DNA from: Myxococcus xanthus
GTDB taxonomy: Bacteria; Myxococcota; Myxococcia; Myxococcales; Myxococcaceae
Direction: 5' to 3'
Assembly (NCBI RefSeq): GCF_900106535.1
Contig: NZ_FNOH01000005.1
Location: 186,001 to 250,000 of the forward strand
Length of the DNA stretch: 64,000 bases
Part shown: positions 1 to 64,000 of the stretch, in pieces
How the letters are laid out: each line of letters begins with the position of its first letter
Numbering within the stretch: position 1 is the first letter of the stretch
Notes under the pieces: model-generated
What the model was told of the DNA's origin: nothing
What the model saw: only the letters and a program-made list of their open reading frames with translations
The model's database searches: none
Made by a program: the position numbers and the translations under genes

Positions 1-1014
1 CGGGGGCTGGGGGACTTCGGGGAAGCCGTCCGGCAACGTCACCGTGGCCATGCTGCCGACCATGTCCTCGGGGCAGGTGGGCTGGGTGCCCAGCCGCGCG
101 CACAGCAGGTTCTGCGCCGCCAGCACCTTGGCCCGGTTCGAGGCCATGACCTCCGGCCAGCCGCCGGGAAGCAGCCCGCCCATGAAGCGAATCACCTCGG
201 GCACGCAGAGCACGGCCGAAGGGTCGTGCGTCCCCGTCCAGTCGAAGTCCAGCCGGAAGCGGGAACGGTCCGTCCGCCGGGAGTTGTGCCCGTGGCTCAC
301 GGACAGGGGCTTGATGGCGGACTGGAGGTCGCGCCGGACGTGAAGGAACGCGGCCCCCTTGGGGGCGCACATCCACTTGTGGCAGTTGCCCGTGTAGTAC
401 CCGGCACCCAGCGTGCGCAGAGACAGCGGCAGCATGCCCGGCCCGTGCGCGCCATCCACCAGCGTCTCCACGCCACGCTCGCGCAACGCGGCGACGAGTT
501 GCTCCAGCGGCATCACCAGGGCCGTCTGACTGGACACGTGGTCCACCAGGAACAGGCGCGTGCGCGGGGTGACATGGGGTAGCACGGCGTCCACCACCGA
601 CTGCGCGGACGGCACTGGCCAGGGCAGCTTCGCCACCACCACCTTGGCGCCCCACTGCGACGCCACGAAGTCCAGCGCGTTGCGGCTGGCGTTGTACTCG
701 TGGTCGGTGGTGAGCAGCTCGTCGCCAGGGGCGAAGCGCAGCGAGCGCAGCACCGTACTCACCCCCGCCGTCGCGTTGGGGACGAAGCCCAGGTCGTCCG
801 CGTCCGCGCCGACGAAGGTGGCGAGCGCGGCGCGGGCGTCATCCAGCAGCGGCTCGATTTCGCGGTGGAGGAAGCGCACCGGCTCGGCTTCCAGGCGCGC
901 GCGCAGCTCGGACTGTCGCTGGAGGACGGCTGTCGGGCAGGCGCCGAACGAGCCGTGGTTCAGGAAGACGACTTCGGGGTCCAGGCTCCAGTGGCTGCGG
1001 AAGGGCGCGCTCAT
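1..1014 (-). CDS. Class V aminotransferase (isopenicillin-N-epimerase-like), 3' end outside window
   Basis: PLP-dependent fold-type I enzyme of the class V aminotransferase family (cysteine desulfurase / isopenicillin N epimerase group). The protein starts MSAPFRSHW at 1014 and is open to the left edge, giving about 338 residues. Near the start the FLNHGSFGACP segment is the usual phosphate/substrate loop. LVDGAHGPGML holds the Asp that pairs with the PLP pyridine nitrogen, and GNCHKWMCAPKG contains the lysine expected to form the Schiff base. The substrate cannot be told from sequence; family members act as epimerases, desulfurases or transaminases. The next gene upstream on the same strand is an unrelated lipoprotein. 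Confidence 0.85.
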   Translation of the reverse strand, partial: MSAPFRSHWSLDPEVVFLNHGSFGACPTAVLQRQSELRARLEAEPVRFLHREIEPLLDDARAALATFVGADADDLGFVPNATAGVSTVLRSLRFAPGDELLTTDHEYNASRNALDFVASQWGAKVVVAKLPWPVPSAQSVVDAVLPHVTPRTRLFLVDHVSSQTALVMPLEQLVAALRERGVETLVDGAHGPGMLPLSLRTLGAGYYTGNCHKWMCAPKGAAFLHVRRDLQSAIKPLSVSHGHNSRRTDRSRFRLDFDWTGTHDPSAVLCVPEVIRFMGGLLPGGWPEVMASNRAKVLAAQNLLCARLGTQPTCPEDMVGSMATVTLPDGFPEVPQPP

Positions 1015-1101
1015 GCGGGAGGACTCGACCTGAGCTGGTTGCGCCTGTCAACGCGCGGCACGTGTACAGGGGGCCTGCGCCGCGCTCGAGCGCGGATGCG
1101 C

Positions 1102-1638
1102 TCAAATCTCGATGGAGAGCTTTCCCGATTGGGACTTCTTGGGGTTGTAGTGCTCCAGGTCGGACTTGAGGACGTACCCGACGACACCGTTCGCTTCGGC
1201 CTGGTCTCCGCCGACGAAGGACATGATGACGACGTTGCCGCCGGCCGCACGGGCCAGTTGCTTCGCCTCCTCAAGGAGTTTCTCTCTCGGCAGGGTGCCG
1301 TGCGACGACGCACGAAGTGAGAGCTTCCCGAGAATCTCGTGCGGGGCGCCATCGGTCGTGCGAATGCTCCCGTTCACGAGCTCAACGCCTTCAGGGAAGG
1401 TATCGACGAGCACCTTCACATCGCTCGAACCTGATGCCACGGGAATCTGAAACTGGTTTCCCGTCATCGACGTGGAGCTGGGGTGGCGCCGCTCATAGTC
1501 CGCCTCATAGCGCTGGACCACCGCCGCATCCTCGGCGAGCCGTGCCTCGCCGAACGACGAGTACGTCACGGAGGGCTTCGTCGCGACACATGCGCCCAGG
1601 AAGAGGGCGGCAACGAGGACAGCGCAGCAGGATTTCAT
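1102..1638 (-). CDS. Hypothetical lipoprotein downstream of tolB
   Basis: A 178-residue protein with a type II signal peptide: short basic start, hydrophobic core and lipobox LGAC, so the mature protein should begin at that Cys and be lipid-anchored. An ATG six bases upstream (1644) is possible, but GTGAGG sits nine bases before the 1638 start, a better Shine-Dalgarno distance. I do not recognise the mature domain. It occupies the place where pal commonly follows tolB but shows no OmpA-like peptidoglycan-binding motif, so it is not Pal. It lies about 120 bp beyond the tolB stop on the same strand and could be cotranscribed. Confidence 0.7.
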   Translation of the reverse strand: MKSCCAVLVAALFLGACVATKPSVTYSSFGEARLAEDAAVVQRYEADYERRHPSSTSMTGNQFQIPVASGSSDVKVLVDTFPEGVELVNGSIRTTDGAPHEILGKLSLRASSHGTLPREKLLEEAKQLARAAGGNVVIMSFVGGDQAEANGVVGYVLKSDLEHYNPKKSQSGKLSIEI

Positions 1639-1765
1639 CGACATGTGCCTCACGAGAAAGGGAAGGGCGCGGAACGCTACACCGGCTTGCTCCCTCTTCG
1701 TCGAGACCACCCCTGCTGGTGATAGGGCCACAGGTGGGGCGCGCAAGCCCCACCTGTCCCAGGGG

Positions 1766-3061
1766 CTACTGCGCCTGCGGCAGCGGCGACCAGTCCGGCG
1801 TCTGGTACGTGCCCTTCTCGGTGCGCAGCGGGAGCTGGTTGTTGCCGTCCGCCGTCATGACGTAGAGCTGCGAGCCGCCATTGCGCGTGGACGTGAAGAC
1901 GATGAGCCGCCCGTTGGGAGAGAAGGCGGGCTCCTCGTTGCTGCCCTGGTCCTGCGTGAGGCGCGTCACCTTGCCCGTCTCCACGCTGACGGTGAAGAGG
2001 TCGAAGGCGTTGCGCTCGTCGCGAGCGGTGAAGACGATGAGGTCTCCGCGCGGCGACCAGTCCGGCGTCTGGTTGTAGTTGCCCTGGAAGGTGAGCCGGC
2101 GCACGCCCGTGCCATCCGCGTTCATGATGTAGACCTGCGGGCTGCCGCCCCGGTTGGACACGAAGGCGATGCGCTTGCCATCCGGCGACCAGGTGGGGCT
2201 GGTGTTGAGGCCGTAGGGCGTGTCGGTGAGCGCGCGCGCGCCGCTACCGTCCGCGTTGGCCACGTACACCTGGGCGCTCTCGCCCTCCGCCAGCGAGTAC
2301 GCGATGCGCTTGCCGTCCGGGGAGAAGGCCGCGCCGGTGGCCATCTGCCCACCGGAGATGACGGCCTTCGCCTCACCGCCGGGGGACTGCACGTAGATGT
2401 CCGGGCGATTCTTGCGGTACGTGGTGAAGGCGACCTGCGAGCCATCCTGGCTCAGCGCGGGCAGGATGTTGATGCCGCCCTTGGTGAGCGCCCGGGCGTT
2501 GCCGCCGTCCCAGTCCGCCACGTACACGTCGCGGTTGGTGCCCGCCTTGCGCACGTAGGTGATGCGGGACAGGAAGGGGCTGGGCTCGCGAGTGAAGTGC
2601 CGGTAGAGCGCGTCCGCCAGGCGGTGCGCCAGCAGCGAGGCGTTGTCGGCGGGCGCGTCCTTGGACACCTTCAGGTCCTCGCGGCCGGTGCCCACGTTGA
2701 ACAGGCGCAGCTCCCCGCGCAGCACGCCGCCGTCCTGCGCCAGCGACACCTTCACGAGCGCTTCGGCGCCCACGTCCGCCCAGCGGCTGAAGTTGATGCT
2801 GGCCGCGGCCATGCCTTCCTTCGCGTCCGCCGTGAAGCCCTTGCGGTCCAGCACCTGGAGGATGCCGGAGGCGGTCAGGTCGAAGCTGAAGGCCGAATCG
2901 AAGGGCGCCACCAACGCCTTCGCGCCGTCGTTCTGCGTCAGGGGCGCGGGCACCGCCACGGGCAGTGGGCGGAAGTTGGCGCCGGAGATTTCGATGGTGG
3001 GCGCCTGCGCGAGCGCGACGACGGGGAGGAGGAGCAGCAGGGAGAGGAGCAGGGCTTTCAT
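1766..3061 (-). CDS. tolB: TolB, periplasmic beta-propeller of the Tol-Pal system
   Basis: Soluble periplasmic TolB, 431 residues, the usual family length. It has a cleavable signal peptide (LLLLLPVVALAQA), an N-terminal alpha/beta domain (to about 170) and then repeated PD40/WD40-like blades with recurring SPDGKRIAF, SPNGRLIVF and TPDWSP motifs. TolB links TolA and Pal in the envelope-spanning machine that keeps the outer membrane attached and constricts it at division. Its start overlaps the stop of the preceding TolA/TonB-like gene by 4 bp, so the two are probably translationally coupled. It is the last clear Tol gene of the operon. Confidence 0.95.
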   Translation of the reverse strand: MKALLLSLLLLLPVVALAQAPTIEISGANFRPLPVAVPAPLTQNDGAKALVAPFDSAFSFDLTASGILQVLDRKGFTADAKEGMAAASINFSRWADVGAEALVKVSLAQDGGVLRGELRLFNVGTGREDLKVSKDAPADNASLLAHRLADALYRHFTREPSPFLSRITYVRKAGTNRDVYVADWDGGNARALTKGGINILPALSQDGSQVAFTTYRKNRPDIYVQSPGGEAKAVISGGQMATGAAFSPDGKRIAYSLAEGESAQVYVANADGSGARALTDTPYGLNTSPTWSPDGKRIAFVSNRGGSPQVYIMNADGTGVRRLTFQGNYNQTPDWSPRGDLIVFTARDERNAFDLFTVSVETGKVTRLTQDQGSNEEPAFSPNGRLIVFTSTRNGGSQLYVMTADGNNQLPLRTEKGTYQTPDWSPLPQAQ

Positions 3062-3846
3062 AGGGCGTTGAACACCAGGTTGACGCCGCTCTTCTGCAGG
3101 GCGTTCCGGAGATGGTCCGGTGGAGGAGAAAAGGGCGCGGCCTTGCGCACGGCCGTGACGACGGCCGAGTCGAAGAGGTCGTTCCCACTGGCCTTGGTGA
3201 GACTCACGTCCAGCACTTCACCCGTGCGGCCCAGGCGCACCGCCACCATGGCCTTGAGGTGCAGCCGCTCGGATTCGGGGATGGTGTCCGCCACGCTGTA
3301 GTGGCGGCGGACCTGCGACTGGAGCAGGCCGAAGTAGCGCTCGCCTTCCGCGGTGGCCGAGTCTCCGTCTGGGTCGCCGTCCTCGGCGCCCTCCGCCTCC
3401 TCGGGCTCCGCCGCCTTGGCCGTCTTGTCGAAGGCACCGAAGAGCCGCTTGCGCCGATCCTCGCCCGTCGTCTCGCCCTTCTGCGGCGTGGGCTTGGATG
3501 TGGAGGGCTCCGGCTGCACACCCGGGATGGGCACCGCCACCTTGGCGGGGGAGGGCTCCGGGGGCGGGGCCTCCGGAGCGGGCTTGGGCGCGTCCACCTT
3601 CTTGGGCGGCGGTGGCAACTGCTCCTTGCGCGGCAGCAGCTTGGAGTCGCGCGGCTTGCCCAGGCGCACCAGCGTGGCGCGAATGGGCTTGGTGTCCAGG
3701 TCCACCTTGGGCGTGGCGGAGAAGCGCGCGTACGCAATCGCCGCCACCAGCACCAGGATGTGCCCCACGACGGACACCACCACGAAGCGCGACATCCGCG
3801 TGGAGCGCGTGACGAGCAGGCTGTGGCTTACCGCGGAGGGCGTCAT
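3058..3846 (-). CDS. TolA/TonB-like energy-transducing protein
   Basis: A 262-residue inner-membrane protein with one N-terminal membrane span (FVVVSVVGHILVLVAAIAY), a long Pro/Lys/Glu-rich periplasmic spacer, and a C-terminal TonB-type domain (VRRHYSVAD, then AMVAVRLGRTGEVLDVSL). In the Tol complex this position belongs to TolA, which carries the proton-motive signal from TolQR to TolB/Pal. The compact C-terminal domain looks more like TonB_C than enterobacterial TolA, as is usual in deltaproteobacteria. It starts three bases past the tolR stop and overlaps tolB by 4 bp. The role is inferred from gene order. Confidence 0.85.
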   Translation of the reverse strand: MTPSAVSHSLLVTRSTRMSRFVVVSVVGHILVLVAAIAYARFSATPKVDLDTKPIRATLVRLGKPRDSKLLPRKEQLPPPPKKVDAPKPAPEAPPPEPSPAKVAVPIPGVQPEPSTSKPTPQKGETTGEDRRKRLFGAFDKTAKAAEPEEAEGAEDGDPDGDSATAEGERYFGLLQSQVRRHYSVADTIPESERLHLKAMVAVRLGRTGEVLDVSLTKASGNDLFDSAVVTAVRKAAPFSPPPDHLRNALQKSGVNLVFNAL

Positions 3847-3849
3847 GGG

Positions 3850-4317
3850 CTAGCGCTTCGCTTCCTTCGACTTGCCTTTGCCGGTGTTGGACGTCCGACC
3901 CGCGGTCGACGGGTCCGTGATCATGCCCACGTTGCCAATGCCCGCGCGCTGGGCCGCGGCCATGACCTCCACCACCACCCCGTACGGCACGTCCCGGTCC
4001 GCGTGGAGATAGACTTCCTTGTCGGCCTGCGCCTTGGCGTTGGCGGCGAGCTTCTGCTCCAGCTCCTCCAGCGCCACTTCCGCGTCACCGATGTAGACCT
4101 TGCGCCCCGCGTCGATGGAGAGGACCAGTTTCTTCTCCGTGGCCTCCACCGGCGCGGCCTTGGTCTCCGGCAGGTTCACCTTCACGCCCTGCTGGATGAG
4201 GGGCGCCGTCACCATGAAGATGATGAGCAGCACCAACATCACGTCCACCATGGGCGTGACGTTGATTTCGCTCATGGTGGTGCGGCCACCGCCGCGGTTG
4301 CCTCCGCCCATTCCCAT
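3850..4317 (-). CDS. tolR: TolR/ExbD-family proton channel subunit
   Basis: A 155-residue ExbD/TolR family protein. After a Gly-rich cytoplasmic start, a single membrane helix begins with VDVMLVLLIIFM; its Asp is the family's essential proton-carrying residue. The periplasmic part (about 40-135) has the family pattern, including a VPYG.VV.VM region. The C-terminus is Lys/Ser-rich. With TolQ it forms the proton-driven stator that energises TolA. It lies 12 bp after tolQ and abuts the TolA/TonB-like gene, so it sits mid-operon. Confidence 0.92.
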   Translation of the reverse strand: MGMGGGNRGGGRTTMSEINVTPMVDVMLVLLIIFMVTAPLIQQGVKVNLPETKAAPVEATEKKLVLSIDAGRKVYIGDAEVALEELEQKLAANAKAQADKEVYLHADRDVPYGVVVEVMAAAQRAGIGNVGMITDPSTAGRTSNTGKGKSKEAKR

Positions 4318-4329
4318 GGTGGCCCCCGG

Positions 4330-5040
4330 CTACCGGAAGAAGTGACGCTTGATGATGTTGAGGAAGTCCGCGGAGAAGTTCGACATCTCCGTGTCGAACA
4401 CCTTGATGCGGCTGACGAACGAGTTGTAGGCGACCACCGCCGGAATCGCCGCGAACAGGCCCGCGGCGGTGGCGAAGAGCGCGTTGCCCACCGGCGCGGC
4501 CACCGTGGCCAGCGTCGCGTTGCCCTGCTCGGCAATCTGATTGAACGCGCTCAGGATGCCGATGACGGTGCCGAACAGGCCCACGAAGGGCGACGCCGCG
4601 CCCACGGTGCCCAGGAAGGACACCCGGTTCTCCAGCTCGGTGATTTGCGCCGTGGAGGCCCGGTGGAGCGCGCGCTCCACGTTCTCGATGCCGCCCAGCC
4701 GCTCGGCCAGCGCGCCTTCGGTGCCGCCCTCCTTGGCTTGCGCCAGCTTGGTCAGCTCTTCATAGCCGGCGCAGAAGACCTTCGACAGCGGCGAGCCGTC
4801 GAGCTTCTGGGCCGTCTGGTAGATGGCCTCCAGGCGCGAGGCCTTCCAGAAGGTGTCGAGGAAGGTGAGAGACTGTGCGCGAGCCTTGGCGAGCTGGGAC
4901 GCCTTCATGGCGATGAGGGCCCAGGAGGCCACGGATACGCCCATCAGGAGCAGTAGGACTGCCAGCTCGATGAGGGAGGCGTCGCGGATGATCTCCACGT
5001 AGTTCATGGCGCCAAGCGCCAGGGGCAGGTGGGGCGTCAT
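4330..5040 (-). CDS. tolQ: TolQ/ExbB-family proton channel subunit
   Basis: MotA/TolQ/ExbB proton channel family, about 236 residues from the MTPHLPLAL start chosen here; MNYVEIIRD at 5007 is an alternative. It has three membrane helices: one near the N-terminus (LIELAVLLLLMGVSVASW), and two in the C-terminal half (FLGTVGAASPFVGLFGTVIG and ATAAGLFAAIPAVVAYN), the latter pair being the conserved family signature. The in-frame extension upstream to 5226 has no family-like sequence and was excluded. It is the first gene of the tolQ-tolR-tolA-tolB operon and is divergent from a lipoprotein gene, so the operon promoter should lie in 5041-5201. Confidence 0.92.
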   Translation of the reverse strand: MTPHLPLALGAMNYVEIIRDASLIELAVLLLLMGVSVASWALIAMKASQLAKARAQSLTFLDTFWKASRLEAIYQTAQKLDGSPLSKVFCAGYEELTKLAQAKEGGTEGALAERLGGIENVERALHRASTAQITELENRVSFLGTVGAASPFVGLFGTVIGILSAFNQIAEQGNATLATVAAPVGNALFATAAGLFAAIPAVVAYNSFVSRIKVFDTEMSNFSADFLNIIKRHFFR

Positions 5041-5201
5041 GGGGAGCAGCGCGTAACACTCCGATAAGACAGGGTCAAACAATGGGGAAACGGTTGCTTG
5101 CTTGAGCTGGATTGCCCAGGGCGGTGAATAATTCCCGCCGCCGCCCGTCGGATGGGGCAGAAGCGGGCCGAACACCTCACTGCCCCACCGACAGGTGCCC
5201 C

Positions 5202-6236
5202 ATGAACTCCCGGTTGCTGGTCGCATTCCTCTGCTTGTTTGCGATCCTCCCTGGCTGTGTCGTCCATGAAGAGCCGTGCTGCGATGTGCCCCGCTACGAG
5301 GGGGACGTGACCTTCCGCTGGAGCTTCGGTGGTCAGCGCTGCGACGATGTCCGCGCGGTCCAGGGCGTCAACGTCGTCATCCCCGGCGAGGTGCTGGCCA
5401 ACGACGGCCGCTACAACTGCCAGGCGAACGGCTTCGACGGCATCGTCCTCCACCGATTCGCGCCGGGGACCTACTCGTTCCGCCTGGAAGGCGTCGGCTA
5501 CGGCAATGAGTTGCTGTACGAGACCCATGGAACCTTCACCGTGGACGGCAACGTGACGGTGAACGTGGACCTGACCCCGACGGGCGCTCCGCCGTCCTTC
5601 GCCTACCTGAGCTGGCTCTTCCCGCCGAACAGCTACAGCCCCAGCCCCAACTGCAACCAGGCGGGGATCACCCACGTCGAGGCGAGCGTGGATGGCGGTG
5701 ACTGGGCGCGCTTCGAGTGCTGGGAAGGGCACGCCGCCAACCAGATTCGCACGCCGTACCTGGACCCGGGCTACCACGGGTTGGAGCTCGTCGCCGTCGA
5801 TAGGAATGGCCTGCCTTGGTACTACTTCGGGGGCGACATCCTCACCCAGTTGGGGCAGCCGACCTCCCACACCGGGTCGATGTGGGCCATTGGCGGGGCC
5901 TCTGTCCGGTGGGAGCTGCGCTCGCGTTACGGGAACCGCCAGACCTGCTACGAGGCCGGCCTGCAGCGCGTGGGCATCAACTTCCGAGACATCCACACCG
6001 GCGAACTGGTGTACGGCGACGTCGGTGACTGGCACGACTGCGTCGATGGCCCGAATGAAAGCTCGGTGGTGGTGTACCAGTTCCTGCGGCCCGGCCGTTA
6101 CGTGGTGGAGATGTACGCCAGCGCTCGCGACGGTCGCGAGTACTTCTCGCCGAACAACTCGCCCGTCATCGACGTGGTCGCCCACCAGTTCCCGGGCCCG
6201 AACTCCTCGCTGCCGGTGTACCTCATCGAGGACTGA
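5202..6236 (+). CDS. Hypothetical lipoprotein
   Basis: A 344-residue protein starting MNSRLLVAFLCLF with lipobox LPGC and an AGGTG ribosome site seven bases before the ATG; the in-frame extension upstream was rejected because it would bury the signal peptide. The mature part begins with several Cys residues (CVVHEEPCCDVP) and appears to contain repeated beta-sandwich units, each with Cys pairs and a phrase of the form G.Y...L.A.D (PGYHGLELVAVD, PGRYVVEMYASA). I recognise no enzyme motif. It is divergent from tolQ and followed by a strong hairpin. Surface or periplasmic binding is possible but unsupported. Confidence 0.75.
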   Translation: MNSRLLVAFLCLFAILPGCVVHEEPCCDVPRYEGDVTFRWSFGGQRCDDVRAVQGVNVVIPGEVLANDGRYNCQANGFDGIVLHRFAPGTYSFRLEGVGYGNELLYETHGTFTVDGNVTVNVDLTPTGAPPSFAYLSWLFPPNSYSPSPNCNQAGITHVEASVDGGDWARFECWEGHAANQIRTPYLDPGYHGLELVAVDRNGLPWYYFGGDILTQLGQPTSHTGSMWAIGGASVRWELRSRYGNRQTCYEAGLQRVGINFRDIHTGELVYGDVGDWHDCVDGPNESSVVVYQFLRPGRYVVEMYASARDGREYFSPNNSPVIDVVAHQFPGPNSSLPVYLIED

Positions 6237-6265
6237 GCGCGGCAGGTCGGCTAGGCAGTGAGGGG

Positions 6266-6292
6266 AGGGCCGGGATGATGCATCCCGGCCCT
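6266..6292 (+). terminator. Perfect 12-bp hairpin after the lipoprotein gene
   Basis: AGGGCCGGGATG and CATCCCGGCCCT form a perfect 12-bp stem around a 3-nt ATG loop, 30 bp after the lipoprotein stop. It is a very stable hairpin but is followed by TTCGTG rather than a T tract, so termination efficiency is uncertain; many high-GC genomes use such I-shaped structures. Confidence 0.6.
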
Positions 6293-6351
6293 TCGTGCGT
6301 TCAGCGGGGCTGACGCTGGCGCTGGCATCAAACGTGATAGGGACACGCTCC

Positions 6352-7167
6352 ATGCGGCAAGGCAGCCACAGTCCCATTGGTGTCTTCGATTCAGGCGTCG
6401 GCGGGCTCACCGTCCTCAAGGCCCTCATGGCCCGGCTCCCCCACGAGAGCACGGTGTATCTGGGGGACACCGCGCGGGTGCCCTACGGCACCAAGTCCGG
6501 CGAGGTGGTGACGCGCTACTCGCTGAAGAACGCGGAGTTTCTCCTGGAGCGCGGCATCAAGCTGCTGGTGGTGGCGTGCAACACCGCTTCGGCCGTGGCG
6601 CTGCCCGCGCTGGAGGCGGCGCTGCCAGTGCCGGTGGTGGGCGTCATCCTCCCCGGCGCGCGGGCGGCGTTGGCGCGCACGCAGGGGGGCGGGGTGGGTA
6701 TCATCGGCACACCCGGCACCATCCGCTCGGGGGCCTACCAGCGTGCCCTTGAGTCCGCGGACCCGCGGGTGCGGGCGAAGGCCCGCGCCTGTCCGCTCTT
6801 CGTGCCGCTGGCGGAAGAGGGGTGGACCACAGGCGACGTGCCCCTGCTGGTGGCGCGCGACTACCTGGCCGAGTTCACCCGCGACGGCGTGGACACCCTG
6901 GTGCTGGGCTGCACGCACTACCCGCTGCTCAAGGGCGTCATCGCGGAGGTGGTGGGGCCCCAGGTGGCGCTGGTGGACTCGGCGGAGGCCACCGCGGACG
7001 CCGTGGCCGCGCTGCTGTCGGAGCGGGATGGACTGGCGCCGGCGTCGCGAGGCACGCCGGAGCACGCGTACTACGTCACCGACGTGCCGGAGCGCTTCAT
7101 GGAGGTGGGGGCCCGTTTCCTGGGCCGGCCCATCACCGCGGCGGAGCAGGTGGACCTGACCTTCTGA
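6352..7167 (+). CDS. murI: Glutamate racemase
   Basis: Cofactor-independent racemase that converts L- to D-glutamate for peptidoglycan. Starting at MRQGSHSPIG the protein is 271 residues, the normal MurI length. The N-terminal signature IGVFDSGVGGLTVL is intact. Both catalytic cysteines are present, in ACNTAS (Cys76) and LGCTHYPLL. The 19-residue in-frame extension to 6295 was rejected: family homology begins at the chosen ATG. A strong bidirectional hairpin separates it from convergent carF. Confidence 0.95.
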   Translation: MRQGSHSPIGVFDSGVGGLTVLKALMARLPHESTVYLGDTARVPYGTKSGEVVTRYSLKNAEFLLERGIKLLVVACNTASAVALPALEAALPVPVVGVILPGARAALARTQGGGVGIIGTPGTIRSGAYQRALESADPRVRAKARACPLFVPLAEEGWTTGDVPLLVARDYLAEFTRDGVDTLVLGCTHYPLLKGVIAEVVGPQVALVDSAEATADAVAALLSERDGLAPASRGTPEHAYYVTDVPERFMEVGARFLGRPITAAEQVDLTF

Positions 7168-7189
7168 CGGGGGCGCGCCGCGGACGCAC

Positions 7190-7222
7190 GAACGCCCGCC
7201 GCGGCAGGCCGGGCGGGCGTTC
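7190..7222. terminator. Bidirectional hairpin between murI and carF
   Basis: GAACGCCCGCC and GGCGGGCGTTC make a perfect 11-bp stem with an 11-nt loop, centred in the 70-bp gap between the convergent murI and carF stops. It could end transcription from both sides. There is no long T run. Confidence 0.65.
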
Positions 7223-7237
7223 TGGTACGGCGGAGGA

Positions 7238-8083
7238 CTACGGGCGCGTGGAGGCGGGCTTCTCCTGCACGGTGGCCTGGGTGAGCAGCTCCTTGGCCGC
7301 CTGGACCACCGGGGCCTCGCTGCCACCCGCGGCGACCACCAGCGCGCGCGCCGCCTCCGCGCCGATGTCGTCCTGGCGCGGCAGCAGGCCCGTGGCCCAG
7401 GTGATGAGCCGCTCGGCGGTGGGGAAGAAGTGGACCATCGTCAGCGGCTTGTTCATCCAGCCCACGGTGATGCAGTAGTACTTGTTGTACGGCTTGGTGT
7501 GGTGAATGCGGTGGTGGTCGGGGGGCAGGATGAGGTGCACGCGCTGGAGGAAGCCGACGAGCGCGGGCGGCGAGTCCATGTGCGACCACTTGTGGAACTG
7601 GTTGGTCGCCATCACCCAGAAAATCATCGCGCCGAGAAAGGACGCGCAGAACACCCAGCCCGGGCCGCTCATGGGCAGGCACAGGGCGATGATGGCCACC
7701 GGCAGGGAGATGAGGCAGTTGTTGCCGTTGGTCTCCACGAAGTCGTGGCGGGTGATGGCCTTCTCGTCCACGTGGTGCTCGCGGAAGGGGCGGATGAGCG
7801 CCTTGCCCAGCACCGGCATCTCCGTGGAGCCCCACGTGTCGCCCATCCAGTGGACGAAGCCGGAGACGAAGTCCGCGGCGAGGTAGCCCAGCAGCACCGC
7901 GCTGAGCAGCAGCCACGTGCCAGCATAGGGGGTGCCCCACAGCCGGTACACCAGCGCCACCTCCAGTGAGACGAAGGAGACGATGGCGGCAATCTCCATC
8001 GCGCGGATGGCGGGCGAGTACCCCTGGGCCAGCACCTGGGCGTCTTGCTGGCGCACCTTCTTTTCAATCTCTTGGGTCTTCAT
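7238..8083 (-). CDS. carF: Plasmanylethanolamine desaturase CarF
   Basis: CarF, 281 residues, the length known for the Myxococcus protein and homologous to animal TMEM189/PEDS1. It introduces the vinyl-ether double bond that turns plasmanyl- into plasmenyl-ethanolamine (plasmalogen); in M. xanthus these lipids are needed for singlet-oxygen signalling that triggers light-induced carotenoid synthesis. Several membrane helices are visible (about 30-50, 55-75, 122-160). The His-rich di-iron motifs are intact: FVHWMGD (His78), REHHVDEKAITRHD (His103, 104, 113), NQFHKWSH (His164, 168), DHHRIHHTKPYN (His190, 191, 194, 195) and His218. It is a single gene, convergent with murI. Confidence 0.93.
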   Translation of the reverse strand: MKTQEIEKKVRQQDAQVLAQGYSPAIRAMEIAAIVSFVSLEVALVYRLWGTPYAGTWLLLSAVLLGYLAADFVSGFVHWMGDTWGSTEMPVLGKALIRPFREHHVDEKAITRHDFVETNGNNCLISLPVAIIALCLPMSGPGWVFCASFLGAMIFWVMATNQFHKWSHMDSPPALVGFLQRVHLILPPDHHRIHHTKPYNKYYCITVGWMNKPLTMVHFFPTAERLITWATGLLPRQDDIGAEAARALVVAAGGSEAPVVQAAKELLTQATVQEKPASTRP

Positions 8084-8309
8084 CCGGGCGTCCTCGCCGT
8101 TGGTGGGGGTGTCGAGAACCCCGTCCGTCAGCCTGTACGTATCCCAGCCGCTTTCAGCTTTTCAACGGAACTGCCGGGCAATCGCCGTGGCCTGCACGGT
8201 TGGTGGGCCAGGGAGTCACTCGTGTGCGTGTGGCACCACGAAGGATGCGAGCAGGTCACGCTTACCTTGTGTCGTGCGGATGCGGCTGCTACGGTCCGCG
8301 ACTTCGGCG

Positions 8310-8876
<567 letters not shown>

Positions 8877-9037
8877 CCGCCCACGCGGTCTTCCGGATGT
8901 GGGCGCCTGGCGTGCCCGTCCGGACATGTCTCCAGGGCTTCGTACGGCCTGGGCGAGTGGGCAGGAGTCCCTCTCGCGGGGCGTGCGTGGGGGATGCCGT
9001 CCGGGCGTGGTAGGTTGGCGGCCTTCCGCTCGCCGCC

Positions 9038-9730
9038 ATGATTCAGTTCTTCCACGTATACAAGGCGTATCCCGGCGACCCACCGGTGTTGTCGGACATC
9101 AACCTCAACGTGGAGAAGGGCGAGTTCGTGTTCCTCACGGGCCCTTCGGGCGCGGGGAAGACGACGCTGCTGAAGCTCATCTTCTGCGCGGAGAAGGCCA
9201 CCAAGGGGCAGATTCTCGTGGGCGGCCGCAACATCGCCCGCATCCGTGAGTCCGCGGTGCCGTACCTGCGGCGCAATATCGGGGTGGTGTTCCAGGACTT
9301 CAAGCTGCTGCCGCACCGGACGGTGGAGGACAACGTGTCCTTCACGCTGGACGTGCTGGGTGTGCCCCGCGCGGAGGCGCGCGAGAAGGTGCGGCGCATG
9401 CTCAAGCTGGTGGGGCTGGAGCACAAGGCGGGCTCGTTCCCGCTGCGCTTGTCGGGTGGAGAGCAGCAGCGCGTCGTCATCGCGCGGGCGCTCGTCAATG
9501 ACCCCACCATCCTCCTGGCGGACGAGCCCACCGGCAACCTGGACCCGGCGCTCACCGTCGAAATCATGGACCTGCTCACGCAGGTCAACGTGCGCGGCAC
9601 CACGGTAATGGTGGCCACGCACGACGCGACGCTGCTGTCGCGTTACCAGAAGCGCACCGTGCGCCTGGAGCGCGGGCAGATTGTGTCCGACGAGGACGGC
9701 GTCAAGGCGGCGCGCCGGATGGTGGTATGA
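9038..9730 (+). CDS. ftsE: Cell division ATP-binding protein FtsE
   Basis: ABC ATPase of the FtsEX complex, 230 residues. All nucleotide-binding motifs are intact: Walker A GPSGAGKTT (about residue 37), Q-loop region, signature LSGGEQQR, Walker B ILLADEPTGNLD and the switch His in VATHD. FtsEX works as a mechanotransmitter that activates peptidoglycan hydrolases through a periplasmic coiled-coil partner, rather than as a transporter. Its stop overlaps the ftsX start by 4 bp, and the EnvC-like activator gene follows. Confidence 0.95.
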   Translation: MIQFFHVYKAYPGDPPVLSDINLNVEKGEFVFLTGPSGAGKTTLLKLIFCAEKATKGQILVGGRNIARIRESAVPYLRRNIGVVFQDFKLLPHRTVEDNVSFTLDVLGVPRAEAREKVRRMLKLVGLEHKAGSFPLRLSGGEQQRVVIARALVNDPTILLADEPTGNLDPALTVEIMDLLTQVNVRGTTVMVATHDATLLSRYQKRTVRLERGQIVSDEDGVKAARRMVV

Positions 9731-10629
9731 GCGCGCTGTCGAAGGTGACGTACTTCTGCCGCTCGGCGGCGGTGGGGCTGAAGCATTCGCCCTTCGTGCA
9801 CTTCATCGCGGTGACGACCATCGCCATCGCCTTGTTCTCCGCGGGCATGGCCCGGGGCGCGGCGCGGGTGCTGGACAACCTCCTGGCGTCGCTCGGCGGC
9901 GAGGTGGAGGTGACGGTGTATCTGTCGCCGGAGCTGGACGCGGACGAGGTCCACGGGGTGCGTGCCCTCGTGCTGGCGCTCAGCGGCGGTGAGGTGACGC
10001 TGGTGTCGCCGGACGCCGCGCTCTCACGGCTGCGCACGGAGCTGGGCGACCTGGGCGAGGCGCTGGCGGAACTGCCAGAGAACCCGCTGCCGGTGTCGCT
10101 GGAGCTGCGCGTGCCGCCGGAGCGGCGCAACCCGGACGCGCTCCTGGCGTTGGCGAAGGCGCTGCGAGCGGCGCCTGGCGTGGCCGGCGTGGACTATGGC
10201 GAGGCGGCGGTGCAGCGGCTGTCCGCCATCGCCCGGGCGCTGCGCTTCGGTTCGCTGGTGGCCTTCGCGGTGGTGCTGGGCGCCACCGTGGTCATCGTGG
10301 CGGCGACGCTGCAGTTGGCCATCTATTCGCGGCGCGGCGAGATTGAAATCCAGAAGCTGGTGGGCGCCACGGACCGCTTCGTCAAGGCGCCCTTCCTGCT
10401 GGAGGGACTGCTCCAGGGCGTGTTGGGCGCGGCGGTGGCGCTCTTCGGGCTCTGGGCCTTCGGCCGGGTGCTCGGGCCCACGTTGGGCGCGCTCTTCGCC
10501 TTTCTGTTGGGGCCCGGCGTCGCGGCGCCGTGGGTGGAGCCCCGGCTGGCGCTGGAGCTGCTGTGCGCTGGCTGCGGCCTGGGACTGGGCGGCAGCTTCG
10601 TCGCCGTGGGGCGCTTCCTCCGCGTATGA
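9727..10629 (+). CDS. ftsX: Cell division protein FtsX
   Basis: Permease-like partner of FtsE, 300 residues. It shows an N-terminal membrane helix (HFIAVTTIAIALFSAGMA), a periplasmic loop of about 100 residues (GGEVEVTVYLSPELDADEV region) that in other bacteria contacts the hydrolase activator, and C-terminal helices (SLVAFAVVLGATVVIVAATL, EGLLQGVLGAAVALFGLWAF and one more near the end). It is coupled by 4-bp overlaps to ftsE upstream and to the EnvC-like gene downstream, which fixes the operon. Confidence 0.93.
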   Translation: MSALSKVTYFCRSAAVGLKHSPFVHFIAVTTIAIALFSAGMARGAARVLDNLLASLGGEVEVTVYLSPELDADEVHGVRALVLALSGGEVTLVSPDAALSRLRTELGDLGEALAELPENPLPVSLELRVPPERRNPDALLALAKALRAAPGVAGVDYGEAAVQRLSAIARALRFGSLVAFAVVLGATVVIVAATLQLAIYSRRGEIEIQKLVGATDRFVKAPFLLEGLLQGVLGAAVALFGLWAFGRVLGPTLGALFAFLLGPGVAAPWVEPRLALELLCAGCGLGLGGSFVAVGRFLRV

Positions 10630-11756
10630 GCCGGCGCCTCCTCCTCCTGGCACTGGGGCTGTGGGCCTCGACGGCGACGGCGGCTCAGGCGACGGCGGCC
10701 GAGGAGGCCGAACAGGCCGCGGTGCGTGAGCGGCTGAGCGCGCAGCGCGCGACGCTGGCGCTGGTGGAGGCGAAGAAGCTCTCCGTGCTGGAGGGCGTGG
10801 AGCTGATGCAGGAGATGGCCGCCTTCTCCCGCCGGCGCGTGCGCTCGCTGGAAGGGGACCTGGCGGTGTTCCGCCGGCGCGTGCTGCTGGCGGAGCGCGA
10901 GCAGGCCGTGCTGGCCGAGGCGCTGAAGCTGCAACTGCGCCGGCTGTCTCCGCGCCTGCGCACGTTGTACCGCCTGATGCGCCGCCGCCCGCTGGAGGTG
11001 CTGCTGTCGGCCGAGGACTTCGCCGCGCTGGTGTGGCGCGCCCGGGCGCTGGAGGCCAGCATGTCCGGCGACCTGGAGCTGCTGCGCACCGTGCAGCGTG
11101 TTGCGCGGCTGCAGCGTCAGGCGACGCGCGAGCTGGAGCGGCTCCAGGCGTCCCTCGCCGCGCGCATGGCCTTCCTCCAGGAGCAGGAGCGGCTCGCCCG
11201 CATGCAGCAGGAAGGGCTGGAGGAGGTGGTAGGCACGCTCGCGGGCGAGGCGGAGCTGGCCCGGCGCGCGGTGCGCGAGCTGGAGCAGGCCGACGCGGAG
11301 CTGACGCGCATGGTGCAGGACCTGAAGGAGCTGCCCGCGACGAGTGGCTTCGGCGCGCTTCGAGGCAGGCTCCCCCGGCCCGTGTCAGGCATCGTCGAGG
11401 TGGGCTTCGGCAAGGTCGTCAACCCGCGCTTCAACACTGTCACCGTCCAGAAGGGCCTGGACATCCGCGCCGCCGCGGGCACGCCGGTGCGGGCCGTGGC
11501 CGAGGGCACCGTCGCCTACGCCGGCGCCCTCCGCGGCTACGGCAACCTGCTCATCCTGGACCACGGCGACGGCTACCACACCCTCATGGCTCACCTGTCC
11601 TCCATTACCCCCGAGCTGGGCGGCGTGGTGCTCCCCGGAGATGTGGTGGGCGAGGTGGGGGACACTGGCTCCCTCAAGGGGGCCTACCTGTACTTCGAGG
11701 TGCGCAAAGGCGGGCAGGCGGTCGACCCCGCCCTGTGGCTGGTTCCCGGGTCCTGA
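10626..11756 (+). CDS. EnvC-like murein hydrolase activator (LytM/M23 domain)
   Basis: A 376-residue exported protein: signal peptide (MSRRLLLLALGLWAS...ATA), long Leu/Arg/Glu-rich coiled coil (about 25-240) and a C-terminal LytM domain (about 265-375). The domain lacks the zinc site of active M23 peptidases: the first His position reads QKGLDIRAA and the last is YFEVR instead of HFEVR, while MAHLSS is kept. This matches catalytically dead EnvC-type activators of amidases. It starts at 10626, overlapping ftsX by 4 bp; an in-frame upstream extension is antisense-like and was excluded. Expected to be the periplasmic effector of FtsEX. Confidence 0.88.
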   Translation: MSRRLLLLALGLWASTATAAQATAAEEAEQAAVRERLSAQRATLALVEAKKLSVLEGVELMQEMAAFSRRRVRSLEGDLAVFRRRVLLAEREQAVLAEALKLQLRRLSPRLRTLYRLMRRRPLEVLLSAEDFAALVWRARALEASMSGDLELLRTVQRVARLQRQATRELERLQASLAARMAFLQEQERLARMQQEGLEEVVGTLAGEAELARRAVRELEQADAELTRMVQDLKELPATSGFGALRGRLPRPVSGIVEVGFGKVVNPRFNTVTVQKGLDIRAAAGTPVRAVAEGTVAYAGALRGYGNLLILDHGDGYHTLMAHLSSITPELGGVVLPGDVVGEVGDTGSLKGAYLYFEVRKGGQAVDPALWLVPGS

Positions 11757-11825
11757 CGCGTTGCAGCAAGTTCGCGGACGCGTTGTTATTGTCGTGGGAC
11801 CCTTCTGCGAGGAGCAGGCGAGCGC

Positions 11826-12686
11826 ATGGACCTGATGGGCGGAATGCAAAAGGCGCTGCGGCACATGCTGGTGGCGCGTGGTGTCGAGTCCACGACAGTG
11901 CAGGTCGGTGCCCAGACGGTGCACCACTACGCGTTGACGGGGCAGGGCAAGGGGCCACCCGTGGTGCTGGTGCACGGGCTGGGCGGCTCAGCGAACGGCT
12001 TTGGACGCACGCTCTTCGGGATGGCGAAGCGCTTCTCGCGCGTGTACGCCCCGGACCTGCCGGGACACGGATTCTCCGTGGAGTACTGCGGCGGCGAGGT
12101 CTGCGTGCGCAACCAGTTCGACGTGCTGCGCGCCTATGTGGAAGAGGTGGTGAAGGCGCCGGCCTTCGTGGTGGGCAACTCGCTGGGGGGCGCCATGGCG
12201 GTGAACCTGGCAGCGGAGTACCCCGAATGGGTCCGCGCGCTGGCGCTGGTGGCTCCCGCGGGTGCGCAGTTGCCGGAGGCGGAGAACACCGCGCTGCTCA
12301 ACTCGTTCGTCGTGAAGTCCCCCGCGGAGGCGCGTGCCTTCACGCGGCGGTTGTTCCACCGTCCGCCCCTGCCCGCGCTGCTGTTCGCCTACGAGCTGCG
12401 GCACTTCTACGACACACCCACCGTGCGGGCGCTGACCGCGGAGGCGCTGGCCACGCGCGCCTGCCTGGAGCCGGAGCAGGTGCGCAACCTGGCCATGCCG
12501 CTGCTGTTCCTGTGGGGCGGCAGTGAGCGGCTGCTACCGTCGGAGACGCTGAAGTGGTACCGCGCCCACCTGCCTGCCCATGCGCAGGTGCGCGTGGTGG
12601 ATGGCTTCGGGCACGTGCCGCAATTGGAGCGTCCGGACGAGCTGGTGTCGCACCTGGTGCGTTTCGCCGACTCGGCGGAGCTGTGA
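11826..12686 (+). CDS. Alpha/beta hydrolase
   Basis: A 286-residue alpha/beta-hydrolase fold protein without signal peptide. The oxyanion region is VLVHGLGGSANGF, the nucleophile elbow GNSLGGAMA (Ser), the acid lies in LWGGSERLLP or just after, and the catalytic His in DGFGHVPQLERP. The arrangement resembles C-C hydrolases and lipases of the MhpC/BioH type; the substrate is unknown. GAGGAGC lies about 15 bases before the ATG. It sits 69 bp after the EnvC-like gene and 57 bp before the S41 protease. Confidence 0.87.
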   Translation: MDLMGGMQKALRHMLVARGVESTTVQVGAQTVHHYALTGQGKGPPVVLVHGLGGSANGFGRTLFGMAKRFSRVYAPDLPGHGFSVEYCGGEVCVRNQFDVLRAYVEEVVKAPAFVVGNSLGGAMAVNLAAEYPEWVRALALVAPAGAQLPEAENTALLNSFVVKSPAEARAFTRRLFHRPPLPALLFAYELRHFYDTPTVRALTAEALATRACLEPEQVRNLAMPLLFLWGGSERLLPSETLKWYRAHLPAHAQVRVVDGFGHVPQLERPDELVSHLVRFADSAEL

Positions 12687-12743
12687 GGGCCGGGTAGACT
12701 GGTACGAGCCTTCCGGGGCCGCCCCGGGAAAGGACGTACCGAC

Positions 12744-14120
12744 GTGACGGGTTCCTCCCAGCCATGGCGCGCGGCGCTGACCGCCTTCTTCCTCCTGAGT
12801 GCTCCGTGGGCGCATGCCGCGGAGCCGCTCAGGAAGGACGCGGGGACGGCGGGCCGCGCGGAGCAGGCCGAGCGCGATGACGCCACGTACCGGCAGCTGG
12901 AGGTGTTCGCGCGGGTGCTCTCCTACGTGGAGAACAACTACGTGGAGTCGCCGGACCGCCAGCGGCTCATGTACGGGGCCATCCAGGGCATGTTGGAGAC
13001 GTTGGATCCGCACACGGTGTTCCTCCCGCCCGACGTGTACCGGGAGATGAAAATCGACACCTCGGGCGAGTGGGGCGGCCTGGGCATCGAAATCGCGCGC
13101 AAGGGCGAGCGCATTGTCGTGGTGGCGCCCATCGACGACACGCCCGCGGCGCGCGCGGGCATCAAGGCCGGCGATGAGCTGGTCGGCATCGACGGTGAGC
13201 GGACCGAGGGCATGGATGTGGGGCGTGCGCTGCAGAAGATGCGCGGCCCGGCCGGCGGGCGCGTGCTGCTGACCATCATGCGCGAGGGCTTCAGCGCGCC
13301 GCGCGAAATCGCCATCATCCGGGACCACATCCGCATCGTGTCCGTGGAGGGCGCGCTGCATGGTGGCATCGGCCATGTGAAGGTGAAGAACTTCCAGGAC
13401 CGCACCGACCTGTACCTCCGCAAGGAGCTGGACCGGCTGCGCGCGCTCAACGGTGGCAAGGAGCTGCGCGGGCTGGTGCTGGACTTGCGCAACAACCCGG
13501 GCGGGCTGCTGGACCAGGCGGTGGCGGTGAGCGACCGGTTCCTGCCGGGCAACCTGCCCATCGTCTCCACGCGGGGGCGGGATGGCCGAAGCGCCACCGT
13601 GGAGCGCAGCAAGGACCGCGACACGGAGAAGGACTACCCCGTCGTAGTGCTGGTCAACGCGGGCAGCGCCTCCGCGTCCGAAATCGTGGCGGGCGCGCTC
13701 CAGGACCATGGCCGCGCGACCATCCTGGGCGCGCCCACCTTCGGCAAGGGCAGTGTCCAGACGGTCATCGAGTTGGAGGATGGCTCCGGGCTGAAGCTGA
13801 CCATCGCGCGCTACTACACGCCCAAGGGCCGCAGCATCCAGGAGCGCGGCATCACCCCGGACTTCCTCGTCCCCGACGAGCCAGGAGGCAAGGTGCCGCG
13901 CGACGTGGTGCGGGAGAAGGACTTGCGGCGCCACTTCCGCGCCGAGCCGACGGCGGCGACCGAGCCGGCCGCGCCGGAGCCTCGAGGGCTGCCGGAGAAT
14001 CTCAAGCCCTGGGACGTCACCGCGAAACTGGAAGACTATCCCTTGAGGGTCGCCCTGGACTATCTCCACGGAATGGCATCCGCTCCCGCGCGCACTCCAT
14101 CCCGGGCAGCGGGTCGTTGA
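12744..14120 (+). CDS. S41-family C-terminal processing peptidase (CtpA-like)
   Basis: Exported serine protease of 458 residues with GTG start (AAAGGA site ten bases upstream) and signal peptide ending WAHA-AEP. Order: N-terminal helical part (about 35-110), PDZ domain (about 110-190; LGIEIARKGERI, AGDELVGIDGE), then the S41 catalytic core with DLRNNPGGLLDQA, catalytic Ser in GSASASEIVAGAL and catalytic Lys in FGKGSVQTVI. Such proteases trim the C-termini of periplasmic proteins and, in several bacteria, control peptidoglycan hydrolases, which would fit its place behind ftsEX-envC. The last 60 residues are Pro/Ala-rich. Confidence 0.93.
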   Translation: MTGSSQPWRAALTAFFLLSAPWAHAAEPLRKDAGTAGRAEQAERDDATYRQLEVFARVLSYVENNYVESPDRQRLMYGAIQGMLETLDPHTVFLPPDVYREMKIDTSGEWGGLGIEIARKGERIVVVAPIDDTPAARAGIKAGDELVGIDGERTEGMDVGRALQKMRGPAGGRVLLTIMREGFSAPREIAIIRDHIRIVSVEGALHGGIGHVKVKNFQDRTDLYLRKELDRLRALNGGKELRGLVLDLRNNPGGLLDQAVAVSDRFLPGNLPIVSTRGRDGRSATVERSKDRDTEKDYPVVVLVNAGSASASEIVAGALQDHGRATILGAPTFGKGSVQTVIELEDGSGLKLTIARYYTPKGRSIQERGITPDFLVPDEPGGKVPRDVVREKDLRRHFRAEPTAATEPAAPEPRGLPENLKPWDVTAKLEDYPLRVALDYLHGMASAPARTPSRAAGR

Positions 14121-14189
14121 GGACTCCTTCTCACTTGCATTTCGCCGTGCAGTCCGTTTGATGCGCAACGGGCAAAAGGTGAACGAGAG

Positions 14190-16016
14190 ATGCGACCTTC
14201 GAATGTGCGAGCGGTTCACGCCGCGTTGAGTGGATGGCTGGTGGGACTGCTGGCCGTGGGACCCGCGGCGGCGCAGACGCCGGTGTCCTCGCGGCTGGTA
14301 CCCCGGGCCTTGAGCGCGGCGACGGCGGACGCGCCGGCCGATGCGGCATCGGTCACCGTGGTGGCCATTGCGTTGGACGCGGAGGCCCGTGGCGACGCGG
14401 CCCGGCTGGCGCGCGAGGCGGAGCTGGCGGTGACGCGCTCGGGGCGGCTGAAGCTGGTGCGCCTGTCGGACGCGCTGGACGCGGACGGGCAACGCGAGCG
14501 CCAGGCCCGTGAGGCCGAGGCCGCCGAGGCGATGAAGGCGGGCCAACGCGCCTACGACGAGCTCGACACCGAGAAGGCGCTCGAGCACTTCGACAAGGCG
14601 GTGCGCGGTTACGAGGGCGCCGACCTCTCCCAGCGCTTCACCGAGCTGAGCCGCGCGCGGGTGATGAAGGCCGCATCGCAGGTGGCCAACGGTGAGAACA
14701 CCGCCGCGCAGTTGGAGATTCGCACCGCGCTGGCGCTGAACCCGGAGGCGCGCTTCTCGCCCAACTTCTTCCCACCGGAGGAGATGACCTTCGTGGAGAA
14801 GGAGCGCAAGGCGGTGCTCACCGGCACCAAGTCCAGCCTGCGCGTGAGTACCGAGCCGGTACCGGCCCAGGTGTTCGTGGACGGCCAGTTCCGGGGCATC
14901 TCGCCGGTGGACGTCGCCGACCTCACGGCCGCGGACCACTACGTGACGGTGGTGGCGCCGGGCTACGCGCTGACGCAGCGCCGGGAGCGCGACGGCGAGG
15001 TCAGCCTGACGTTGGCCCCCGTGGCGGCGCAGAAGGGCCTGCAGACGTTCACCGAGCAGGCGGCGCGCAAGCCGGAGAGCCCGGAGCGCGACGCGGCCCT
15101 GCGTGAGCTGGGAACGCTCGCGGGCGTGTCCCAGGTGCTGGCGCTCCTGGTGCGCGGTGGCGCAGGGACCGCGCCGCTGGAGGTGACAGCCCTGCGCCTG
15201 GACGTGTCGGATGGCCACAACCAGGCCTTCGCGCTGGGAACGGTGCCGCGCGGGGAGGGGCTGGTGGATGGTTCGCAGGCGCTGCTGGCGCAGTTGGTGT
15301 CGGCGGATGCGCCGCGCCAGGGCGGAAAGCCGGTGACGCACTTCGCGGGTGGCGTCAGCAACACGCGCCGCACCGTGGGCTACGTGCTGATGGCCACCGG
15401 CGTGGCGCTGCTGGCCGGCGGCGTCTACTTCGGCATGGAGGCCTCCGCGAAGTCGGATGACTTCAAGCGCGCGGCGCAGAACAGCAGCCGCGCCCAGGAC
15501 CTCAAGAGCACGGGCAAGTCGTACGCGCTGGTGGCCGACGTCGGCATCCTCCTGGGCCTCGCGTCGGCGGGCGCGGGCGGCTACCTGGCCTTCGCCAACG
15601 GCGGCGGCGGTGGTTCGAAGTCGACCTCCCGCGCGAGCCGCCCCGCGCCGTCGCCCGTCCCCGCGGCCGCGCCGCAGGACACGCCTCCCGCACCGAAGGA
15701 GGCCCCCGCCGCGGAGAAGGAGCCGTTGCCCATGCCTCCGCCCCCCGCGCAGACGGCGCCTGCCTCGAAGCAGAAGGAGCCCAGCACGTCCAACAAGCGC
15801 GCGCAGGAGGACGAGGCGCGCCAGCGCGAGGAAGAGCTCCGCAAGCGCCGTGAAGAGGTGGAGCGCCAGCGCAAGGAGCTGGAGGAGCGGCGCAAGCAGG
15901 AGGAGGCCGCGGCGCAGCGCGAGCAGGAAGAGCGGCGTCGGCAGGAGGAGCGGCGGCGAGAGGAAGAGAAGAAGAAGCGGCCCGCACTCGACGATGACGA
16001 TCTCCGGAACTACTAG
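14190..16016 (+). CDS. PEGA-domain exported protein with charged C-terminal coiled coil
   Basis: A 608-residue protein with signal peptide (AVGPAAAQ). The N-terminal half has a TPR-like helical part (AGQRAYDELDTEKALEHF). A PEGA domain follows at about 210-270 (STEPVPAQVFVDGQF, DHYVTVVAPGYALTQ). Two hydrophobic segments appear at about 395-415 and 450-470, the second ending in a Gly run, followed by a Pro/Ala linker and a highly charged Glu/Arg coiled coil (about 535-605). PEGA domains occur in surface-layer and envelope proteins; the actual job is unknown. AAGGTG precedes the ATG. The lipoprotein gene starts 3 bp after its stop. Confidence 0.82.
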   Translation: MRPSNVRAVHAALSGWLVGLLAVGPAAAQTPVSSRLVPRALSAATADAPADAASVTVVAIALDAEARGDAARLAREAELAVTRSGRLKLVRLSDALDADGQRERQAREAEAAEAMKAGQRAYDELDTEKALEHFDKAVRGYEGADLSQRFTELSRARVMKAASQVANGENTAAQLEIRTALALNPEARFSPNFFPPEEMTFVEKERKAVLTGTKSSLRVSTEPVPAQVFVDGQFRGISPVDVADLTAADHYVTVVAPGYALTQRRERDGEVSLTLAPVAAQKGLQTFTEQAARKPESPERDAALRELGTLAGVSQVLALLVRGGAGTAPLEVTALRLDVSDGHNQAFALGTVPRGEGLVDGSQALLAQLVSADAPRQGGKPVTHFAGGVSNTRRTVGYVLMATGVALLAGGVYFGMEASAKSDDFKRAAQNSSRAQDLKSTGKSYALVADVGILLGLASAGAGGYLAFANGGGGGSKSTSRASRPAPSPVPAAAPQDTPPAPKEAPAAEKEPLPMPPPPAQTAPASKQKEPSTSNKRAQEDEARQREEELRKRREEVERQRKELEERRKQEEAAAQREQEERRRQEERRREEEKKKRPALDDDDLRNY

Positions 16017-16018
16017 CC

Positions 16019-16372
16019 ATGCGCCGTCCCTTGCGAAACCTCGTTGCTTTCATGGCCCTGAGCACCGGGCTGTCCGCGTGCAGCCTCCTCGTCGACTTCG
16101 ACGAGGAAGGGCAGCCCTGCGATGAGCTCAACCAGTGTCTGGAGGGCTACACCTGCGTCGACAACGCGTGTGCCCCCGACGACGGCGCGCCGTCCGATGG
16201 CGGCTCCGATGCGGGCACCGATGGTGGCCTGAACACCGACGGTGGCCTGACCACGGATTCGGGAACCCTTGACCCGGACGCGGGCTCGGAAGAGCTGGAC
16301 GCCGGGCTCCCGGACGACGCGGGCACCACCGAACCGGGGCCCGTCCTGGAGCCGGAGTTCCCGGCCAGCTGA
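16019..16372 (+). CDS. Small Cys- and Asp-rich lipoprotein
   Basis: A 117-residue protein with signal peptide and lipobox LSAC. The mature part begins with a short Cys-rich knot (CDELNQCLEGYTCVDNAC, four Cys), followed by a low-complexity Asp/Gly/Ser/Thr tail (SDGGSDAGTDGG and similar) and a Pro/Glu end. This layout (lipobox, one Cys-rich module, acidic low-complexity tail) is common among predicted surface lipoproteins of myxobacteria, whose roles are mostly unknown. It lies 2 bp behind the PEGA gene and is surely cotranscribed with it. Confidence 0.75.
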   Translation: MRRPLRNLVAFMALSTGLSACSLLVDFDEEGQPCDELNQCLEGYTCVDNACAPDDGAPSDGGSDAGTDGGLNTDGGLTTDSGTLDPDAGSEELDAGLPDDAGTTEPGPVLEPEFPAS

Positions 16373-16427
16373 CCTGCCTCACCCGAGGTCCGCGGCTCGC
16401 GGCGTGGAGACGGAGCGGCGCCTGACG

Positions 16428-16469
16428 CGGGCCGCCCGCTCCGTGGCGCCCCGGCCACGCCGCGGCCCG
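16428..16469 (+). terminator. Nested GC-rich hairpin
   Basis: Outer arms CGGGCCGC and GCGGCCCG (8 bp, perfect) enclose an inner stem CGTGGC/GCCACG with a 6-nt loop. It lies 56 bp after the small lipoprotein stop and no T tract follows. It is the best terminator candidate in this 239-bp gap, which otherwise holds only a repeated CCTCACCCGAGG (16377-16388 and 16510-16521). Confidence 0.4.
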
Positions 16470-16611
16470 GAGGACACGCCTGCTCTTCGCGCACGGCGTG
16501 GCTGAAGTCCCTCACCCGAGGCGGTTTCCGAGGGAGACCGTCCCGCTCCGCCCACCGCCGCGTGGCTGGCATCATCCATGCTCTGTGCTCCGCCCAGGAG
16601 GCAACATCGAC

Positions 16612-17592
16612 ATGGGCAAGCGCGTGGGAGTGCTGATGGGCGGGTGGGGCGAGGAGCGGGAGATTTCGCTCAAGACGGGAGAGGCCGTGGTGGCGGCGCT
16701 CGAGTCCCGGGGCCATCAGGTGACCCGCATCTTCGCGGGGCCGGGCCTGGACCGGGCACTTCGCGCGGCCGAACTGGACGTGGCCTTCGTCGCGCTCCAC
16801 GGGCGCATGGGCGAGGACGGCCGGGTGCAGGGCCTGCTGGAGTTGCTGGAGCTGCCGTACACGGGCTCGGGCGTGCTGGCGTCGGCGCTGGCCATGAACA
16901 AGCCCTTCGCCAAGCGGTTCTTCCGCCTGCACAACCTGGCCACACCCCATGGCTACACGGTGGCGCGCGAGGACGCGTGGCGCGCCCTGGCCCTGCACGG
17001 CGACCTGGGCTTCCCGTGCGTGGTGAAGCCCGCGTGCGGCGGCTCGTCGATGGGGCTTGCCTTGGTACGTGAACCGGAGGCGCTTGCGTTCGCGGTGGCG
17101 CAGGCCAGCCGGTTCGGCGGCGAGGCCCTGGTGGAGCGCTACGTGGCGGGCCGGGAAGTCACGGTGGGCATCCTCGGAGGCCAGGTGCTGGGCAGCTGCG
17201 AGGTGGCCACGCCGCGCGAGGGCTTCGACTTCGACGCCAAGTACAAGGGCGGAGCCGCGTACTTCTGCCCACCCCGGCTGTCTCCCACCCGCGTGGCCAA
17301 CGTGGAGGCCCTGGCACTGGCGGCCTACCGCGCGCTGGGCTGCCGCGGGCAGGCGCGGGTGGACCTGATGTGCTCGGACACGGAGAACGACGTGGTGCTG
17401 GAGGTGAACACGCTGCCGGGCTTCACCCCCACCAGCCTGCTGCCGAAAATCGCCGCCAGGGCCGGGTTGGACTTCGCCGCGCTGACGGAGCGCATCCTGG
17501 CGCTGGCCACCCGTGACGAAGCCGGTGTCCTGGAGGCTCCCGCCGTGGAGACTCCGCCGGACCTGGGCGTGCCTCGCCGCGCGGTGAGCTGA
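16612..17592 (+). CDS. ddl: D-alanine--D-alanine ligase
   Basis: ATP-grasp ligase that makes the D-Ala-D-Ala dipeptide of peptidoglycan. It has 326 residues from MGKRVGVLMGGWGEEREIS; CAGGAGG lies 11 bases before this ATG, and the in-frame extension to 16498 was dropped. Motifs: N-terminal GGWGEEREISLKTG, ATP-grasp VVKPACGGSSMG, and the C-terminal metal and product-site signature EVNTLPGFTPTSLLPK. The final 30 residues beyond the family core are Pro/Ala-rich. Together with murI at 6.4 kb it supplies D-amino acids for the wall. Confidence 0.92.
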   Translation: MGKRVGVLMGGWGEEREISLKTGEAVVAALESRGHQVTRIFAGPGLDRALRAAELDVAFVALHGRMGEDGRVQGLLELLELPYTGSGVLASALAMNKPFAKRFFRLHNLATPHGYTVAREDAWRALALHGDLGFPCVVKPACGGSSMGLALVREPEALAFAVAQASRFGGEALVERYVAGREVTVGILGGQVLGSCEVATPREGFDFDAKYKGGAAYFCPPRLSPTRVANVEALALAAYRALGCRGQARVDLMCSDTENDVVLEVNTLPGFTPTSLLPKIAARAGLDFAALTERILALATRDEAGVLEAPAVETPPDLGVPRRAVS

Positions 17593-17610
17593 CCCCTCAG
17601 GTCGGTCAAC

Positions 17611-17641
17611 CCCTGGCGTTGTTTCAACCCCGGCGCCAGGG
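17611..17641 (+). terminator. Possible terminator after ddl
   Basis: CCCTGGCG and CGCCAGGG form an 8-bp perfect stem around a 15-nt loop, 19 bp past the ddl stop. There is no T run, so this is a structural guess only. Confidence 0.35.
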
Positions 17642-17717
17642 ACACAAGCTGGGTGTCATAGGAGTGACGCAGGGTGTCAGCGCCCCGTGAACGGAACGTT
17701 CAAATCCGGGGAATAGT

Positions 17718-17747
17718 TTGACACGGCCTTGAACGCATTCCTATTGT
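17718..17747 (+). promoter_or_regulatory. Sigma-70-type promoter for the glycosyltransferase gene
   Basis: A perfect -35 box TTGACA (17718-17723), an 18-bp spacer and TATTGT (17742-17747) as -10. The 5' leader to the GTG/ATG region of the glycosyltransferase would be about 165 nt. Two copies of GGGTGTCA at 17651 and 17672, 21 bp apart (two helical turns), lie upstream and could bind an activator. The gap 17593-17917 otherwise shows no gene. Confidence 0.5.
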
Positions 17748-17917
17748 CCGGCGCCGATCACTCCCCGAAGGTCAAAACCTTGTCTTTTCGGGTACATACG
17801 ATGTGGGGGCTTGGATGACCCATCTCGCGCCGGTCCGCGCGAGACGGAATCAGCCGGGCCACTCCGCACGGAAGGACCGCAGGCCCTCTGGGCTGTGGCA
17901 GGGGTTGAGCGTCACCG

Positions 17918-19441
17918 ATGACCACCGTCGAGATCATCTTCCTGGGCGTCTATTTCAGTCTCTTGTGCGTGCTGGGAGTCTACGGCTCGCACAGGTACCG
18001 GATGGCGTTCCTGTACTACCGGCACAAGTTCAAGCTGCCGACGCCGAAGGGCGCGCTGGAGTCGCTGCCCAAGGTCACCATCCAGCTCCCCATCTTCAAT
18101 GAGATGTACGTGGTGGAGCGCCTGGTGGAGTCGGTGTGCCGCATCGACTATCCGCGCGACCTGCTCGAAATCCAGGTCCTCGACGACTCGACGGATGAGA
18201 CGTGTGGCATCGCCCGGGCGTGCGTGGAGCGTCAGCGCCAGAAGGGGCATGACATCGTCTACATCCACCGCGTCAACCGCCAGGGCTTCAAGGCGGGGGC
18301 GCTGGAGAACGGCCTGAAGCTGGCGAAGGGCCAGTTCGTGGCCGTGTTCGACGCGGACTTCGTGCCCAGCCCCGACTTCCTGATGCGCACCGTGCCGTTC
18401 TTCTCGGACGACAAGGTGGGCATGGTGCAGGTGCGCTGGGGCCACCTGAACCGTGAGTTCTCGCTGTTGACGCAGGCCCAGAGCATCTTCCTGGATGGGC
18501 ACTTCATCATCGAGCACACCGCGCGCAACCGCGCGGGCTGCTTCTTCAACTTCAACGGCACCGCCGGCATCTGGCGCCGTGACACGATTTCCGACGCGGG
18601 CGGCTGGCAGCACGACACGCTCACCGAGGACCTGGACCTGAGCTACCGCGCCCAGTTGAAGGGCTGGCAGTTCGTGTTCCTGCCCGAGGTCATCTCCCCG
18701 GCCGAGGTGCCGGTGGACATGAACGCCTTCAAGAGCCAGCAGCACCGCTGGGCCAAGGGCTCCATCCAGACGGCGAAGAAGCTGCTGCCCACCATTCTCA
18801 AGAGCGACCTGCCGCTGGTGGTGAAGCGCGAGGCGTTCTTCCACCTCACCAACAACATGGCGTACCTGTTGATGGTGCTGCTGTCGGTGCTGATGCCCAT
18901 CAGCATGGTGGTGCGCTTCCAGCACGGCCTCTACGGCACGCTGTTCCTGGACCTGCCCTTCTTCCTCACGGCCACCGCCAGCGTCTGCTTCTTCTACGTG
19001 GCGGCGCAGCGTGAGCGCGGCGCGAAGGGGTGGGAGCGGGTGAAGTACCTGCCGTTCCTCATGAGCCTGGGCATCGGCATGGCCATCAGCAACGCCAAGG
19101 CGGTGGCCGAGGCGCTGCTCAACCAGCAGTCGGGCTTCGCGCGCACGCCGAAGACGGGCGCCGAGGGCAAGAAGGCCGTCACCGTCAAGAAGGCGTACCG
19201 GGGCAGCAAGTCGCTGCTACCGCTGGTGGAGCTGCTGTTCGCCGCGTACTTCACCGGCGCGCTGTGGTTCGCCATCGACGCGCGCATCTACACGTCGGTG
19301 CCCTTCATCGTCCTGTTCCTGGCGGGCTTCCTGTACGTGGGCAGCTCCAGCCTCCTGCAGGGACTGTCCGGCCGGATGAAGCTGGTGGAGTCCACCCCCG
19401 CGGTGGACGCCGCCGACGAGCAGCCCCGCCGCGCGGCCTGA
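17918..19441 (+). CDS. Processive family 2 glycosyltransferase (cellulose-synthase-like)
   Basis: A 507-residue inner-membrane beta-glycosyltransferase. Layout: N-terminal membrane helix (about 3-22), cytoplasmic GT-A domain (about 50-300), then at least four helices (about 310-335, 345-365, 375-395, 440-480). Catalytic motifs of processive GT2 enzymes are complete: QLPIFNE, VLDDSTDE, DADF (metal-binding DxD), TEDLDLSYR and SQQHRWAKG (the QxxRW that holds the growing chain). It resembles CslA/glucomannan-type or BcsA-like synthases but lacks a PilZ domain. The product polysaccharide is unknown. It is monocistronic, with its own promoter and terminator. Confidence 0.9.
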   Translation: MTTVEIIFLGVYFSLLCVLGVYGSHRYRMAFLYYRHKFKLPTPKGALESLPKVTIQLPIFNEMYVVERLVESVCRIDYPRDLLEIQVLDDSTDETCGIARACVERQRQKGHDIVYIHRVNRQGFKAGALENGLKLAKGQFVAVFDADFVPSPDFLMRTVPFFSDDKVGMVQVRWGHLNREFSLLTQAQSIFLDGHFIIEHTARNRAGCFFNFNGTAGIWRRDTISDAGGWQHDTLTEDLDLSYRAQLKGWQFVFLPEVISPAEVPVDMNAFKSQQHRWAKGSIQTAKKLLPTILKSDLPLVVKREAFFHLTNNMAYLLMVLLSVLMPISMVVRFQHGLYGTLFLDLPFFLTATASVCFFYVAAQRERGAKGWERVKYLPFLMSLGIGMAISNAKAVAEALLNQQSGFARTPKTGAEGKKAVTVKKAYRGSKSLLPLVELLFAAYFTGALWFAIDARIYTSVPFIVLFLAGFLYVGSSSLLQGLSGRMKLVESTPAVDAADEQPRRAA

Positions 19442-19467
19442 GCGGCATCCTTCCTTCGGGAAGGCCG

Positions 19468-19509
19468 GGGGTGAGGCTGGCACCGCGCCGCCTCACCCCT
19501 TTCGCGTTT
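19468..19509 (+). terminator. Terminator after the glycosyltransferase
   Basis: GGGGTGAGG (19468-19476) pairs perfectly with CCTCACCCC (19491-19499), followed by TTTCGCGTTTC. A smaller hairpin with a TTCG tetraloop (CCTTCC/GGAAGG, 19449-19464) sits just before it. It may also serve the convergent lipoprotein gene ending at 19510. Confidence 0.7.
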
Positions 19510-20052
19510 CTAGGTGCCGGCGTCCGGCGAAGTGCCCGCGTCCGGCGGGCCCCGCAGCAGCACCTGCTCCAGCCGCACGCTGGGGGCGCCCGACGGAGCC
19601 GTGCGGCAGTCCTCGTCGATGGAGGTGCTGGCCGCCGAGCGCAGCGTCAGGCCCGCGTCCGTGCACCGCACCACCTCTGTCGGAAAGGTGACGGGGCAGG
19701 GCGTCCCCGCGCCGGAGAAGCCGGTGGCACGCGTTTCGCCCACGAAGCCCGCGGGGGTGCGCCGCAGGACGATGGACGGCGAGCCCGCGTCCGGGGCGTC
19801 CACCGCTGCCGAGTCATGTGCGCGGACGACGGCGAGTGAGAGTGTGCTGCCGTCATCGTCGCCGTAGTACCGGAAGGCTGGATTCCCCGCGTGGTGGTAC
19901 TCGCCGCCCTGGTTCTGCTCACAGCTGGCGGGAATCTTCACCGCGGGTGGAGGGGGCGGCACGGGCTCCGTCCGGGGCGGCGCCTTCGCGGAGCACGCGG
20001 TGAGGGAGAGGACACTGAGGTGGAGGGCCAGTGTGGGCAGGGCGCGGTGCAT
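19510..20052 (-). CDS. Hypothetical lipoprotein
   Basis: A 180-residue protein from the ATG at 20052, signal peptide with lipobox LTAC, then a Pro-rich stretch (RTEPVPPPPPAVKIP) and a domain with four further Cys residues that may form two disulfides. Asp/Ala/Gly phrases (VDAPDAGSP, PDAGTSPDAGT) recur, as in other lipoproteins in this window. A TTG seven codons upstream is possible but less likely. No known domain is recognised. It is divergent from the PEGA gene at 20136. Confidence 0.7.
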   Translation of the reverse strand: MHRALPTLALHLSVLSLTACSAKAPPRTEPVPPPPPAVKIPASCEQNQGGEYHHAGNPAFRYYGDDDGSTLSLAVVRAHDSAAVDAPDAGSPSIVLRRTPAGFVGETRATGFSGAGTPCPVTFPTEVVRCTDAGLTLRSAASTSIDEDCRTAPSGAPSVRLEQVLLRGPPDAGTSPDAGT

Positions 20053-20135
20053 GGGGTGCGGATACTCTCCCAATCCGCAAGGCCCTGGGACTCTGTTTGA
20101 TTCCCTTGGGATGACTCTCTAACCTTCGGTTCGTC

Positions 20136-21173
20136 ATGAGCCTCCACCGCATCGTCGTCTTCGCCCTGGTGACTGTCCTGGCCGCCCCTTCGGCCGCGCT
20201 CGCGCAGGATGACTTCCTGGCGCCGCTCACCGCGCCGTCGAAGCCCAAGACGGGCAAGCCCAAGGTGGTCAAGAAGAAGCCCGCCAAGAAGCCCGCGCGC
20301 GCGAAGGCGCCCCCGAAGGGAAGCAAGAAGCCCGCGGCCGAGGACGACCTGCTGCTGGCGCCGTTGACGCCCGTGAAGACGGAGGTGCTCGTCCGGATGA
20401 CGGGCAACGTGCGCGGCGCGAAGCTGTTCGTGGATGGGAAGGAGTTCGGCGTCCTCTCCTCGGCCGCCGTGCCGGTGGAGGTCCGTCCGGGCGAGCACCA
20501 CCTGGTGGTGCGCCGGCAGGGTTACGCCGACTTCACGCGGCGCATCGACGTGAAGTCGGGCACGCAGGCGGAGGTGCTGGTGTCCATGGACGCCACCATG
20601 GGCTTCGCCACGCTGACGGCGGACGTGGCGGACGCGGTGGTGATGGTGGACGGGCAGCAGGTGGGCGCCGTGCCGCAGGCCAACGTGTTGCTGCGCCCGG
20701 GTTCGCGTGAGATTGAGTTCCGGGCCCCGGGCTTCAAGCCGGACGTGCACAACATCACCGTGTTCGCGGGCCGGACGTACGAGGTGACGGGCAACCTGCG
20801 GCCCCTGCTGGACACGTCCGTGGCCACCGCCGACGTGCCGAAGAACCCGGTGTTGGAGCCGTCCTCGAAGCTGGACCCCGACGACGAGACGGCCCCGGGC
20901 CTGTCGTTCGCAGGGGACCCGGAGACGCCCGAGGTGGAGGGCTCCAAGCCGTGGTACGGCCGCTGGTACGTGTGGGCTGGCATTGGCGCGGTGGTCGCCG
21001 CCGGCACGGTGGGCGCGGTGATGGCGACACAGGGTGGTGGCGCCAGCCCGCTGAGCCCCGATGATGTGTGCAGGCCCGCCAACTGTGACGCCGTGCTGGG
21101 TGGCATCCGCTCGGTGCGCGGTGGAGGTGTGCGGCTTCAGGCTCCTCCTCCCGCCGGCGCGATCCGCTTCTGA
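20136..21173 (+). CDS. PEGA-domain exported protein
   Basis: A 345-residue protein with signal peptide ending ALA-QDD. A Lys/Pro/Ala-rich segment (about 30-70) lies between two copies of an acidic phrase (DDFLAPLT and DDLLLAPLT). Two PEGA-like units follow (about 80-145 and 145-215; KLFVDGKEFG, VVMVDGQQVG, GSREIEFRAPGF). A predicted membrane segment lies at about 277-297 (WAGIGAVVAAGTVGAVMA) and a short Cys-containing tail ends in Arg-Phe. The layout parallels the PEGA protein at 14.2 kb. The function is unknown; a cell-envelope role is likely from the domain. Confidence 0.8.
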   Translation: MSLHRIVVFALVTVLAAPSAALAQDDFLAPLTAPSKPKTGKPKVVKKKPAKKPARAKAPPKGSKKPAAEDDLLLAPLTPVKTEVLVRMTGNVRGAKLFVDGKEFGVLSSAAVPVEVRPGEHHLVVRRQGYADFTRRIDVKSGTQAEVLVSMDATMGFATLTADVADAVVMVDGQQVGAVPQANVLLRPGSREIEFRAPGFKPDVHNITVFAGRTYEVTGNLRPLLDTSVATADVPKNPVLEPSSKLDPDDETAPGLSFAGDPETPEVEGSKPWYGRWYVWAGIGAVVAAGTVGAVMATQGGGASPLSPDDVCRPANCDAVLGGIRSVRGGGVRLQAPPPAGAIRF

Positions 21174-21224
21174 GGCGGTCGTGAATCGTCCCGCCCTCGA
21201 CGTGGGCGGGACGGCGCCACGGTT

Positions 21225-21821
21225 CTACTGGTCGCGCAGGTCGTCGTTGTCGGCGCGGCTGCCCGGGGCGAGCAGCAGGTACACGTCGCTCACCCGTCCC
21301 ACGCCCCAGGTGTCCAGCGCGGTCGCGCGGACCTGGAAGGGGGCGGAGTCGGGCAGCAGGTGGGTGATGTCCACTTCGCCCGCCTCGAAGTTGAAGGCGC
21401 GGCGGCCCACGCTGTCCACCTGCTCCCGGCCCATGTGGACCGCCTCGGTGAAGCCCACCGTGGCGCGCCGGGTCACCTGCCCACTGGCGTCCAGCACCTC
21501 CAGCAGCAGGAAGTTGTCCACGGCGATGCCGAGCGTGCCCTTCGCGTCGCCGTAGAGGCGGGCCCGGTGTCCGTCGAGGCTCAGCGTGGGCGTCTGGCCG
21601 GTGGCGACGACGCGCGGCGTGCGCTCGCCTTCGGTGGCGTCCACCTCGATGTCTTCGCGCAGCCTGGTCAGCGTGTGTGTCTCCCGGGCGGGCGTGTCCA
21701 GCAGGAGCCGAACGGCACGGGGCTCGGTCGAGGTGGAGGTGGGCGTAGCCGAGGCGGGCACCTGCCGCGCACAGGCCATCAGCCCCAGGGTGGCGGCCAT
21801 GACGAGCGTTCGAGAATGCAT
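21225..21821 (-). CDS. Hypothetical lipoprotein
   Basis: A 198-residue protein with signal peptide and lipobox LMAC. The mature part is beta-rich and contains no Cys beyond the lipid anchor. I recognise no domain; phrases such as VRATALDTWGVG suggest an immunoglobulin-like or carbohydrate-binding fold, but this is weak. It is convergent with the PEGA gene and divergent from the M1-like peptidase, 53 bp away, so a shared promoter region is likely. Confidence 0.7.
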   Translation of the reverse strand: MHSRTLVMAATLGLMACARQVPASATPTSTSTEPRAVRLLLDTPARETHTLTRLREDIEVDATEGERTPRVVATGQTPTLSLDGHRARLYGDAKGTLGIAVDNFLLLEVLDASGQVTRRATVGFTEAVHMGREQVDSVGRRAFNFEAGEVDITHLLPDSAPFQVRATALDTWGVGRVSDVYLLLAPGSRADNDDLRDQ

Positions 21822-21874
21822 GGGAGGTCCAGGGTAGATGAGCAGGGGTGCCCCGGGTCAATTAGCATGGCCGC

Positions 21875-23764
21875 ATGCGGACCTTCCTCCATGGGTGCCT
21901 GCTGTGGTGTGTGCTCTCTGGGGCGCCAGCGTGGGGCAGTGCGCCCGCGGAACCCCTGGTTTCTCCCGAGGTGCAACTGTGCCTCCAGCACCTGAAGCCC
22001 GCCGAGCGTGAGCGGGCCGCGAAGGCGCTGGGGCCCTTGGAGGAGCTGCCGCTCTACCGCGTGCAACTGGAGGTGGACCCGGAGACCCGTGGGGTGAAGG
22101 GCCGGGTGCAGGTGGAGGTGCTGGCCCGGAAGCATCCGCTCACCGAGTTGTACCTGCGGCTGACGCCCAACGCGCAGGGCCGCCGGGTGACGCTGTCGGA
22201 CGCGAAGCTGGGAGGCCGGCCCGTCAAACTGGAGCGGCCGGAGCCCACGCTGTACCGCCTGTCCCTGGAGTCCGAGCCCGTGCCGCCGGGCGCCGCTGCG
22301 GTGCTGGACGTCGCGGTGGAGGGCCTGGTGCCGCGCGCCGCCGCGCCCTCGGGCGGCGGTGCGGGAGGCCTCCTCGGCGGTTTGATGGGCGGTGGGGACG
22401 GGCGTCCCTCCGGCGGGGACCACGGGGCCTTCTCCGCCACGGCGGATTTCATCAGCCTGGTGGGCGTGGTGCCCCAGGTTCCGCCGGTGGGCGAGAACGG
22501 CCAGCCCTGGGATGGGCCGCAGGGGATTGGCGACCTGGGCCTCTATGAGCCGGCGCACGTGTTGGCCACCGTCACCGTGCCCACGGGCTGGGCGGTGCAC
22601 GCCACGGGCGTGCCCATGGGCGAGGTCCCGGAGCGGGATGGGCGGGTGCGCTACGCCTTCGCCGCCGCGGCGGTGCGCGACTTTCCCCTCTTCGTGTCGC
22701 GGGGCTACGCCAGCTCCACCGCCACGGTGAATGGCGTCACGGTGGAGAGCCACTACGCCGCGGCGGACCAGGCCGCGGGCGAGCGCGTGTTGAAGTACGC
22801 CACGTCGATGCTGGCGGAGTTCGAGCGCCGTCTGGGGCCGCTGCCGTACACGCACTTCCGCGTGGTGCAGGCGCCGCTGTCGGGAGGCGCGGGCGGCATG
22901 GAGTTCCCGGGGCTGGTCACCATCGCGACGCAACTGTATCGCGGCGCGGCGGGGGCCTCCGAGATGCTGGGCGGTAGCATGCAGGGCATGGAGGACCTGG
23001 AGGCGATGCTGGGCATGCTGGGGCAGAGCGGGGGCGGGGGAGGGGTGCTGGGGCAGCTCAACGGCGCCATGGAGCGCACGCTGGAGTTCACCGTGGCGCA
23101 CGAGGTGGCGCACCAGTACTTCGCGGGGCTCGTGGGCTCGGACCCCATCCTGGAGCCGGTGGTGGACGAGTCGCTGGCCCAGTACGCCGCGCTCCTCTAC
23201 CTGGAATGGAAGCACGGCAAGAAGGTGGCGGAGTCGGTGCGCCAGGAGACGCTGGTGGGGCAGTACCACCTGTACCGGATGACGGGTGGGAAGGACGGCC
23301 GCGCGGACCGGCCCACGGGCCACTTCGCGGATGAGATGGAGTACGGCGCGCTCGTCTACGGCAAGGCGCCCCTGCTGCACCACGCCTCGCGGAAGCTGGT
23401 GGGAGACGCCGCCTTCCTCAAGGCCCTGCGCGCCTACGTGGACACGTACCGCTTCAAGTGGACGTGCAAGGACTGCTTCACGAAGGAGCTGGCGAAGGCG
23501 AGCCCCGCCAACGCGAGCGCGCTGGAGCGGCTGCGCACGCGCTGGTGGCGGGAGGCGAAGGGCGACGAAGATCTGGGCAAGCCCCGTCTGGAGTCGCTGC
23601 TGGGCGGCTTCGAGGGCCTGGAAGGGCTGGAGGCCTTGCAGTCGCTGCCCGGCATGGACCTGGAGGCACTCCAGGGCATGCAGGGCTTCGAGGCCTTCCA
23701 GGAGATAGACGCCCAGTCGAAGGAGCTGCTGGAGCAGCTCATCCCCGGGCTGATGGGGGAGTGA
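21875..23764 (+). CDS. M1-family (gluzincin) metallopeptidase
   Basis: Exported zinc peptidase, 629 residues, signal peptide ending near PAWGS. The gluzincin signature is exact: HEVAH at about 409, then 18 residues and the third ligand Glu in VVDESLAQY. An upstream GGMEFPG matches the GAMEN-type exopeptidase loop position but is altered. The N-terminal domain is beta-rich as in aminopeptidase N relatives. Two Gly-rich insertions (about 157-180 and around 385) and a C-terminal Leu/Glu/Met repeat (LEGLEALQSLPGMDLEAL) are unusual. An aminopeptidase role is likely but not certain given the altered GAMEN loop. Confidence 0.87.
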   Translation: MRTFLHGCLLWCVLSGAPAWGSAPAEPLVSPEVQLCLQHLKPAERERAAKALGPLEELPLYRVQLEVDPETRGVKGRVQVEVLARKHPLTELYLRLTPNAQGRRVTLSDAKLGGRPVKLERPEPTLYRLSLESEPVPPGAAAVLDVAVEGLVPRAAAPSGGGAGGLLGGLMGGGDGRPSGGDHGAFSATADFISLVGVVPQVPPVGENGQPWDGPQGIGDLGLYEPAHVLATVTVPTGWAVHATGVPMGEVPERDGRVRYAFAAAAVRDFPLFVSRGYASSTATVNGVTVESHYAAADQAAGERVLKYATSMLAEFERRLGPLPYTHFRVVQAPLSGGAGGMEFPGLVTIATQLYRGAAGASEMLGGSMQGMEDLEAMLGMLGQSGGGGGVLGQLNGAMERTLEFTVAHEVAHQYFAGLVGSDPILEPVVDESLAQYAALLYLEWKHGKKVAESVRQETLVGQYHLYRMTGGKDGRADRPTGHFADEMEYGALVYGKAPLLHHASRKLVGDAAFLKALRAYVDTYRFKWTCKDCFTKELAKASPANASALERLRTRWWREAKGDEDLGKPRLESLLGGFEGLEGLEALQSLPGMDLEALQGMQGFEAFQEIDAQSKELLEQLIPGLMGE

Positions 23765-23773
23765 GGCGGGTCC

Positions 23774-25339
23774 TCAGTCGAAGAGGGCGCGGACGAACTC
23801 GCGCGGCTCGAAGCGGCGCAGGTCGGCCACCTTCTCGCCCACGCCCACCCAGACGACGGGGAGCTTCAGCTCGTCGCAGATGCCGATGACGACGCCACCC
23901 TTCGCGGTGCCGTCCAGCTTCGTCAGGGCGATGGCGCTGACGCCCACGGCCTCGTGGAACTGCTTGGCCTGCTGAATCGCGTTCTGGCCGTTGGTGGAGT
24001 CCAGCACCAGCAGCACCTCGTGCGGCGCGCCGGGCAGGGCCTTGTCCATGACGCGCTTCACCTTCTTCAGCTCCTCCATCAGCGGAGCCTTGGTGTGGAG
24101 CCGGCCGGCGGTGTCCGCGATGATGACGTCCGCGCCTTCCTCCTTCGCCTTCTTGACGGCCTCGAAGATGACGGCGCTGGGGTCTCCGCCCTCGGCGCCC
24201 TTCACCAACTGGGCCTGGGCGCGCTCGGCCCACACGTCGAGCTGCTCGGTGGCGGCGGCGCGGAAGGTGTCACCGGCGGCCAGCACCACCTTCTTGCCCT
24301 CGCTGGTGAGCTTCGAGGCCAGCTTGCCGATGGTCGTCGTCTTCCCTGCGCCGTTGACGCCCACCACCATGATGACGTGCGGCGGGCCGCCGCCTTCCAG
24401 GGAGCGCGGCACGGGCAAGTCACAGATGCGGGCGACCTCGTCGCGGATGAGGCCCTTGATGCGCTCGGGGTCCTTCAGCTCGTTGCGCTTGAGCTTCTCG
24501 CGAGCCACCTCCACCAGGTGGTTGGCGGTGCGCACGCCGATGTCGGCGGTGAAGAGGATTTCCTCCAGCTCCGCCAGGACGGACTCGTCCACCTGTCGCT
24601 GCTGGCCGAACAGGCCGTTGAGCCGGGCCATGAAGCCCTGGTTCCGGGTCTTGTCCAGGCCCTGGGCCAGGGTGCGGCCGGCTTCGGCCTCCACCTTGGC
24701 GCGCGCGGCGGCTTCCTCGGCGCGGCGGGCTTCCTCGGCGGCGGCGGCCTCGCGGGCGCGCTCCTCCTCCATCAGCCGCTGGGCTTCGACTTGCTCGCGC
24801 TTGCGGCGCTCCCGGGCCTCGTCGTCCGCGGCCTTCTTGGCGCGGTACTCGGCGCGCTTCTCCTCCTCCTCGCGCTCCTTGAGGGTGCGGGCCTCCGCCT
24901 CCAGCCGGGCGCGCTCGGCGGCGTCCGTGGCGGTGCGGGCGGCCTGGGCGGCCTCGGTGCGCTGGCGGGCCAGGGCCTCGGCGCGGTCGTGGGCGGCCTC
25001 GGCGTCGCGGAGTCGGGCGGCCTCCGCTTCGGAGGGGGGCAACTCCACGCGCAGGCGAGGCTGCTCGGCGGGGAGGGCGGGCTTTTCGGCTGCGGGGGGG
25101 ACGGTGGGGGGCTTCTTCTCCTCGGGGCGCTTGCGGAAGAACAGCTTCCGGGCGGCCAGCACCATCAGCAGGACGAAGAGGGCGGCGGCGCCAATGCCCA
25201 CGACGTCGCCCGCGGGGAAGCTGTCCGAGGGGGGCGTGCCGGTGCCCGGCTGTGTGGAACCCCCGCCCGGGGTAGGAGCGGGAGAGGGGGCGGGCGGCAC
25301 CTGAGCGGTCAGGGCGTCGAGGGCGTTGGGCGTCTTCAT
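23774..25339 (-). CDS. ftsY: Signal recognition particle receptor FtsY
   Basis: SRP receptor GTPase that docks ribosome-SRP complexes at the membrane. From MKTPNALDAL the protein is 521 residues, longer than E. coli FtsY because of an N-terminal membrane helix (about 47-66, AAALFVLLMVLAARKLFF) and a 150-residue Ala/Glu/Arg coiled coil. The C-terminal NG domain is complete: G1 GVNGAGKTTTIGKLA, DTFRAAATEQL, G3 DTAGRLHTK and G4 TKLDGTAKGG. The frame continues to 25738, but that part overlaps the divergent lipoprotein and lacks homology. The membrane-anchored form is common in deltaproteobacteria and actinobacteria. Confidence 0.95.
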   Translation of the reverse strand: MKTPNALDALTAQVPPAPSPAPTPGGGSTQPGTGTPPSDSFPAGDVVGIGAAALFVLLMVLAARKLFFRKRPEEKKPPTVPPAAEKPALPAEQPRLRVELPPSEAEAARLRDAEAAHDRAEALARQRTEAAQAARTATDAAERARLEAEARTLKEREEEEKRAEYRAKKAADDEARERRKREQVEAQRLMEEERAREAAAAEEARRAEEAAARAKVEAEAGRTLAQGLDKTRNQGFMARLNGLFGQQRQVDESVLAELEEILFTADIGVRTANHLVEVAREKLKRNELKDPERIKGLIRDEVARICDLPVPRSLEGGGPPHVIMVVGVNGAGKTTTIGKLASKLTSEGKKVVLAAGDTFRAAATEQLDVWAERAQAQLVKGAEGGDPSAVIFEAVKKAKEEGADVIIADTAGRLHTKAPLMEELKKVKRVMDKALPGAPHEVLLVLDSTNGQNAIQQAKQFHEAVGVSAIALTKLDGTAKGGVVIGICDELKLPVVWVGVGEKVADLRRFEPREFVRALFD

Positions 25340-25408
25340 GTGCGCGGGTTCGCATACACCAACGCGCCGGTGGATGCAGCGCCCGTGGCCGGGTAGAACC
25401 CGGTCGTG

Positions 25409-25966
25409 ATGCGTCTCAAGCCCTCTTGTGTCCTGCTCCCGTCGCTCCTGCTGCTCGGCAGCGCCTGCATCGTGGAGGCGCCCGGCGGCGCGAGCGCGCA
25501 GGAGCGGCGTGCGGCCACCGTCACCCAGGTGCCCCCGCTGTCCGTGAAGAGCGGCGCCAACCTGGGCGGCAAGGTGGAGCTGGTGGGGGCCACGGTGGAG
25601 CCCGGGCGGCTGACGCCCGGAGACCAGGCGAAGGTGGCGCTCTACTTCAAGGTGCTCCAGCCCATGGACGACGACTACCTCATCTTCGTCCACGTGGAGG
25701 ACGCGGACGGCCGCGCCGAGCGCATCAACGTGGACCACAAGCCCGCGGGTGGCATGCTGCCCACGTCGCAGTGGAAGCCCGGTGAGACGGTGAAGGACGA
25801 GTTCCCCGTCTACGTGCCGCCCGGCTCGACGGCCCGCGCGCTGAACATCTGGCTGGGGTTCTGGGAGCCGCGCACGGACTCTCGGCTGCGAATCCTCAAC
25901 CCGAACGCCGTGCGCAACGACGGCAAGGACCGCATCCTGCTGGGCCAGGTGCCCGTGGCGCGTTGA
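25409..25966 (+). CDS. Hypothetical exported (lipo)protein
   Basis: A 185-residue protein with signal peptide (CVLLPSLLLLGSAC, a weak lipobox). The rest is a single beta-sandwich-like domain (about 50-180): VGATVEPGRLTPGDQAKV, ALYFKVLQPMDDDYLIFVHV and LNIWLGFWEP. This pattern resembles beta-sandwich modules found at the ends of some membrane glycosyltransferases, but here it stands alone. An in-phase GTG directly precedes the ATG. It is divergent from ftsY, with 69 bp between starts. Confidence 0.75.
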   Translation: MRLKPSCVLLPSLLLLGSACIVEAPGGASAQERRAATVTQVPPLSVKSGANLGGKVELVGATVEPGRLTPGDQAKVALYFKVLQPMDDDYLIFVHVEDADGRAERINVDHKPAGGMLPTSQWKPGETVKDEFPVYVPPGSTARALNIWLGFWEPRTDSRLRILNPNAVRNDGKDRILLGQVPVAR

Positions 25967-25999
25967 GCCGCGGCTGAGCGGGCACCTGGGCGCTGCTGG

Positions 26000-26506
26000 C
26001 TACTGGCAGTTCGGGGGCCCCATGCAGGAGTAGGTTGCGGTGAACCCGGCCCTCATCGTGGTGGTGTTGACGCGGGTGCAGGTGCCCTGCGTCGTGACGA
26101 CGTTGCAGAGCCCCCGTGGACACGCCTGTTCGGCGAGGACCAACGCGTTTTCCTCCGCCAGGGACCATGCGGCCGGGCAGTTGAAGCCGGAGGCATAGCC
26201 CTGGGATGTGCGCTGCGTGCTCTCGCAGGTACACGGCGTCGTCGTCGGACAGTAGGTCCGGCTCCCGTTGCACTCCACCCAGCCTCCGTTGTCAGCGCCG
26301 GAGGTACAGATGCCGCTCGCGGAGCCGCAGGTGATGGACGTGCCATTCGCGCACTGCTGGCTCACCTGACAGGAGAGCTCCGCTTCGCTGCTGCCCAGTT
26401 CCAGGGACTCCTCGTGCGCGTCGCCCATGTTGCAGGCGGACAGGACCAGGACTGCGACTGCCGCCAGGACGCTTCGTTGCCAGTGCCTACCGGTTTGCAT
26501 TTGCAT
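26000..26506 (-). CDS. Cys-rich hypothetical lipoprotein
   Basis: About 168 residues from MQMQTGRHWQ with lipobox LSAC. The mature protein carries roughly a dozen Cys residues in short loops (CQVSQQCANG, CGSASGICTSG, CPTTTPCTCES, CNVVTTQGTC), indicating a disulfide-stabilised extracellular module. No domain is recognised. The frame extends upstream to 26668, into the 3' end of rnpB; that part is not coding-like. It lies 100 bp downstream of rnpB on the same strand. Confidence 0.65.
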   Translation of the reverse strand: MQMQTGRHWQRSVLAAVAVLVLSACNMGDAHEESLELGSSEAELSCQVSQQCANGTSITCGSASGICTSGADNGGWVECNGSRTYCPTTTPCTCESTQRTSQGYASGFNCPAAWSLAEENALVLAEQACPRGLCNVVTTQGTCTRVNTTTMRAGFTATYSCMGPPNCQ

Positions 26507-26608
26507 GCCGGAGACACTAGGCCCGTGAAGCAAAGCCCCTCCATCGTGGAGAACCGCAGTTCCCACGCCGAGGAGGGGGTTCCACGCGCTGACTTCAGAG
26601 GGAAAACG

Positions 26609-27005
<397 letters not shown>

Positions 27006-27061
27006 ACCTTGCGCTTACAACAGCCGGGCAGGGGCGGTCCACTCCAGGGCGTCCACCGGGC

Positions 27062-28342
27062 TCAGGAACGTCCGCTTCCGCGCGCGCAGGCGGCGGCCCG
27101 TTCGAGGAGCAGCGCGCGTTCTCGCGCGTTCGCCGTGAGGGCGGCGGCCTGCTCGAACTCCGCGCGGGCCTCGTCGAGCCGGCCCAGCTTGGCGAGCAGG
27201 TCTCCGCGGACGCTGGGCAGCAGGTGGTATCCCTGGAGTGACGGCTCCGAGGTCAAAGCGCCCACGAGGGCCAGCCCCGCCGCCGGGCCGAACGCCATGG
27301 AATGGGCGACCGCCCGATTGAGCTCCACGACAGGGGAGGGGACGACCTGGGCCAGCGTGTCGTAGAGCGCTGCGATGCGTGCCCAGTCCGTGGCCTCGGC
27401 CGTGCGCGCGCGGGCGTGGCAGGCGGCGAGGGCGGCCTGGAGCGCATAGGGGCCCTGAGCGCCTCCCAGCGCCTCGGCGCGCTCGAGCGCCGCGAGGCCT
27501 CGGCGGATGAGGAGCTGGTCCCAGAGGCCCCGGTTCTGTTCCAGCAGGAGGACGGGCTCGCCCTTCGGCCCGACGCGCGCTCGTGAGCGGGACGACTGAA
27601 TCTCCATCAAGGCGACGAGGCCATGGACCTCCGGTTCCTTCGGCGCGAGCCCCGCCAGGATTCGGCCCAGGCGCAGGGCATCCTCGCAGAGCGCGGGGCG
27701 CATCCAGTCATCGCCGGCCGTCGCCGCGTAGCCTTCATTGAAGACGAGGTAGATGACCTCGAGAACGGTCGACAAGCGGGCGGCCAGTTCCTCGCTATCG
27801 GGGACGTCGAAAGGGACGTGTGCCTCCGCGAGCGTGCGCTTGGCCCGCACGATGCGCTGGGCCACGGTGGGGACGGGGACGAGGAAGGCGCGGGCAATCT
27901 CCTCGGTCGTCAGGCCTCCGAGCAGCCGGAGCGTGAGCGCCACCCGTGTCTCCTTGGAGAGTACCGGGTGGCAGGAGACGAACATCAATCGCAACAGGTC
28001 ATCGCCCACGACGTCGTCGAGCGCGGCGTCCAGGTCTGGCGCGGCCGTGCCTTGCAGCGACTCCAGTTCGTGACCGAGTTCCTCGTGCTTGCGCTCGAGG
28101 AGCTTGCCCCTGCGCAGTTCGTCGATGGCGCGGCGCTTGGCGGTGGTCATGAGCCACGCGCCCGGGTTGTCCGGGACGCCCGTCTCCGGCCATTTTTCGA
28201 GCGCGGTGACGAGCGCGTCCTGTGCGAGTTCCTCCGCGCGGCCCACGTCGCGCACCATCCGCGCGAGACCCGCGATGAGGCGCGCCGACTCGATTCTCCA
28301 GACCGCCTGAATGGCCCGTTGTGTCTCGGTGGATGCCGTCAC
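27062..28342 (-). CDS. ECF sigma factor with long C-terminal (TPR-like) extension
   Basis: A 426-residue extracytoplasmic-function sigma factor. Sigma-2 region (about 18-85: AEELAQDALVTALEKWP, NPGAWLMTTAKRRAID) and sigma-4 HTH (about 135-190: RLLGGLTTEEIARAFLVPV, AQRIVRAKR) are clear. They are followed by about 230 residues of helical repeats (VFNEGYAAT, LNRAVAHSMAFGPAAGLAL, GRLDEARAEFEQA). This matches the ECF group with C-terminal DUF6596/TPR-like extension (ECF42), in which the extension, not an anti-sigma factor, regulates activity. ECF42 genes are usually next to YCII/DGPF proteins; none is visible here. It is divergent from the retron. Confidence 0.9.
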   Translation of the reverse strand: MTASTETQRAIQAVWRIESARLIAGLARMVRDVGRAEELAQDALVTALEKWPETGVPDNPGAWLMTTAKRRAIDELRRGKLLERKHEELGHELESLQGTAAPDLDAALDDVVGDDLLRLMFVSCHPVLSKETRVALTLRLLGGLTTEEIARAFLVPVPTVAQRIVRAKRTLAEAHVPFDVPDSEELAARLSTVLEVIYLVFNEGYAATAGDDWMRPALCEDALRLGRILAGLAPKEPEVHGLVALMEIQSSRSRARVGPKGEPVLLLEQNRGLWDQLLIRRGLAALERAEALGGAQGPYALQAALAACHARARTAEATDWARIAALYDTLAQVVPSPVVELNRAVAHSMAFGPAAGLALVGALTSEPSLQGYHLLPSVRGDLLAKLGRLDEARAEFEQAAALTANARERALLLERAAACARGSGRS

Positions 28343-28432
28343 GGGCGTAACTCAATCACCGTTCGTTCGCGGCACAAGGGGCGTGCGCGCCCGGCATTTT
28401 CTTTTTGAAAGTGCGGCGTGTACCGTCGGCGA

Positions 28433-28613
28433 GCCATGCGGCGGCTTGGACACCCAGCGGGTAGTCGGTCCGTGAAGCTGCGGTCCACTGCCTCTTCGGG
28501 GTACCCCCGGGGACAACTCATCAGGAGCACACCGTCACGCGTGGCCGTCTCCGCGGCAAGCCGCAGTTCGGGCCACGCAAGACACGACAGGTGGGGCCAG
28601 TCCGCCGCATGGC
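28433..28613 (+). ncRNA. Retron msr-msd RNA with a1/a2 inverted repeat
   Basis: Proposed retron non-coding RNA directly 5' of the reverse transcriptase. Repeat a1, GCCATGCGGCGG (28433-28444), is perfectly complementary to a2, CCGCCGCATGGC (28602-28613). After one mismatch, TTGG/CCAG adds four more pairs. Just inside a1 is CCCAGCGGG, with an AGC whose G (28457) is a candidate branching nucleotide. The msr part holds a CGGGG/CCCCG hairpin (28497-28509). The msd part holds an 8-bp perfect stem GCGTGGCC/GGCCACGC (28539-28546, 28571-28578) topped by GCGGCAAGCCGC and extended below by GTC/GAC. The arrangement a1-msr-msd-a2-RT is the canonical retron order. The ends and branch site are inferred. Confidence 0.75.
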
Positions 28614-28626
28614 GTGAGTGTGGAAG

Positions 28627-29955
28627 ATGAGCGAGCGGCACGTCGTGGCTCAGGCGCTCGCGTCCGCGTTTCTCGCGGGGCCATGGATGCTCAAGGGGCT
28701 CGTTGAAAGGGGCACGGAGGTCGTCGGAGGACGGGCGCCTTGGGTGTCGTCCCTGGCTCGCAGCGCGATGATCTTCTTCCCGCGTCCGCCGCATGCGCGG
28801 ATGGAGTTGCTCGGGGACTTGTTGGCTTCGCGCCCCGCGTTCATGCGGGGCTTCACAGACCCTTCGGCGCGTGCGCGCATCGTGCGTTGGATTTCGTCCG
28901 AGCCGCGGATGGCGCGGCAGCCGTGGCCCGTGCCGTCGCTGTCGACCCAAGCCGAACTCGCGGAGTGGTTGGGGGTGACAGGGGCGCAACTGGACTGGCT
29001 GGCGGATGTACCGGGCATCGAGCGCACGTCCTCGCCAGGGCGGTGGCGGCGCTACCGGTACACCTGGATTCCGAAGCGCAGCGGCGGTGAGCGCCTGTTG
29101 GAGCGGCCGGGATTGGACCTGGTGCTGGTCCAGCGCAAGCTGCTCCACGACATTCTGGACCACATCCCGCCGCACGACGCGGCGCATGGCTTCGTCGCGG
29201 GGCGGAGCGTTCGTCGTTTCGCGGAGCCTCACGCACGGCAGGCCGTCGTGGTGCGAGTGGACATCGAGGACTTCTTCTTCGCGGTGCGGCCCGCGCGAAT
29301 CTGGGCGGTGTTCCGCACGGCGGGATATCCGGACGGCGTAGTGCGCGCGCTCGCGGGCCTCTGCACGAACCGCACACCCAGCGCGGTGGTGTCGCAGGCG
29401 CGGCGGCCGGATTCACTCGCCGATGCGAGCACGCGCTGGCGTCTGGCGCGGAGGCTCGAATCGCGTCACCTGCCACAGGGGGCGCCCACGTCACCCGCGC
29501 TGGCCAACCTCGCGGCGTACCGGCTCGACGTCCGGCTGTCGGCGCTCGCCGAGGCGATGGGCGCGCGGTACACGCGATACGCGGATGACATGGCGTTCTC
29601 GGGTGGTGACGCATTGGCCCGGCGCACGCACAAGTTGCTGCGGTACGTGAGCCAGATTCTCCGGGAGGAGGGCTTCACGCCGCGCACAGGGAAGACGCGG
29701 GTGATGCACCGGAGCACCCAGCAGCGGCTCGCGGGCGTGGTGGTGAATGATCATCCTTCGATTCGCCGTGTGGACTACGAGCGGCTGAAGGCCATTCTCC
29801 ACCTGTGCCGCACACGAGGCCCCGCGAGTCAGAACACCGAGGGCCATCCCGACTTCCGAGCGCATCTGCTGGGACGCATCGCCTGGGTAGCGCACCTGCA
29901 TCCAGCCCGGGGCGCGAAACTGCGCGCCACTTTCGACCAGATTGCGTGGGACTGA
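28627..29955 (+). CDS. Retron-type reverse transcriptase
   Basis: A 442-residue RT; an in-frame GTG three codons upstream is possible. RT motifs are in order: WIPKRSGGERLLERP (motif 1 region), AHGFVAGRS (about 186), VDIEDFFFAV with the first catalytic Asp (about 211), LPQGAPTSPALANLAAY (about 282), RYADDMAFSGG with the catalytic YADD (about 318) and GKTRVM. The retron-specific X region reads FAEPH where many retrons have NAxxH, and the Y region reads LAGVVVN instead of VTG. About 145 residues precede the RT core, as in the myxobacterial retrons Mx162 and Mx65. It should copy msd into branched msDNA. It ends 16 bp from a convergent restriction endonuclease gene. Confidence 0.9.
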   Translation: MSERHVVAQALASAFLAGPWMLKGLVERGTEVVGGRAPWVSSLARSAMIFFPRPPHARMELLGDLLASRPAFMRGFTDPSARARIVRWISSEPRMARQPWPVPSLSTQAELAEWLGVTGAQLDWLADVPGIERTSSPGRWRRYRYTWIPKRSGGERLLERPGLDLVLVQRKLLHDILDHIPPHDAAHGFVAGRSVRRFAEPHARQAVVVRVDIEDFFFAVRPARIWAVFRTAGYPDGVVRALAGLCTNRTPSAVVSQARRPDSLADASTRWRLARRLESRHLPQGAPTSPALANLAAYRLDVRLSALAEAMGARYTRYADDMAFSGGDALARRTHKLLRYVSQILREEGFTPRTGKTRVMHRSTQQRLAGVVVNDHPSIRRVDYERLKAILHLCRTRGPASQNTEGHPDFRAHLLGRIAWVAHLHPARGAKLRATFDQIAWD

Positions 29956-29971
29956 CGCCCACGCCTTTCGA

Positions 29972-30991
29972 CTACCCGACGGGCCAGTAGAGCTTTTTCA
30001 GGGGGACCAGCGCCCGTGTCTCCGCGTCGAGGTTCTCGTACTGCTCGACCAGAAGCTCACGAAGGTCGGAGAGCGTGAGAAGTCGGAGGGGAACCGAGGA
30101 GCGGTCTGCTTCATAACGCGCATCCTTGGTGAACCCGCCCGTGCTGACGTAGAGGCATCGGTCGCCCTGCTTGCGGCCCCCGAGAAACGCACGAATCGAC
30201 TGGGAGTTCATGGACTCGCCCACGCGGTGCTTCACCTCACAAAAGATGCGGGGTTCCTGGAGGCCCAGCCCGTCTGGCGAAGCGAAGATGTCGACACCTC
30301 GGTCCGCGCCAGGTGCGGCGACGCGCGTGCGGTAGCCCATGGCGCGGAGGATGCCCGCGACGAGTTCCTGCATCTCGCTCCAGTTCAGCCTTGCGATACG
30401 GTCCTCGATGAATTGTTCGGCCTTTTCGAACTGCTCCTCCCGGAGCACCGCTTCAGTGCCCTCGTCGCTGTCCACGGCAGGGGCCGGCGTGGGCGCCAGG
30501 GACGCTACGGGACGTTCCAGTTCCACGGCTTGCGCCCAGAGTTCCGCGGTGGCTTCCGCGCTGGGCCGAAACAATGTGGCGATGGAGCCGAGGCCGTTGC
30601 GAGTCGCCGCGCTCAACTGGTTTCGCAGGACGTGGTGCGTCCAGCGAACGCGGCGGACAAGCGGAGGCGGCCCGGCGCGGTTTTCGACGCCCGATTCGAT
30701 GCGCCCCAGTAGGTAGACGCGCTCGTTCGGGTCGTAAGTCACCGCGCTGTCGCCTTGCTCAACATCGCGCATGAACCGGCGGACCTGGGCCGCCCAGACT
30801 CGTCGGGTGCCTTCCTTGTCCTCCGGATATGCCTTGGCGAACCGGGCTTCAAGCTCATCCGCGCTCAAGTCTGGCGCGAGCGGGCCGACCTTGTCCCATC
30901 CGATGCCGACGTGCCCTTCCGCCTTGAAGGCATCGAAGAACGCGGCATCGCGGCCCGCACGGATGAACCACAGGCGCTTGTTGGCAGTCAC
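29972..30991 (-). CDS. Mrr-like restriction endonuclease (PD-(D/E)XK)
   Basis: A 339-residue protein from GTG at 30991, five bases after a G-rich ribosome site. The N-terminal domain (about 5-110; LWFIRAGRDAAFF, VGIGWDKVG, VYLLGRIES) is of the type often fused to Mrr nucleases, perhaps sensing modified DNA. The C-terminal domain (about 205-335) is a Mrr_cat nuclease: a helix with MQELVAGILRAMGY, then GADRGVDIFASPDG (Asp) and IFCEVKHR (E-x-K), followed by GFTKDARYEA. Such enzymes cut methylated or foreign DNA. It is convergent with the retron RT and 33 bp downstream of rnhA, possibly in its transcript. Confidence 0.85.
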   Translation of the reverse strand: MTANKRLWFIRAGRDAAFFDAFKAEGHVGIGWDKVGPLAPDLSADELEARFAKAYPEDKEGTRRVWAAQVRRFMRDVEQGDSAVTYDPNERVYLLGRIESGVENRAGPPPLVRRVRWTHHVLRNQLSAATRNGLGSIATLFRPSAEATAELWAQAVELERPVASLAPTPAPAVDSDEGTEAVLREEQFEKAEQFIEDRIARLNWSEMQELVAGILRAMGYRTRVAAPGADRGVDIFASPDGLGLQEPRIFCEVKHRVGESMNSQSIRAFLGGRKQGDRCLYVSTGGFTKDARYEADRSSVPLRLLTLSDLRELLVEQYENLDAETRALVPLKKLYWPVG

Positions 30992-31024
30992 CAATTCCCC
31001 CCCTGATGTCCGTCCCTGGAATGA

Positions 31025-31663
31025 CTACATCCGCTCGTCGATGGCGCGGTTGCTCATCTCATCCGCCTCGGCGTTCTGCGCGCGGGGGACGTGGTGCAGC
31101 TTCACCTTGGTGAAGCCCTTGAGCAGCTTCCGCGCCTCTTCATACAGCGGCTTCAGCGTCGGGCTCTTCACCTGGTAGCGCCCGCCGAGCTGACGAATCA
31201 GCAGCTCGCTGTCGGCGAAGACTTCCACCTCGCGCGCGCCCAGTGACTGCGCATGCTTCAGGCCCAGCAGCAGGCCCATGTACTCCGCGCAGTTGTTCGT
31301 CTGATGCCCCAGGAACCGCCCGAGCCGCGCCACCACGTTGCCTGCGGGGTCCATCAGTACCGCGCCCGCGCCTGCGGGCCCTGGGTTGCCCCGAGCCGCG
31401 CCATCTGAATAGACGCGCAGCCGCGGATGCGATTCGGAATCGGGCGCCGCATCCACCGGCGGGCTCATGGCCCCAGCCGGCACCTGCGTGCCCGGAGCCG
31501 ACGCAGCGGAGGCTGGCGACATCCCGCCGAGCCGCTGTGCGGCATCCTCAATGAGCTGCCCGAGGTGTTCCCGGGTGAGGCCTCGGAACGCACGTACCGT
31601 CCCTTGCAACGGCTCCTCACGCGCGATGTGGCGGAGGATGTCGATGATGGACGGCGCGGGCAT
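31025..31663 (-). CDS. rnhA: Ribonuclease HI with N-terminal extension
   Basis: A 212-residue protein; the RNase HI domain occupies about 80-205. All acidic catalytic residues are visible: Asp in YSDGAARGNPGPAG, Glu in NNCAEYMGLLLG, Asp in FADSELLIRQL and Asp in AEADEMSNRA. It cleaves RNA in RNA-DNA hybrids. The first 75 residues form a separate helical segment plus an Ala/Pro/Ser linker, not the usual dsRNA-binding domain. Start is ATG 31663 or in-frame GTG 31669. It lies 18 bp behind the zinc-ribbon gene, so the two form an operon. RNase HI participates in msDNA maturation in known retrons; the retron RT is 1.1 kb away. Confidence 0.92.
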   Translation of the reverse strand: MPAPSIIDILRHIAREEPLQGTVRAFRGLTREHLGQLIEDAAQRLGGMSPASAASAPGTQVPAGAMSPPVDAAPDSESHPRLRVYSDGAARGNPGPAGAGAVLMDPAGNVVARLGRFLGHQTNNCAEYMGLLLGLKHAQSLGAREVEVFADSELLIRQLGGRYQVKSPTLKPLYEEARKLLKGFTKVKLHHVPRAQNAEADEMSNRAIDERM

Positions 31664-31681
31664 GTCCACGAAGCCGTGCCG

Positions 31682-32413
31682 CTACTTCGACGCCGCCGGG
31701 GTTTCCTGCAGCGCTTCCACCGCGTAGATGATGCGGTTGCACGAAGGACAGATGTCCGTGCCCAGCCCGGTGCGAAGCTGGTTGTAGAGCTGCGGGGGCA
31801 CGTTCATGTTGCAGCCCTGGCAGGTGCCGGCGACCACGCCGACCATGGCGGGCAGCTTCTTCTTGCGCACCACCTCGTAGCGGCGCAGCAGGGTGGCATC
31901 CACGCTCGAGGCCACTTCGGCACGACGACCTTCCAGCCCCTTCACCTGCGACTCGGCCTCGCCCAGCTTGCCGCGCAGCTCCGTCATCCGGCCAGACAGG
32001 CCCTGCTGCTTCGTCGCGTAGTCGGCCTCCTTGCCCTTGATGGCCTCGCGAGCGCCGCCGAGCTGCTTCGTCAGCTCCGTCAGCTCCTCCGCCATCGTCA
32101 GATTGGCCTTCTTGGCGATGTCGATTTCACGGGCCAGGGCGGAGTACTCGCGGGTGGAACGCTGCTCGCTCAGCCGCGTCTCCCACTTCTTCACCTTGTC
32201 CTTCTCGTCCGTGATGTTTTGCTCGAGCTGGGCCTTCTGCTTCTCCATGTCGGAGACGCGTGCCCGTTCCGCCTCGATGGCGCTGCGGGCCACACCCAGT
32301 TCCCGCTCCAGCTCGGCAATCTGACGGGGGTGAACGTCCGCGGCCTTCCGGAGCGAGGCGACCTCGAGGTCCACGTTCTGCAGCTCCGCCAGCGCTTTCA
32401 ATTTCTCCCGCAA
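31682..32413 (-). CDS. Coiled-coil protein with C4-type zinc ribbon
   Basis: A 243-residue protein with TTG start; GGGAGG lies nine bases upstream. Residues 1-170 are a long coiled coil (heptads rich in Leu, Glu, Lys), then VRKKKLPAMVGVV leads into a zinc ribbon with CQGCNMNVP and, 21 residues later, CPSCNRIIY. This is the zf-RING_7 / HP0958-like family, found beside rnhA or in flagellar and regulatory contexts; nucleic-acid binding has been suggested for relatives. It is first in an operon with rnhA and possibly the Mrr-like gene. Confidence 0.85.
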   Translation of the reverse strand: MREKLKALAELQNVDLEVASLRKAADVHPRQIAELERELGVARSAIEAERARVSDMEKQKAQLEQNITDEKDKVKKWETRLSEQRSTREYSALAREIDIAKKANLTMAEELTELTKQLGGAREAIKGKEADYATKQQGLSGRMTELRGKLGEAESQVKGLEGRRAEVASSVDATLLRRYEVVRKKKLPAMVGVVAGTCQGCNMNVPPQLYNQLRTGLGTDICPSCNRIIYAVEALQETPAASK

Positions 32414-32462
32414 AGTTGCTGCCTCCCACAGGGCCGCACCGTGTACGGCAACGGCCTAGTTC

Positions 32463-32492
32463 TTGTACCAACAAGGTTAATGAGGGTCCAAC
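32463..32492 (-). promoter_or_regulatory. Possible promoter for the zinc-ribbon/rnhA operon
   Basis: On the minus strand TTGGAC (32492-32487), 18 bp, then TACAAG (32468-32463), about 50 bp upstream of the TTG start. A second TTGGAC copy lies at 32499-32494. The match is moderate. Confidence 0.35.
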
Positions 32493-32534
32493 GTCCAAAT
32501 AGGCCACGAGTCATCCCTCGTGGCCCTTGCTGCC

Positions 32535-33344
32535 ATGCTGCATTTGAAACAGCTTCACGCACCCGTTAGACCGGAGCGCGTGCTTCGTCCATCCTTCGTC
32601 ATCGTTCTTTGCGCGCTCACTCCTGCCTGCAAGGAGTCCGCGTCTCCGCCGCCCGCCACCACCACTTCGCCGGCCATCGCGCCCGCCGCCACGAACACGA
32701 AGTGGGGCGTCATCGAGGGGCGCGTCCGTCTTACCGGCACGCCCCCCGCACCCGCCCGCCAGCCCACCATCGGCACCGTCGTCTCCGTGTGTGGCGAGGA
32801 GACGGAGGAGCGCACGCTCGTGGTGGGAAGCGAGGGCGCGTTGGCCCACACCGTGGTTTCCCTTAGAGACGGCCACGCGCTGCCCGCGTCCGCGCGCGCC
32901 GCGCCGGAACCCGTGCTGGACCAGAAGCAGTGTGTCTATGACCCGCCCGTGCTGGCCGCTCGCACCGGCAGCACCCTGGTCATCCGCAACTCGGACCCCT
33001 TGGTCCACAACGTTCGCGCCGCCTCCGGAACGAACCGCGCCTTCTTCAATGTGGCCATGCCGCTGGAGGGCATGATGGTGAAGCGGCGGTTGCCCGCAGA
33101 GCCAGGCGAGGTCCCCATCCACTGCGACATCCATCCGTGGATGCGCGCGCGCGTGCGCACCTTCAGCCATGGGTACTTCGCGACCAGCGGCGCGGACGGG
33201 CGCTTCCAACTGGAGGTCCCCGAGGGCACCCACACCCTGGTCCTCTGGCACGAGCGGCTTCCAGAACAAGCCCGCACCGTGACGGTTCGCGCCGGCGAGC
33301 GCGTCCAGGTGGACGCGGAGTGGCCGGTGGCCGACCTGAAGTAG
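32535..33344 (+). CDS. Cupredoxin-like exported protein
   Basis: About 269 residues from ATG 32535; a GTG at 32578 would give a more compact signal peptide. The hydrophobic stretch FVIVLCALTPAC ends in a weak lipobox. After a Pro/Ala/Thr linker, a beta-sandwich domain (about 60-200) carries the ligands of a type 1 copper site: His in SDPLVHNVRA, and Cys, His and Met in IHCDIHPWM. The last 65 residues look like a carboxypeptidase-regulatory-type beta domain (GADGRFQLEVPEGTHTL). Electron transfer or copper binding is likely; the partner is unknown. It is divergent from the zinc-ribbon operon. Confidence 0.8.
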   Translation: MLHLKQLHAPVRPERVLRPSFVIVLCALTPACKESASPPPATTTSPAIAPAATNTKWGVIEGRVRLTGTPPAPARQPTIGTVVSVCGEETEERTLVVGSEGALAHTVVSLRDGHALPASARAAPEPVLDQKQCVYDPPVLAARTGSTLVIRNSDPLVHNVRAASGTNRAFFNVAMPLEGMMVKRRLPAEPGEVPIHCDIHPWMRARVRTFSHGYFATSGADGRFQLEVPEGTHTLVLWHERLPEQARTVTVRAGERVQVDAEWPVADLK

Positions 33345-33486
33345 CCCGCCAGTCCGTCCCCTTGAAGGATTCCGGCGCTCGACGTCTAGAAGGTTGAGAA
33401 GCCGCGAATCGATTGGCGTTTCCGTTCCAGTAGAAAAATTGTTATACGGACGGCAGAAGCCACGACCGAGAAGAGGGGGCCGAGTC

Positions 33487-33654
33487 ATGCAGCAGCAACC
33501 AAAGAAGCAAGCATTCCCGAGCAACGGCATGCGCGGCCTGGAGGCGCCCCGCAAGGCGGCGGTTCGGCCCATCGGCATGCAGGAGATGGGGCCGACCCTG
33601 TACGAGCAGCTCCGCCGCGCGCTGGTGGAGCTGACGCCCGTCTCGTCCAACTGA
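33487..33654 (+). CDS. Small 55-residue protein of unknown function
   Basis: Encodes 55 residues starting MQQQPKKQAFPSNGMRGLEA and ending ALVELTPVSSN. It has a G-rich ribosome site (GAGGGGGCC) eight bases before the ATG and is followed by a strong T6 terminator, which together suggest a real monocistronic gene. An AT-richer stretch with TTATAC (33442-33447) could be its -10 box. The protein is basic and Gln/Pro-rich at the N-terminus, with an amphipathic helix (PTLYEQLRRALVEL) at the C-terminus. There is no signal peptide and no Cys. I do not recognise it. Confidence 0.6.
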   Translation: MQQQPKKQAFPSNGMRGLEAPRKAAVRPIGMQEMGPTLYEQLRRALVELTPVSSN

Positions 33655-33696
33655 AGCCAGGCCGTCCGGGCGCGAACGCCACGGCCTGAAAAGCGA

Positions 33697-33735
33697 AGGG
33701 GCTCCCGGCTTGCGCCGTGGAGCCCCTCGTTTTTT
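33697..33735 (+). terminator. Rho-independent terminator after the 55-aa gene
   Basis: AGGGGCTCC (33697-33705) and GGAGCCCCT (33719-33727) form a 9-bp perfect stem with 13-nt loop, followed by CG and six T (33730-33735). It is the clearest intrinsic terminator in the window. Confidence 0.85.
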
Positions 33736-33741
33736 GCGAAC

Positions 33742-34035
33742 CTAGATTTCGTCCTCTTCGCTTTCGCCTCCCGCCGCCTCGTCGTCGTCGAAGGAGTCCA
33801 GCTCCTCCTCCTCGTCTTCGCCGCGACCGGCGGGTTCCTCCGGTTCAATAGGCTCAATGACCTTCGGGGCGGCGGCGAGACGGCCACGCCTTCCCTCGGG
33901 CTGGGGCTTGAGCGCCGGGCTTTCCCGCTGATCCGCCCCACACTTCGGGCAGATCGGGTCCGGCTTCTTCATGTCGTAGAACTTCGTCTGGCACTTGAAG
34001 CAGACGTGTTTTGTTCCGAGGTCCTTCGCCGGCAT
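33742..34035 (-). CDS. FYDLN-type zinc-ribbon acidic protein (TIGR02300-like)
   Basis: A 97-residue protein from MPAKDLGTKH. The N-terminal zinc ribbon has CFKCQTKFYDMKKPDPICPKCG: two CxxC pairs with the FYD(L/M)(N/K) motif that names the family. The C-terminal half is very acidic (ten or more Asp/Glu in EDEEEELDSFDDDEAAGG). Family members are widespread in alpha- and deltaproteobacteria and have no settled function. The frame runs far upstream to 35166 antisense to the AgmX-like gene; that part was rejected. It is divergent from that gene. Confidence 0.82.
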   Translation of the reverse strand: MPAKDLGTKHVCFKCQTKFYDMKKPDPICPKCGADQRESPALKPQPEGRRGRLAAAPKVIEPIEPEEPAGRGEDEEEELDSFDDDEAAGGESEEDEI

Positions 34036-34182
34036 TCGCCACCTTGTGTTAAAGGCGAGTGAAGACAGGGGGGAGGGCGGCTCAATAGTTGGGCCGCAAG
34101 ACAGAGTCAACCTGTGGTTTGCGCCGGAGATTTCTAGCGGTAGCATCCGCCCGCGTTTTCCCCCGGAAGCTGGACGCCCCTC

Positions 34183-35916
34183 TTGAACTTTACCTGCGAC
34201 AATTGCCAGAAGCGGTATTCCATTGCGGACGAAAAGGTCCGCGGCAAGACGGTCAAGGTCCGCTGCAAGAACTGCCAGAACGTCATCACCGTCGAAGGGC
34301 CCGCCGAGGAAGAGAACACCCGCGTGGTGTCCCTCGCGGACGTGGAGCGCATCCGCGCCCAGGAGCGTTCCCTGGCGGAGCCTGAAGCGAGCGCCGCCCC
34401 GGCGGCCGTCATCAGCGCGCCCATCGCGGCCGCTCCGGTGGCGAAGGCGCCCGCGGCCGCGCTGCAGACGCCCTGGGACGATGAGCCCACGCGCGCCGCG
34501 CCCATGAAGGCCACGGGTTCGCCCTGGTTCGTCATGGTGCGCAACAAGCAGGAGGGCCCGCTGGACGAAGGCGCCCTCCGTGAGCTGGTGGCCACCAACA
34601 CCGTGAATGGCCGCAGCTTCTTCTGGCAGCAGGGCATGGCGGACTGGAAGCGCGGTTCGGACATCCCCGAGCTGGCCGGCCTCTTCGAGCCGCCGCCCGC
34701 CGTCGAGCCGCCCCCGCCGCCGCCCGCCATCGCCGCGCCGCCTCCACCCGAGCCTGCACGCCCCTCGCGCGGCGCGCCCGTGCGCCGGGAGCCGGAACCG
34801 CAGGCCTTCATCCCGGAGCCAGAGCCCGAGCCGCGGCACGCCGAGTCCGAGCAGCCCTGGCCGGACGAGGAAGAGGAAGCGCCGGACAACACGTATTACG
34901 GCGACCCCGTGCAGCGCGCGCAGCCGCAGCCTCAGCAGCAGGCCCAGGTGACCCGCCGCGCGCAGCAGCCGCAGCCCCAGGCCGCCAACGCCGCGCCGCT
35001 GGACGACGCGCTGTTCTCCGACCTGGACCTGCCGGGCAACCGCAACGGCGGTGACGGCGAGGAGCCCCAGGACGACGGCGGCGTGCCGTACCCCGATGAC
35101 CCGCGGGCCGCGCTGGGCGGCGGCGAGGATGACGACGAAGGCAAGGCCGTGGAGGACACGCGCCACTTCGCCAAGAAGTCGGGCGTCACGCGCCGCAACC
35201 CCGTTTGGAAGTACGCCCTCTTCGCGTTGCTGCTGCTCATCGTCCCGCTGGGTCTGGCGTATGTCCTGTCGGAGACGCTGGGCGTGGTGCCGCTGCGCGT
35301 GCAGACGGTGGACGCCAGCGGCAACGCGGTGGAGCAGCCCGTCTTCTCGTCGGAAGGTGTGGGCGCGCTGCGCGACAAGCTGATGGGCCGTGAGCCGCCG
35401 CCCGCGCCCCCCAAGGGCAAGCGCCCGGTGCCCCCCTCGGAGGGCAATCGCCCGGCCGCCGCGCCCGCTGACACCGGCGCGGTTGCGGACCCGGAGGCCG
35501 CCGCGGCGCCGTCCAAGGGGGCGCTGGAGGCCGTCTACGTGGACCCGGACAAGAAGGACGTGGACCCGACGGTGCGCAGCGGCGAGGAAGTGGCCGCCGC
35601 GGACACCGAGGAAGTCGGCGGCCCGTCCGACGAAGAGGTGGAGCGCGTGCTGGCGAAGACGCAGCCCGCCTTCCGTGACTGCGTGGAGGCCGAACTGCGG
35701 AAGAACCCGTCCTTCAAGGGCGGCAAGGTGACGCTGACGGCCACCGTGGGGAACTCGGGCACGGTGAAGGCGGCCACGTTCGACCGCAAGGACCTGAACC
35801 GCAACAGCCCCGTGGGCACCTGCATCCGTGACCGCGCGAAGGGGATGGTCTTCTCCGCCTTCGCTGGCGAGGACGTGGACCTGGAGATTCCGCTGGTCCT
35901 CTCCAAGTCGATGTAG
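34183..35916 (+). CDS. AgmX/GltJ-like zinc-ribbon, GYF and TonB-type protein
   Basis: A 577-residue membrane protein with TTG start. Order: N-terminal zinc ribbon with Cys5, 8, 28 and 31 (MJ0042 type), Ala-rich linker, GYF domain (about 114-170; PWFVMVRNKQEGPLDEG, WQQGMADWKRG), long Pro/Gln/Glu linker, one membrane helix (about 342-365), a second Pro/Ala linker, and a C-terminal TonB/AgmX domain (about 483-577; AFRDCVEAELRKNPSFKGG). In M. xanthus GltJ (AgmX) has this architecture; its zinc ribbon and GYF domains contact the motility regulator MglA at focal adhesions. The gene is alone here, so it may be a paralogue rather than GltJ itself. Confidence 0.82.
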   Translation: MNFTCDNCQKRYSIADEKVRGKTVKVRCKNCQNVITVEGPAEEENTRVVSLADVERIRAQERSLAEPEASAAPAAVISAPIAAAPVAKAPAAALQTPWDDEPTRAAPMKATGSPWFVMVRNKQEGPLDEGALRELVATNTVNGRSFFWQQGMADWKRGSDIPELAGLFEPPPAVEPPPPPPAIAAPPPPEPARPSRGAPVRREPEPQAFIPEPEPEPRHAESEQPWPDEEEEAPDNTYYGDPVQRAQPQPQQQAQVTRRAQQPQPQAANAAPLDDALFSDLDLPGNRNGGDGEEPQDDGGVPYPDDPRAALGGGEDDDEGKAVEDTRHFAKKSGVTRRNPVWKYALFALLLLIVPLGLAYVLSETLGVVPLRVQTVDASGNAVEQPVFSSEGVGALRDKLMGREPPPAPPKGKRPVPPSEGNRPAAAPADTGAVADPEAAAAPSKGALEAVYVDPDKKDVDPTVRSGEEVAAADTEEVGGPSDEEVERVLAKTQPAFRDCVEAELRKNPSFKGGKVTLTATVGNSGTVKAATFDRKDLNRNSPVGTCIRDRAKGMVFSAFAGEDVDLEIPLVLSKSM

Positions 35917-35920
35917 CCGC

Positions 35921-36166
35921 CTAGAGGTCGAAGCTTCCGGCCGGCGGCGGCTTCTTGCCGCGTGTCGCCTTCTCGCGGGCCCTGCGCACTTCCTCGCGCA
36001 GGGCCTCGGTGGCCTCAGGGTCCACCTCCAGGGTGTCGAGGTCGAGCACGTCTCCCTCGCGGATGCCCGCGGGCAGGTCGCTCAGGGGGCGCGTCAGCTC
36101 GCGGCCCTCCACCACCAGCACGGCGATGTCGTCTTCGATTCGGTCCAGCGTGGCCCGGGTCGTCAT
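35921..36166 (-). CDS. DUF3006-like small protein
   Basis: An 81-residue protein from MTTRATLDRIEDDIAVLVV, with GREL.RPLSDLPAGIREGDVLD in the middle and a basic end (REKATRGKKPPPAG). The pattern RIEDDIAVL...P...L..G.REGDVL is typical of DUF3006 proteins, which are often found next to ComEC-type metallo-beta-lactamase genes, as here. The longer frame from 36214 overlaps the end of the MBL gene and was not used. Its stop lies 4 bp from the convergent AgmX-like gene. The function is unknown. Confidence 0.78.
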   Translation of the reverse strand: MTTRATLDRIEDDIAVLVVEGRELTRPLSDLPAGIREGDVLDLDTLEVDPEATEALREEVRRAREKATRGKKPPPAGSFDL

Positions 36167-36179
36167 GGGGCGTGGCTCC

Positions 36180-37523
36180 TCAGGGGTTGCAGTCCCGGGC
36201 AGGCCGCCGTCCACGCGAGGCCTCTTCCCGGCTGGAGAAGGTCACCAGGTTCGATGACTTGATCTTCACGACGTTGCGGCAGGTGGGCCTGTGGAACACG
36301 TCGCTGCGGACGCTGCCGACGTAGGCGCCCACCTTCACGGCGCCTGAGTCGGAGGCCTCGCTTCGCGAGCGCGAGCCCGCGCGAGAGGGGGGCGCCCCTT
36401 CGTCTGTCGGGTCGTCGAGGCTCAGGGTGTACATCTTCCCCGTGGGCTGCTTGCCCGAGCCGTCACGCGTGCCGGAGCGGCCCGTCGCGCGCTGGGAATC
36501 TCCCGCGAGCGCGGCGTCCCGGGGCATGGGCGTGCCCAGGCCCGGGTAGCTGTAGCGCGTGTCCTCCGGGACGCCCGCCGACAGGCGCTGCGGCGTGACG
36601 ACGAGCGTCTTCCCGTCGCTCACCACCTGCACCTCGCCGTGAAGGTCGGTGCGGAACACCTGCGCGCCGGTGGCCTCCAACTGCTTGAGCATGGCCGGCG
36701 CGGGGGCGCCAATCAGGTTGCCTTCACCCGCGGAGATGACGGCGGCGCGAGGCCCCACGGCCGTCAGGAAGGCGGCGGTGGTGGGCCCTTCGGTGCCGTG
36801 CGCGGCCACCTTGAGCAGCGTGGCCTGCATGGGGGCGTTGCGCGCCAGCAGGTGGTCCACCGTCCGGGCATGCGCGTCCGCCATGAAGAGCACCGCGGTG
36901 TCCCCATAGGTGAGCCGAAGGATGACGGAGTTGGCCTCCAGCGCGGCCTCGGGCACGTCGAGCAGCGGCTCGGTGGGCGCGCGGGGCCACAGCACCGTGA
37001 GGGACACGCCCGCGCCCAGGGGCAGCCGCTGGAGCGCATTGGGCGTGGCGGGGGAGGGGGAGGGGGAGATGAACTCCACGCCCTGGCTGGCCACGGCGCC
37101 GAGCAGGGCGTCATAGGCCTTGGGCGTGGCGCCGAGCTGCGGCTCCAGCAGTTGCCTGGCGCCCACGCGCTTCAACACCGGCTCCAGCGCGCCATGGTGG
37201 TCCGAATGCGGGTGGGTGAGCACCACCAGGTCCAGCCGCTGCGTGAGCAGCTCGGGCAGCCGGTTGACCAGGTGCTCCGCCGCGGAAGCGGGGCCCGTGT
37301 CCACCAGCGCGGTGTACCCGTCCGGCGACACGATGAGCGCGGCGTCGCCCTGGCCGACGTCGAAGAAGTAGACGTGGAGCTTCCCGTCCGGGGTGCCACC
37401 GAAGTAGCGCCGAGGGGGCTCCGCCGGTCGCGTGGCTACCGGCTGCGGGGGAGGTGGCGGTGATTCCTTGCAGGCGGCCAGTGCCAGCAGGACAGGGAGG
37501 AGGACGCGCGGGCGGAAGCTCAT
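36180..37523 (-). CDS. Lipoprotein metallo-beta-lactamase (ComEC/Rec2-type) with Cys/His tail, copy 2
   Basis: A 447-residue protein with lipobox LAAC. The MBL domain (about 45-290) resembles the extracellular domain of Com[31 protein letters not shown] (HxHxDH metal motif), FMADAHA and VAAHGTEG. In the last motif AHG replaces the usual HHG, so one metal ligand may be missing. The C-terminal 40 residues form an Ada-like metal-binding tail (DVFHRPTCRN ... ARDCNP), as seen on some nucleases. It overlaps the upstream paralogue by 4 bp and is followed by the DUF3006-like gene. A secreted nuclease or hydrolase is a reasonable guess. Confidence 0.85.
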   Translation of the reverse strand: MSFRPRVLLPVLLALAACKESPPPPPQPVATRPAEPPRRYFGGTPDGKLHVYFFDVGQGDAALIVSPDGYTALVDTGPASAAEHLVNRLPELLTQRLDLVVLTHPHSDHHGALEPVLKRVGARQLLEPQLGATPKAYDALLGAVASQGVEFISPSPSPATPNALQRLPLGAGVSLTVLWPRAPTEPLLDVPEAALEANSVILRLTYGDTAVLFMADAHARTVDHLLARNAPMQATLLKVAAHGTEGPTTAAFLTAVGPRAAVISAGEGNLIGAPAPAMLKQLEATGAQVFRTDLHGEVQVVSDGKTLVVTPQRLSAGVPEDTRYSYPGLGTPMPRDAALAGDSQRATGRSGTRDGSGKQPTGKMYTLSLDDPTDEGAPPSRAGSRSRSEASDSGAVKVGAYVGSVRSDVFHRPTCRNVVKIKSSNLVTFSSREEASRGRRPARDCNP

Positions 37524-38716
37524 GGGTGGCAGTCCTCGGCGGGGCGGCGCTCGCGCATGGCTTCGGCGCGGCTCGAATAGGCGGTGCGGTCCGACTTGGA
37601 GCGCTTCAGGGTCCGGCAGCTCTCTTTGTGAAACACCTTGCTGCCCTTGAGGCTGAAGTATCGGGGCGCGTCCGTGTCGCGTTGCGTGGAGTCGGTGCCG
37701 GGGGCCTCCGCCGGGGCGGACGCGGCGCCGCGCCCACGGGGCGTGCTGGTCCGGCGCGTTCCCCGGGTGATGGGCCCGAGCGCGACCGAGCCGGGCTTCA
37801 CGCCTCCGGGAACCAGCTCCGACGCCCCTCCGCGCTTCTCCGCGCGCAGGGAGACGACGTTGCCGTCGCTGGTCGCCACCACCTCGCCGTCCTGGTCGGT
37901 GCGGAACACGGTGGCCTTCACCGCGCGCAGCCGCTCCAGCACCGCGGAGGTGGGGTGGCCGTAGTCGTTCTTCGCGCCCACGGAGATGACGGCGGCTTGG
38001 GGCTTCACCGCGGCCAGGAAGTCCGCGGTGGACGAGTGCCGCCCGCCGTGGTGGGCCACCTTCAGCACGGTGGACGTGAGGTCGATGGGCTTGCGTAGCA
38101 GCGTGGCCTCGGTATCCGGCTCGGCGTCGCCGGTGAAGAGGAACGCCGTCTTGCCGTAGGTCAGCTTGGCGACGATGGAGTTGGAGTTCGGGTCCGAGCG
38201 GGTGCCCGTGAGGAAGGGATCTTCCGGCACGCGAGGCCACAGCACGGTGAGCGCCGCGCCATCCCCCAGGCCAATGGTGACCAGGGAGCGCGGGTCCTGG
38301 GGGTTGGGAACGGGCGTCATCACCTGGCCCACTTCGTCGCCCACGACGTTGAGCAGGTCGCGGTACGCCTCGCTCGGGTGGTCGAACCCCGGGTCCATGA
38401 AGCGCCGGGCCCCCACCGAGCGCAGCGCGGTGGACATGCCTCCCAGGTGGTCCAGGTGGGGGTGCGTGAGGATGGCGAGGTCCAGCGGCTCCTTCACCAA
38501 CTCCCGCAGCCGCTGCTCCAGGCGGTGCCGCGCGTCGGGCGGGCCGCTGTCGATGAGCACCGTCTTGCCGGTGGGGGAGATGATGAGCGCGGCGTCCCCC
38601 TGTCCCACGTCGAAGAAATGCACCGTGAGCGGCTGGCCGGCGGATTGGGCCAGGGCCTGGCCCGGAACCGAGGCGAGGAGAAGGACGAGGAGTGCGAGCC
38701 ACCGGGCAAAGGACAT
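37520..38716 (-). CDS. Metallo-beta-lactamase protein (ComEC/Rec2-type) with Cys/His tail, copy 1
   Basis: A 398-residue protein from [13 protein letters not shown], signal peptide ending AQALAQ-like (GQALAQS). The MBL domain has [31 protein letters not shown] (HxHxDH), FTGDAEPD and [10 protein letters not shown], so all metal ligands are present, unlike its downstream paralogue. After a Thr/Arg/Ala linker the C-terminal tail [10 protein letters not shown] ... AEDCHP matches the tail of the paralogue. Free-standing ComEC-like MBL proteins in Gram-negatives are poorly characterised; phosphodiesterase or nuclease activity is inferred from the fold. It is the first gene of a three-gene operon with the second copy and the DUF3006-like protein. 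Confidence 0.87.
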
Positions 38717-38829
38717 CACGAGGCGGACTCTACCGCTCCGTCCCCCCCCTGGCACCCAGGGGCACCGATGATGCGCGCTTCTCCCGCGAGCGCTTCCCGA
38801 GGGCCTGGAAGTGGGCTAAGGGGCCGGGC

Positions 38830-39651
38830 ATGTCCGACTCCGAAGACCTCTTCCATTTCGTCGAGGACATTGCCAACCAGGCGCGCCGCCGGCTCGAGGC
38901 GTGGAAGGAGGGGCAGACGCCCGGGGCCCGTGCTCCCGCGTCGGGCCCGTCCACCGCCCGGGTGGCCATGGACACGGTGCGCTCCCACGCGGACCTGGCG
39001 CCGTACATCGACCACACGCTGCTCAAGCCCGAGGCTCGCGCCGAGGACGTGGTGAAGTTGGCCGAGGAGGCCCGCCAGTACGGCTTCGCCACCGTCTGCG
39101 TGAACAGCACGCACGTGGCCACCGCGGCGCGGGTGCTGGCCGGCTCGTCCACGGTGCCCATCGCCGTGGTGGGTTTCCCGCTGGGCGCCTCGCTGCCGTC
39201 CGCCAAGGCCTTCGAGGCCCGGGAGTCCATCCGCGCCGGGGCGCGGGAAATCGACATGGTGCTGAACGTCGGCGCGCTCAAGGCGCACGACTACGCGCTG
39301 GTGCACCAGGACATCGCCGCCGTCGTGGAGGCCAGCCGGCCCGTGCCGGTGAAGGTCATCCTGGAGACGGCCCTGCTGACGGACGAGGAGAAGGTCATCG
39401 CCTGCTCGCTCTCCAAGGCCGCGGGCGCCGCCTTCGTGAAGACGTCCACGGGCTTCGGTCCGGGCGGGGCCACCGAGGCGGACGTGGCGCTGATGCGCCG
39501 GGTGGTGGGCGACACGGTGGGCGTGAAGGCGTCGGGCGGCATCCGCTCCGCCGAGGACGCGATGAAGATGCTGCGCGCGGGGGCCAACCGTGTGGGTGCG
39601 TCCGCGTCGGTGGCCATCGTCTCCGGGCAGACCTCCTCCGCGAAGTACTGA
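38830..39651 (+). CDS. deoC: Deoxyribose-phosphate aldolase
   Basis: DeoC, class I aldolase splitting 2-deoxyribose-5-phosphate into glyceraldehyde-3-phosphate and acetaldehyde, the last step of deoxynucleoside breakdown. It has 273 residues from [10 protein letters not shown], with AAGGGG ten bases upstream. About 50 residues precede the normal DeoC core, which begins at [14 protein letters not shown]. The Schiff-base Lys lies in [14 protein letters not shown], and VKASGGIRS and the GA.R.GAS.SV phosphate site are intact. The N-terminal extension is helical. A DksA-like gene and a PGM2-type mutase follow on the same strand. Confidence 0.94.
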
Positions 39652-39666
39652 CCCGGGGCGGACACC

Positions 39667-40059
39667 GTGAACGCGAAACAGCGAGACGAGCTCAAGGCGC
39701 TGCTGCTCGCGCTCCACTCGGAGCTGACGGACAAGACGCCGTCGAGAATCGAGCCCAACCGCACCGATGACGCGCGCATCGGCGGCGACGAGGATGAGCA
39801 GCCGCTCAATGAGATGATGCAGGCCATCGCCTCCAACCGGAACCGGAACATGGATGGCGTGCTGGCCCGCGTGCTCAAGGCGCTGGGCAAGCTGCGCGAC
39901 GACCCGGACGCGTTCGGTGAGTGCGAGGAGTGCGGCGACGAGATTCCGCTCGGGCGGCTGCGCGCCATGCCCTACGCGGAGTTCTGCGTGACGTGCCAGG
40001 GCAACAAGGACGGCCCCAAGGGTCGCGCCACCCGCAGCAAGCTGACCGACTACACCTGA
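39667..40059 (+). CDS. DksA/TraR-family C4 zinc-finger protein
   Basis: A 130-residue protein with GTG start 15 bp after deoC. The N-terminal two-thirds is helical (KQRDELKALLLALHSELTDK). The C-terminal zinc finger is CEECGDEIPLGRL...CVTCQG, four Cys as in DksA. The tip between the coiled-coil helices, where DksA has DxxDxA, reads DARIGGDEDEQ, so secondary-channel activity on RNA polymerase cannot be assumed. Myxobacteria carry several such proteins. It is probably cotranscribed with deoC. Confidence 0.88.
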   Translation: MNAKQRDELKALLLALHSELTDKTPSRIEPNRTDDARIGGDEDEQPLNEMMQAIASNRNRNMDGVLARVLKALGKLRDDPDAFGECEECGDEIPLGRLRAMPYAEFCVTCQGNKDGPKGRATRSKLTDYT

Positions 40060-40123
40060 ACAACCGGCGTGCGAGCCCCGTGCCTCGCGCGCCCTCAACG
40101 GCTACACGAGGCTTCGAGGGCTC

Positions 40124-41851
40124 ATGGACACCACCGGACTGAAGGAGCGGGCGGAGGCGTGGCGTCAGGCGGACCCGGATCCGTCCACCGCGGCGGAGCT
40201 GGCGGCGTTGCTGGCGAAGGCGGACTGGGCCGAGCTGGAGGACCGCTTCTCGCAGGACCTGGAGTTCGGCACCGCGGGCCTGCGCGGCGTGCTGGGCGCC
40301 GGTCCCAACCGGATGAACCGCGCCGTCATCCGCCGCACCACCGCGGGCCTTGCGCGCTACCTCAAGGAGCAGGTGCCGGACGTCGCCACCCGGGGCGTGG
40401 TGGTGGGCCGTGACGCGCGCAACCTGAGCGCGGAGCTGGCCGAGGACACCGCCGCGGTGCTCGCCGCCGAGGGCATCCCCGCCCATGTCTTCCCGGAGCC
40501 GGTGCCCACGCCGCTGGTGGCCTTTGCCGCGCTGCACCTCAACGCCGCCGCGGCCGTCATGGTGACGGCCAGCCACAACCCGCCCGAGTACAACGGCTAC
40601 AAGGTCTATTGGGGCAACGGCGCGCAAATCATCCCGCCGCATGACACGGGCATCGCCTCCGCCATCGCCCGGGTGGAGCCCGCCAACCGCGTGCCGCTGC
40701 TGACGCCGGCCGATGCGCGCGCCAAGGGCCTGTGGCGGGATTTGCCTGCGGCCATCGGCGATGCCTACGTGCGCGCCATCCTGGGGCTGCGCGTGGTGGG
40801 CAAGGGCTCCGAGTCGCTGTCCATCGTCTACACCGCCATGCACGGCGTGGGCGGCGACTGGGCCGTGCGCGCCCTGCGCGAGGCGGGCTTCCCGCGCGTC
40901 ACCCCCGTGGCCGAGCAGCAGCAGCCGGATGGCCGCTTCCCCACCGTGCGCTTCCCCAACCCGGAGGAGCCGGGCGCCATGGACCTGGCCACCGCCACCG
41001 CCGAGCGCGTGAAGGCGGACGTGGTGCTGGCCAATGACCCGGACGCGGACCGGCTGGCCGTCATGGCGCGCGACGCGGACGGGTCGCTGCGGCTGCTGAC
41101 GGGCAACGAGGTGGGCGTGCTGCTGGGCCACTACGTCCTCACCCAGGGGGCGAAGCAGGGCAAGCCCCACGTCGTCACCACCATCGTCTCCTCGGCGCAG
41201 TTGGGAGACATCGCGCGCTCGCTGGGCGCCGCGTGTGACGAGGTGCTCACCGGCTTCAAGTGGATCGCCAACCGCGCGCTGGAGCGCGAGCAGGCCGAGG
41301 GCACCCGCTTCGTCTTCGGTTACGAGGAGGCGCTGGGCTACACCGTGGGCACGGTGACGCGCGACAAGGACGGCGTGGGCTCGGCGCTCGTCATGGCGGA
41401 CCTGGCGGCGTGGTGTCAGGCGCGCGGCACCACGGTGCTGGGCTACCTGGAGGAGATTCAGCGCGCGCATGGCCTGTACGTGGGCGCGCAGCGCAACTTC
41501 ACGTTCCCCGGTGCGGCGGGCGCGCAGGTCATCCGCGGCATCATGGACGCGTTCCGTGCCTCGCCTCCGAAGGACATTGGCGGCGACGCCGTCCGTGCCG
41601 TGAGCGACTACAAGAAGGGCGAGCGGGGCCTGCCTCCGTCCAACGTCGTCGCGCTCGAGTTGGAGAGCGGCGGCCGCGTCACGCTGCGCCCCTCCGGCAC
41701 CGAGCCGAAAATCAAATACTACTTCGAGCTGAAGGAGACGCTCGCCGACGGTGAGCCCCTGGCTCAGGCCCGTGCGCGCGCCGAGTCCCGGCTGGCCCGC
41801 TTCATCGATGCTTTCCTCGGCCTCGCGCGTGAGCGCGGGCAGCCGGCATGA
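40124..41851 (+). CDS. Phosphosugar mutase, PGM2 type (phosphoglucomutase or phosphopentomutase)
   Basis: A 575-residue alpha-D-phosphohexomutase superfamily enzyme. Catalytic phosphoserine loop: TASHNPPEYNGYKVYW (Ser about 148). Metal loop: NDPDADRLAV. Sugar loop: FGYEEALGYTVG. C-terminal phosphate loop: RPSGTEPKIKYY. Length and the NGYKVYWGNGAQI pattern place it with PGM2/YbbT-type mutases; human PGM2 acts mainly on (deoxy)ribose-phosphate. Just after deoC, and with no deoB-type mutase in the window, it is a good candidate to convert deoxyribose-1-phosphate to deoxyribose-5-phosphate. GAGGG precedes the ATG. Confidence 0.9.
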   Translation: MDTTGLKERAEAWRQADPDPSTAAELAALLAKADWAELEDRFSQDLEFGTAGLRGVLGAGPNRMNRAVIRRTTAGLARYLKEQVPDVATRGVVVGRDARNLSAELAEDTAAVLAAEGIPAHVFPEPVPTPLVAFAALHLNAAAAVMVTASHNPPEYNGYKVYWGNGAQIIPPHDTGIASAIARVEPANRVPLLTPADARAKGLWRDLPAAIGDAYVRAILGLRVVGKGSESLSIVYTAMHGVGGDWAVRALREAGFPRVTPVAEQQQPDGRFPTVRFPNPEEPGAMDLATATAERVKADVVLANDPDADRLAVMARDADGSLRLLTGNEVGVLLGHYVLTQGAKQGKPHVVTTIVSSAQLGDIARSLGAACDEVLTGFKWIANRALEREQAEGTRFVFGYEEALGYTVGTVTRDKDGVGSALVMADLAAWCQARGTTVLGYLEEIQRAHGLYVGAQRNFTFPGAAGAQVIRGIMDAFRASPPKDIGGDAVRAVSDYKKGERGLPPSNVVALELESGGRVTLRPSGTEPKIKYYFELKETLADGEPLAQARARAESRLARFIDAFLGLARERGQPA

Positions 41852-41916
41852 GTCTAGAGACGCAGCACCGCACCCACCGCCCGCCGTCCTCGGCGGCCCT
41901 CGCAGAAAGGTACCGT

Positions 41917-42558
41917 GTGAAGCGACTGCTCCCCGGAGTCCTCCTCGCTTGCTTCCTGGCCCTCCCGGCCACCGCGCTGGCGCAACGCGGTCAGGGTTGG
42001 TCTGTCCTCGCCGGTGACACGCTGGGACGGGGCAACACCGCCTTCCATGGCCAGATAGGCTGGCCCGGCATCTCCCTGGGCCTGCTGCACGGTGGCTCGG
42101 AGCGCTTCGACATCGGCGGCAAGTTCAGCTTCAACTGGGGCCGCGAGGGCTGGGTCCGCTACACGGACCCGGGCATCAAGCTCCAGGCGTGGATGCGGTT
42201 GCAGCTCGTCAAGGAGCGCAACTTCTCGCTGGCGCTCACCTTCCAGCCGGGCCCGTTCTTCTACTTCAACCGGCATGACACCGACGTGGGCCTGGCGCTG
42301 CCCGTGGGCGTGGTGGTGGGCATCCCCGCCGGCAGCGCCGTCATGGTGAACCTGGGCCTGGACATCCCCTTCCACGTCTACTTCGGCGAGGGAATCGGTC
42401 CGGTGTTCCCCGTCCTCGTGGGCGGCGGCCTGGAGTACTTCGTCAACCGCCAGCTGGGCGTCACCTTCAACGTCCGGCTGGGGCCCGCCGTCATCCCGGA
42501 CATCGACGACACCGAGTTCACGCTGGAAGCGCTCTTCGGCGTCGCCTACCGCTTCTAG
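41917..42558 (+). CDS. Outer-membrane beta-barrel-like exported protein
   Basis: A 213-residue protein from GTG 41917 (AAAGG seven bases upstream), giving a standard signal peptide (MKRLLPGVLLACFLALPATALAQ). An ATG at 41848 overlapping the mutase stop by 4 bp is an alternative but would add 23 residues before the signal. The mature part alternates polar and aromatic/hydrophobic residues in eight or so strands (FNWGREGWVRY, LALTFQPGPFFYF) and ends in Phe (VAYRF), typical of outer-membrane barrels. No specific family is recognised. Its stop directly abuts the convergent kinase stop. Confidence 0.8.
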   Translation: MKRLLPGVLLACFLALPATALAQRGQGWSVLAGDTLGRGNTAFHGQIGWPGISLGLLHGGSERFDIGGKFSFNWGREGWVRYTDPGIKLQAWMRLQLVKERNFSLALTFQPGPFFYFNRHDTDVGLALPVGVVVGIPAGSAVMVNLGLDIPFHVYFGEGIGPVFPVLVGGGLEYFVNRQLGVTFNVRLGPAVIPDIDDTEFTLEALFGVAYRF

Positions 42559-43722
42559 CTACCAGGACGACGTCTGCTCGGGCAGCTCCACCGTGAAGGT
42601 GCTGCCCAGGTTGACGCGGCTGTGCACCGTCACCGCGCCACCCATGGCTTCCACCAGGGTGCGCGCGACGGTGAGGCCCAGCCCGGCGCCCTTCTCGGGC
42701 GCCTTCGTCGTGTAGTAGGGCTCGAAGACGGCCTGCAGCTCGTCCTCGAAGATGCCGATGCCCGTGTCCTTCACGTACAGGCGCGGGCCGAAGTCCCCGA
42801 AGATGTCCGGAAGCTCCACGCCCACATGGATGCGACGCGGGCGGTCCGTCACGTCCTCCACCGCATCCACCGCGTTGGCCAGCAGCTCCACCAGCACCTG
42901 CTCCAACTGACGGCGGTTGAAGACAACGGCGATGGCCTCGTCCGGCAGCTGCACCTTCACCTCGGCGGTGCCGAGGCGGCCGGCGTCACGCATCCGCTCC
43001 ACCACCGCGGGGACCAGGTCGCGCAGGTCGAAGCGCTGGATGTCCTTCGGATTGGTGGTGCCCAGCGACAGCAGGTGCTGGCCGTGCAGGCGCATCTGCT
43101 CGCCGGCCACGCCCAGCTTCTTGAGCTCGTCTGCGTCCGGCGGCAGGCCTTGCAGCGCGCGAGTGCGAACGTGCTCCAGCGCCCGCTGGAGGCCTTCGCC
43201 CACGCGGCCCAGGTTCTGCGCCACGTCCGCGGCCAGCGTGCCCACGCGGGCCAGCCGCTCCATCTCCACCCAGCGGACGCGCGGGTCCTGCAGCGCTTCG
43301 GCGCGCTGGCCACCGCGCTCGCGGTGCGCCTTGAGCTCCAGCAGCGTGTGGATGCGGACCTTCAGCTCCAGCGGGTCCAGGGGCTCGGTGATGAGCAGGT
43401 CATCCACGCCCGCCTCGAGCACCTCGCGGCGCGTCTCCCGGTCCGCGCTGGGCGTCAGCATGAGCACGGGGAGGGCCGGGCTTCCCAGCGCGTCCTGAAG
43501 GCGCCGGTACGTCGCGAGGCCATCCGTGCCAGGACGCTCCACGTCGAGCAGCACCAGGTCCGCGGACTGATGGGCCGCCGCGGCCGCCGCCAGTCCGCTC
43601 GCGGTCAGCACGTCATAACCCGCCGGCGCGAGGATGGAGCACAGCCGCTCCATGCCGCCCGATTCCACGTCCACGGCCAGAACTCGGGGCCGATACGTCG
43701 CGGTCTCCGTCGTCTCCAGCAT
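42559..43722 (-). CDS. Receiver plus histidine-kinase-like fusion lacking the H-box histidine
   Basis: A 387-residue soluble protein from MLETTETATY. Receiver domain (about 13-130) keeps the acceptor Asp60 (LVLLDVERPG), but the conserved Lys of the beta5 loop is Glu (LLITEPLDP). A DHp-like helix follows (about 155-245), where the usual VAHEINNP box reads LAADVAQNLGRVGE: Gln169 replaces the phosphorylatable His. The HATPase domain (about 265-385) looks intact: LLANAVDAVED (N box), VKDTGIGIFED (G1), KGAGLGLTVARTL (G2). It may be a pseudokinase scaffold or an ATP-dependent regulator. No partner regulator gene is adjacent. Confidence 0.85.
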   Translation of the reverse strand: MLETTETATYRPRVLAVDVESGGMERLCSILAPAGYDVLTASGLAAAAAAHQSADLVLLDVERPGTDGLATYRRLQDALGSPALPVLMLTPSADRETRREVLEAGVDDLLITEPLDPLELKVRIHTLLELKAHRERGGQRAEALQDPRVRWVEMERLARVGTLAADVAQNLGRVGEGLQRALEHVRTRALQGLPPDADELKKLGVAGEQMRLHGQHLLSLGTTNPKDIQRFDLRDLVPAVVERMRDAGRLGTAEVKVQLPDEAIAVVFNRRQLEQVLVELLANAVDAVEDVTDRPRRIHVGVELPDIFGDFGPRLYVKDTGIGIFEDELQAVFEPYYTTKAPEKGAGLGLTVARTLVEAMGGAVTVHSRVNLGSTFTVELPEQTSSW

Positions 43723-44072
43723 CACGCCACCCCTACATGGTGACCAGGTGAGCCTCACCCGGGTGTTCCAGGCCGTCCTACGGACCCCTCTCGCCCTGGA
43801 TGGAGCTCCCCCCCGGGCGCTTGCGTCCAGTCCGGTACGTGATCCGATACCGCGCTGTGTCTATGCGAGGCTCATGCCGCGCTTCGTCCTGGCGCGTCGG
43901 AGCCGCCCATTGCACCACCAACGGTGGAAGCCCTGTAACGTCAGGGGGTTGAATCGTTGCGACACTGGAGAAAGTTATCTCAACTGGAATCCGGCCAACG
44001 AAAGACGAGGTCGCTCCTGACCCGAAATCGATTTTCACCCGGGTATGGAATGACCTCGTTGCGCGCAAAGTG
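43723..44072. other. 350-bp gap with no convincing gene
   Basis: This gap lies between the start of the receiver-kinase gene and the end of the nucleoside transporter operon. It is less GC-rich toward 43930-44040. It holds a small palindrome GGTGAG-C-CTCACC (43747-43759), 25 bp before the kinase start, that could be an operator. Short frames on both strands lack ribosome sites and codon bias, so I see no gene. Confidence 0.4.
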
Positions 44073-45002
44073 TCAGCGCGACTCTTGTTCGTAGGGCGTT
44101 CCGAGCGCGGCGGGGGCGCTGCTGCGTTGGCCCTGGAGGGTCAGCACCACCAAGGTGAGCAGATAGGGGAGGGCCAGGAGGACGCCCTGGGGGATCAGCT
44201 CGACCAGTCCGGGGGCGCTCGACACCAGGCCGATGCGCAGCGCGTTACCGAAGGCGAAGAAGGTGGCGGCGAGGAAGGCGCCCACGGGCGTCCACCGGCC
44301 GAACACCATGGCGGCCAGGGCCATGAAGCCCAGGCCCGCGGGGGTGTGCTGCTCGAAACGGTCCAGTACGGCGGTGGACAGCACCGCGCCGCCCAGGCCC
44401 GCCAGCAGTCCGCTGCCCAGCACCGCGCCCCAGCGCAGCCCCGGTACCGACAGGCCCAGCGTCGCCACGGCCTGGGGCTTGTCGCCCACCGCGCGCAGCC
44501 GCAGGCCCAGGGGCGTGCGGGTCAGCAGGCCCTGGAATGCGAAGGGCAGCAGCAGCGCCAGGTACGTGGGCGCCGAGTGCCCGGACAGCGCGCCCAGCAC
44601 CGGCACGGCGCCGAGCCCGGGGATGTTCCAGCGGGTGAGCTGCTGGATGGGCGGGGTGCCATTGGGGCCGTAGAGCGACTCCAGCAGGAAGGTGCCGCCG
44701 GCCAGGGCCACCAGGTTGAGGGCGATGCCGGACACCACCTGGTCCGAGCGCCAGCGGATGCTCAGGAAGCCATGCACGCCGGCCAGGGCCGCGCCCGCGA
44801 GCATGCCCATGACGACGGCCAGGGGCGTGGGCATCGTCAGCGCCGCCACCGCCGCGCAGAAGGCGCCCACGCGCATCATCCCCTCCATGCCCACGGCAAT
44901 CACGCCCGCGCGCTCGGAGAGCACCGCGCCCAGGGCGGCGAAGACGAGCGCCGGTGCCGCGTCCAGGGTGGAGAACAGCAGTGAGTGGAGGACATCAAGC
45001 AC
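44073..45002 (-). CDS. Nucleoside ABC transporter permease 2
   Basis: A 309-residue inner-membrane protein of the BPD_transp_2 family. It begins MLDVLHSLLFSTLDAAPALV and has eight or so membrane helices. VGMEGMM near residue 38 is characteristic of the second permease of BMP-type purine/pyrimidine nucleoside importers. It is the last gene of the operon and overlaps the first permease by 8 bp. With its partner it forms the membrane channel for nucleoside uptake. Confidence 0.9.
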   Translation of the reverse strand: MLDVLHSLLFSTLDAAPALVFAALGAVLSERAGVIAVGMEGMMRVGAFCAAVAALTMPTPLAVVMGMLAGAALAGVHGFLSIRWRSDQVVSGIALNLVALAGGTFLLESLYGPNGTPPIQQLTRWNIPGLGAVPVLGALSGHSAPTYLALLLPFAFQGLLTRTPLGLRLRAVGDKPQAVATLGLSVPGLRWGAVLGSGLLAGLGGAVLSTAVLDRFEQHTPAGLGFMALAAMVFGRWTPVGAFLAATFFAFGNALRIGLVSSAPGLVELIPQGVLLALPYLLTLVVLTLQGQRSSAPAALGTPYEQESR

Positions 45003-46110
45003 GGGGCACCTCCGCCGACGCCGCGGGCGCCACGTTCCGCCGGCGCAGCAGCGCCAGCCAGACCATGCGCCCGGCGACGAAGAGCAGCGCGAGGCCCTGG
45101 ATGAGCTCGGGGAAGCTCTTGTGCACGCCGAGCAGTTGCATGCGCGTTCCGCCCGCGCGCAGCACGCCGAAGAAGAGCGCGGACACGGTGGCGCCCAGCG
45201 GGTGGTTGTTGCCGATGAGCGCGATGGCGATGCCGTCGAACCCGTAGGGCGCGCCCAGTGTGCCGGGGTAGCGCCCCTCCGTCCCCAGCACCAGCACCGC
45301 GCCCGCCAGCCCCGCCATGGCCCCCGCGAGCGCCATGGCCAGGCCCATGCGCCGGGCCACGGGGATGCCCGCGGCGCGCGCGGCCTCGGCGCCCAGGCCC
45401 ACCGCGCGCGTCTCGAAGCCGGAGCGCGTGCGTGTCAGCCACACCCACACCGCCAGCGCCGCGGCGAGCGCCAGCGGGAAGCCCAGGTTGAGCCGCGAGC
45501 CTTCCCCCAGCAGCCGGGGCAGTACGGCGGTGGCCTGGATTTCGGCGGTGCCGGTGATGGACTGGCCGCCTTCGGCCGCGCCGCGCAGCGGGCCCACCAC
45601 CAGCCAGTTGTCCACCAGGCTCAGCGCCACCCAGTTGAGCATGATGGTGGAGATGACCTCGTGCACGCCCCGGTAGATGCGCAGCAGCCCGGCGATGCCC
45701 GCCCACGCCGCGCCCGCGAGCGCCGCGCCCAGCAGGGCCGCGGGCACGTGCAGCACGCCCGGCAGTGACACCTGGGCGCCCACCACCGCGGCGGCCACCG
45801 CGCCCAGCAGCATCTGTCCCTGCGCGCCGATGTTGAACAGGCCCACCTTGAACGCCACCGCCACGGACAGGCCGGTGAGGGTGAGAATCGCGGCCTTCAT
45901 CGCGGACTCGCCCAGCGGGCGGGTGATGACGGTGGCCGCGGCGCCGTCCAGGCACGCGGGCCAGTTGCCGATGCCACCCCACAGCATCTGCAGATAGGCG
46001 TCCGTCGCGGTGCCCGGCTCCATGGTGAGCGCGATGAGCGCCCAGCACACGCCCAGCGCCAGCAGCACGGAGAGCACCGACGGAAGCATCTGTCTCACGC
46101 GCTCAGGCAT
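44995..46110 (-). CDS. Nucleoside ABC transporter permease 1
   Basis: A 371-residue BPD_transp_2 permease: N-terminal helix (LPSVLSVLLALGVCWALIAL), then an FNIGAQGQMLLGA motif that marks the first permease of BMP-type nucleoside importers, GVHEVISTIMLNWVALSL, and several further helices. It is coupled to the ATPase upstream (8-bp overlap) and to permease 2 downstream (8-bp overlap). Confidence 0.9.
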   Translation of the reverse strand: MPERVRQMLPSVLSVLLALGVCWALIALTMEPGTATDAYLQMLWGGIGNWPACLDGAAATVITRPLGESAMKAAILTLTGLSVAVAFKVGLFNIGAQGQMLLGAVAAAVVGAQVSLPGVLHVPAALLGAALAGAAWAGIAGLLRIYRGVHEVISTIMLNWVALSLVDNWLVVGPLRGAAEGGQSITGTAEIQATAVLPRLLGEGSRLNLGFPLALAAALAVWVWLTRTRSGFETRAVGLGAEAARAAGIPVARRMGLAMALAGAMAGLAGAVLVLGTEGRYPGTLGAPYGFDGIAIALIGNNHPLGATVSALFFGVLRAGGTRMQLLGVHKSFPELIQGLALLFVAGRMVWLALLRRRNVAPAASAEVPRA

Positions 46111-47629
46111 GGCCCGGCTCCGTGGTCCCCAGCATGCGCCGTCCCAGCTCGCGTTCGTCGAACTCGTGACGGAGGAAGTGGCCCGTCACGCGGCCTTCGA
46201 AGAAGACATAGACGCGGTCTGACAGGGCCAGCACCTCTTCCAAATCGAGTGACACCAGCAGCACGCCCGTGCCCTGGTCGCGCGCCTCGCGCAGCTTCGC
46301 GTGGACCTGCGCCACCGCGCCCACGTCCAGCCCGCGCGTGGGCTGCACCACCACCAGCAACCGGGGCCGCGCATCCAGCTCGCGCGCCACCACCACCTTC
46401 TGCTGATTGCCCCCGGACAGGGCCCGCAGGGCGACTTCCGGGTCGGGAGGCCGCACGTCGTAGGCCACGGTCAGCTCGCGCGTGCGCTCGCGGCGGCCCT
46501 TGAAATCAATCCACGGGCCCTTCGCGAAGGGCGGCCGCGTGTGCCGGCCCAGGGCCACGTTCTCCTCCACGCTGAGCGCCTTCACCACCGCGCGGTGGAG
46601 CCGGTCCTCGGGGATGTGTCCCACGCCGCGCGTCCGCGCCTGGGCCGGCGTGAGGTCGCTCAAGGGGCCTCCCAGGAGCGCTCCGCTCCCAGACGTCAGC
46701 GGGCGCAGGCCGGTGAGGACCTCCGCCAGCTCGCGCTGTCCGTTGCCGTCCACGCCCGCGATGCCGACGATTTCACCCGCGCGCACCTCCAGGTCCACGC
46801 CGCGCAGGGCAGGGCGCCCGTTGTCGCCGGTGGCCTGGAGTCCGCGCACGTCCAGCAGCGGCTCGCCGGGAGCCTGCGACGCGGCCGTGGCGGGAGCAGC
46901 GGCGGCCGGCGCGCGCTGGCCGTCACCCACCATGAGCGCGGCGAGCTGTTCGGCCGTGGTGTCGGCGGCGCGGACCTCCGCCACGCAGCGGCCCCGGCGC
47001 ATGACGGCGATGCGGTCCGCCACGCCGAGCACCTCTTTCAGCTTGTGGCTGATGAGCACCACGGTGTGGCCCTGCGCGACCAGTCCGCGCATGACCCGCG
47101 CCAACTCGTCGGATTCCTGCGGCGTGAGGACGGCGGTGGGCTCGTCGAGGATGAGCACCTGGGCGCCGCGGTGCAGCGCCTTGACGATCTCCACCTTCTG
47201 CTGCGAGCCCACGCTGAGCGTGTCCACTCGCGCCCGGGGCTCCAACTGGAAGCCGAAGCGGGCGCAGGTGGCGGACACGTCCTGCACCGCGCGCTCCAGG
47301 TCCAGCAGTCCGTTGCGGGTGGGCTCTCGGCCCAGCACCACGTTCTCCGCCACCGACAGCGTGGGCACGAGCATGAAGTGCTGGTGCACCATGCCAATGC
47401 CCCGCGCAATCGCGTCCCGGGGGCTCTTGAAGCGCACGGGCTGGCCGTCCAGCGACAGCACGCCCGCGTCCGGCTGGTAGAGCCCGTAGAGGACGTTCAT
47501 CAGGCTGGACTTGCCCGCGCCATTCTCGCCCACCACAGCGAGCAGCTCGCCACGGCGCACGTCCAGCGACGCGTCCGCCAGCGAGACGCACGTGCCGAAG
47601 GCCTTGTGGATGTTCTGGAGGGAAATCAG
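46103..47629 (-). CDS. Nucleoside ABC transporter ATPase (double ABC domain), probable non-ATG start
   Basis: A protein with two fused ABC domains, about 508 residues, as in sugar/nucleoside importers. Domain 1: Walker A GENGAGKSSLM, signature LSVGSQQKVEI and Walker B LILDEPTAVL. Domain 2 (about 270-500): GVDGNGQRELAEVL in place of Walker A, signature LSGGNQQKVVVA and LVVVQPTRGLDVG. Reading back from the first GTG (47560), the frame still encodes the conserved first strand (ISLQNIHKAFG), so the start must lie upstream. No ATG, GTG or TTG exists there. CTG at 47629-47627, overlapping the BMP stop as CTGA, is the best candidate. Confidence 0.88.
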   Translation of the reverse strand: MISLQNIHKAFGTCVSLADASLDVRRGELLAVVGENGAGKSSLMNVLYGLYQPDAGVLSLDGQPVRFKSPRDAIARGIGMVHQHFMLVPTLSVAENVVLGREPTRNGLLDLERAVQDVSATCARFGFQLEPRARVDTLSVGSQQKVEIVKALHRGAQVLILDEPTAVLTPQESDELARVMRGLVAQGHTVVLISHKLKEVLGVADRIAVMRRGRCVAEVRAADTTAEQLAALMVGDGQRAPAAAAPATAASQAPGEPLLDVRGLQATGDNGRPALRGVDLEVRAGEIVGIAGVDGNGQRELAEVLTGLRPLTSGSGALLGGPLSDLTPAQARTRGVGHIPEDRLHRAVVKALSVEENVALGRHTRPPFAKGPWIDFKGRRERTRELTVAYDVRPPDPEVALRALSGGNQQKVVVARELDARPRLLVVVQPTRGLDVGAVAQVHAKLREARDQGTGVLLVSLDLEEVLALSDRVYVFFEGRVTGHFLRHEFDERELGRRMLGTTEPGHA

Positions 47630-48816
47630 GGGGCGGCAGCCTGGAAGGAGGCGAGGTCCGCCGGGACGGCGGGGACCTGGATCGTCCCGGAGATGATGCG
47701 CTGACGCAGGGCCTCCACCTTCTGGAGCGCCTCCGCCTTGCCGGGGAAGTCCACCCGCACCTCCGCCATGCCCACGCCGTTCTCCTTGAGGCCGAGCACC
47801 TGCTCACCCGCGGAGAACGTGCCGTCCACCAGGTCCTTCGCCGCCTGATACACGGCCAGGTCGGAGTACTTCATCATCGACGTGAGGATGGCGTCCGGCG
47901 CCACGTGCGACTGGTCGGAGTCCACGCCAATGGCGTACACGCTCTTGCCCGCGGCGCGCGCTTCCTTCACCGCCTGGATGACACCGATGCCGTCCGCGCC
48001 CGCGGCGTGGAAGAGGACGTCCGCGCCCTTGGAGATGAGGTCCTGCGCCACCTGCTTGCCGGCGGCCATGTTGTTGAAGCTGCCCGTGTAGACGGACATG
48101 AGCGCCTGGGACGCCTGGGCGTTGGTCGTCTTCACGCCCGCGCGGTAGCCCACCTCGAAGCGCTGGATGAGGGGGACCTCGATGCCGCCCACGAAGCCCA
48201 CCTTGTTCGTCTTCGTCACCAGCCCGGCCAGCGCGCCCACGAGGAAGCTGCCCTCCTGCTCCTTGAAGAGGACGGTGCGCACGTTGGGCAGCTTCATGGC
48301 CTTGCCCTGCGCGTCCAGCACCTGACTGTCGATGAGCAGGAACTGGGCCTTTGGGTTTTCCTGGGCGGAGGTGCGCACCGCGTTGGCCAGCATGTAGCCA
48401 TTGCCCACGGTGAGCCGGGCGCCCTGGTCCACCAGGAGCTGGAGATTGGGGACGTAGTCCTCCTGGGCCTTGCTCTGCAGGACGATGGGCTGGATGGCCA
48501 GCGCCTTGAAACTGGCGGCGTCCGAGCTCAGGTGGGGCGGCAGGGACTGGCGGACCTCATCGGGGGTGGCGTCCACGTACTTGCCGCCCTCGTAGCGCTT
48601 GCCCGCGGCCCACAGTTCCAGGCCACGGAGCGCCGCGTCATTGAAGGAGTGGTCTCCGCGCCCGCCCACGTCGATGACGAGCCCCACGGGGAGGGCCTTC
48701 TTTTCCGTCTTCCCAGCGGCGGGGGTCTGGGCGCCGGAGGGGGGCGCTTCTTCCTTCTGCTTGGAACACGCGCACAGGAGGGCGGTGAGGGCAAGGACGT
48801 GGAGGCGGAGCATCAT
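47626..48816 (-). CDS. BMP-family nucleoside-binding lipoprotein
   Basis: Substrate-binding lipoprotein of the BMP (PnrA/Med) family, 396 residues, lipobox LCAC, then a Glu/Pro/Lys linker. Family motifs: VGLVIDVGGRGDHSFNDAA, FLVGALAGLVTKTNKVGFVGG, GKQVAQDLISKGADVLFHA and a late SVYAIGVDSDQSHVAP. Such proteins bind purine or pyrimidine nucleosides and deliver them to the ABC importer encoded just downstream. It is the first gene of the four-gene operon and is divergent from pyrimidine-nucleoside phosphorylase, with about 74 bp between starts; a shared regulatory region is likely. Confidence 0.92.
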   Translation of the reverse strand: MMLRLHVLALTALLCACSKQKEEAPPSGAQTPAAGKTEKKALPVGLVIDVGGRGDHSFNDAALRGLELWAAGKRYEGGKYVDATPDEVRQSLPPHLSSDAASFKALAIQPIVLQSKAQEDYVPNLQLLVDQGARLTVGNGYMLANAVRTSAQENPKAQFLLIDSQVLDAQGKAMKLPNVRTVLFKEQEGSFLVGALAGLVTKTNKVGFVGGIEVPLIQRFEVGYRAGVKTTNAQASQALMSVYTGSFNNMAAGKQVAQDLISKGADVLFHAAGADGIGVIQAVKEARAAGKSVYAIGVDSDQSHVAPDAILTSMMKYSDLAVYQAAKDLVDGTFSAGEQVLGLKENGVGMAEVRVDFPGKAEALQKVEALRQRIISGTIQVPAVPADLASFQAAAP

Positions 48817-48890
48817 GAGGCGCCTATCTACCAGATGCCCGCCCTTTCCCGGAGTGCATGAAGGGGGGGTTCCTGCTATGGGCTCGCCTC

Positions 48891-50195
48891 GTGCAACCCT
48901 ACGAACTCATCAAGGCCAAGCGGGATGGCGGCCGGCTGGAACCGGCGGACATCCGTGCGTTCATCGAGGCGTATACGGCGGGGACGGTGGCGGACTACCA
49001 GATGGCGGCCATGTGCATGGCCATCTTCTTCCGGGGCATGGACTCCCGGGAGCTGGGCGCCTGGGCCCGCGCCATGCTGGAGTCCGGTGAGGTCCTGGAC
49101 CTGTCCGACACGCCGGGTGTGAAGGTGGACAAGCATTCGACGGGCGGGGTGGGTGACAAGGTCTCCCTCAGCCTGGCGCCGCTGGCCGCCGCGTGCGGAG
49201 TTCCGGTGCCCATGATTTCGGGCCGGGGCCTGGGGCACACGGGTGGGACCCTGGACAAGCTGGAGTCCATCCCCGGCTTCAACGTCAACCTGCCGACGTC
49301 GGAGTACCGGCGGCTGGTGCGCGAGGTGAACTGCTGCCTGATTGGCCAGACGGCGCAGGTGGCCCCGGCGGACAAGAAGCTCTATGCCCTGCGGGACGTG
49401 ACGGCGACGGTGGACTGCATCCCGCTGATTGCGTCCTCCATCATGAGCAAGAAGCTGGCGGAGGGCATCGACGCGCTGGTGCTGGACGTGAAGGTGGGCA
49501 GTGGCGCCTTCATGAAGCGCGACGAGGACGCGCGCACGCTGGCGAAGACGATGATTGGCCTGGGCGCGGAGATGGGGAAGAAGGTCGTGGCCCTGCTCAC
49601 CGACATGGACCAGCCGCTGGGCCGCAAGGTGGGCAACGCGCTGGAGGTCATCGAGGCGGTGGACATGCTCCGCGGCAACGCGCCGGAGGACTACACCGAG
49701 GTGACGTATGCCCTCACGGCGGAGATGCTGGTGCTGGGCAAGAAGGCCGCCACGGTGGAGGAGGCGCGCGAGAAGCTGCGCAAGGTGGTGGAGGACGGCA
49801 GCGCGGTGCGCAAGCTGAAGGAGATCGTCCAGGTGCAGGGCGGAGACCCGCGCTCCATCGACGACTACTCCCTGTTGCCCCAGGCGAAGGCCACCGTGGA
49901 CGTGGTGGCGCCCCGGGACGGCTTCGTCACCGGCATCGACACGGAGGGCGTGGGCATGGCGGCGGTGGCGCTGGGCGCGGGCCGGCAGCGGACGGATAGC
50001 AAGATCGACCCGGCCGTGGGCTTCACGCTGCTGAAGAAGTCGGGCGAGTCCGTGAAGCAGGGCGAGCCCGTGGTGCGCGTGCACTACAACGACGCGGCCC
50101 AGTTGGAGAACGTGAAGGCGCGCCTCTTGGCCGCGTACCGGTTCGGCGACGTGGCCCCCGTGGCCCGGCCGCTCATCCGCGAGCGGGTGGAGTAG
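48891..50195 (+). CDS. Thymidine / pyrimidine-nucleoside phosphorylase
   Basis: Enzyme splitting pyrimidine (deoxy)nucleosides with phosphate to base plus (deoxy)ribose-1-phosphate. It has 434 residues from GTG at VQPYELIKAKRDGG; ATG 48858 would add 11 residues and is an alternative. The family signature SGRGLGHTGGTLDKLESIPG is exact, and VDKHSTGGVGDKVSL (phosphate site), SSIMSKKLAEG and KVGSGAFMK are present. Sequence alone cannot decide between DeoA and Pdp specificity. It is divergent from the nucleoside importer, which fits uptake followed by phosphorolysis. Confidence 0.92.
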   Translation: MQPYELIKAKRDGGRLEPADIRAFIEAYTAGTVADYQMAAMCMAIFFRGMDSRELGAWARAMLESGEVLDLSDTPGVKVDKHSTGGVGDKVSLSLAPLAAACGVPVPMISGRGLGHTGGTLDKLESIPGFNVNLPTSEYRRLVREVNCCLIGQTAQVAPADKKLYALRDVTATVDCIPLIASSIMSKKLAEGIDALVLDVKVGSGAFMKRDEDARTLAKTMIGLGAEMGKKVVALLTDMDQPLGRKVGNALEVIEAVDMLRGNAPEDYTEVTYALTAEMLVLGKKAATVEEAREKLRKVVEDGSAVRKLKEIVQVQGGDPRSIDDYSLLPQAKATVDVVAPRDGFVTGIDTEGVGMAAVALGAGRQRTDSKIDPAVGFTLLKKSGESVKQGEPVVRVHYNDAAQLENVKARLLAAYRFGDVAPVARPLIRERVE

Positions 50196-50219
50196 GGCGC
50201 CGAGCCGTGTGGTGACCTG

Positions 50220-50263
50220 GGAGCCCCCCGTCGATGCCCTGCCAGGGCGCGGCGTGGGGCTCC
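50220..50263 (+). terminator. Terminator after nucleoside phosphorylase
   Basis: GGAGCCCC (50220-50227) pairs with GGGGCTCC (50256-50263), with an inner GCCCT/AGGGC stem, then TTTCACG. It lies 25 bp past the stop and 15 bp before the convergent gene ends, so it may act in both directions. Confidence 0.65.
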
Positions 50264-50277
50264 TTTCACGTGGGGCA

Positions 50278-51072
50278 TCAGAGGGTGGCGCCGGTCATGG
50301 TCGCCTCTGCCTCCGCCCTGCGGGCCACGAGCAGCGACTCGATGTCCCCGATGACGCGGATGCACAGCACCGCCGCCGCGATGGAGAGGCCCTCTGAAAG
50401 AATCCCGGCGAGGAGCGACACGGACAGCGAAGTGGGGTTCGCGGTATCCGCCCTGGCGAAGGCGTTGCCGACGTTGCTGATGATGTTGCTGAGGATCCAC
50501 GTCGCCCACCAGGCCGTGAGCATGGACTGCCTCTCAGGGGGGCCGCCCAGGCCTTGCCAGAGGTCTCGCACCACCTCGAGCGGCTTGAAGAGGTTGGCGA
50601 ACGGAATGAACCAGCAGAACGTGGCCCAGCCCGTCGATTCGTTGCTCAAGCCCAGGGCATTGGCGGTCTTCACACTCAGGCGCAGCCAGCGCAGGTAGAG
50701 GACCACGGTGGCGAGCATCGTCAGCAGGGAGGGGAGCGCGAGCAGCGCGTTCAGTTGGTCGAAGGACTCGGCGTCCTCGAGGCTGGGGCTCCCATTGTCG
50801 AAGCGCAGGTAGAGCCAGAGGTTGAGGATGGCGACAGGGATGGCGAGGACCGCGCTCGCAGCCAGGGCCACGCTCGCCCACCGCGTCCGGCCTCGGGTGT
50901 GGGGCAGTGCCTGGACCTGCCGGGCGGAGCAGGCGGCGCAGACACCCGCCTGGGCTGTTCGGCACTTCGCGCAGACGAAGCGCCCGCACCGCTCACACGT
51001 CCCTGTGGACGGTTCGCCGGCATGGTCAGGGCAGACGGGGGCTGTTTCGGGAACGGCGGATTCGGTCAGCAT
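50278..51072 (-). CDS. B-box-like zinc-finger membrane protein (DUF4328-type)
   Basis: A 264-residue protein. The N-terminal 50 residues contain a B-box-like zinc module (CPDHAGEP...CERCGRFVCAKC...CAAC). Four membrane helices follow (about 68-90, 112-132, 155-180 and 215-240). WFIPFANLFKPLEVVRDLW is the hallmark of DUF4328, and the order B-box then DUF4328 is common in myxobacteria. The function is unknown. It is convergent with nucleoside phosphorylase. Confidence 0.8.
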   Translation of the reverse strand: MLTESAVPETAPVCPDHAGEPSTGTCERCGRFVCAKCRTAQAGVCAACSARQVQALPHTRGRTRWASVALAASAVLAIPVAILNLWLYLRFDNGSPSLEDAESFDQLNALLALPSLLTMLATVVLYLRWLRLSVKTANALGLSNESTGWATFCWFIPFANLFKPLEVVRDLWQGLGGPPERQSMLTAWWATWILSNIISNVGNAFARADTANPTSLSVSLLAGILSEGLSIAAAVLCIRVIGDIESLLVARRAEAEATMTGATL

Positions 51073-51298
51073 GGTGTTGTCAGGGCAAGGGCGGGCCGCC
51101 GCGCACGCATCGCGCGTTGGATGGGATGGGGGGCGGGCGGGGAGGAACTTCGGACGCGCACTCTAGCGGCCTGACGCACCGCCCGCACAGAGGCGGCTCG
51201 GACCCGCCCAGGCGCCGGGGCATGGCGGCATCTTGTGGCTTCACCCCGCACCGGGAAGGCGCCATCCTTCAGCCCTGAGCCATGCGGGGCAGGGGGCC

Positions 51299-51709
51299 AT
51301 GAACCAGGGCGCGGCGCTGTACATCCATCCGGGCGTGAAGGTCCGTCCATGCGAGTGGGGCTACGGCGTCTTCACGGACGCCTTCATCAAGGCGGGCGAC
51401 CTCATCGAGGAATGCCACTACCTCAAACTGCCCCGCGCCCTCTCGCAGAACCCCCAGCTCCAGGACTACGTCTTCCTGCTCCAATGGGCCAGGCACGAGG
51501 TGCCCCGAGAGGGGGAGTGGGTGGCGCTCGTGCTGGGGTATGGGATGATCTACAACCACGCCCGAGAGCCCAACACGTCCTATCACCGCGAGGCGACCCG
51601 GGACGTCTTCTGCTACCACGCGCTGCGGGACATCCACCCCGGCGAGCAGCTCTGCATCAGCTACGGCGAGGACTGGTGGGCGTCCCGGGATCAGGGCGTC
51701 CCAGCCTGA
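51299..51709 (+). CDS. SET-domain protein
   Basis: A 136-residue protein that is almost only a SET domain: GYGVFTDAFIKAGDLIEE at the start, MIYNHAREPNTSYH (the NH.x.PN SAM/lysine site) and HPGEQLCISYGEDWW at the end (GEELxxxYG motif). SET domains transfer methyl groups from SAM to lysines; bacterial stand-alone copies are uncommon and their substrates mostly unknown. AGGGGG lies three bases before the ATG. It is followed by a terminator. Confidence 0.85.
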   Translation: MNQGAALYIHPGVKVRPCEWGYGVFTDAFIKAGDLIEECHYLKLPRALSQNPQLQDYVFLLQWARHEVPREGEWVALVLGYGMIYNHAREPNTSYHREATRDVFCYHALRDIHPGEQLCISYGEDWWASRDQGVPA

Positions 51710-51770
51710 GCGCCACTCCCAGGTCTCACGGGGCCAGCACCGAGAGGGGGGCGCCGGCAATCGGCCAGGT

Positions 51771-51804
51771 GGCCCCGCCCGGAACGGTGGGGGCCCCAAT
51801 TTTT
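51771..51804 (+). terminator. Terminator after the SET gene
   Basis: GGCCCC (51771-51776) pairs with GGGGCC (51790-51795), followed by CCAATTTTT. The rest of the gap to 52008 holds no supported gene; a 39-codon frame at 51848 is unconvincing. Confidence 0.55.
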
Positions 51805-52008
51805 CCCAGCCTCGCGGGCCGGTGTTCCCCCGTATGATGGCCGGGTGATGGGGCGTCGTGACAAGGCGGGGCGGGTTGTCGGAGGGGGGAACGTCGCCTC
51901 GGACGAGACGGCGGCACGCGTCTACGGTATGGGCTCGCGGGCCAGGACCCACGTGGGTTTCCAATGACTGGCGGTGGCGCGAGCATGAGCGGCAGGGAGG
52001 TAACGGCG

Positions 52009-52374
52009 ATGGCCGAGAGGAACGACTCGATGAGCGACAAGGCCGAGGACCGACGGGATTCGCCCCGGGTCCCCATGCGCCTGAAGGTGCGCCGGGAAGG
52101 CAGCTCGGAGGACTTCGAGCAGCATGAGGGAGACCTGTCCCTGGGCGGTTGCGCCTGGCAGGGCTCCGGTTGGGCTCAGGGGACGCGCGTGGAAGTGCGC
52201 TTCCGGCTGCCCATCCTTCCCGATGAGGTGGAAGCGAAGGGCGAGGTGCTCCAGGCCGCGCCGGGCGCCAACGGTCCGGCGGCGCGGGTCCGCTTCGTGG
52301 ACCTGCCGGTGGAGTCCGAGCTGGCCATCGCGCGCCACCTGGATGATGTGCAGAGCGGCACGGCCCGCTCGTAA
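52009..52374 (+). CDS. PilZ-domain protein
   Basis: A 121-residue protein from MAERNDSMSD, chosen because GGGAGG lies nine bases upstream; an ATG at 51964 is in frame but has no such site. It is a single PilZ domain: RRDSPR (RxxxR c-di-GMP motif, Arg16 and Arg20) and DLSLGG (D/NxSxxG). Such stand-alone PilZ proteins relay c-di-GMP signals; in myxobacteria they affect motility and polysaccharide. The target is unknown. It lies 34 bp before cdd on the same strand, but a functional link is not obvious. Confidence 0.86.
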   Translation: MAERNDSMSDKAEDRRDSPRVPMRLKVRREGSSEDFEQHEGDLSLGGCAWQGSGWAQGTRVEVRFRLPILPDEVEAKGEVLQAAPGANGPAARVRFVDLPVESELAIARHLDDVQSGTARS

Positions 52375-52408
52375 CGGACCTCAATCCGGCTTCGTGTAGG
52401 AGGGCGTC

Positions 52409-52813
52409 ATGGCGGACGAGATTCCCTGGGAGCGCCTGTTTGAGGAAGCCGCGCGCGTGCGAGCGCGCGCCCACGTGCCCTATTCGCGGTTCCCCGTAGG
52501 GGCCGCCGTCCTCTTTGCGGACGGCGCCGTGGTGGCCGGCTGCAACGTGGAGAACGCCACCTACGGGCTCACCGTCTGCGCGGAGCGCAATGCCTTCGCG
52601 GCGGCCGTGGCCCAGGGGCACACCCAGCCGGTGGCCGTGGCCATCGTCGTGGACACCCCCGAGCCCTGTCCTCCGTGCGGCATGTGCCGCCAGGTCATGG
52701 CCGAGTTTGGCGGGCAGGAGCTGCCCGTACGCAGCCGGACGCCCCAGGGCGGCGAGGCGCGCTACACCCTGGGAGGCCTGCTGCCGCATGCCTTCACCAA
52801 AGACTTCTTCTAG
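52409..52813 (+). CDS. cdd: Cytidine deaminase
   Basis: Homotetrameric-type cytidine deaminase, 134 residues, converting (deoxy)cytidine to (deoxy)uridine. The zinc and catalytic site is complete: TVCAERNAF (Cys57, Glu59) and PCPPCGMCRQ (Cys90, Cys93). Substrate residues SRFPVGAAVL and GCNVENATYG are present. AGGAGG precedes the ATG at good spacing. It feeds the uridine-type substrates of the phosphorylase 2 kb upstream. The amidohydrolase follows 20 bp later, so they are likely one transcript. Confidence 0.94.
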   Translation: MADEIPWERLFEEAARVRARAHVPYSRFPVGAAVLFADGAVVAGCNVENATYGLTVCAERNAFAAAVAQGHTQPVAVAIVVDTPEPCPPCGMCRQVMAEFGGQELPVRSRTPQGGEARYTLGGLLPHAFTKDFF

Positions 52814-52833
52814 CGAGAGAGCCTGAGCACGCC

Positions 52834-54180
52834 GTGGATTTGCTCCTGACTGGTGGCACGGTTGTAACGATGAACCGCGAGCGCGAGGTGCTCGTGGATG
52901 CGGACGTCCTCGTCCAGGATGGCCGCATCGCCAAGGTGGGCCGGGGCCTCAAGCCTCGCGGCACCCGGCGGGTGGTGGACGTGACGGGAAAGGTGGTGCT
53001 GCCGGGCCTCATCCACGGCCACCTCCACGCTTGTCAGACGCTCTTTCGTGGCCGCGCGGACGGGCTGGAGTTGCTGGACTGGCTCCGCGAGCGCATCTGG
53101 CCCTTCGAGGCCTCGCACGACGCCGCGTCCATGCGGGCCTCGGCGGACCTGACCTTCGCGGAGCTCATCCGCTCGGGCGCCACGGCGGCGCTCGATATGG
53201 GCAGCGTGTACCACTACGACGCCGTCTTCGAGTCGGCGCGGGACTCCGGCTTCCGGCTGGTGGGCGGCAAGGCGATGATGGACGCGGGCGCGGGCGTCCC
53301 CGCGGGCCTGCGTGAGAGCACCGAGGACTCCCTGAAGGAGAGCCTCGCCCTGAAGGAGCGCTGGCACGGCACGCACGGCGGCCGGCTGCGCTACGCCTTC
53401 GCCCCGCGCTTCGTGCTGTCCTGCACCCCGGAGCTGCTGCGCGAGGTGGCGCGGCTGGCCAAGGAGCACGGGCTGCGCATCCACACCCACGCCAGTGAGA
53501 ACGCGAAGGAGACGGACGCGGTCCGCCAGTACACCGGTGGCGAGGACAACGTGGCCTTCTTCCACACGGTGGGGATGTCCGGCCCGCACGTGACGATGGC
53601 CCACTGCGTGTGGCTGTCCCAGGAGGAGCAGGACATCCTGCGCGACACCCGCACGGTGGTGTGCCACTGCCCCGGCTCCAACCTCAAGCTGGCGTCGGGC
53701 ATCGCCAAGGTGCCGGAGTTGCTGGAGGCCGGCGTGGCGGTGGCGCTGGGCGCGGACGGTGCGCCCTGCAACAACACGCTCGACATCTTCTACGAGATGA
53801 AGCTCGCCGCGGTGATGCACAACCCGCGCGTGGGGCCGTGCGCGATGACGCCCATGCGCGTGCTGGAGATGGCCACGCTGCACGGCGCCCGGGCGCTGGG
53901 CCTGGAGGACGAGGTGGGCTCGCTGGAGCCCGGCAAGCGCGCCGACATCACCGTGGTGGACGTCAGCGGCCTGCACGCGGGCCCCACGCCCGAGGACGTG
54001 CTGGTGCCGCTGGTGCACTCCGCGCGGGGCAGCGACGTGGCGCACGTCTTCATCGACGGCCAGCCGGTGCTGCGCGATGGGGTGCTCACCACGTTGGACG
54101 CGCCCTCCGTCCTGGCGAACGCGAACGCGCAGGTGGCGCGCATCCTCAAGCGCCGCCAGAAGAAGGCGCGCAGCGGCTGA
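52834..54180 (+). CDS. Amidohydrolase, adenosine / S-adenosylhomocysteine deaminase type
   Basis: A 448-residue metal-dependent hydrolase of the MtaD/TrzN/AtzA group, GTG start 20 bp after cdd. Metal ligands: HGHLHA (HxH), THASENAKE, AHCVWLS and GADGAPCNN. Neighbouring features VDVTGKVVLPGLIHGHLH and EPGKRADITVVD are typical. The group includes 5'-methylthioadenosine/SAH and 5'-deoxyadenosine deaminases as well as guanine deaminase-like enzymes. Position beside cdd supports a purine nucleoside deaminase role. The substrate is inferred. Confidence 0.88.
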   Translation: MDLLLTGGTVVTMNREREVLVDADVLVQDGRIAKVGRGLKPRGTRRVVDVTGKVVLPGLIHGHLHACQTLFRGRADGLELLDWLRERIWPFEASHDAASMRASADLTFAELIRSGATAALDMGSVYHYDAVFESARDSGFRLVGGKAMMDAGAGVPAGLRESTEDSLKESLALKERWHGTHGGRLRYAFAPRFVLSCTPELLREVARLAKEHGLRIHTHASENAKETDAVRQYTGGEDNVAFFHTVGMSGPHVTMAHCVWLSQEEQDILRDTRTVVCHCPGSNLKLASGIAKVPELLEAGVAVALGADGAPCNNTLDIFYEMKLAAVMHNPRVGPCAMTPMRVLEMATLHGARALGLEDEVGSLEPGKRADITVVDVSGLHAGPTPEDVLVPLVHSARGSDVAHVFIDGQPVLRDGVLTTLDAPSVLANANAQVARILKRRQKKARSG

Positions 54181-54183
54181 GGC

Positions 54184-55509
54184 TCAGGCCGGCAGCCGCA
54201 GCACGAAGGACGTGGACCATCCGGGCGCGTCCTCCACCGCCAACCGCCCGCCGTGGGCCTCCGCGGCGAGCCGGCAGAAGTAGAGCCCCAGGCCGTAGCC
54301 ACGGCGGCTGTCCCGCTCCGCGTCGGCCTGCTCATACTTGTCGAAGATGCGCCCGCGCGCCTCTTCGGAGATGGGCGGGCCGTCGTTGCGCACCGCGAGC
54401 CAGCGGCCGTTCACATCCGCGCCGGCTTCCAGGCGCACCCTCCCGCCCGACGGGGCGTAGCGCAGGGCATTGGTGGTGAGGTTCTCCAGGACGCGGACCA
54501 GCAGGTCGGCGTCGCCCTCCAGCTCCAGTTGGACGGGGACCTCCGCGTCCAGGGTGAGCTTGCGCGCGCGGGCCACGCTCTCCAGGGAGCGGCGCACGTC
54601 TTCCACGATGCGCGTGGCGGGGAAGGTGGCCCGCTGCGGCTCCAGCCGGCCTTCCTCCAGGCGGGGCACGTCCATGAGGTCGGAAATCATCCGGTCCAAC
54701 CGCGCGGTGACGGCCAGCCCTGTGCGGACGGACTCGCCGAGGATGCCCTGCTGGGGCACCTCCTGCTCCATCCACGACAAGGACAGCGTCAGCGCCGAAA
54801 GGGGCGAGCGCAGGTCGTGGACCAGGAACTCGGTGAGCTGTTCCTTGTCCCGTTGCAGCCGCTGCAGTTCGGCGTTCTGTGCCTGGGCGTCCGCCAGCAT
54901 GCGCTCAATCGTGCGGCGCGCCTCCTCCACTTCCTGGAAGCGGCGGGCCTCCAGCGCCCGGTCCACTTCCAGGCGGGAGAGCGTCACCGCCAGGTTGCGC
55001 AGCCGCCCGGTGCCGTAGTGGCTCACCACGGCCACCAGCACCAGTGCCACCACGGCGATGGCCACCGCGCCCCAACCCACGCTCGCCTGCCGCATGAGTG
55101 CCGCCTGGGCCACGGCGGACAACAGCGCGGTCCCGTAGACGACGGTGCCTCGCATGCCCAGCCCGCTCAGGGCGACGACGAGCGCGAACAGGCCCAGGCT
55201 GAAGCCCGCCACACCTGCGGGAAAGGGCGAGACAAGCAGGGTCGTGGACTGAATCCAGTACACGAGCCCCACGTCCACCAGGGACTGCACCGCGCCCAGG
55301 CCCCGGGCCACGCGCCGTTGGCGGAGCATGAACAGCACGCCGGCGACCGACGCGTAGAGCCCCAACGCCGGTGGGTACACACCCCAGTCCCGGCCTCCGG
55401 CCAGCCACAGCGTGGTGCTGATGGCCAGGAACAGGGCCGCGCCGACGAGCCGCACCGCCGCGCCCGCGCCGACGACGCTCCTCCGCTGGGCGTCCATGGC
55501 CCGGGACAT
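54184..55509 (-). CDS. Membrane sensor histidine kinase
   Basis: A 441-residue kinase from [10 protein letters not shown] (an alternative ATG lies four codons later). About six hydrophobic helices (residues 12-165) form a membrane sensor with almost no periplasmic loops. A coiled-coil segment (about 180-225) leads to the H box [13 protein letters not shown] (His231) and a HATPase domain with [10 protein letters not shown] (N box), RNDGPPI (G1) and YGLGLYFC (G2). All catalytic residues are present. No response regulator gene is adjacent, so it is an orphan. It is divergent from the pspA operon and could sense membrane state, but that is only a positional idea. Confidence 0.9.
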
Positions 55510-55655
55510 CGTCTCTTCGAGCGGGCCGGACACGGGAGGCGGAGACGTCACGAGGCGTGGGTTTTCCCTGCTTCCTTCGTGGCTTGCAAGCCCTGCCGCC
55601 TGTCGTGCGGAAGCGGACGGACGGGCGGGCGTAGCGCGGGCGGGCTCCATTTTCC

Positions 55656-55674
55656 GACGTGGAACCGTCACGTC
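55656..55674. promoter_or_regulatory. Palindromic site upstream of pspA (possible enhancer)
   Basis: GACGTG-N7-CACGTC, a perfect 6-bp inverted repeat of 19 bp. Its centre is about 95 bp upstream of the start site predicted from the sigma-54 element, a usual distance for an enhancer-binding activator. It could equally serve the divergent kinase gene. The rest of the gap 55510-55812 holds no gene. Confidence 0.45.
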
Positions 55675-55732
55675 ACGCTTTTGGAAACGCCGCAATCGCC
55701 TTAGGTAGAAGCGCGTAAGCACTGAGAAGACA

Positions 55733-55749
55733 TTGGGACTGTGTCTGCT
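55733..55749 (+). promoter_or_regulatory. Sigma-54 (-24/-12) promoter for the pspA operon
   Basis: TTGGGACTGTGTCTGCT matches the sigma-54 consensus TTGGCACG-N4-TTGCW, with the invariant GG (55735-55736) and GC (55747-55748) exactly ten bases apart. Transcription should start near 55760, about 53 nt before the pspA ATG. In E. coli pspA is sigma-54 dependent (activator PspF), which supports the call. Confidence 0.6.
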
Positions 55750-55812
55750 TGCTCGCCCCGGGGATCGTGTAAGGTGGCTGCAAGTAGGTCTGGACGGAGG
55801 TAGACCGCCGAT

Positions 55813-56550
55813 ATGTGGCAACGATTCAAGAGAGCAATGCGTAGCTTCGCCGGGTTCTTCGTCTCCTCCATCGAGGACCCGGAGTTGATTCTCGAGCAGA
55901 ACGTCCGTGACCTGAACGACCAGGTCCCGAAGATGAACGAGTCCATCGCCATGGTCCGGGCGAACGTGACGCTGCTGGAGAAGGAGAACGCCAAGTACCA
56001 GGACGACGTGCGCTCGCTGACGGCCAAGGTGAAGGCCGCCATCCAGGCGGGCCGTGACGACCTGGCCGCGCAGTACGCCTCCAAGCTCCAGATTGAGAAG
56101 GACGCGCTGGCCCGCAACGAGCAACAGCTGGCCACGGCCCGCCAGGCGTACGAGAAGGCCCTGTCGGTGAAGAAGGCGTTCATGCGCGAGAAGGAGCGCA
56201 AGACGCAGGAGGCCATGAACGCCATCCGCGAGGCGCGCCGCGCCAAGTGGCAGGCCAAGGTGGCCGACACGATGGAGTCCTTCACCGTGGCGGGTATCGA
56301 CTCGACCCACGATGAGATGCTGCGCAAGGTGCAGGAGAAGTCCGCCATCAACGAGGCCCGCATGCAGATGGCCCTCGAGTCGGTGGACCACACCGCGGCG
56401 TCCATCGAGGAAGAGGCCGAGAAGATCCAGGCCAACGAGCTGGTGAAGCAGTTCAAGATGGAGATGGGGCTCGTCAGCAGCCCGGCGCCGGTGTCCGAGG
56501 TGGGCAGCGGGCCGGAGAAGACCATCGGCAAGAAGGTCGGCGTCGAGTAG
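55813..56550 (+). CDS. pspA: Phage shock protein A (PspA/IM30 family)
   Basis: A 245-residue ESCRT-III-like membrane-repair protein. The N-terminal amphipathic helix ([17 protein letters not shown]) and [17 protein letters not shown] match PspA, followed by the long helical hairpin (about 25-220, Glu/Lys/Ala/Gln-rich). The C-terminal tail ([18 protein letters not shown]) is short and unstructured. PspA binds and stabilises damaged inner membrane under envelope stress. It is the first gene of a three-gene operon, behind a sigma-54 element; GGAGGT lies ten bases before the ATG. Confidence 0.92.
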
Positions 56551-56560
56551 TCCGTCTTGA

Positions 56561-57748
56561 ATGAGGCTCCACCGCGGTCCAGGTCTCTTCCTCTTCCTGT
56601 TCCTCTGTGTGCTCGGCGCGAGCTATGCGCTCGCGTCGCGCATGGGGTACCTGGATCGCTTGCAGGAGCGGTACTTCCCGTCCACGCGTGAGGCGGTCCG
56701 CCTGTCGCCGGGAGACTTCCCGGCCGGCGTGGCGGCCCCGGTGGCGGACGTGGCCTCCGTGCCCCTGCGGCCGGTGCTCATCGGCTTCAGCCCGCGCGGT
56801 GCCTCCGCGGGCCTGCTGGTGGCGACGGGTGGGGCCACCACCCTGGACAACCCGGTGCCTCCGCCCGGCGCGGCGCAGGGGCTGCTGAAGACGGCCTATG
56901 CGCTGGACGCGCGGGCGGTGCTCTTCGCCAAGGAGGAGGACCTGCGCCACGCGCTGTCCATTGGCGCGGAGAACGGCGGCGTGGACATGGCCACCCTGTC
57001 CGTCGACCGGCTGGCCGCATGGGCGCCGTTGCTGCGGGACGCGGCGCCTCGGACGCTGCTGCTGGTGGGGCGCAGCCGGGGGCAGGAGGCCCTGGCTGCG
57101 GTGGGCGTGCCGGACCTCGCCTCCCTGCGTGGCAGGCGATTGGGCGTGTACCCGTATGGCTCGTCGCACTACTTCGCGCTGTGGTTGCTGTCGCGCGTGG
57201 GGCTGCGCATCACGGACGTGCGCTGGGTGGAGCTACCCACCACCTTGGATGCGGGACGGGCGTTGCGCGAGGGCCGGGCGGACGCCGTGGTGGGGCTGTG
57301 GGGTGACGTGGAGCTGGCGGCTCGGGACCGGGGAGGCGCGGTGCTGGCGACGACGGCGGATGCGCCGCACCTGGTGGCCACGGTGCTGGTCGCCAGGGGG
57401 GACTTCGCCGCCCGCTACCCGGATGCCGTGCGGCGGGTGCTGCGGGGGCTCCTGGACGCGGGGCAAAGTGTGTTGAAGGACCCGACGGCGGGGGCCCGGA
57501 TGCTGGGTGAGGTGGCGCCATACCTGGGCGACCCCATTGAAGCCATCCGCAGCGCGCCGCCGGCCACGCTGGCGGACAATCGGGCCTTCTTCGGGCTTTC
57601 CGGCGAGGCGCCTGTCACCTATGACGAGCTCTTCCAGAGCGCCGCGGCGCTCTTCCAGAAGTTGAAGCAAGGGCCTCCGGTGCCTCCCGCGGAGGACACG
57701 AAGGATTTGGGGGCCTTGAAGTACGTGTCGGAGGCTCGCGGCCCCTGA
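56561..57748 (+). CDS. NMT1/SsuA-like periplasmic binding protein in the pspA operon
   Basis: A 395-residue protein with an uncleaved-looking N-terminal membrane helix ([18 protein letters not shown]). The rest is a type II periplasmic-binding fold of the nitrate/taurine (NMT1) family: [36 protein letters not shown] and [21 protein letters not shown]. No permease or ATPase gene is near, so it probably does not serve an ABC importer; a membrane-anchored sensor or envelope-stress role is possible. It begins 10 bp after pspA. Its ligand is unknown. Confidence 0.82.
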
Positions 57749-57763
57749 CGCTGGAGGACGGAC

Positions 57764-58567
57764 GTGGCGAAGTCGCCGAACTACATCAAGGCCGCCTTCA
57801 TGATGCCCGCCAACCTGGTGGGGCTGGGCACGGCGGCTGCCTCGGCGGCCATGACGGGCGAGCCGCTGCCCATGCTGGTGGCCCTGGGCCTGGAAGGCCT
57901 CTACCTGGGCGTCATGTCGTCCATGAAGCGCTTCCAGCGGGCGGTGCGGGCGAACACGCTCGACGACCCGGAAGCGGCGCGCAAGGCGCTGGACGCGCTC
58001 CAGGCGGACCTGGCGCCCTCTCAGCGCGAGCACTACCAGCAGCTCGTCGGGCTGAAGGAGAAGATCCTCGCCAACTACCGGAAGCTGCCGGGCGGCAAGG
58101 TGCTGGAGGCGGACAGCGAGCCCCGGTTGGATGCGCTGCTGACGTCCTTCCTGCGGCTCATCTCCACGCTGAACCAGTACCGCACGTACCTGAACAGCTC
58201 CGACCGCGAGCACCTGCAGCGCGAGGTGGCGGAGCTGGAGGTGGACGTGGCGGGGGAGACGAACCCGCGGCTGAAGGACGTGAAGCAGAACCGCGTGGAC
58301 ATCCTCCGCAAGCGGCTGGCGCGCTTCGAACAGGCCGGTGAGAGCCGCGAGGTGGTGAGCCACCAACTGGCGGGCATCGAGGACCTGATGCGGCTGACGC
58401 ACGAGCAATCCGTGGCCATCCGCGACCCGGAGGTCGTCAACCGCCAGCTCACCATGCTGAGCGCGGAGGCGGAGGCCACCGAGGAATCCGTGCGGCAGAT
58501 GGAGCAGTTCCTCGAGTTCTCCGAGGAGACGCGGGGCCCGCTGCCCCACGGCAGCCGGGTGCGTTGA
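57764..58567 (+). CDS. Membrane-associated coiled-coil protein, third gene of the pspA operon
   Basis: A 267-residue protein, GTG start 15 bp after the previous stop. A hydrophobic N-terminal region (about 12-55; [35 protein letters not shown]) is followed by about 200 residues of helical, Arg/Glu/Leu-rich coiled coil ([41 protein letters not shown]). I recognise no named family. Because it sits in the operon of PspA and also looks like a helical membrane-bound protein, it may partner PspA; this is inference. Confidence 0.78.
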
Positions 58568-58676
58568 AGCTCCACGGCCGGGGGCCGTCGCCTGCCCATC
58601 CTCCGGGCTCCCGGACTGGCTCTGGGGGCCCCACGAATCGGTTGACTCTCCGCCCCAGGCAGCCTGAGGTGCCCGC

Positions 58677-60332
58677 ATGCTCCGCCGAGTCTGGCTTCCG
58701 TCCCTCCTCCTCGTGCTCGCCGTCGCGGGCTGCTCCCGTTGTGGCAAGGACGTGGACCCCGCCGCCCCGGCCGCGGCCGTGGGGGTGGCTCGCTACCTGC
58801 CGCGCGACGCGCAGGCCGCCGTGGTCATCAATGACCTGGGCGCGCTGGGAGAGAAGCTCGCCCGCTTCCAGAAGCTGAAGGCCGCCTCGTTCGCCGCGCA
58901 GCTCCAGAACTTCTCCACCGCGGAAGGCTACGTCTCCGCGGTGATGCGCCAGATTGGCGTGGACCTGCGCAGCCGGCAGGCGCTCGAAACGGCCGGCATC
59001 GCGCCAGAGCTCGGCGCGGGCGCGGCGTTCCTCGGGGGCCACCGAGCCATCTCCGTGGTGGGCGTCAAGGACGCGGGCAAGCTCAAGGAGACGTTCGGCA
59101 ACTTCGCGCGCAGCCGCCTGGGCGCGTCCGACAAGAAGCAGTCCTCCGTGGACGGTGGGGACCTGGTCACCTTCAGCCGGCCCGGCAGCGCCACGCCCGC
59201 GCTGGGCATCTTCTTCGTGAAGGGGACGCGCTTCGCGCTGCTCGGCGCGGGGCCCACCGCCGCCACGTTGGGGACGCTGGCCACGCAGCCGGAAGAGCGC
59301 TCGCTCGCGAAGGAGCCGGTGATGGCGGCGTCGCTGCAACGGCTCCCGGCCCAGCGTGACTTCCACGTCTGGCTCCCGGGCGGCGCCGGGCTCGTGCCGC
59401 CGGGCACCGTCCAGGGCGTCACGCTCACGGGCCGCATCGAGGACCGCGCGGTGACGCTGAACGCGGACGCGCCCTGGCCGGATACCCAGGCGTCCCTGGC
59501 GGCGCTGGACGCGGTGGCGCCCGCCGCGAGCACGCTCCTCACCGCGCTGCCCGCCGACAGCTTCCTGGTGGCCCAGTTCCGTGGGGACGCGTCGCACCTC
59601 GACGGTGTGTGGCCCTATCTGGCCGGCGGATACCTGACCCGGGCGGTGCAGAACAGCGGCCTCAACGTGAAAACGGAGCTGCTCGACAACCTCAAGCCGG
59701 GCACGGTGCTGGGCCTGTCACTGTCGCCCACCGTGAATCTGGGCGCGGGCATGCCGGTGCTGGATTTGCGCCGCACCAACCCCTTCCGCTTCGTCCACCT
59801 GGTGGCGCTCGCGGACGCCGAGGACGCTGCGAAGATGCAGTCCACGCTGGAGCAGTTGCCGCGCATCGCGGAGAACTTCGGCGCGAAGGTGGAGGCGTCG
59901 GAGCTGAGCGGCCAGCGCGTGTACCTCACGTCCTACCGCGCGGGCGAAGGCGCGCACTTCGCGCTCGCGCCCAACGGCCGGCTGGTGGTGGCCTCGCCCA
60001 AGGCGCGGCTGGAGTCCACGCTGACCTCGCTCGCGAAGCCCTCGGGCGACGGGCCGGTGGCCGCGGACCTGAAGGACGCTGGCAAGGACGCGGCCTTCAG
60101 CGCCGTGCTGGACTTGCGGCGCCTGTCGGACGCGGTGAAGAACCTGCCGTCGGAGGCCTGGGGCATTGGCGGCTTCGCCATCAAGGCCACCACCGTGCGC
60201 TGGCTGGAGGCCGTGGATGACCTGCGCGCCGTGACGCTGGCCGTGTCCCGCAAGGACAAGGCGCTCCAGGCGGAGCTGTCCCTGCGCCTGGCGCCCTCCG
60301 CCGCCACCTCCAGCCCGTCGGCCGCGCCGTGA
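58677..60332 (+). CDS. Large lipoprotein upstream of an ABC transporter (DUF3352-like)
   Basis: A 551-residue lipoprotein, lipobox VAGC followed by SRCGKD. The mature part has two similar halves starting [20 protein letters not shown] and, later, [18 protein letters not shown]. These have the look of DUF3352 (repeated LP.D....V....D.......), with alternating strands and helices. It has no catalytic motif. The downstream ABC ATPase starts inside its stop (GTGA), so it is the first gene of a four-gene operon and probably works with the MacB/LolD-like transporter. Confidence 0.8.
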
Positions 60333-61030
60333 TTCAAGCCCGGGACGTCGTGAAGACGTACGTGGACGGCGACGGCACCCCGGTGTGCGTGCTCGACGGC
60401 ATGTCGCTGGACGTGACGCAAGGGGAGTTCGTCGCGGTGGTGGGCTCGTCCGGCAGCGGGAAGTCCACGCTGCTCCACCTGCTGGGCGGCCTGGACGTCG
60501 ACTACCGCGGCGACATCAGCGTAGGCGGCGTGAAGCTGCGAGGCCTGGGCGACAAGGCCCTGGCGCACTTCCGCAACACGCACGTGGGCTTCGTCTTCCA
60601 GTCCTTCCACCTCATCCCCAACCTCTCCGCGGTGGAGAACGTGCTGTTGCCGTCGCACTTCGGCGTGGCGCCCCCGGATGCCCGCAAGCGCGCGGAGGCG
60701 CTGCTGGAGCGCGTGGGCCTGGGCGCGAAGAAGGACCGCGCGCCGGTGCGCCTGTCCGGTGGCGAGCGGCAGCGCGTAGCCATTGCCCGCGCCCTGTTCG
60801 GCAAGCCCCGCCTGCTGCTGTGCGACGAGCCCACGGGCAACCTGGACGCGGCCACGGGCACGGGCGTCATCGCCTTGTTCCAGGAGCTGCACCGCGAAGG
60901 ACTCACCGTGTTGTGCGTCACCCATGAGGAACGGATGAGCGCGGCGGCCGGGCGCGTGCTGCGGCTCAAGGACGGGCAGCTCGTGGAGGAGCGCGCGGGG
61001 CTTCAGGTGGCCACGGGAGGTGCGCCATGA
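60329..61030 (+). CDS. LolD/MacB-like ABC transporter ATPase
   Basis: A 233-residue ATPase, GTG start overlapping the lipoprotein stop by 4 bp. Walker A GSSGSGKSTLL, LSGGERQRVAIA signature, Walker B LLLCDEPTGNLD and switch VTHEERM are intact. The family (MacB/LolD/FtsE-like, type VII ABC) powers lipoprotein release, toxin or peptide export through mechanotransmission rather than classic transport. It overlaps the permease by 4 bp. Confidence 0.92.
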   Translation: MIQARDVVKTYVDGDGTPVCVLDGMSLDVTQGEFVAVVGSSGSGKSTLLHLLGGLDVDYRGDISVGGVKLRGLGDKALAHFRNTHVGFVFQSFHLIPNLSAVENVLLPSHFGVAPPDARKRAEALLERVGLGAKKDRAPVRLSGGERQRVAIARALFGKPRLLLCDEPTGNLDAATGTGVIALFQELHREGLTVLCVTHEERMSAAAGRVLRLKDGQLVEERAGLQVATGGAP

Positions 61031-62310
61031 GGCTGGACGCACTGTCCCGGCTGGTCCGGCTGAGCCTCGCCCGCGAGCGCAAGGGGGCGTTCTTCTCCGC
61101 CTTCGGTGTTGCCATGGGCGTGGGCGCGCTGGTGTTCTTCGTGGGCCTGGGCCTGGGCGTTGGCCGCGTCATCCGGGAGAAGGTCTTCCCCACGGACGCG
61201 CGGCTGGTGGACGTGGTGCCTCCGGCGGTGTCGCTGGGCTCGCTGCTGGGCGGTGGCAAGCTGGACGCGCCCACCGTGGAGCGCCTGCGCGAGCTGCCCG
61301 GCGTGGAGGCCGCCTACCGGAAGATGAACGTGCGCGTGCCCGCGGTGACGCGCTACGACGGCGTCTTCTTCGGCACCCGGCTTCGCATGGGCATGGAGGT
61401 GCTGGCCCTGGGCGTGGAGCCGGCGCTGGTGCAGGGCGACGTGCAGATGGGCGAGTTCAAGGACGCGGGGGAGGGGCAGCCGATTCCGGCGCTCGTGTCC
61501 ACGCGGCTCCTGGAGCTGTACAACAAGACGTTCGCCCCGGCGCGCAAGCTGCCGCAGCTCTCCGCCAACATGCTGGTGGGCTTCGGCTTCCCGGTGGAGT
61601 TCAACCGCTCCTACGTGGCCGCGGCGTCCGCGTCGGGGCCCACGCAGTCCGGGCAGGCGCAGGTGGTGGGGGCGTCGGACCGGGCACTCCTGGCCGGTAT
61701 CACCATTCCGTTGGACGCGGCCATCCGCCTCAACCGCGCGTTCGGCGTGGACTCGGAGAACTACTCCGGTGTCACGTTGGTCGCCACGGACCCGTCGCAG
61801 GTGCCTGTCATCGTGGACGCGGTGAAGGGCATGGGGCTGGAAATCGACGACCAGGAGCGCCGGATGGCGGAGAACTCGGGCGCGGCGGTGGCGCTCACGA
61901 CCTCCGCGCTGGCGCTGCTGTCCCTGCTCATCTGCATCCTCGCGGCGGTGAACATCGCCCACGCGCTGTCTGCCTCCGTCCGGGCGCGCGCCAAGGAGAT
62001 TGGCGTCATGCAGGCGGTGGGGGCCTCTCGCGCGGACATCCGCGCCATCGTCCTGGCCGAGGCCGCCGTGGTGGGGCTCGCGGGCGGCGCCGCGGGAACC
62101 ATCGCCGCGCTGCTGCTGGCCCTGGGCGTCAACCGCCTGGCGGCGGGTTACCTGCCCAACTTCCCCTTCAAGCCCGACAGTTTCTTCTCCTTCCCCTGGC
62201 CGGTGGTGGCCGGAGGCGTCGTCCTGGGCCTCGTCGCCGCGCTCGTGGGCGCGTACTTCCCCAGCCGCCGCGCCGCCGCCACCGACCCCGCACGCACGCT
62301 CGCCGGATGA
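61027..62310 (+). CDS. MacB/LolC-like ABC transporter permease
   Basis: A 427-residue FtsX-like permease: N-terminal helix (GAFFSAFGVAMGVGALVFFV), a 230-residue periplasmic MacB_PCD-like domain (about 45-270) and three C-terminal helices (about 290-320, 340-365 and 395-415), ending with the PSRRAAATDPARTLAG phrase typical of the family. With the ATPase it forms a type VII ABC system; the lipoprotein and the following membrane protein are likely partners. The cargo is unknown. Confidence 0.9.
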   Translation: MRLDALSRLVRLSLARERKGAFFSAFGVAMGVGALVFFVGLGLGVGRVIREKVFPTDARLVDVVPPAVSLGSLLGGGKLDAPTVERLRELPGVEAAYRKMNVRVPAVTRYDGVFFGTRLRMGMEVLALGVEPALVQGDVQMGEFKDAGEGQPIPALVSTRLLELYNKTFAPARKLPQLSANMLVGFGFPVEFNRSYVAAASASGPTQSGQAQVVGASDRALLAGITIPLDAAIRLNRAFGVDSENYSGVTLVATDPSQVPVIVDAVKGMGLEIDDQERRMAENSGAAVALTTSALALLSLLICILAAVNIAHALSASVRARAKEIGVMQAVGASRADIRAIVLAEAAVVGLAGGAAGTIAALLLALGVNRLAAGYLPNFPFKPDSFFSFPWPVVAGGVVLGLVAALVGAYFPSRRAAATDPARTLAG

Positions 62311-63086
62311 CACTTCCTTCTCGCAAGACGCTGCTTGGCAATGCGCTGAGCTTGATGGCCATCGCCTGGATTTACGGAGGCGACCTCTCCGACGCCGTGC
62401 GCGCCCGCACCGCGGACGTGTCCGCTTTCATGACGGTGCCCTCCCTGGAGCGGCCCGCCGTGGTGCTGGCCGTGGCCGCGGTGGCCGCGCTCGCATTCGT
62501 CGTGGGCCTGCTCCAGCGCAAGGAGGAGGGCTTCAAGGGCTACCGGCTGCTGCCCATCGTCCTGGTGGGTTCGCTCTTCGTGGACCTGGTGCTGTCAGAG
62601 AGCCGCACGCCGCTGACGTCCACGGACATCGCGTCCATGGCGCTCCAGCGTTTCCACCAATCGGCGCAGGAACGTACCTCCGCGCTGGAGGTACCGGATG
62701 ACCCGCGCCTCCTCCAGTCCCTGCTGGAGGAATTGGGCCGGCCGCCGTACCTCGTGCGGGGGGAGTCACTCCCGGCGTACACCCTCCAGGTCAGAAAGGA
62801 CTGCGAAGGGCCCGTGCGAGATGCCCCCGGCGTGCGTGCCGGGACGATCCTCTACTGCGTGGCGCCAGCGCGGCAGGGCGCCTGGGTGACGATGGTGGGC
62901 CTCCCCGCGGAGGAGCGCTTCGGCCCGCCGGCCGTCGTGTCCGTCGCGGGCGAGGCGCGCTTCCTGCTGGTTCGCCCCATTCCACCCGATGAAGCGGAGC
63001 CAGGAGCCGCATTCCGCGACAGCCTTGCTGCCCCACCGTCACCTGCCGGTGACACGGACGCGGGTTCTCCTCGGGCGGGGCCCTGA
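62307..63086 (+). CDS. Hypothetical membrane protein, end of the ABC operon
   Basis: A 259-residue protein starting in the permease stop (ATGA). A short N-terminal hydrophobic part (NALSLMAIAWIYGG) is followed by helices at about 50-70 (PAVVLAVAAVAALAFVVGLL) and 80-92 (LLPIVLVGSLFVDLVL), then a soluble domain of about 150 residues with two Cys (KDCEG, LYCVAP) likely in a disulfide outside the membrane, and a Pro/Asp-rich end. I recognise no family. The operon position suggests a partner of the ABC transporter. Confidence 0.75.
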   Translation: MTLPSRKTLLGNALSLMAIAWIYGGDLSDAVRARTADVSAFMTVPSLERPAVVLAVAAVAALAFVVGLLQRKEEGFKGYRLLPIVLVGSLFVDLVLSESRTPLTSTDIASMALQRFHQSAQERTSALEVPDDPRLLQSLLEELGRPPYLVRGESLPAYTLQVRKDCEGPVRDAPGVRAGTILYCVAPARQGAWVTMVGLPAEERFGPPAVVSVAGEARFLLVRPIPPDEAEPGAAFRDSLAAPPSPAGDTDAGSPRAGP

Positions 63087-63097
63087 TCCGCCGCTTG

Positions 63098-63120
63098 CCC
63101 GCCTGGTCAGTTTGGGCGGG
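63098..63120 (+). terminator. Possible terminator before the kinase gene
   Basis: CCCGCC (63098-63103) pairs with GGCGGG (63115-63120), followed by GCTTTC. It is short, without a real T run, 11 bp after the ABC operon stop. Confidence 0.35.
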
Positions 63121-63132
63121 GCTTTCACGAGG

Positions 63133-63160
63133 TTGACCCCTTGGAGCCCCGGTCGATAGG
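63133..63160 (+). promoter_or_regulatory. Possible promoter for the Ser/Thr kinase
   Basis: TTGACC (63133-63138), 16-bp spacer, GATAGG (63155-63160). The -35 box is good and the -10 weak; the leader to the GTG would be about 20 nt. Confidence 0.3.
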
Positions 63161-63186
63161 CTCGCCGAGAACGGACCCTCCCCCAC

Positions 63187-64000
63187 GTGACGACCACTCA
63201 ACCGAAGCGGCAGCCCATCCCGTTTGGGAAGTACCTCCTTCTGGACCGCATCAACATTGGCGGCATGGCGGAGGTGTGGCGCGGGAAGCAGTTCGGCGCG
63301 AGCGGCTTTGAGCGGCTCGTCGCCATCAAGCGCATCCTCCCCAACATCGCGGAGGACGACGAGTTCATCTCGATGTTCATCGACGAGGCGAAGATCAGCG
63401 TCCAGCTGACCCACGCCAACGTCGCGTCCATCTACGAGCTGGGCAACATCCTCGGCAGCTACTTCATCTCGATGGAGTACATCCCCGGCAAGGACATGCG
63501 GGCCATCTTCGACCGGTGCCGGAAGAAGGGGGAGCCCGCTCCAGTGCCGCTGGTGGCCTTCTGCGTGTCCAAGATGTGCGAGGGCCTGGACTACGCCCAC
63601 CGGAAGAAGGACGGGATGGGGCGGGAGATGAACATCGTCCACCGCGACATCTCGCCGCAGAACGTCCTCATCTCCTACGAGGGCGAGGTCAAGGTCATCG
63701 ACTTCGGCATCGCGAAGGCGGCCGGTAAGGCGACCAAGACGCAGGCCGGCATCCTCAAGGGCAAGTTCGGCTACATGAGCCCGGAGCAGATCCGCGGCCT
63801 GCCGTTGGACCGGCGCTCGGACGTGTTCGCCATTGGCGTGTGCCTCTACGAGATGCTGACCGGTGAGCGCCTCTTCGTGGGTGACAGCGACTTCAGCGTG
63901 CTGGAGAAGGTGCGCAAGGCGGAGGTGCCGTCGCCCACCACGTACAACCGGCGCATCCCGGAGACGCTGGAGCGAATCGTCCTCAAGGCGTTGGCCAAGG
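63187..64000 (+). CDS. Eukaryotic-like Ser/Thr protein kinase, 3' end outside window
   Basis: Starts with GTG at 63187 (VTTTQPKRQPIPFG) and is open to the right edge, so only 271 residues are visible: almost the full Hanks-type kinase domain. Motifs: glycine loop NIGGMAEVWRG, ATP-binding Lys in AIKRIL, Glu of helix C in DEAKIS, catalytic loop HRDISPQNVL, DFGIAK and activation segment GYMSPEQIRG. The active-site lysine of HRDxKPxN is Ser (HRDISPQN), a variant common in myxobacterial kinases. The C-terminal part and any sensor domain lie outside the window. Confidence 0.93.
   Translation, partial: MTTTQPKRQPIPFGKYLLLDRINIGGMAEVWRGKQFGASGFERLVAIKRILPNIAEDDEFISMFIDEAKISVQLTHANVASIYELGNILGSYFISMEYIPGKDMRAIFDRCRKKGEPAPVPLVAFCVSKMCEGLDYAHRKKDGMGREMNIVHRDISPQNVLISYEGEVKVIDFGIAKAAGKATKTQAGILKGKFGYMSPEQIRGLPLDRRSDVFAIGVCLYEMLTGERLFVGDSDFSVLEKVRKAEVPSPTTYNRRIPETLERIVLKALAK

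Follow-up and report, generated by a model that had tools for sequence, protein, structure and literature searches.

Structure of the locus

The window, a stretch of 64,000 nucleotides of Myxococcus xanthus DNA, carries a structured RNA followed directly by a gene for a reverse transcriptase (RT); the pair lies between a sigma-factor gene and a gene for an Mrr-type nuclease. We use the term window retron for the msr-msd RNA at 28433-28613 together with the RT gene at 28627-29955, both on contig C5 of the M. xanthus genome. The features of this region are listed here by their positions in the window.

28421-28426, forward strand: -10-like promoter box (TACCGT), with the predicted RNA start just downstream
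28433-28456, forward strand: a1 arm; the core 28433-28444 pairs with 28602-28613 and the inner part 28453-28456 (CCCA) with 28592-28595
28457, forward strand: predicted branch guanosine (CAGC), directly after inner a1, unchanged in all 12 Myxococcus sequences
28461-28491, forward strand: msr stem-loop 1 (helix 3, 97.2% of cells paired)
28493-28513, forward strand: msr stem-loop 2, GC-rich (helix 4, 100% of cells paired)
28528-28591, forward strand: predicted msd with the hairpin 28533-28586 (helices 6-8, double changes in 7 of 16 pairs)
28592-28613, forward strand: a2 arm, inner part 28592-28595 and core 28602-28613
28627-29955, forward strand: retron reverse transcriptase, 442 aa from the ATG (PF00078, PADLOC RT_other, AlphaFold2 model with Ec86 as nearest fold)
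28633-28857, forward strand: five-helix domain at the N terminus of the RT (residues 6-80, numbered from GTG 28618; pLDDT 81.5)
29578-29589, forward strand: YADD catalytic motif, found in all 40 RTs aligned
29972-30994, reverse strand: Mrr-type nuclease gene, PADLOC candidate PDC-S02 (Mrr_cat 73.9 bits, PDC-S02 250.2 bits)

A first-pass annotation of the sequence had described a perfect 12-bp inverted repeat, GCCATGCGGCGG at 28433-28444 with CCGCCGCATGGC at 28602-28613, and a long hairpin between its arms. Both were recovered: the arms of the repeat are 157 nt apart, and the hairpin is formed by 28534-28557 with 28560-28583 (71% complementary). An extended listing of the repeat gives 17 nt with 88% complementarity. 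At the predicted branch and template sites CCCA (28453-28456) is followed by G28457, and G28591 by T28592. The branch context is CAGC (28455-28458), with A32, G33 and C34 of the RNA invariant in 12 of 12 sequences; this is a sequence context only, and it is also the branch context of Mx162 and Sa163 according to the available part of PMC6868368. Folding of the window RNA was matched by one of 200 dinucleotide shuffles (z -3.35), and the DNA strand of the msd folds at -19.4 kcal/mol (z -2.42). Arm length was tested on two close orthologues with 13-bp arms (L001 and L002), the window being outside this test; arms this long arose in none of the 40 mononucleotide shuffles made of each.

A covariance search with the Rfam models, one of the checks proposed with the annotation, gave no retron match for the window; nothing in the locus reached the gathering score, and three sub-threshold matches were judged to be chance. 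Rfam misses the retrons at the Mx65 and Mx162 loci as well, so this result is not evidence against a retron.

A plain sigma-70 scan found no promoter at the locus; the promoter box came from the comparison of relatives. The motif TAnnnT begins 10-18 nt before a1 in 23 of 29 loci. When counted in 17 bins of 10 nt it occurs in 21 of 29 loci in the bin from -20 to -11 and in 0-2 of 29 in the 16 others; these loci are not independent and seven of them share one locus. The box is absent in L004, L005, L006, L007, L008 and L160, and TTGACA was seen by eye 16-18 nt ahead of it in L009 and L157-L159. The position of TAnnnT upstream of a1 suggests that the RNA should begin at or close to a1.

Conservation of the RNA in Myxococcus

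From a1 to a2, a span of 181 nt, the RNAs of 12 Myxococcus genomes align without a gap. Conservation falls away beyond the arms, where only one of the 16 columns just outside a1 and a2 reaches 90%. After addition of a more distant copy from genome G001 (RT 48% identical), the alignment of 13 sequences predicts 60 pairs, with 95.9% of cells paired. Computed on this alignment, 15 pairs have changed on both sides compared with 5.2 in shuffles, and none of 500 shuffles was as high; the shuffles leave the relatedness of the sequences in, and the structure was derived from the same alignment. When the partner was slid, 1-6 pairs had changes on both sides. Judged from these sequences, the comparative evidence for the RNA is stronger than that from single-sequence folding.

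The G001 copy (L096) combines its 48% identical RT with a clearly related RNA and a different branch-site sequence, CAACTCAAGG. This retron is possibly a separate acquisition.

A covariance model, R1, was built from the alignment of 13 sequences and used to search 145 genomes of the order. It gave 17 matches, 13 in the genus (27 genomes) and four in another genus of the family. Computed in this way, RNA and RT occur together: the matches in the genus fall in precisely the 13 genomes with a full-length RT and in none of the 14 that lack a full-length copy, all 13 being sequences of R1's own alignment. Three of the four matches outside the alignment (G046, G039 and G107) have an RT of 70-73% identity directly downstream; the fourth, G052, is a decayed RNA with an RT remnant of 25 aa. 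Loss of a1/a2 complementarity in relatives that keep the RT, which the annotation had named as evidence against a retron, was looked for and seen in none of the 16 full-RT loci of genus and family.

The reverse transcriptase

The open reading frame 28618-29955 encodes 445 aa counted from GTG 28618. Most orthologues begin (MS..) at the position of ATG 28627, not at this GTG, and the RT therefore is most likely 442 aa long and starts 13 nt after a2. The distance of 13 bp between a2 and the RT, as first annotated, is right provided that this ATG is the start. The 445-aa frame contains the annotated motifs QGAPTSP and YADD, and also FAEPH in place of NAxxH and LAG in place of VTG.

FAEPH keeps the A and the H of the retron motif, and LAG the G. 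NAxxH and VTG are typical and not defining: in the accessible portion of PMC6868368 the exceptions among 16 validated RTs are Mx65 and Ec48 for the N, and Vc81 and Ec48 for VTG. F-x-x-P-H and (L/V)AG are found in 16 of 16 RTs of genus and family; farther away the motifs are YAAPH/LAG in L004, FVAPH/LAG in L006 and FAAPH/IAG in L008, and three RTs of the wider clade (L003, L009 and L015) keep VTG. At the level of sequence, FAEPH and LAG are lineage marks.

The window RT matches PF00078 with 68.2 bits. Its best PADLOC models are RT_other (554.7 bits) and RT_outgroup (521.9 bits), which are also the best models for L003 and L096 (Myxococcota), L005 (Verrucomicrobiota) and L010 (Actinomycetota). 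The curated cut-offs for group II intron maturases and DRT proteins in NCBIfam were not reached: group II TIGR04416 scored 47.8 (cut-off 300), Drt2 33.5 (cut-off 390) and Drt3a 20.3 (cut-off 200).

An AlphaFold2 model of the RT, computed with an alignment of 34 window and locus sequences, has a pLDDT of 88.6 and a pTM of 0.73. In a Foldseek search with this model ranks 1-18 are all retron chains, with Ec86 at the top (E 7.3e-21). VIA-align also places Ec86 best (Z 27.6, rmsd 2.7, 296 residues aligned), followed by G2L4 RT (Z 20.2), group II RT (19.0) and DGR RT (19.0); the retron chain 9l7p_E, at Z 17.6, scores lower than the group II and DGR chains. The N-terminal five-helix domain can be recognised in relatives as far apart as Myxococcus, Verrucomicrobia, Gammaproteobacteria and Actinomycetota. 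It has no Pfam match and no PDB fold at E <= 0.001, which does not imply a new fold.

The phylogenetic position of the RT was estimated with a quick tree of 66 hand-picked rows, with SH-aLRT support only, three of six group II loci and no DGR row. The window RT groups with 14 close relatives from genus and family (SH-aLRT 100); next comes L096 and then a cross-phylum group. The three group II RTs form their own branch (SH-aLRT 100). A position among group II intron or DGR enzymes had been named as a result that would speak against a retron. The window RT is not among the group II RTs in the tree, and DGR RTs, which were compared by fold only, score lower. The order a1-msr-msd-a2-RT and the class of the RT are both in line with the retron reading of the first-pass annotation, and the computational tests run support it.

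Relatives in other phyla

R1 was also run on 47 of 80 RT loci and on 21 other sources; the 33 loci omitted were mostly from Chitinophaga and Flavobacterium. A match upstream of the RT with E <= 0.01 was found in 11 of the 47 loci, two of which (L001 and L002) are Myxococcus loci already in the R1 alignment and hence not independent. The other nine are from Labilithrix, two Woeseiaceae, a Chromatiales, two Verrucomicrobia, a Bradyrhizobiaceae, an Acidimicrobiales and an unclassified MAG. Matches were weak in L021 (E 0.04) and L016 (E 0.69), and within the RT clade L011, L012, L013, L014 and L024 gave no R1 match upstream of the RT. R1 further matches three replicons of Burkholderia and one plasmid of Tsukamurella, with E 0.0003-0.0034. 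An off-site match on the minus strand of L159 has E 0.0042, nearly equal to the weakest real-looking value of 0.0034; the RNAs of Burkholderia, Tsukamurella and L010 therefore rest also on their position and on the outer helix. The window included, the layout of window-type RNA and RT occurs in four phyla, Myxococcota, Pseudomonadota, Verrucomicrobiota and Actinomycetota. The best-kept element in distant relatives is msr stem-loop 2, which is seen in the Verrucomicrobia, Labilithrix and Woeseiaceae alignments.

The outer helix was sought again in 13 distant loci, where it has 9-17 pairs and quite different a1/a2 sequences. In nine of these loci none of 60 shuffles gave a helix as good; in L005, L007, L009 and L157 the numbers were 2, 2, 4 and 16 of 60, the L157 helix being no better than shuffled sequence. 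In 10 of the 13 loci the last pair of the best helix is A-U, the base that follows it on the a1 side is G, and the adjoining template base on the a2 side is likewise G; this pattern was selected for, and in those 10 loci it is also the best helix overall. The layout is missing in L005, L007 and L009 and in the nearer L096. For the window, L087 and L088 the automated pairing preferred another helix, although the same letters are invariant. From the branch G to the template base there are 135 nt in 12 rows of genus and family and in L004, L006 and L008. That a1/a2, the AG context and the G beside a2 recur with different sequences points to a priming duplex.

This recurrence bears on the alternative that the locus encodes a DRT-like defence RT, which would use the upstream RNA as a template for another product (repeats or long cDNA) and would form no branched msDNA. 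Such a reading would agree with the missing linked effector gene and the altered retron motifs; an ncRNA next to the RT is, moreover, also a feature of DRT2 in the available part of PMC12039810. However, retron RT profiles and folds are clearly ahead, and the elements of the putative priming duplex recur in distant loci. We consider a DRT-like system very unlikely and retain the retron as the preferred reading.

Other RTs were seen in these genomes. A further family of retron-type RTs in Myxococcus (L097-L113, except L109 and L110) is 45-48% identical to the window RT, with frames mostly of 470-513 aa; it often occurs in genomes without the window retron, and the tree places it away from Mx65 and Mx162. 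L109 and L110 have 469-aa frames that resemble that of Mx65. R1 found no match at E <= 1 in the loci of this further family. A further distant RT, at G008:C1:9809992-9810672, consists of two matched pieces of one 339-aa open frame.

Neighbouring genes

The Mrr-type nuclease gene is the next gene after the RT, and its product has a restriction-endonuclease domain. This would make it a candidate for the effector of a tripartite retron. It lies 16 nt beyond the RT stop, but is convergent, on the opposite strand. Among seven genomes with the window locus it is intact beside the retron in just two (this one and G024). The G013 copy of the gene has an internal deletion, and no copy was found at this place in G010, G007, G014 and G022; in G022 the borders of the missing part are right behind the retron. 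Conversely, G025 has a full-length Mrr gene where the retron is deleted. As read from these sequences, Mrr is gained and lost independently of the retron, and a tripartite system with Mrr as effector is very unlikely.

The search for another linked gene gave a similar picture. Six retron-bearing genomes (G012, G009, G006, G005, G008 and G001) have none of the window neighbours in 18 kb around the retron. In a comparison of 18 loci (1132 ORFs of at least 80 aa within 6 kb, blastp E 1e-8) neighbours were common to 12 of 153 locus pairs, all of them inside three groups with shared context and none between groups. The groups are the window locus with G007 and G010, then G005, G006, G008, G009 and G012, and finally two Verrucomicrobia; G001 and seven distant loci share no neighbours. 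The neighbours listed for Burkholderia pyrrocinia are metabolic and cell-wall genes. By this computation no gene is linked to the retron across contexts. Because different contexts have no neighbour in common and Mrr is unlinked, we read the window retron as an orphan, unless its effector is fused or encoded elsewhere. The N-terminal domain of the RT could be such a fused effector.

Two other observations concern the surroundings. In G007, HSP70-, Lon-like and DnaJ-TPR genes are among six ORFs scanned between the retron and rnh (L117 9800-18000); a weak BrxL match of the Lon-like gene (44.8 bits) was read as a shared Lon-type domain. The window also contains a bacterial RNase P RNA of class A at 26607-27002 on the reverse strand (303.5 bits), and the ORFs 26414-27241 and 26661-27365 across it are unlikely to be genes.

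Loss of the retron in relatives

Two relatives carry decayed copies, in which RNA and RT are damaged together. In G025 (L125) a deletion removed most of the RT together with the msd, leaving a1, some of the msr and short fragments of the RT end. In G052 (L156) the RNA is damaged and the RT remnant has 25 codons. The loss of the window-type retron in these two relatives indicates that it is dispensable. The G023 locus could be matched only on the rnh side, and a clean empty site was not obtained.

Deleted or degenerate copies of this kind raise the question of whether the M. xanthus retron is itself decayed or silent and kept by chance. Here, however, the frame is open and the catalytic motif intact, the RNA has compensatory changes and the RT is 95% identical to that of G013 at the protein level, whereas in G025 and G052 both components are affected. 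Decay is a highly improbable explanation for the window locus.

Relation to Mx65 and Mx162

The genome has three RVT_1 matches, namely on C5 (window), C27 and C7. The published position of the Mx65 RT in M. xanthus DSM 16526 is FNOH01000027.1 37959-39242, as given in the available part of PMC8934634. On C27 exactly these coordinates are occupied by a frame that opens with ATG, closes with TGA and comprises 427 codons and the stop; the genome analysed is thus most likely the DSM 16526 assembly. The Mx65 RT thus sits on C27 of the same genome, and it is practically certain that the window retron is distinct from Mx65. The first-pass annotation had left open whether the locus was Mx65, a variant of it or a new retron; Mx65 drops out of this list and a retron of a separate clade stands. 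That the window retron is Mx65 or a strain variant, which the same species and a similar expected cDNA size might suggest, is negligibly probable given the position of Mx65 on C27, an RT identity of 40% (residues 94-435) and the separate clades.

We take the C7 RT to be Mx162, a presumed identity assigned by exclusion, by its NA..H and VTG motifs and by its type XIII neighbours. Its motifs are NALAH and VTG, and its frame is 485 aa long, the length of the Mx162 RT. The C27 and C7 RTs have RT_XIII as their best PADLOC model (434.8 and 509.8 bits), and both lie outside the clade of the window RT in the tree. Comparison with Mx65 and the presumed Mx162, as recommended in the annotation, gave 40% identity over the common part, separate clades and a window RT for which RT_XIII (310.5 bits) is not the best model.

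The type XIII partners show the same division. HEAT-ARM_XIII and SWIM_XIII genes precede Mx162 on C7, and a SWIM_XIII gene precedes Mx65 on C27. These are the only two SWIM_XIII genes of the genome; there is one strong HEAT-ARM match (1606 bits, C7), and the other 34 (<= 79 bits) include none near the window retron. With RT_XIII not its best profile and SWIM_XIII/HEAT-ARM_XIII absent nearby, the window retron is outside type XIII. Among three records of relatives (the L003 and L010 genomes and a B. pyrrocinia replicon) SWIM_XIII was found in the L003 genome only, anywhere in the genome being counted.

Discussion

The identity of the window locus as a retron is very probable. We are equally confident that it is a complete retron, that it belongs to a clade apart from Mx65 and Mx162 and that it can be read as an orphan, in that no linked effector gene accompanies it. 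The production of msDNA and its function are predictions, for which we propose the following course. The promoter box, ending just before a1, would drive synthesis of the retron RNA. In this RNA a1 would pair with a2, and two msr stem-loops and the long msd hairpin would form. Translation from the ATG 13 nt after a2 would yield the RT, which would bind the RNA, and the 2'-OH of G28457 would prime cDNA synthesis opposite about G28591. Copying through the hairpin to about 28528 would give a branched msDNA with about 62-66 nt of DNA. This agrees with the earlier estimate of 60-70 nt for the cDNA, which is reasonable. Priming, the branch and the cDNA ends, with the 5' end opposite about 28591 and the other end at about 28528, are inferred from known retrons; the chemistry and ends follow those described in the part of PMC6868368 that was available, and the layout rests on the conserved anatomy.

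Most speculative is the idea, drawn from analogy, that the retron defends against phages, with the N-terminal domain of the RT, or a protein encoded elsewhere, replacing a linked effector. A broader possibility is a class of retrons with only two parts, RNA and RT, present in at least four phyla and previously unnoticed in M. xanthus, in which the five-helix domain acts as effector or sensor; we put this forward tentatively, and regard it as somewhat doubtful.

msDNA is said to have been isolated first from M. xanthus, in a paper of 1984. No third retron of this species is named in the literature searched, which was available in part and did not include the 2020 retron classification and a 2021 review. 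A third M. xanthus retron, from another clade and without type XIII partners, would make it possible to compare three retrons in a single harmless laboratory host. With its promoter, branch site and template start predicted in several phyla, the RNA family opens the question of effector-less retrons to direct tests, and compact new RT-RNA pairs are of interest for DNA production in cells.

How does the window retron compare with known systems? It shares the genome with Mx162 and Mx65, and as in these the RT has a long N-terminal part; the branch context CAGC is that of Mx162, and the missing N of NAxxH is shared with Mx65, which has GAAPH (Mx162 and Mx65 features as reported in the accessible text of PMC6868368). 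In contrast to this likeness the RTs are only 40% identical over the common part and apart in the tree, and R1 has no match at E <= 1 in the Mx65 and Mx162 loci. Ec86 (Eco1) is the best solved fold for RT residues 99-445, but identity is 25% over the 296 residues and the alignment does not take in the N-terminal helices of the window RT. Ec86 has a linked effector (title of entry 7v9x; PMC11624263, available in part), unlike the window retron. Retron-Bth1 is similar in that it lacks an obvious effector and is unclassified among retron RTs; it differs in coming from Bacillus, in being extrachromosomal and in having a group II intron inserted, and the likeness is by description only (PMC12548924, available portion). 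The PADLOC models RT_other and RT_outgroup match over their full length, although RNA and partner are not described for these models. Later surveys list "outgroup" retrons, which may cover the clade of the window retron. The locus is accordingly of a kind already known, with its RT clade represented in PADLOC, and its RNA family, its promoter, branch and template anatomy and the missing linked partner set it apart as a variant that merits testing.
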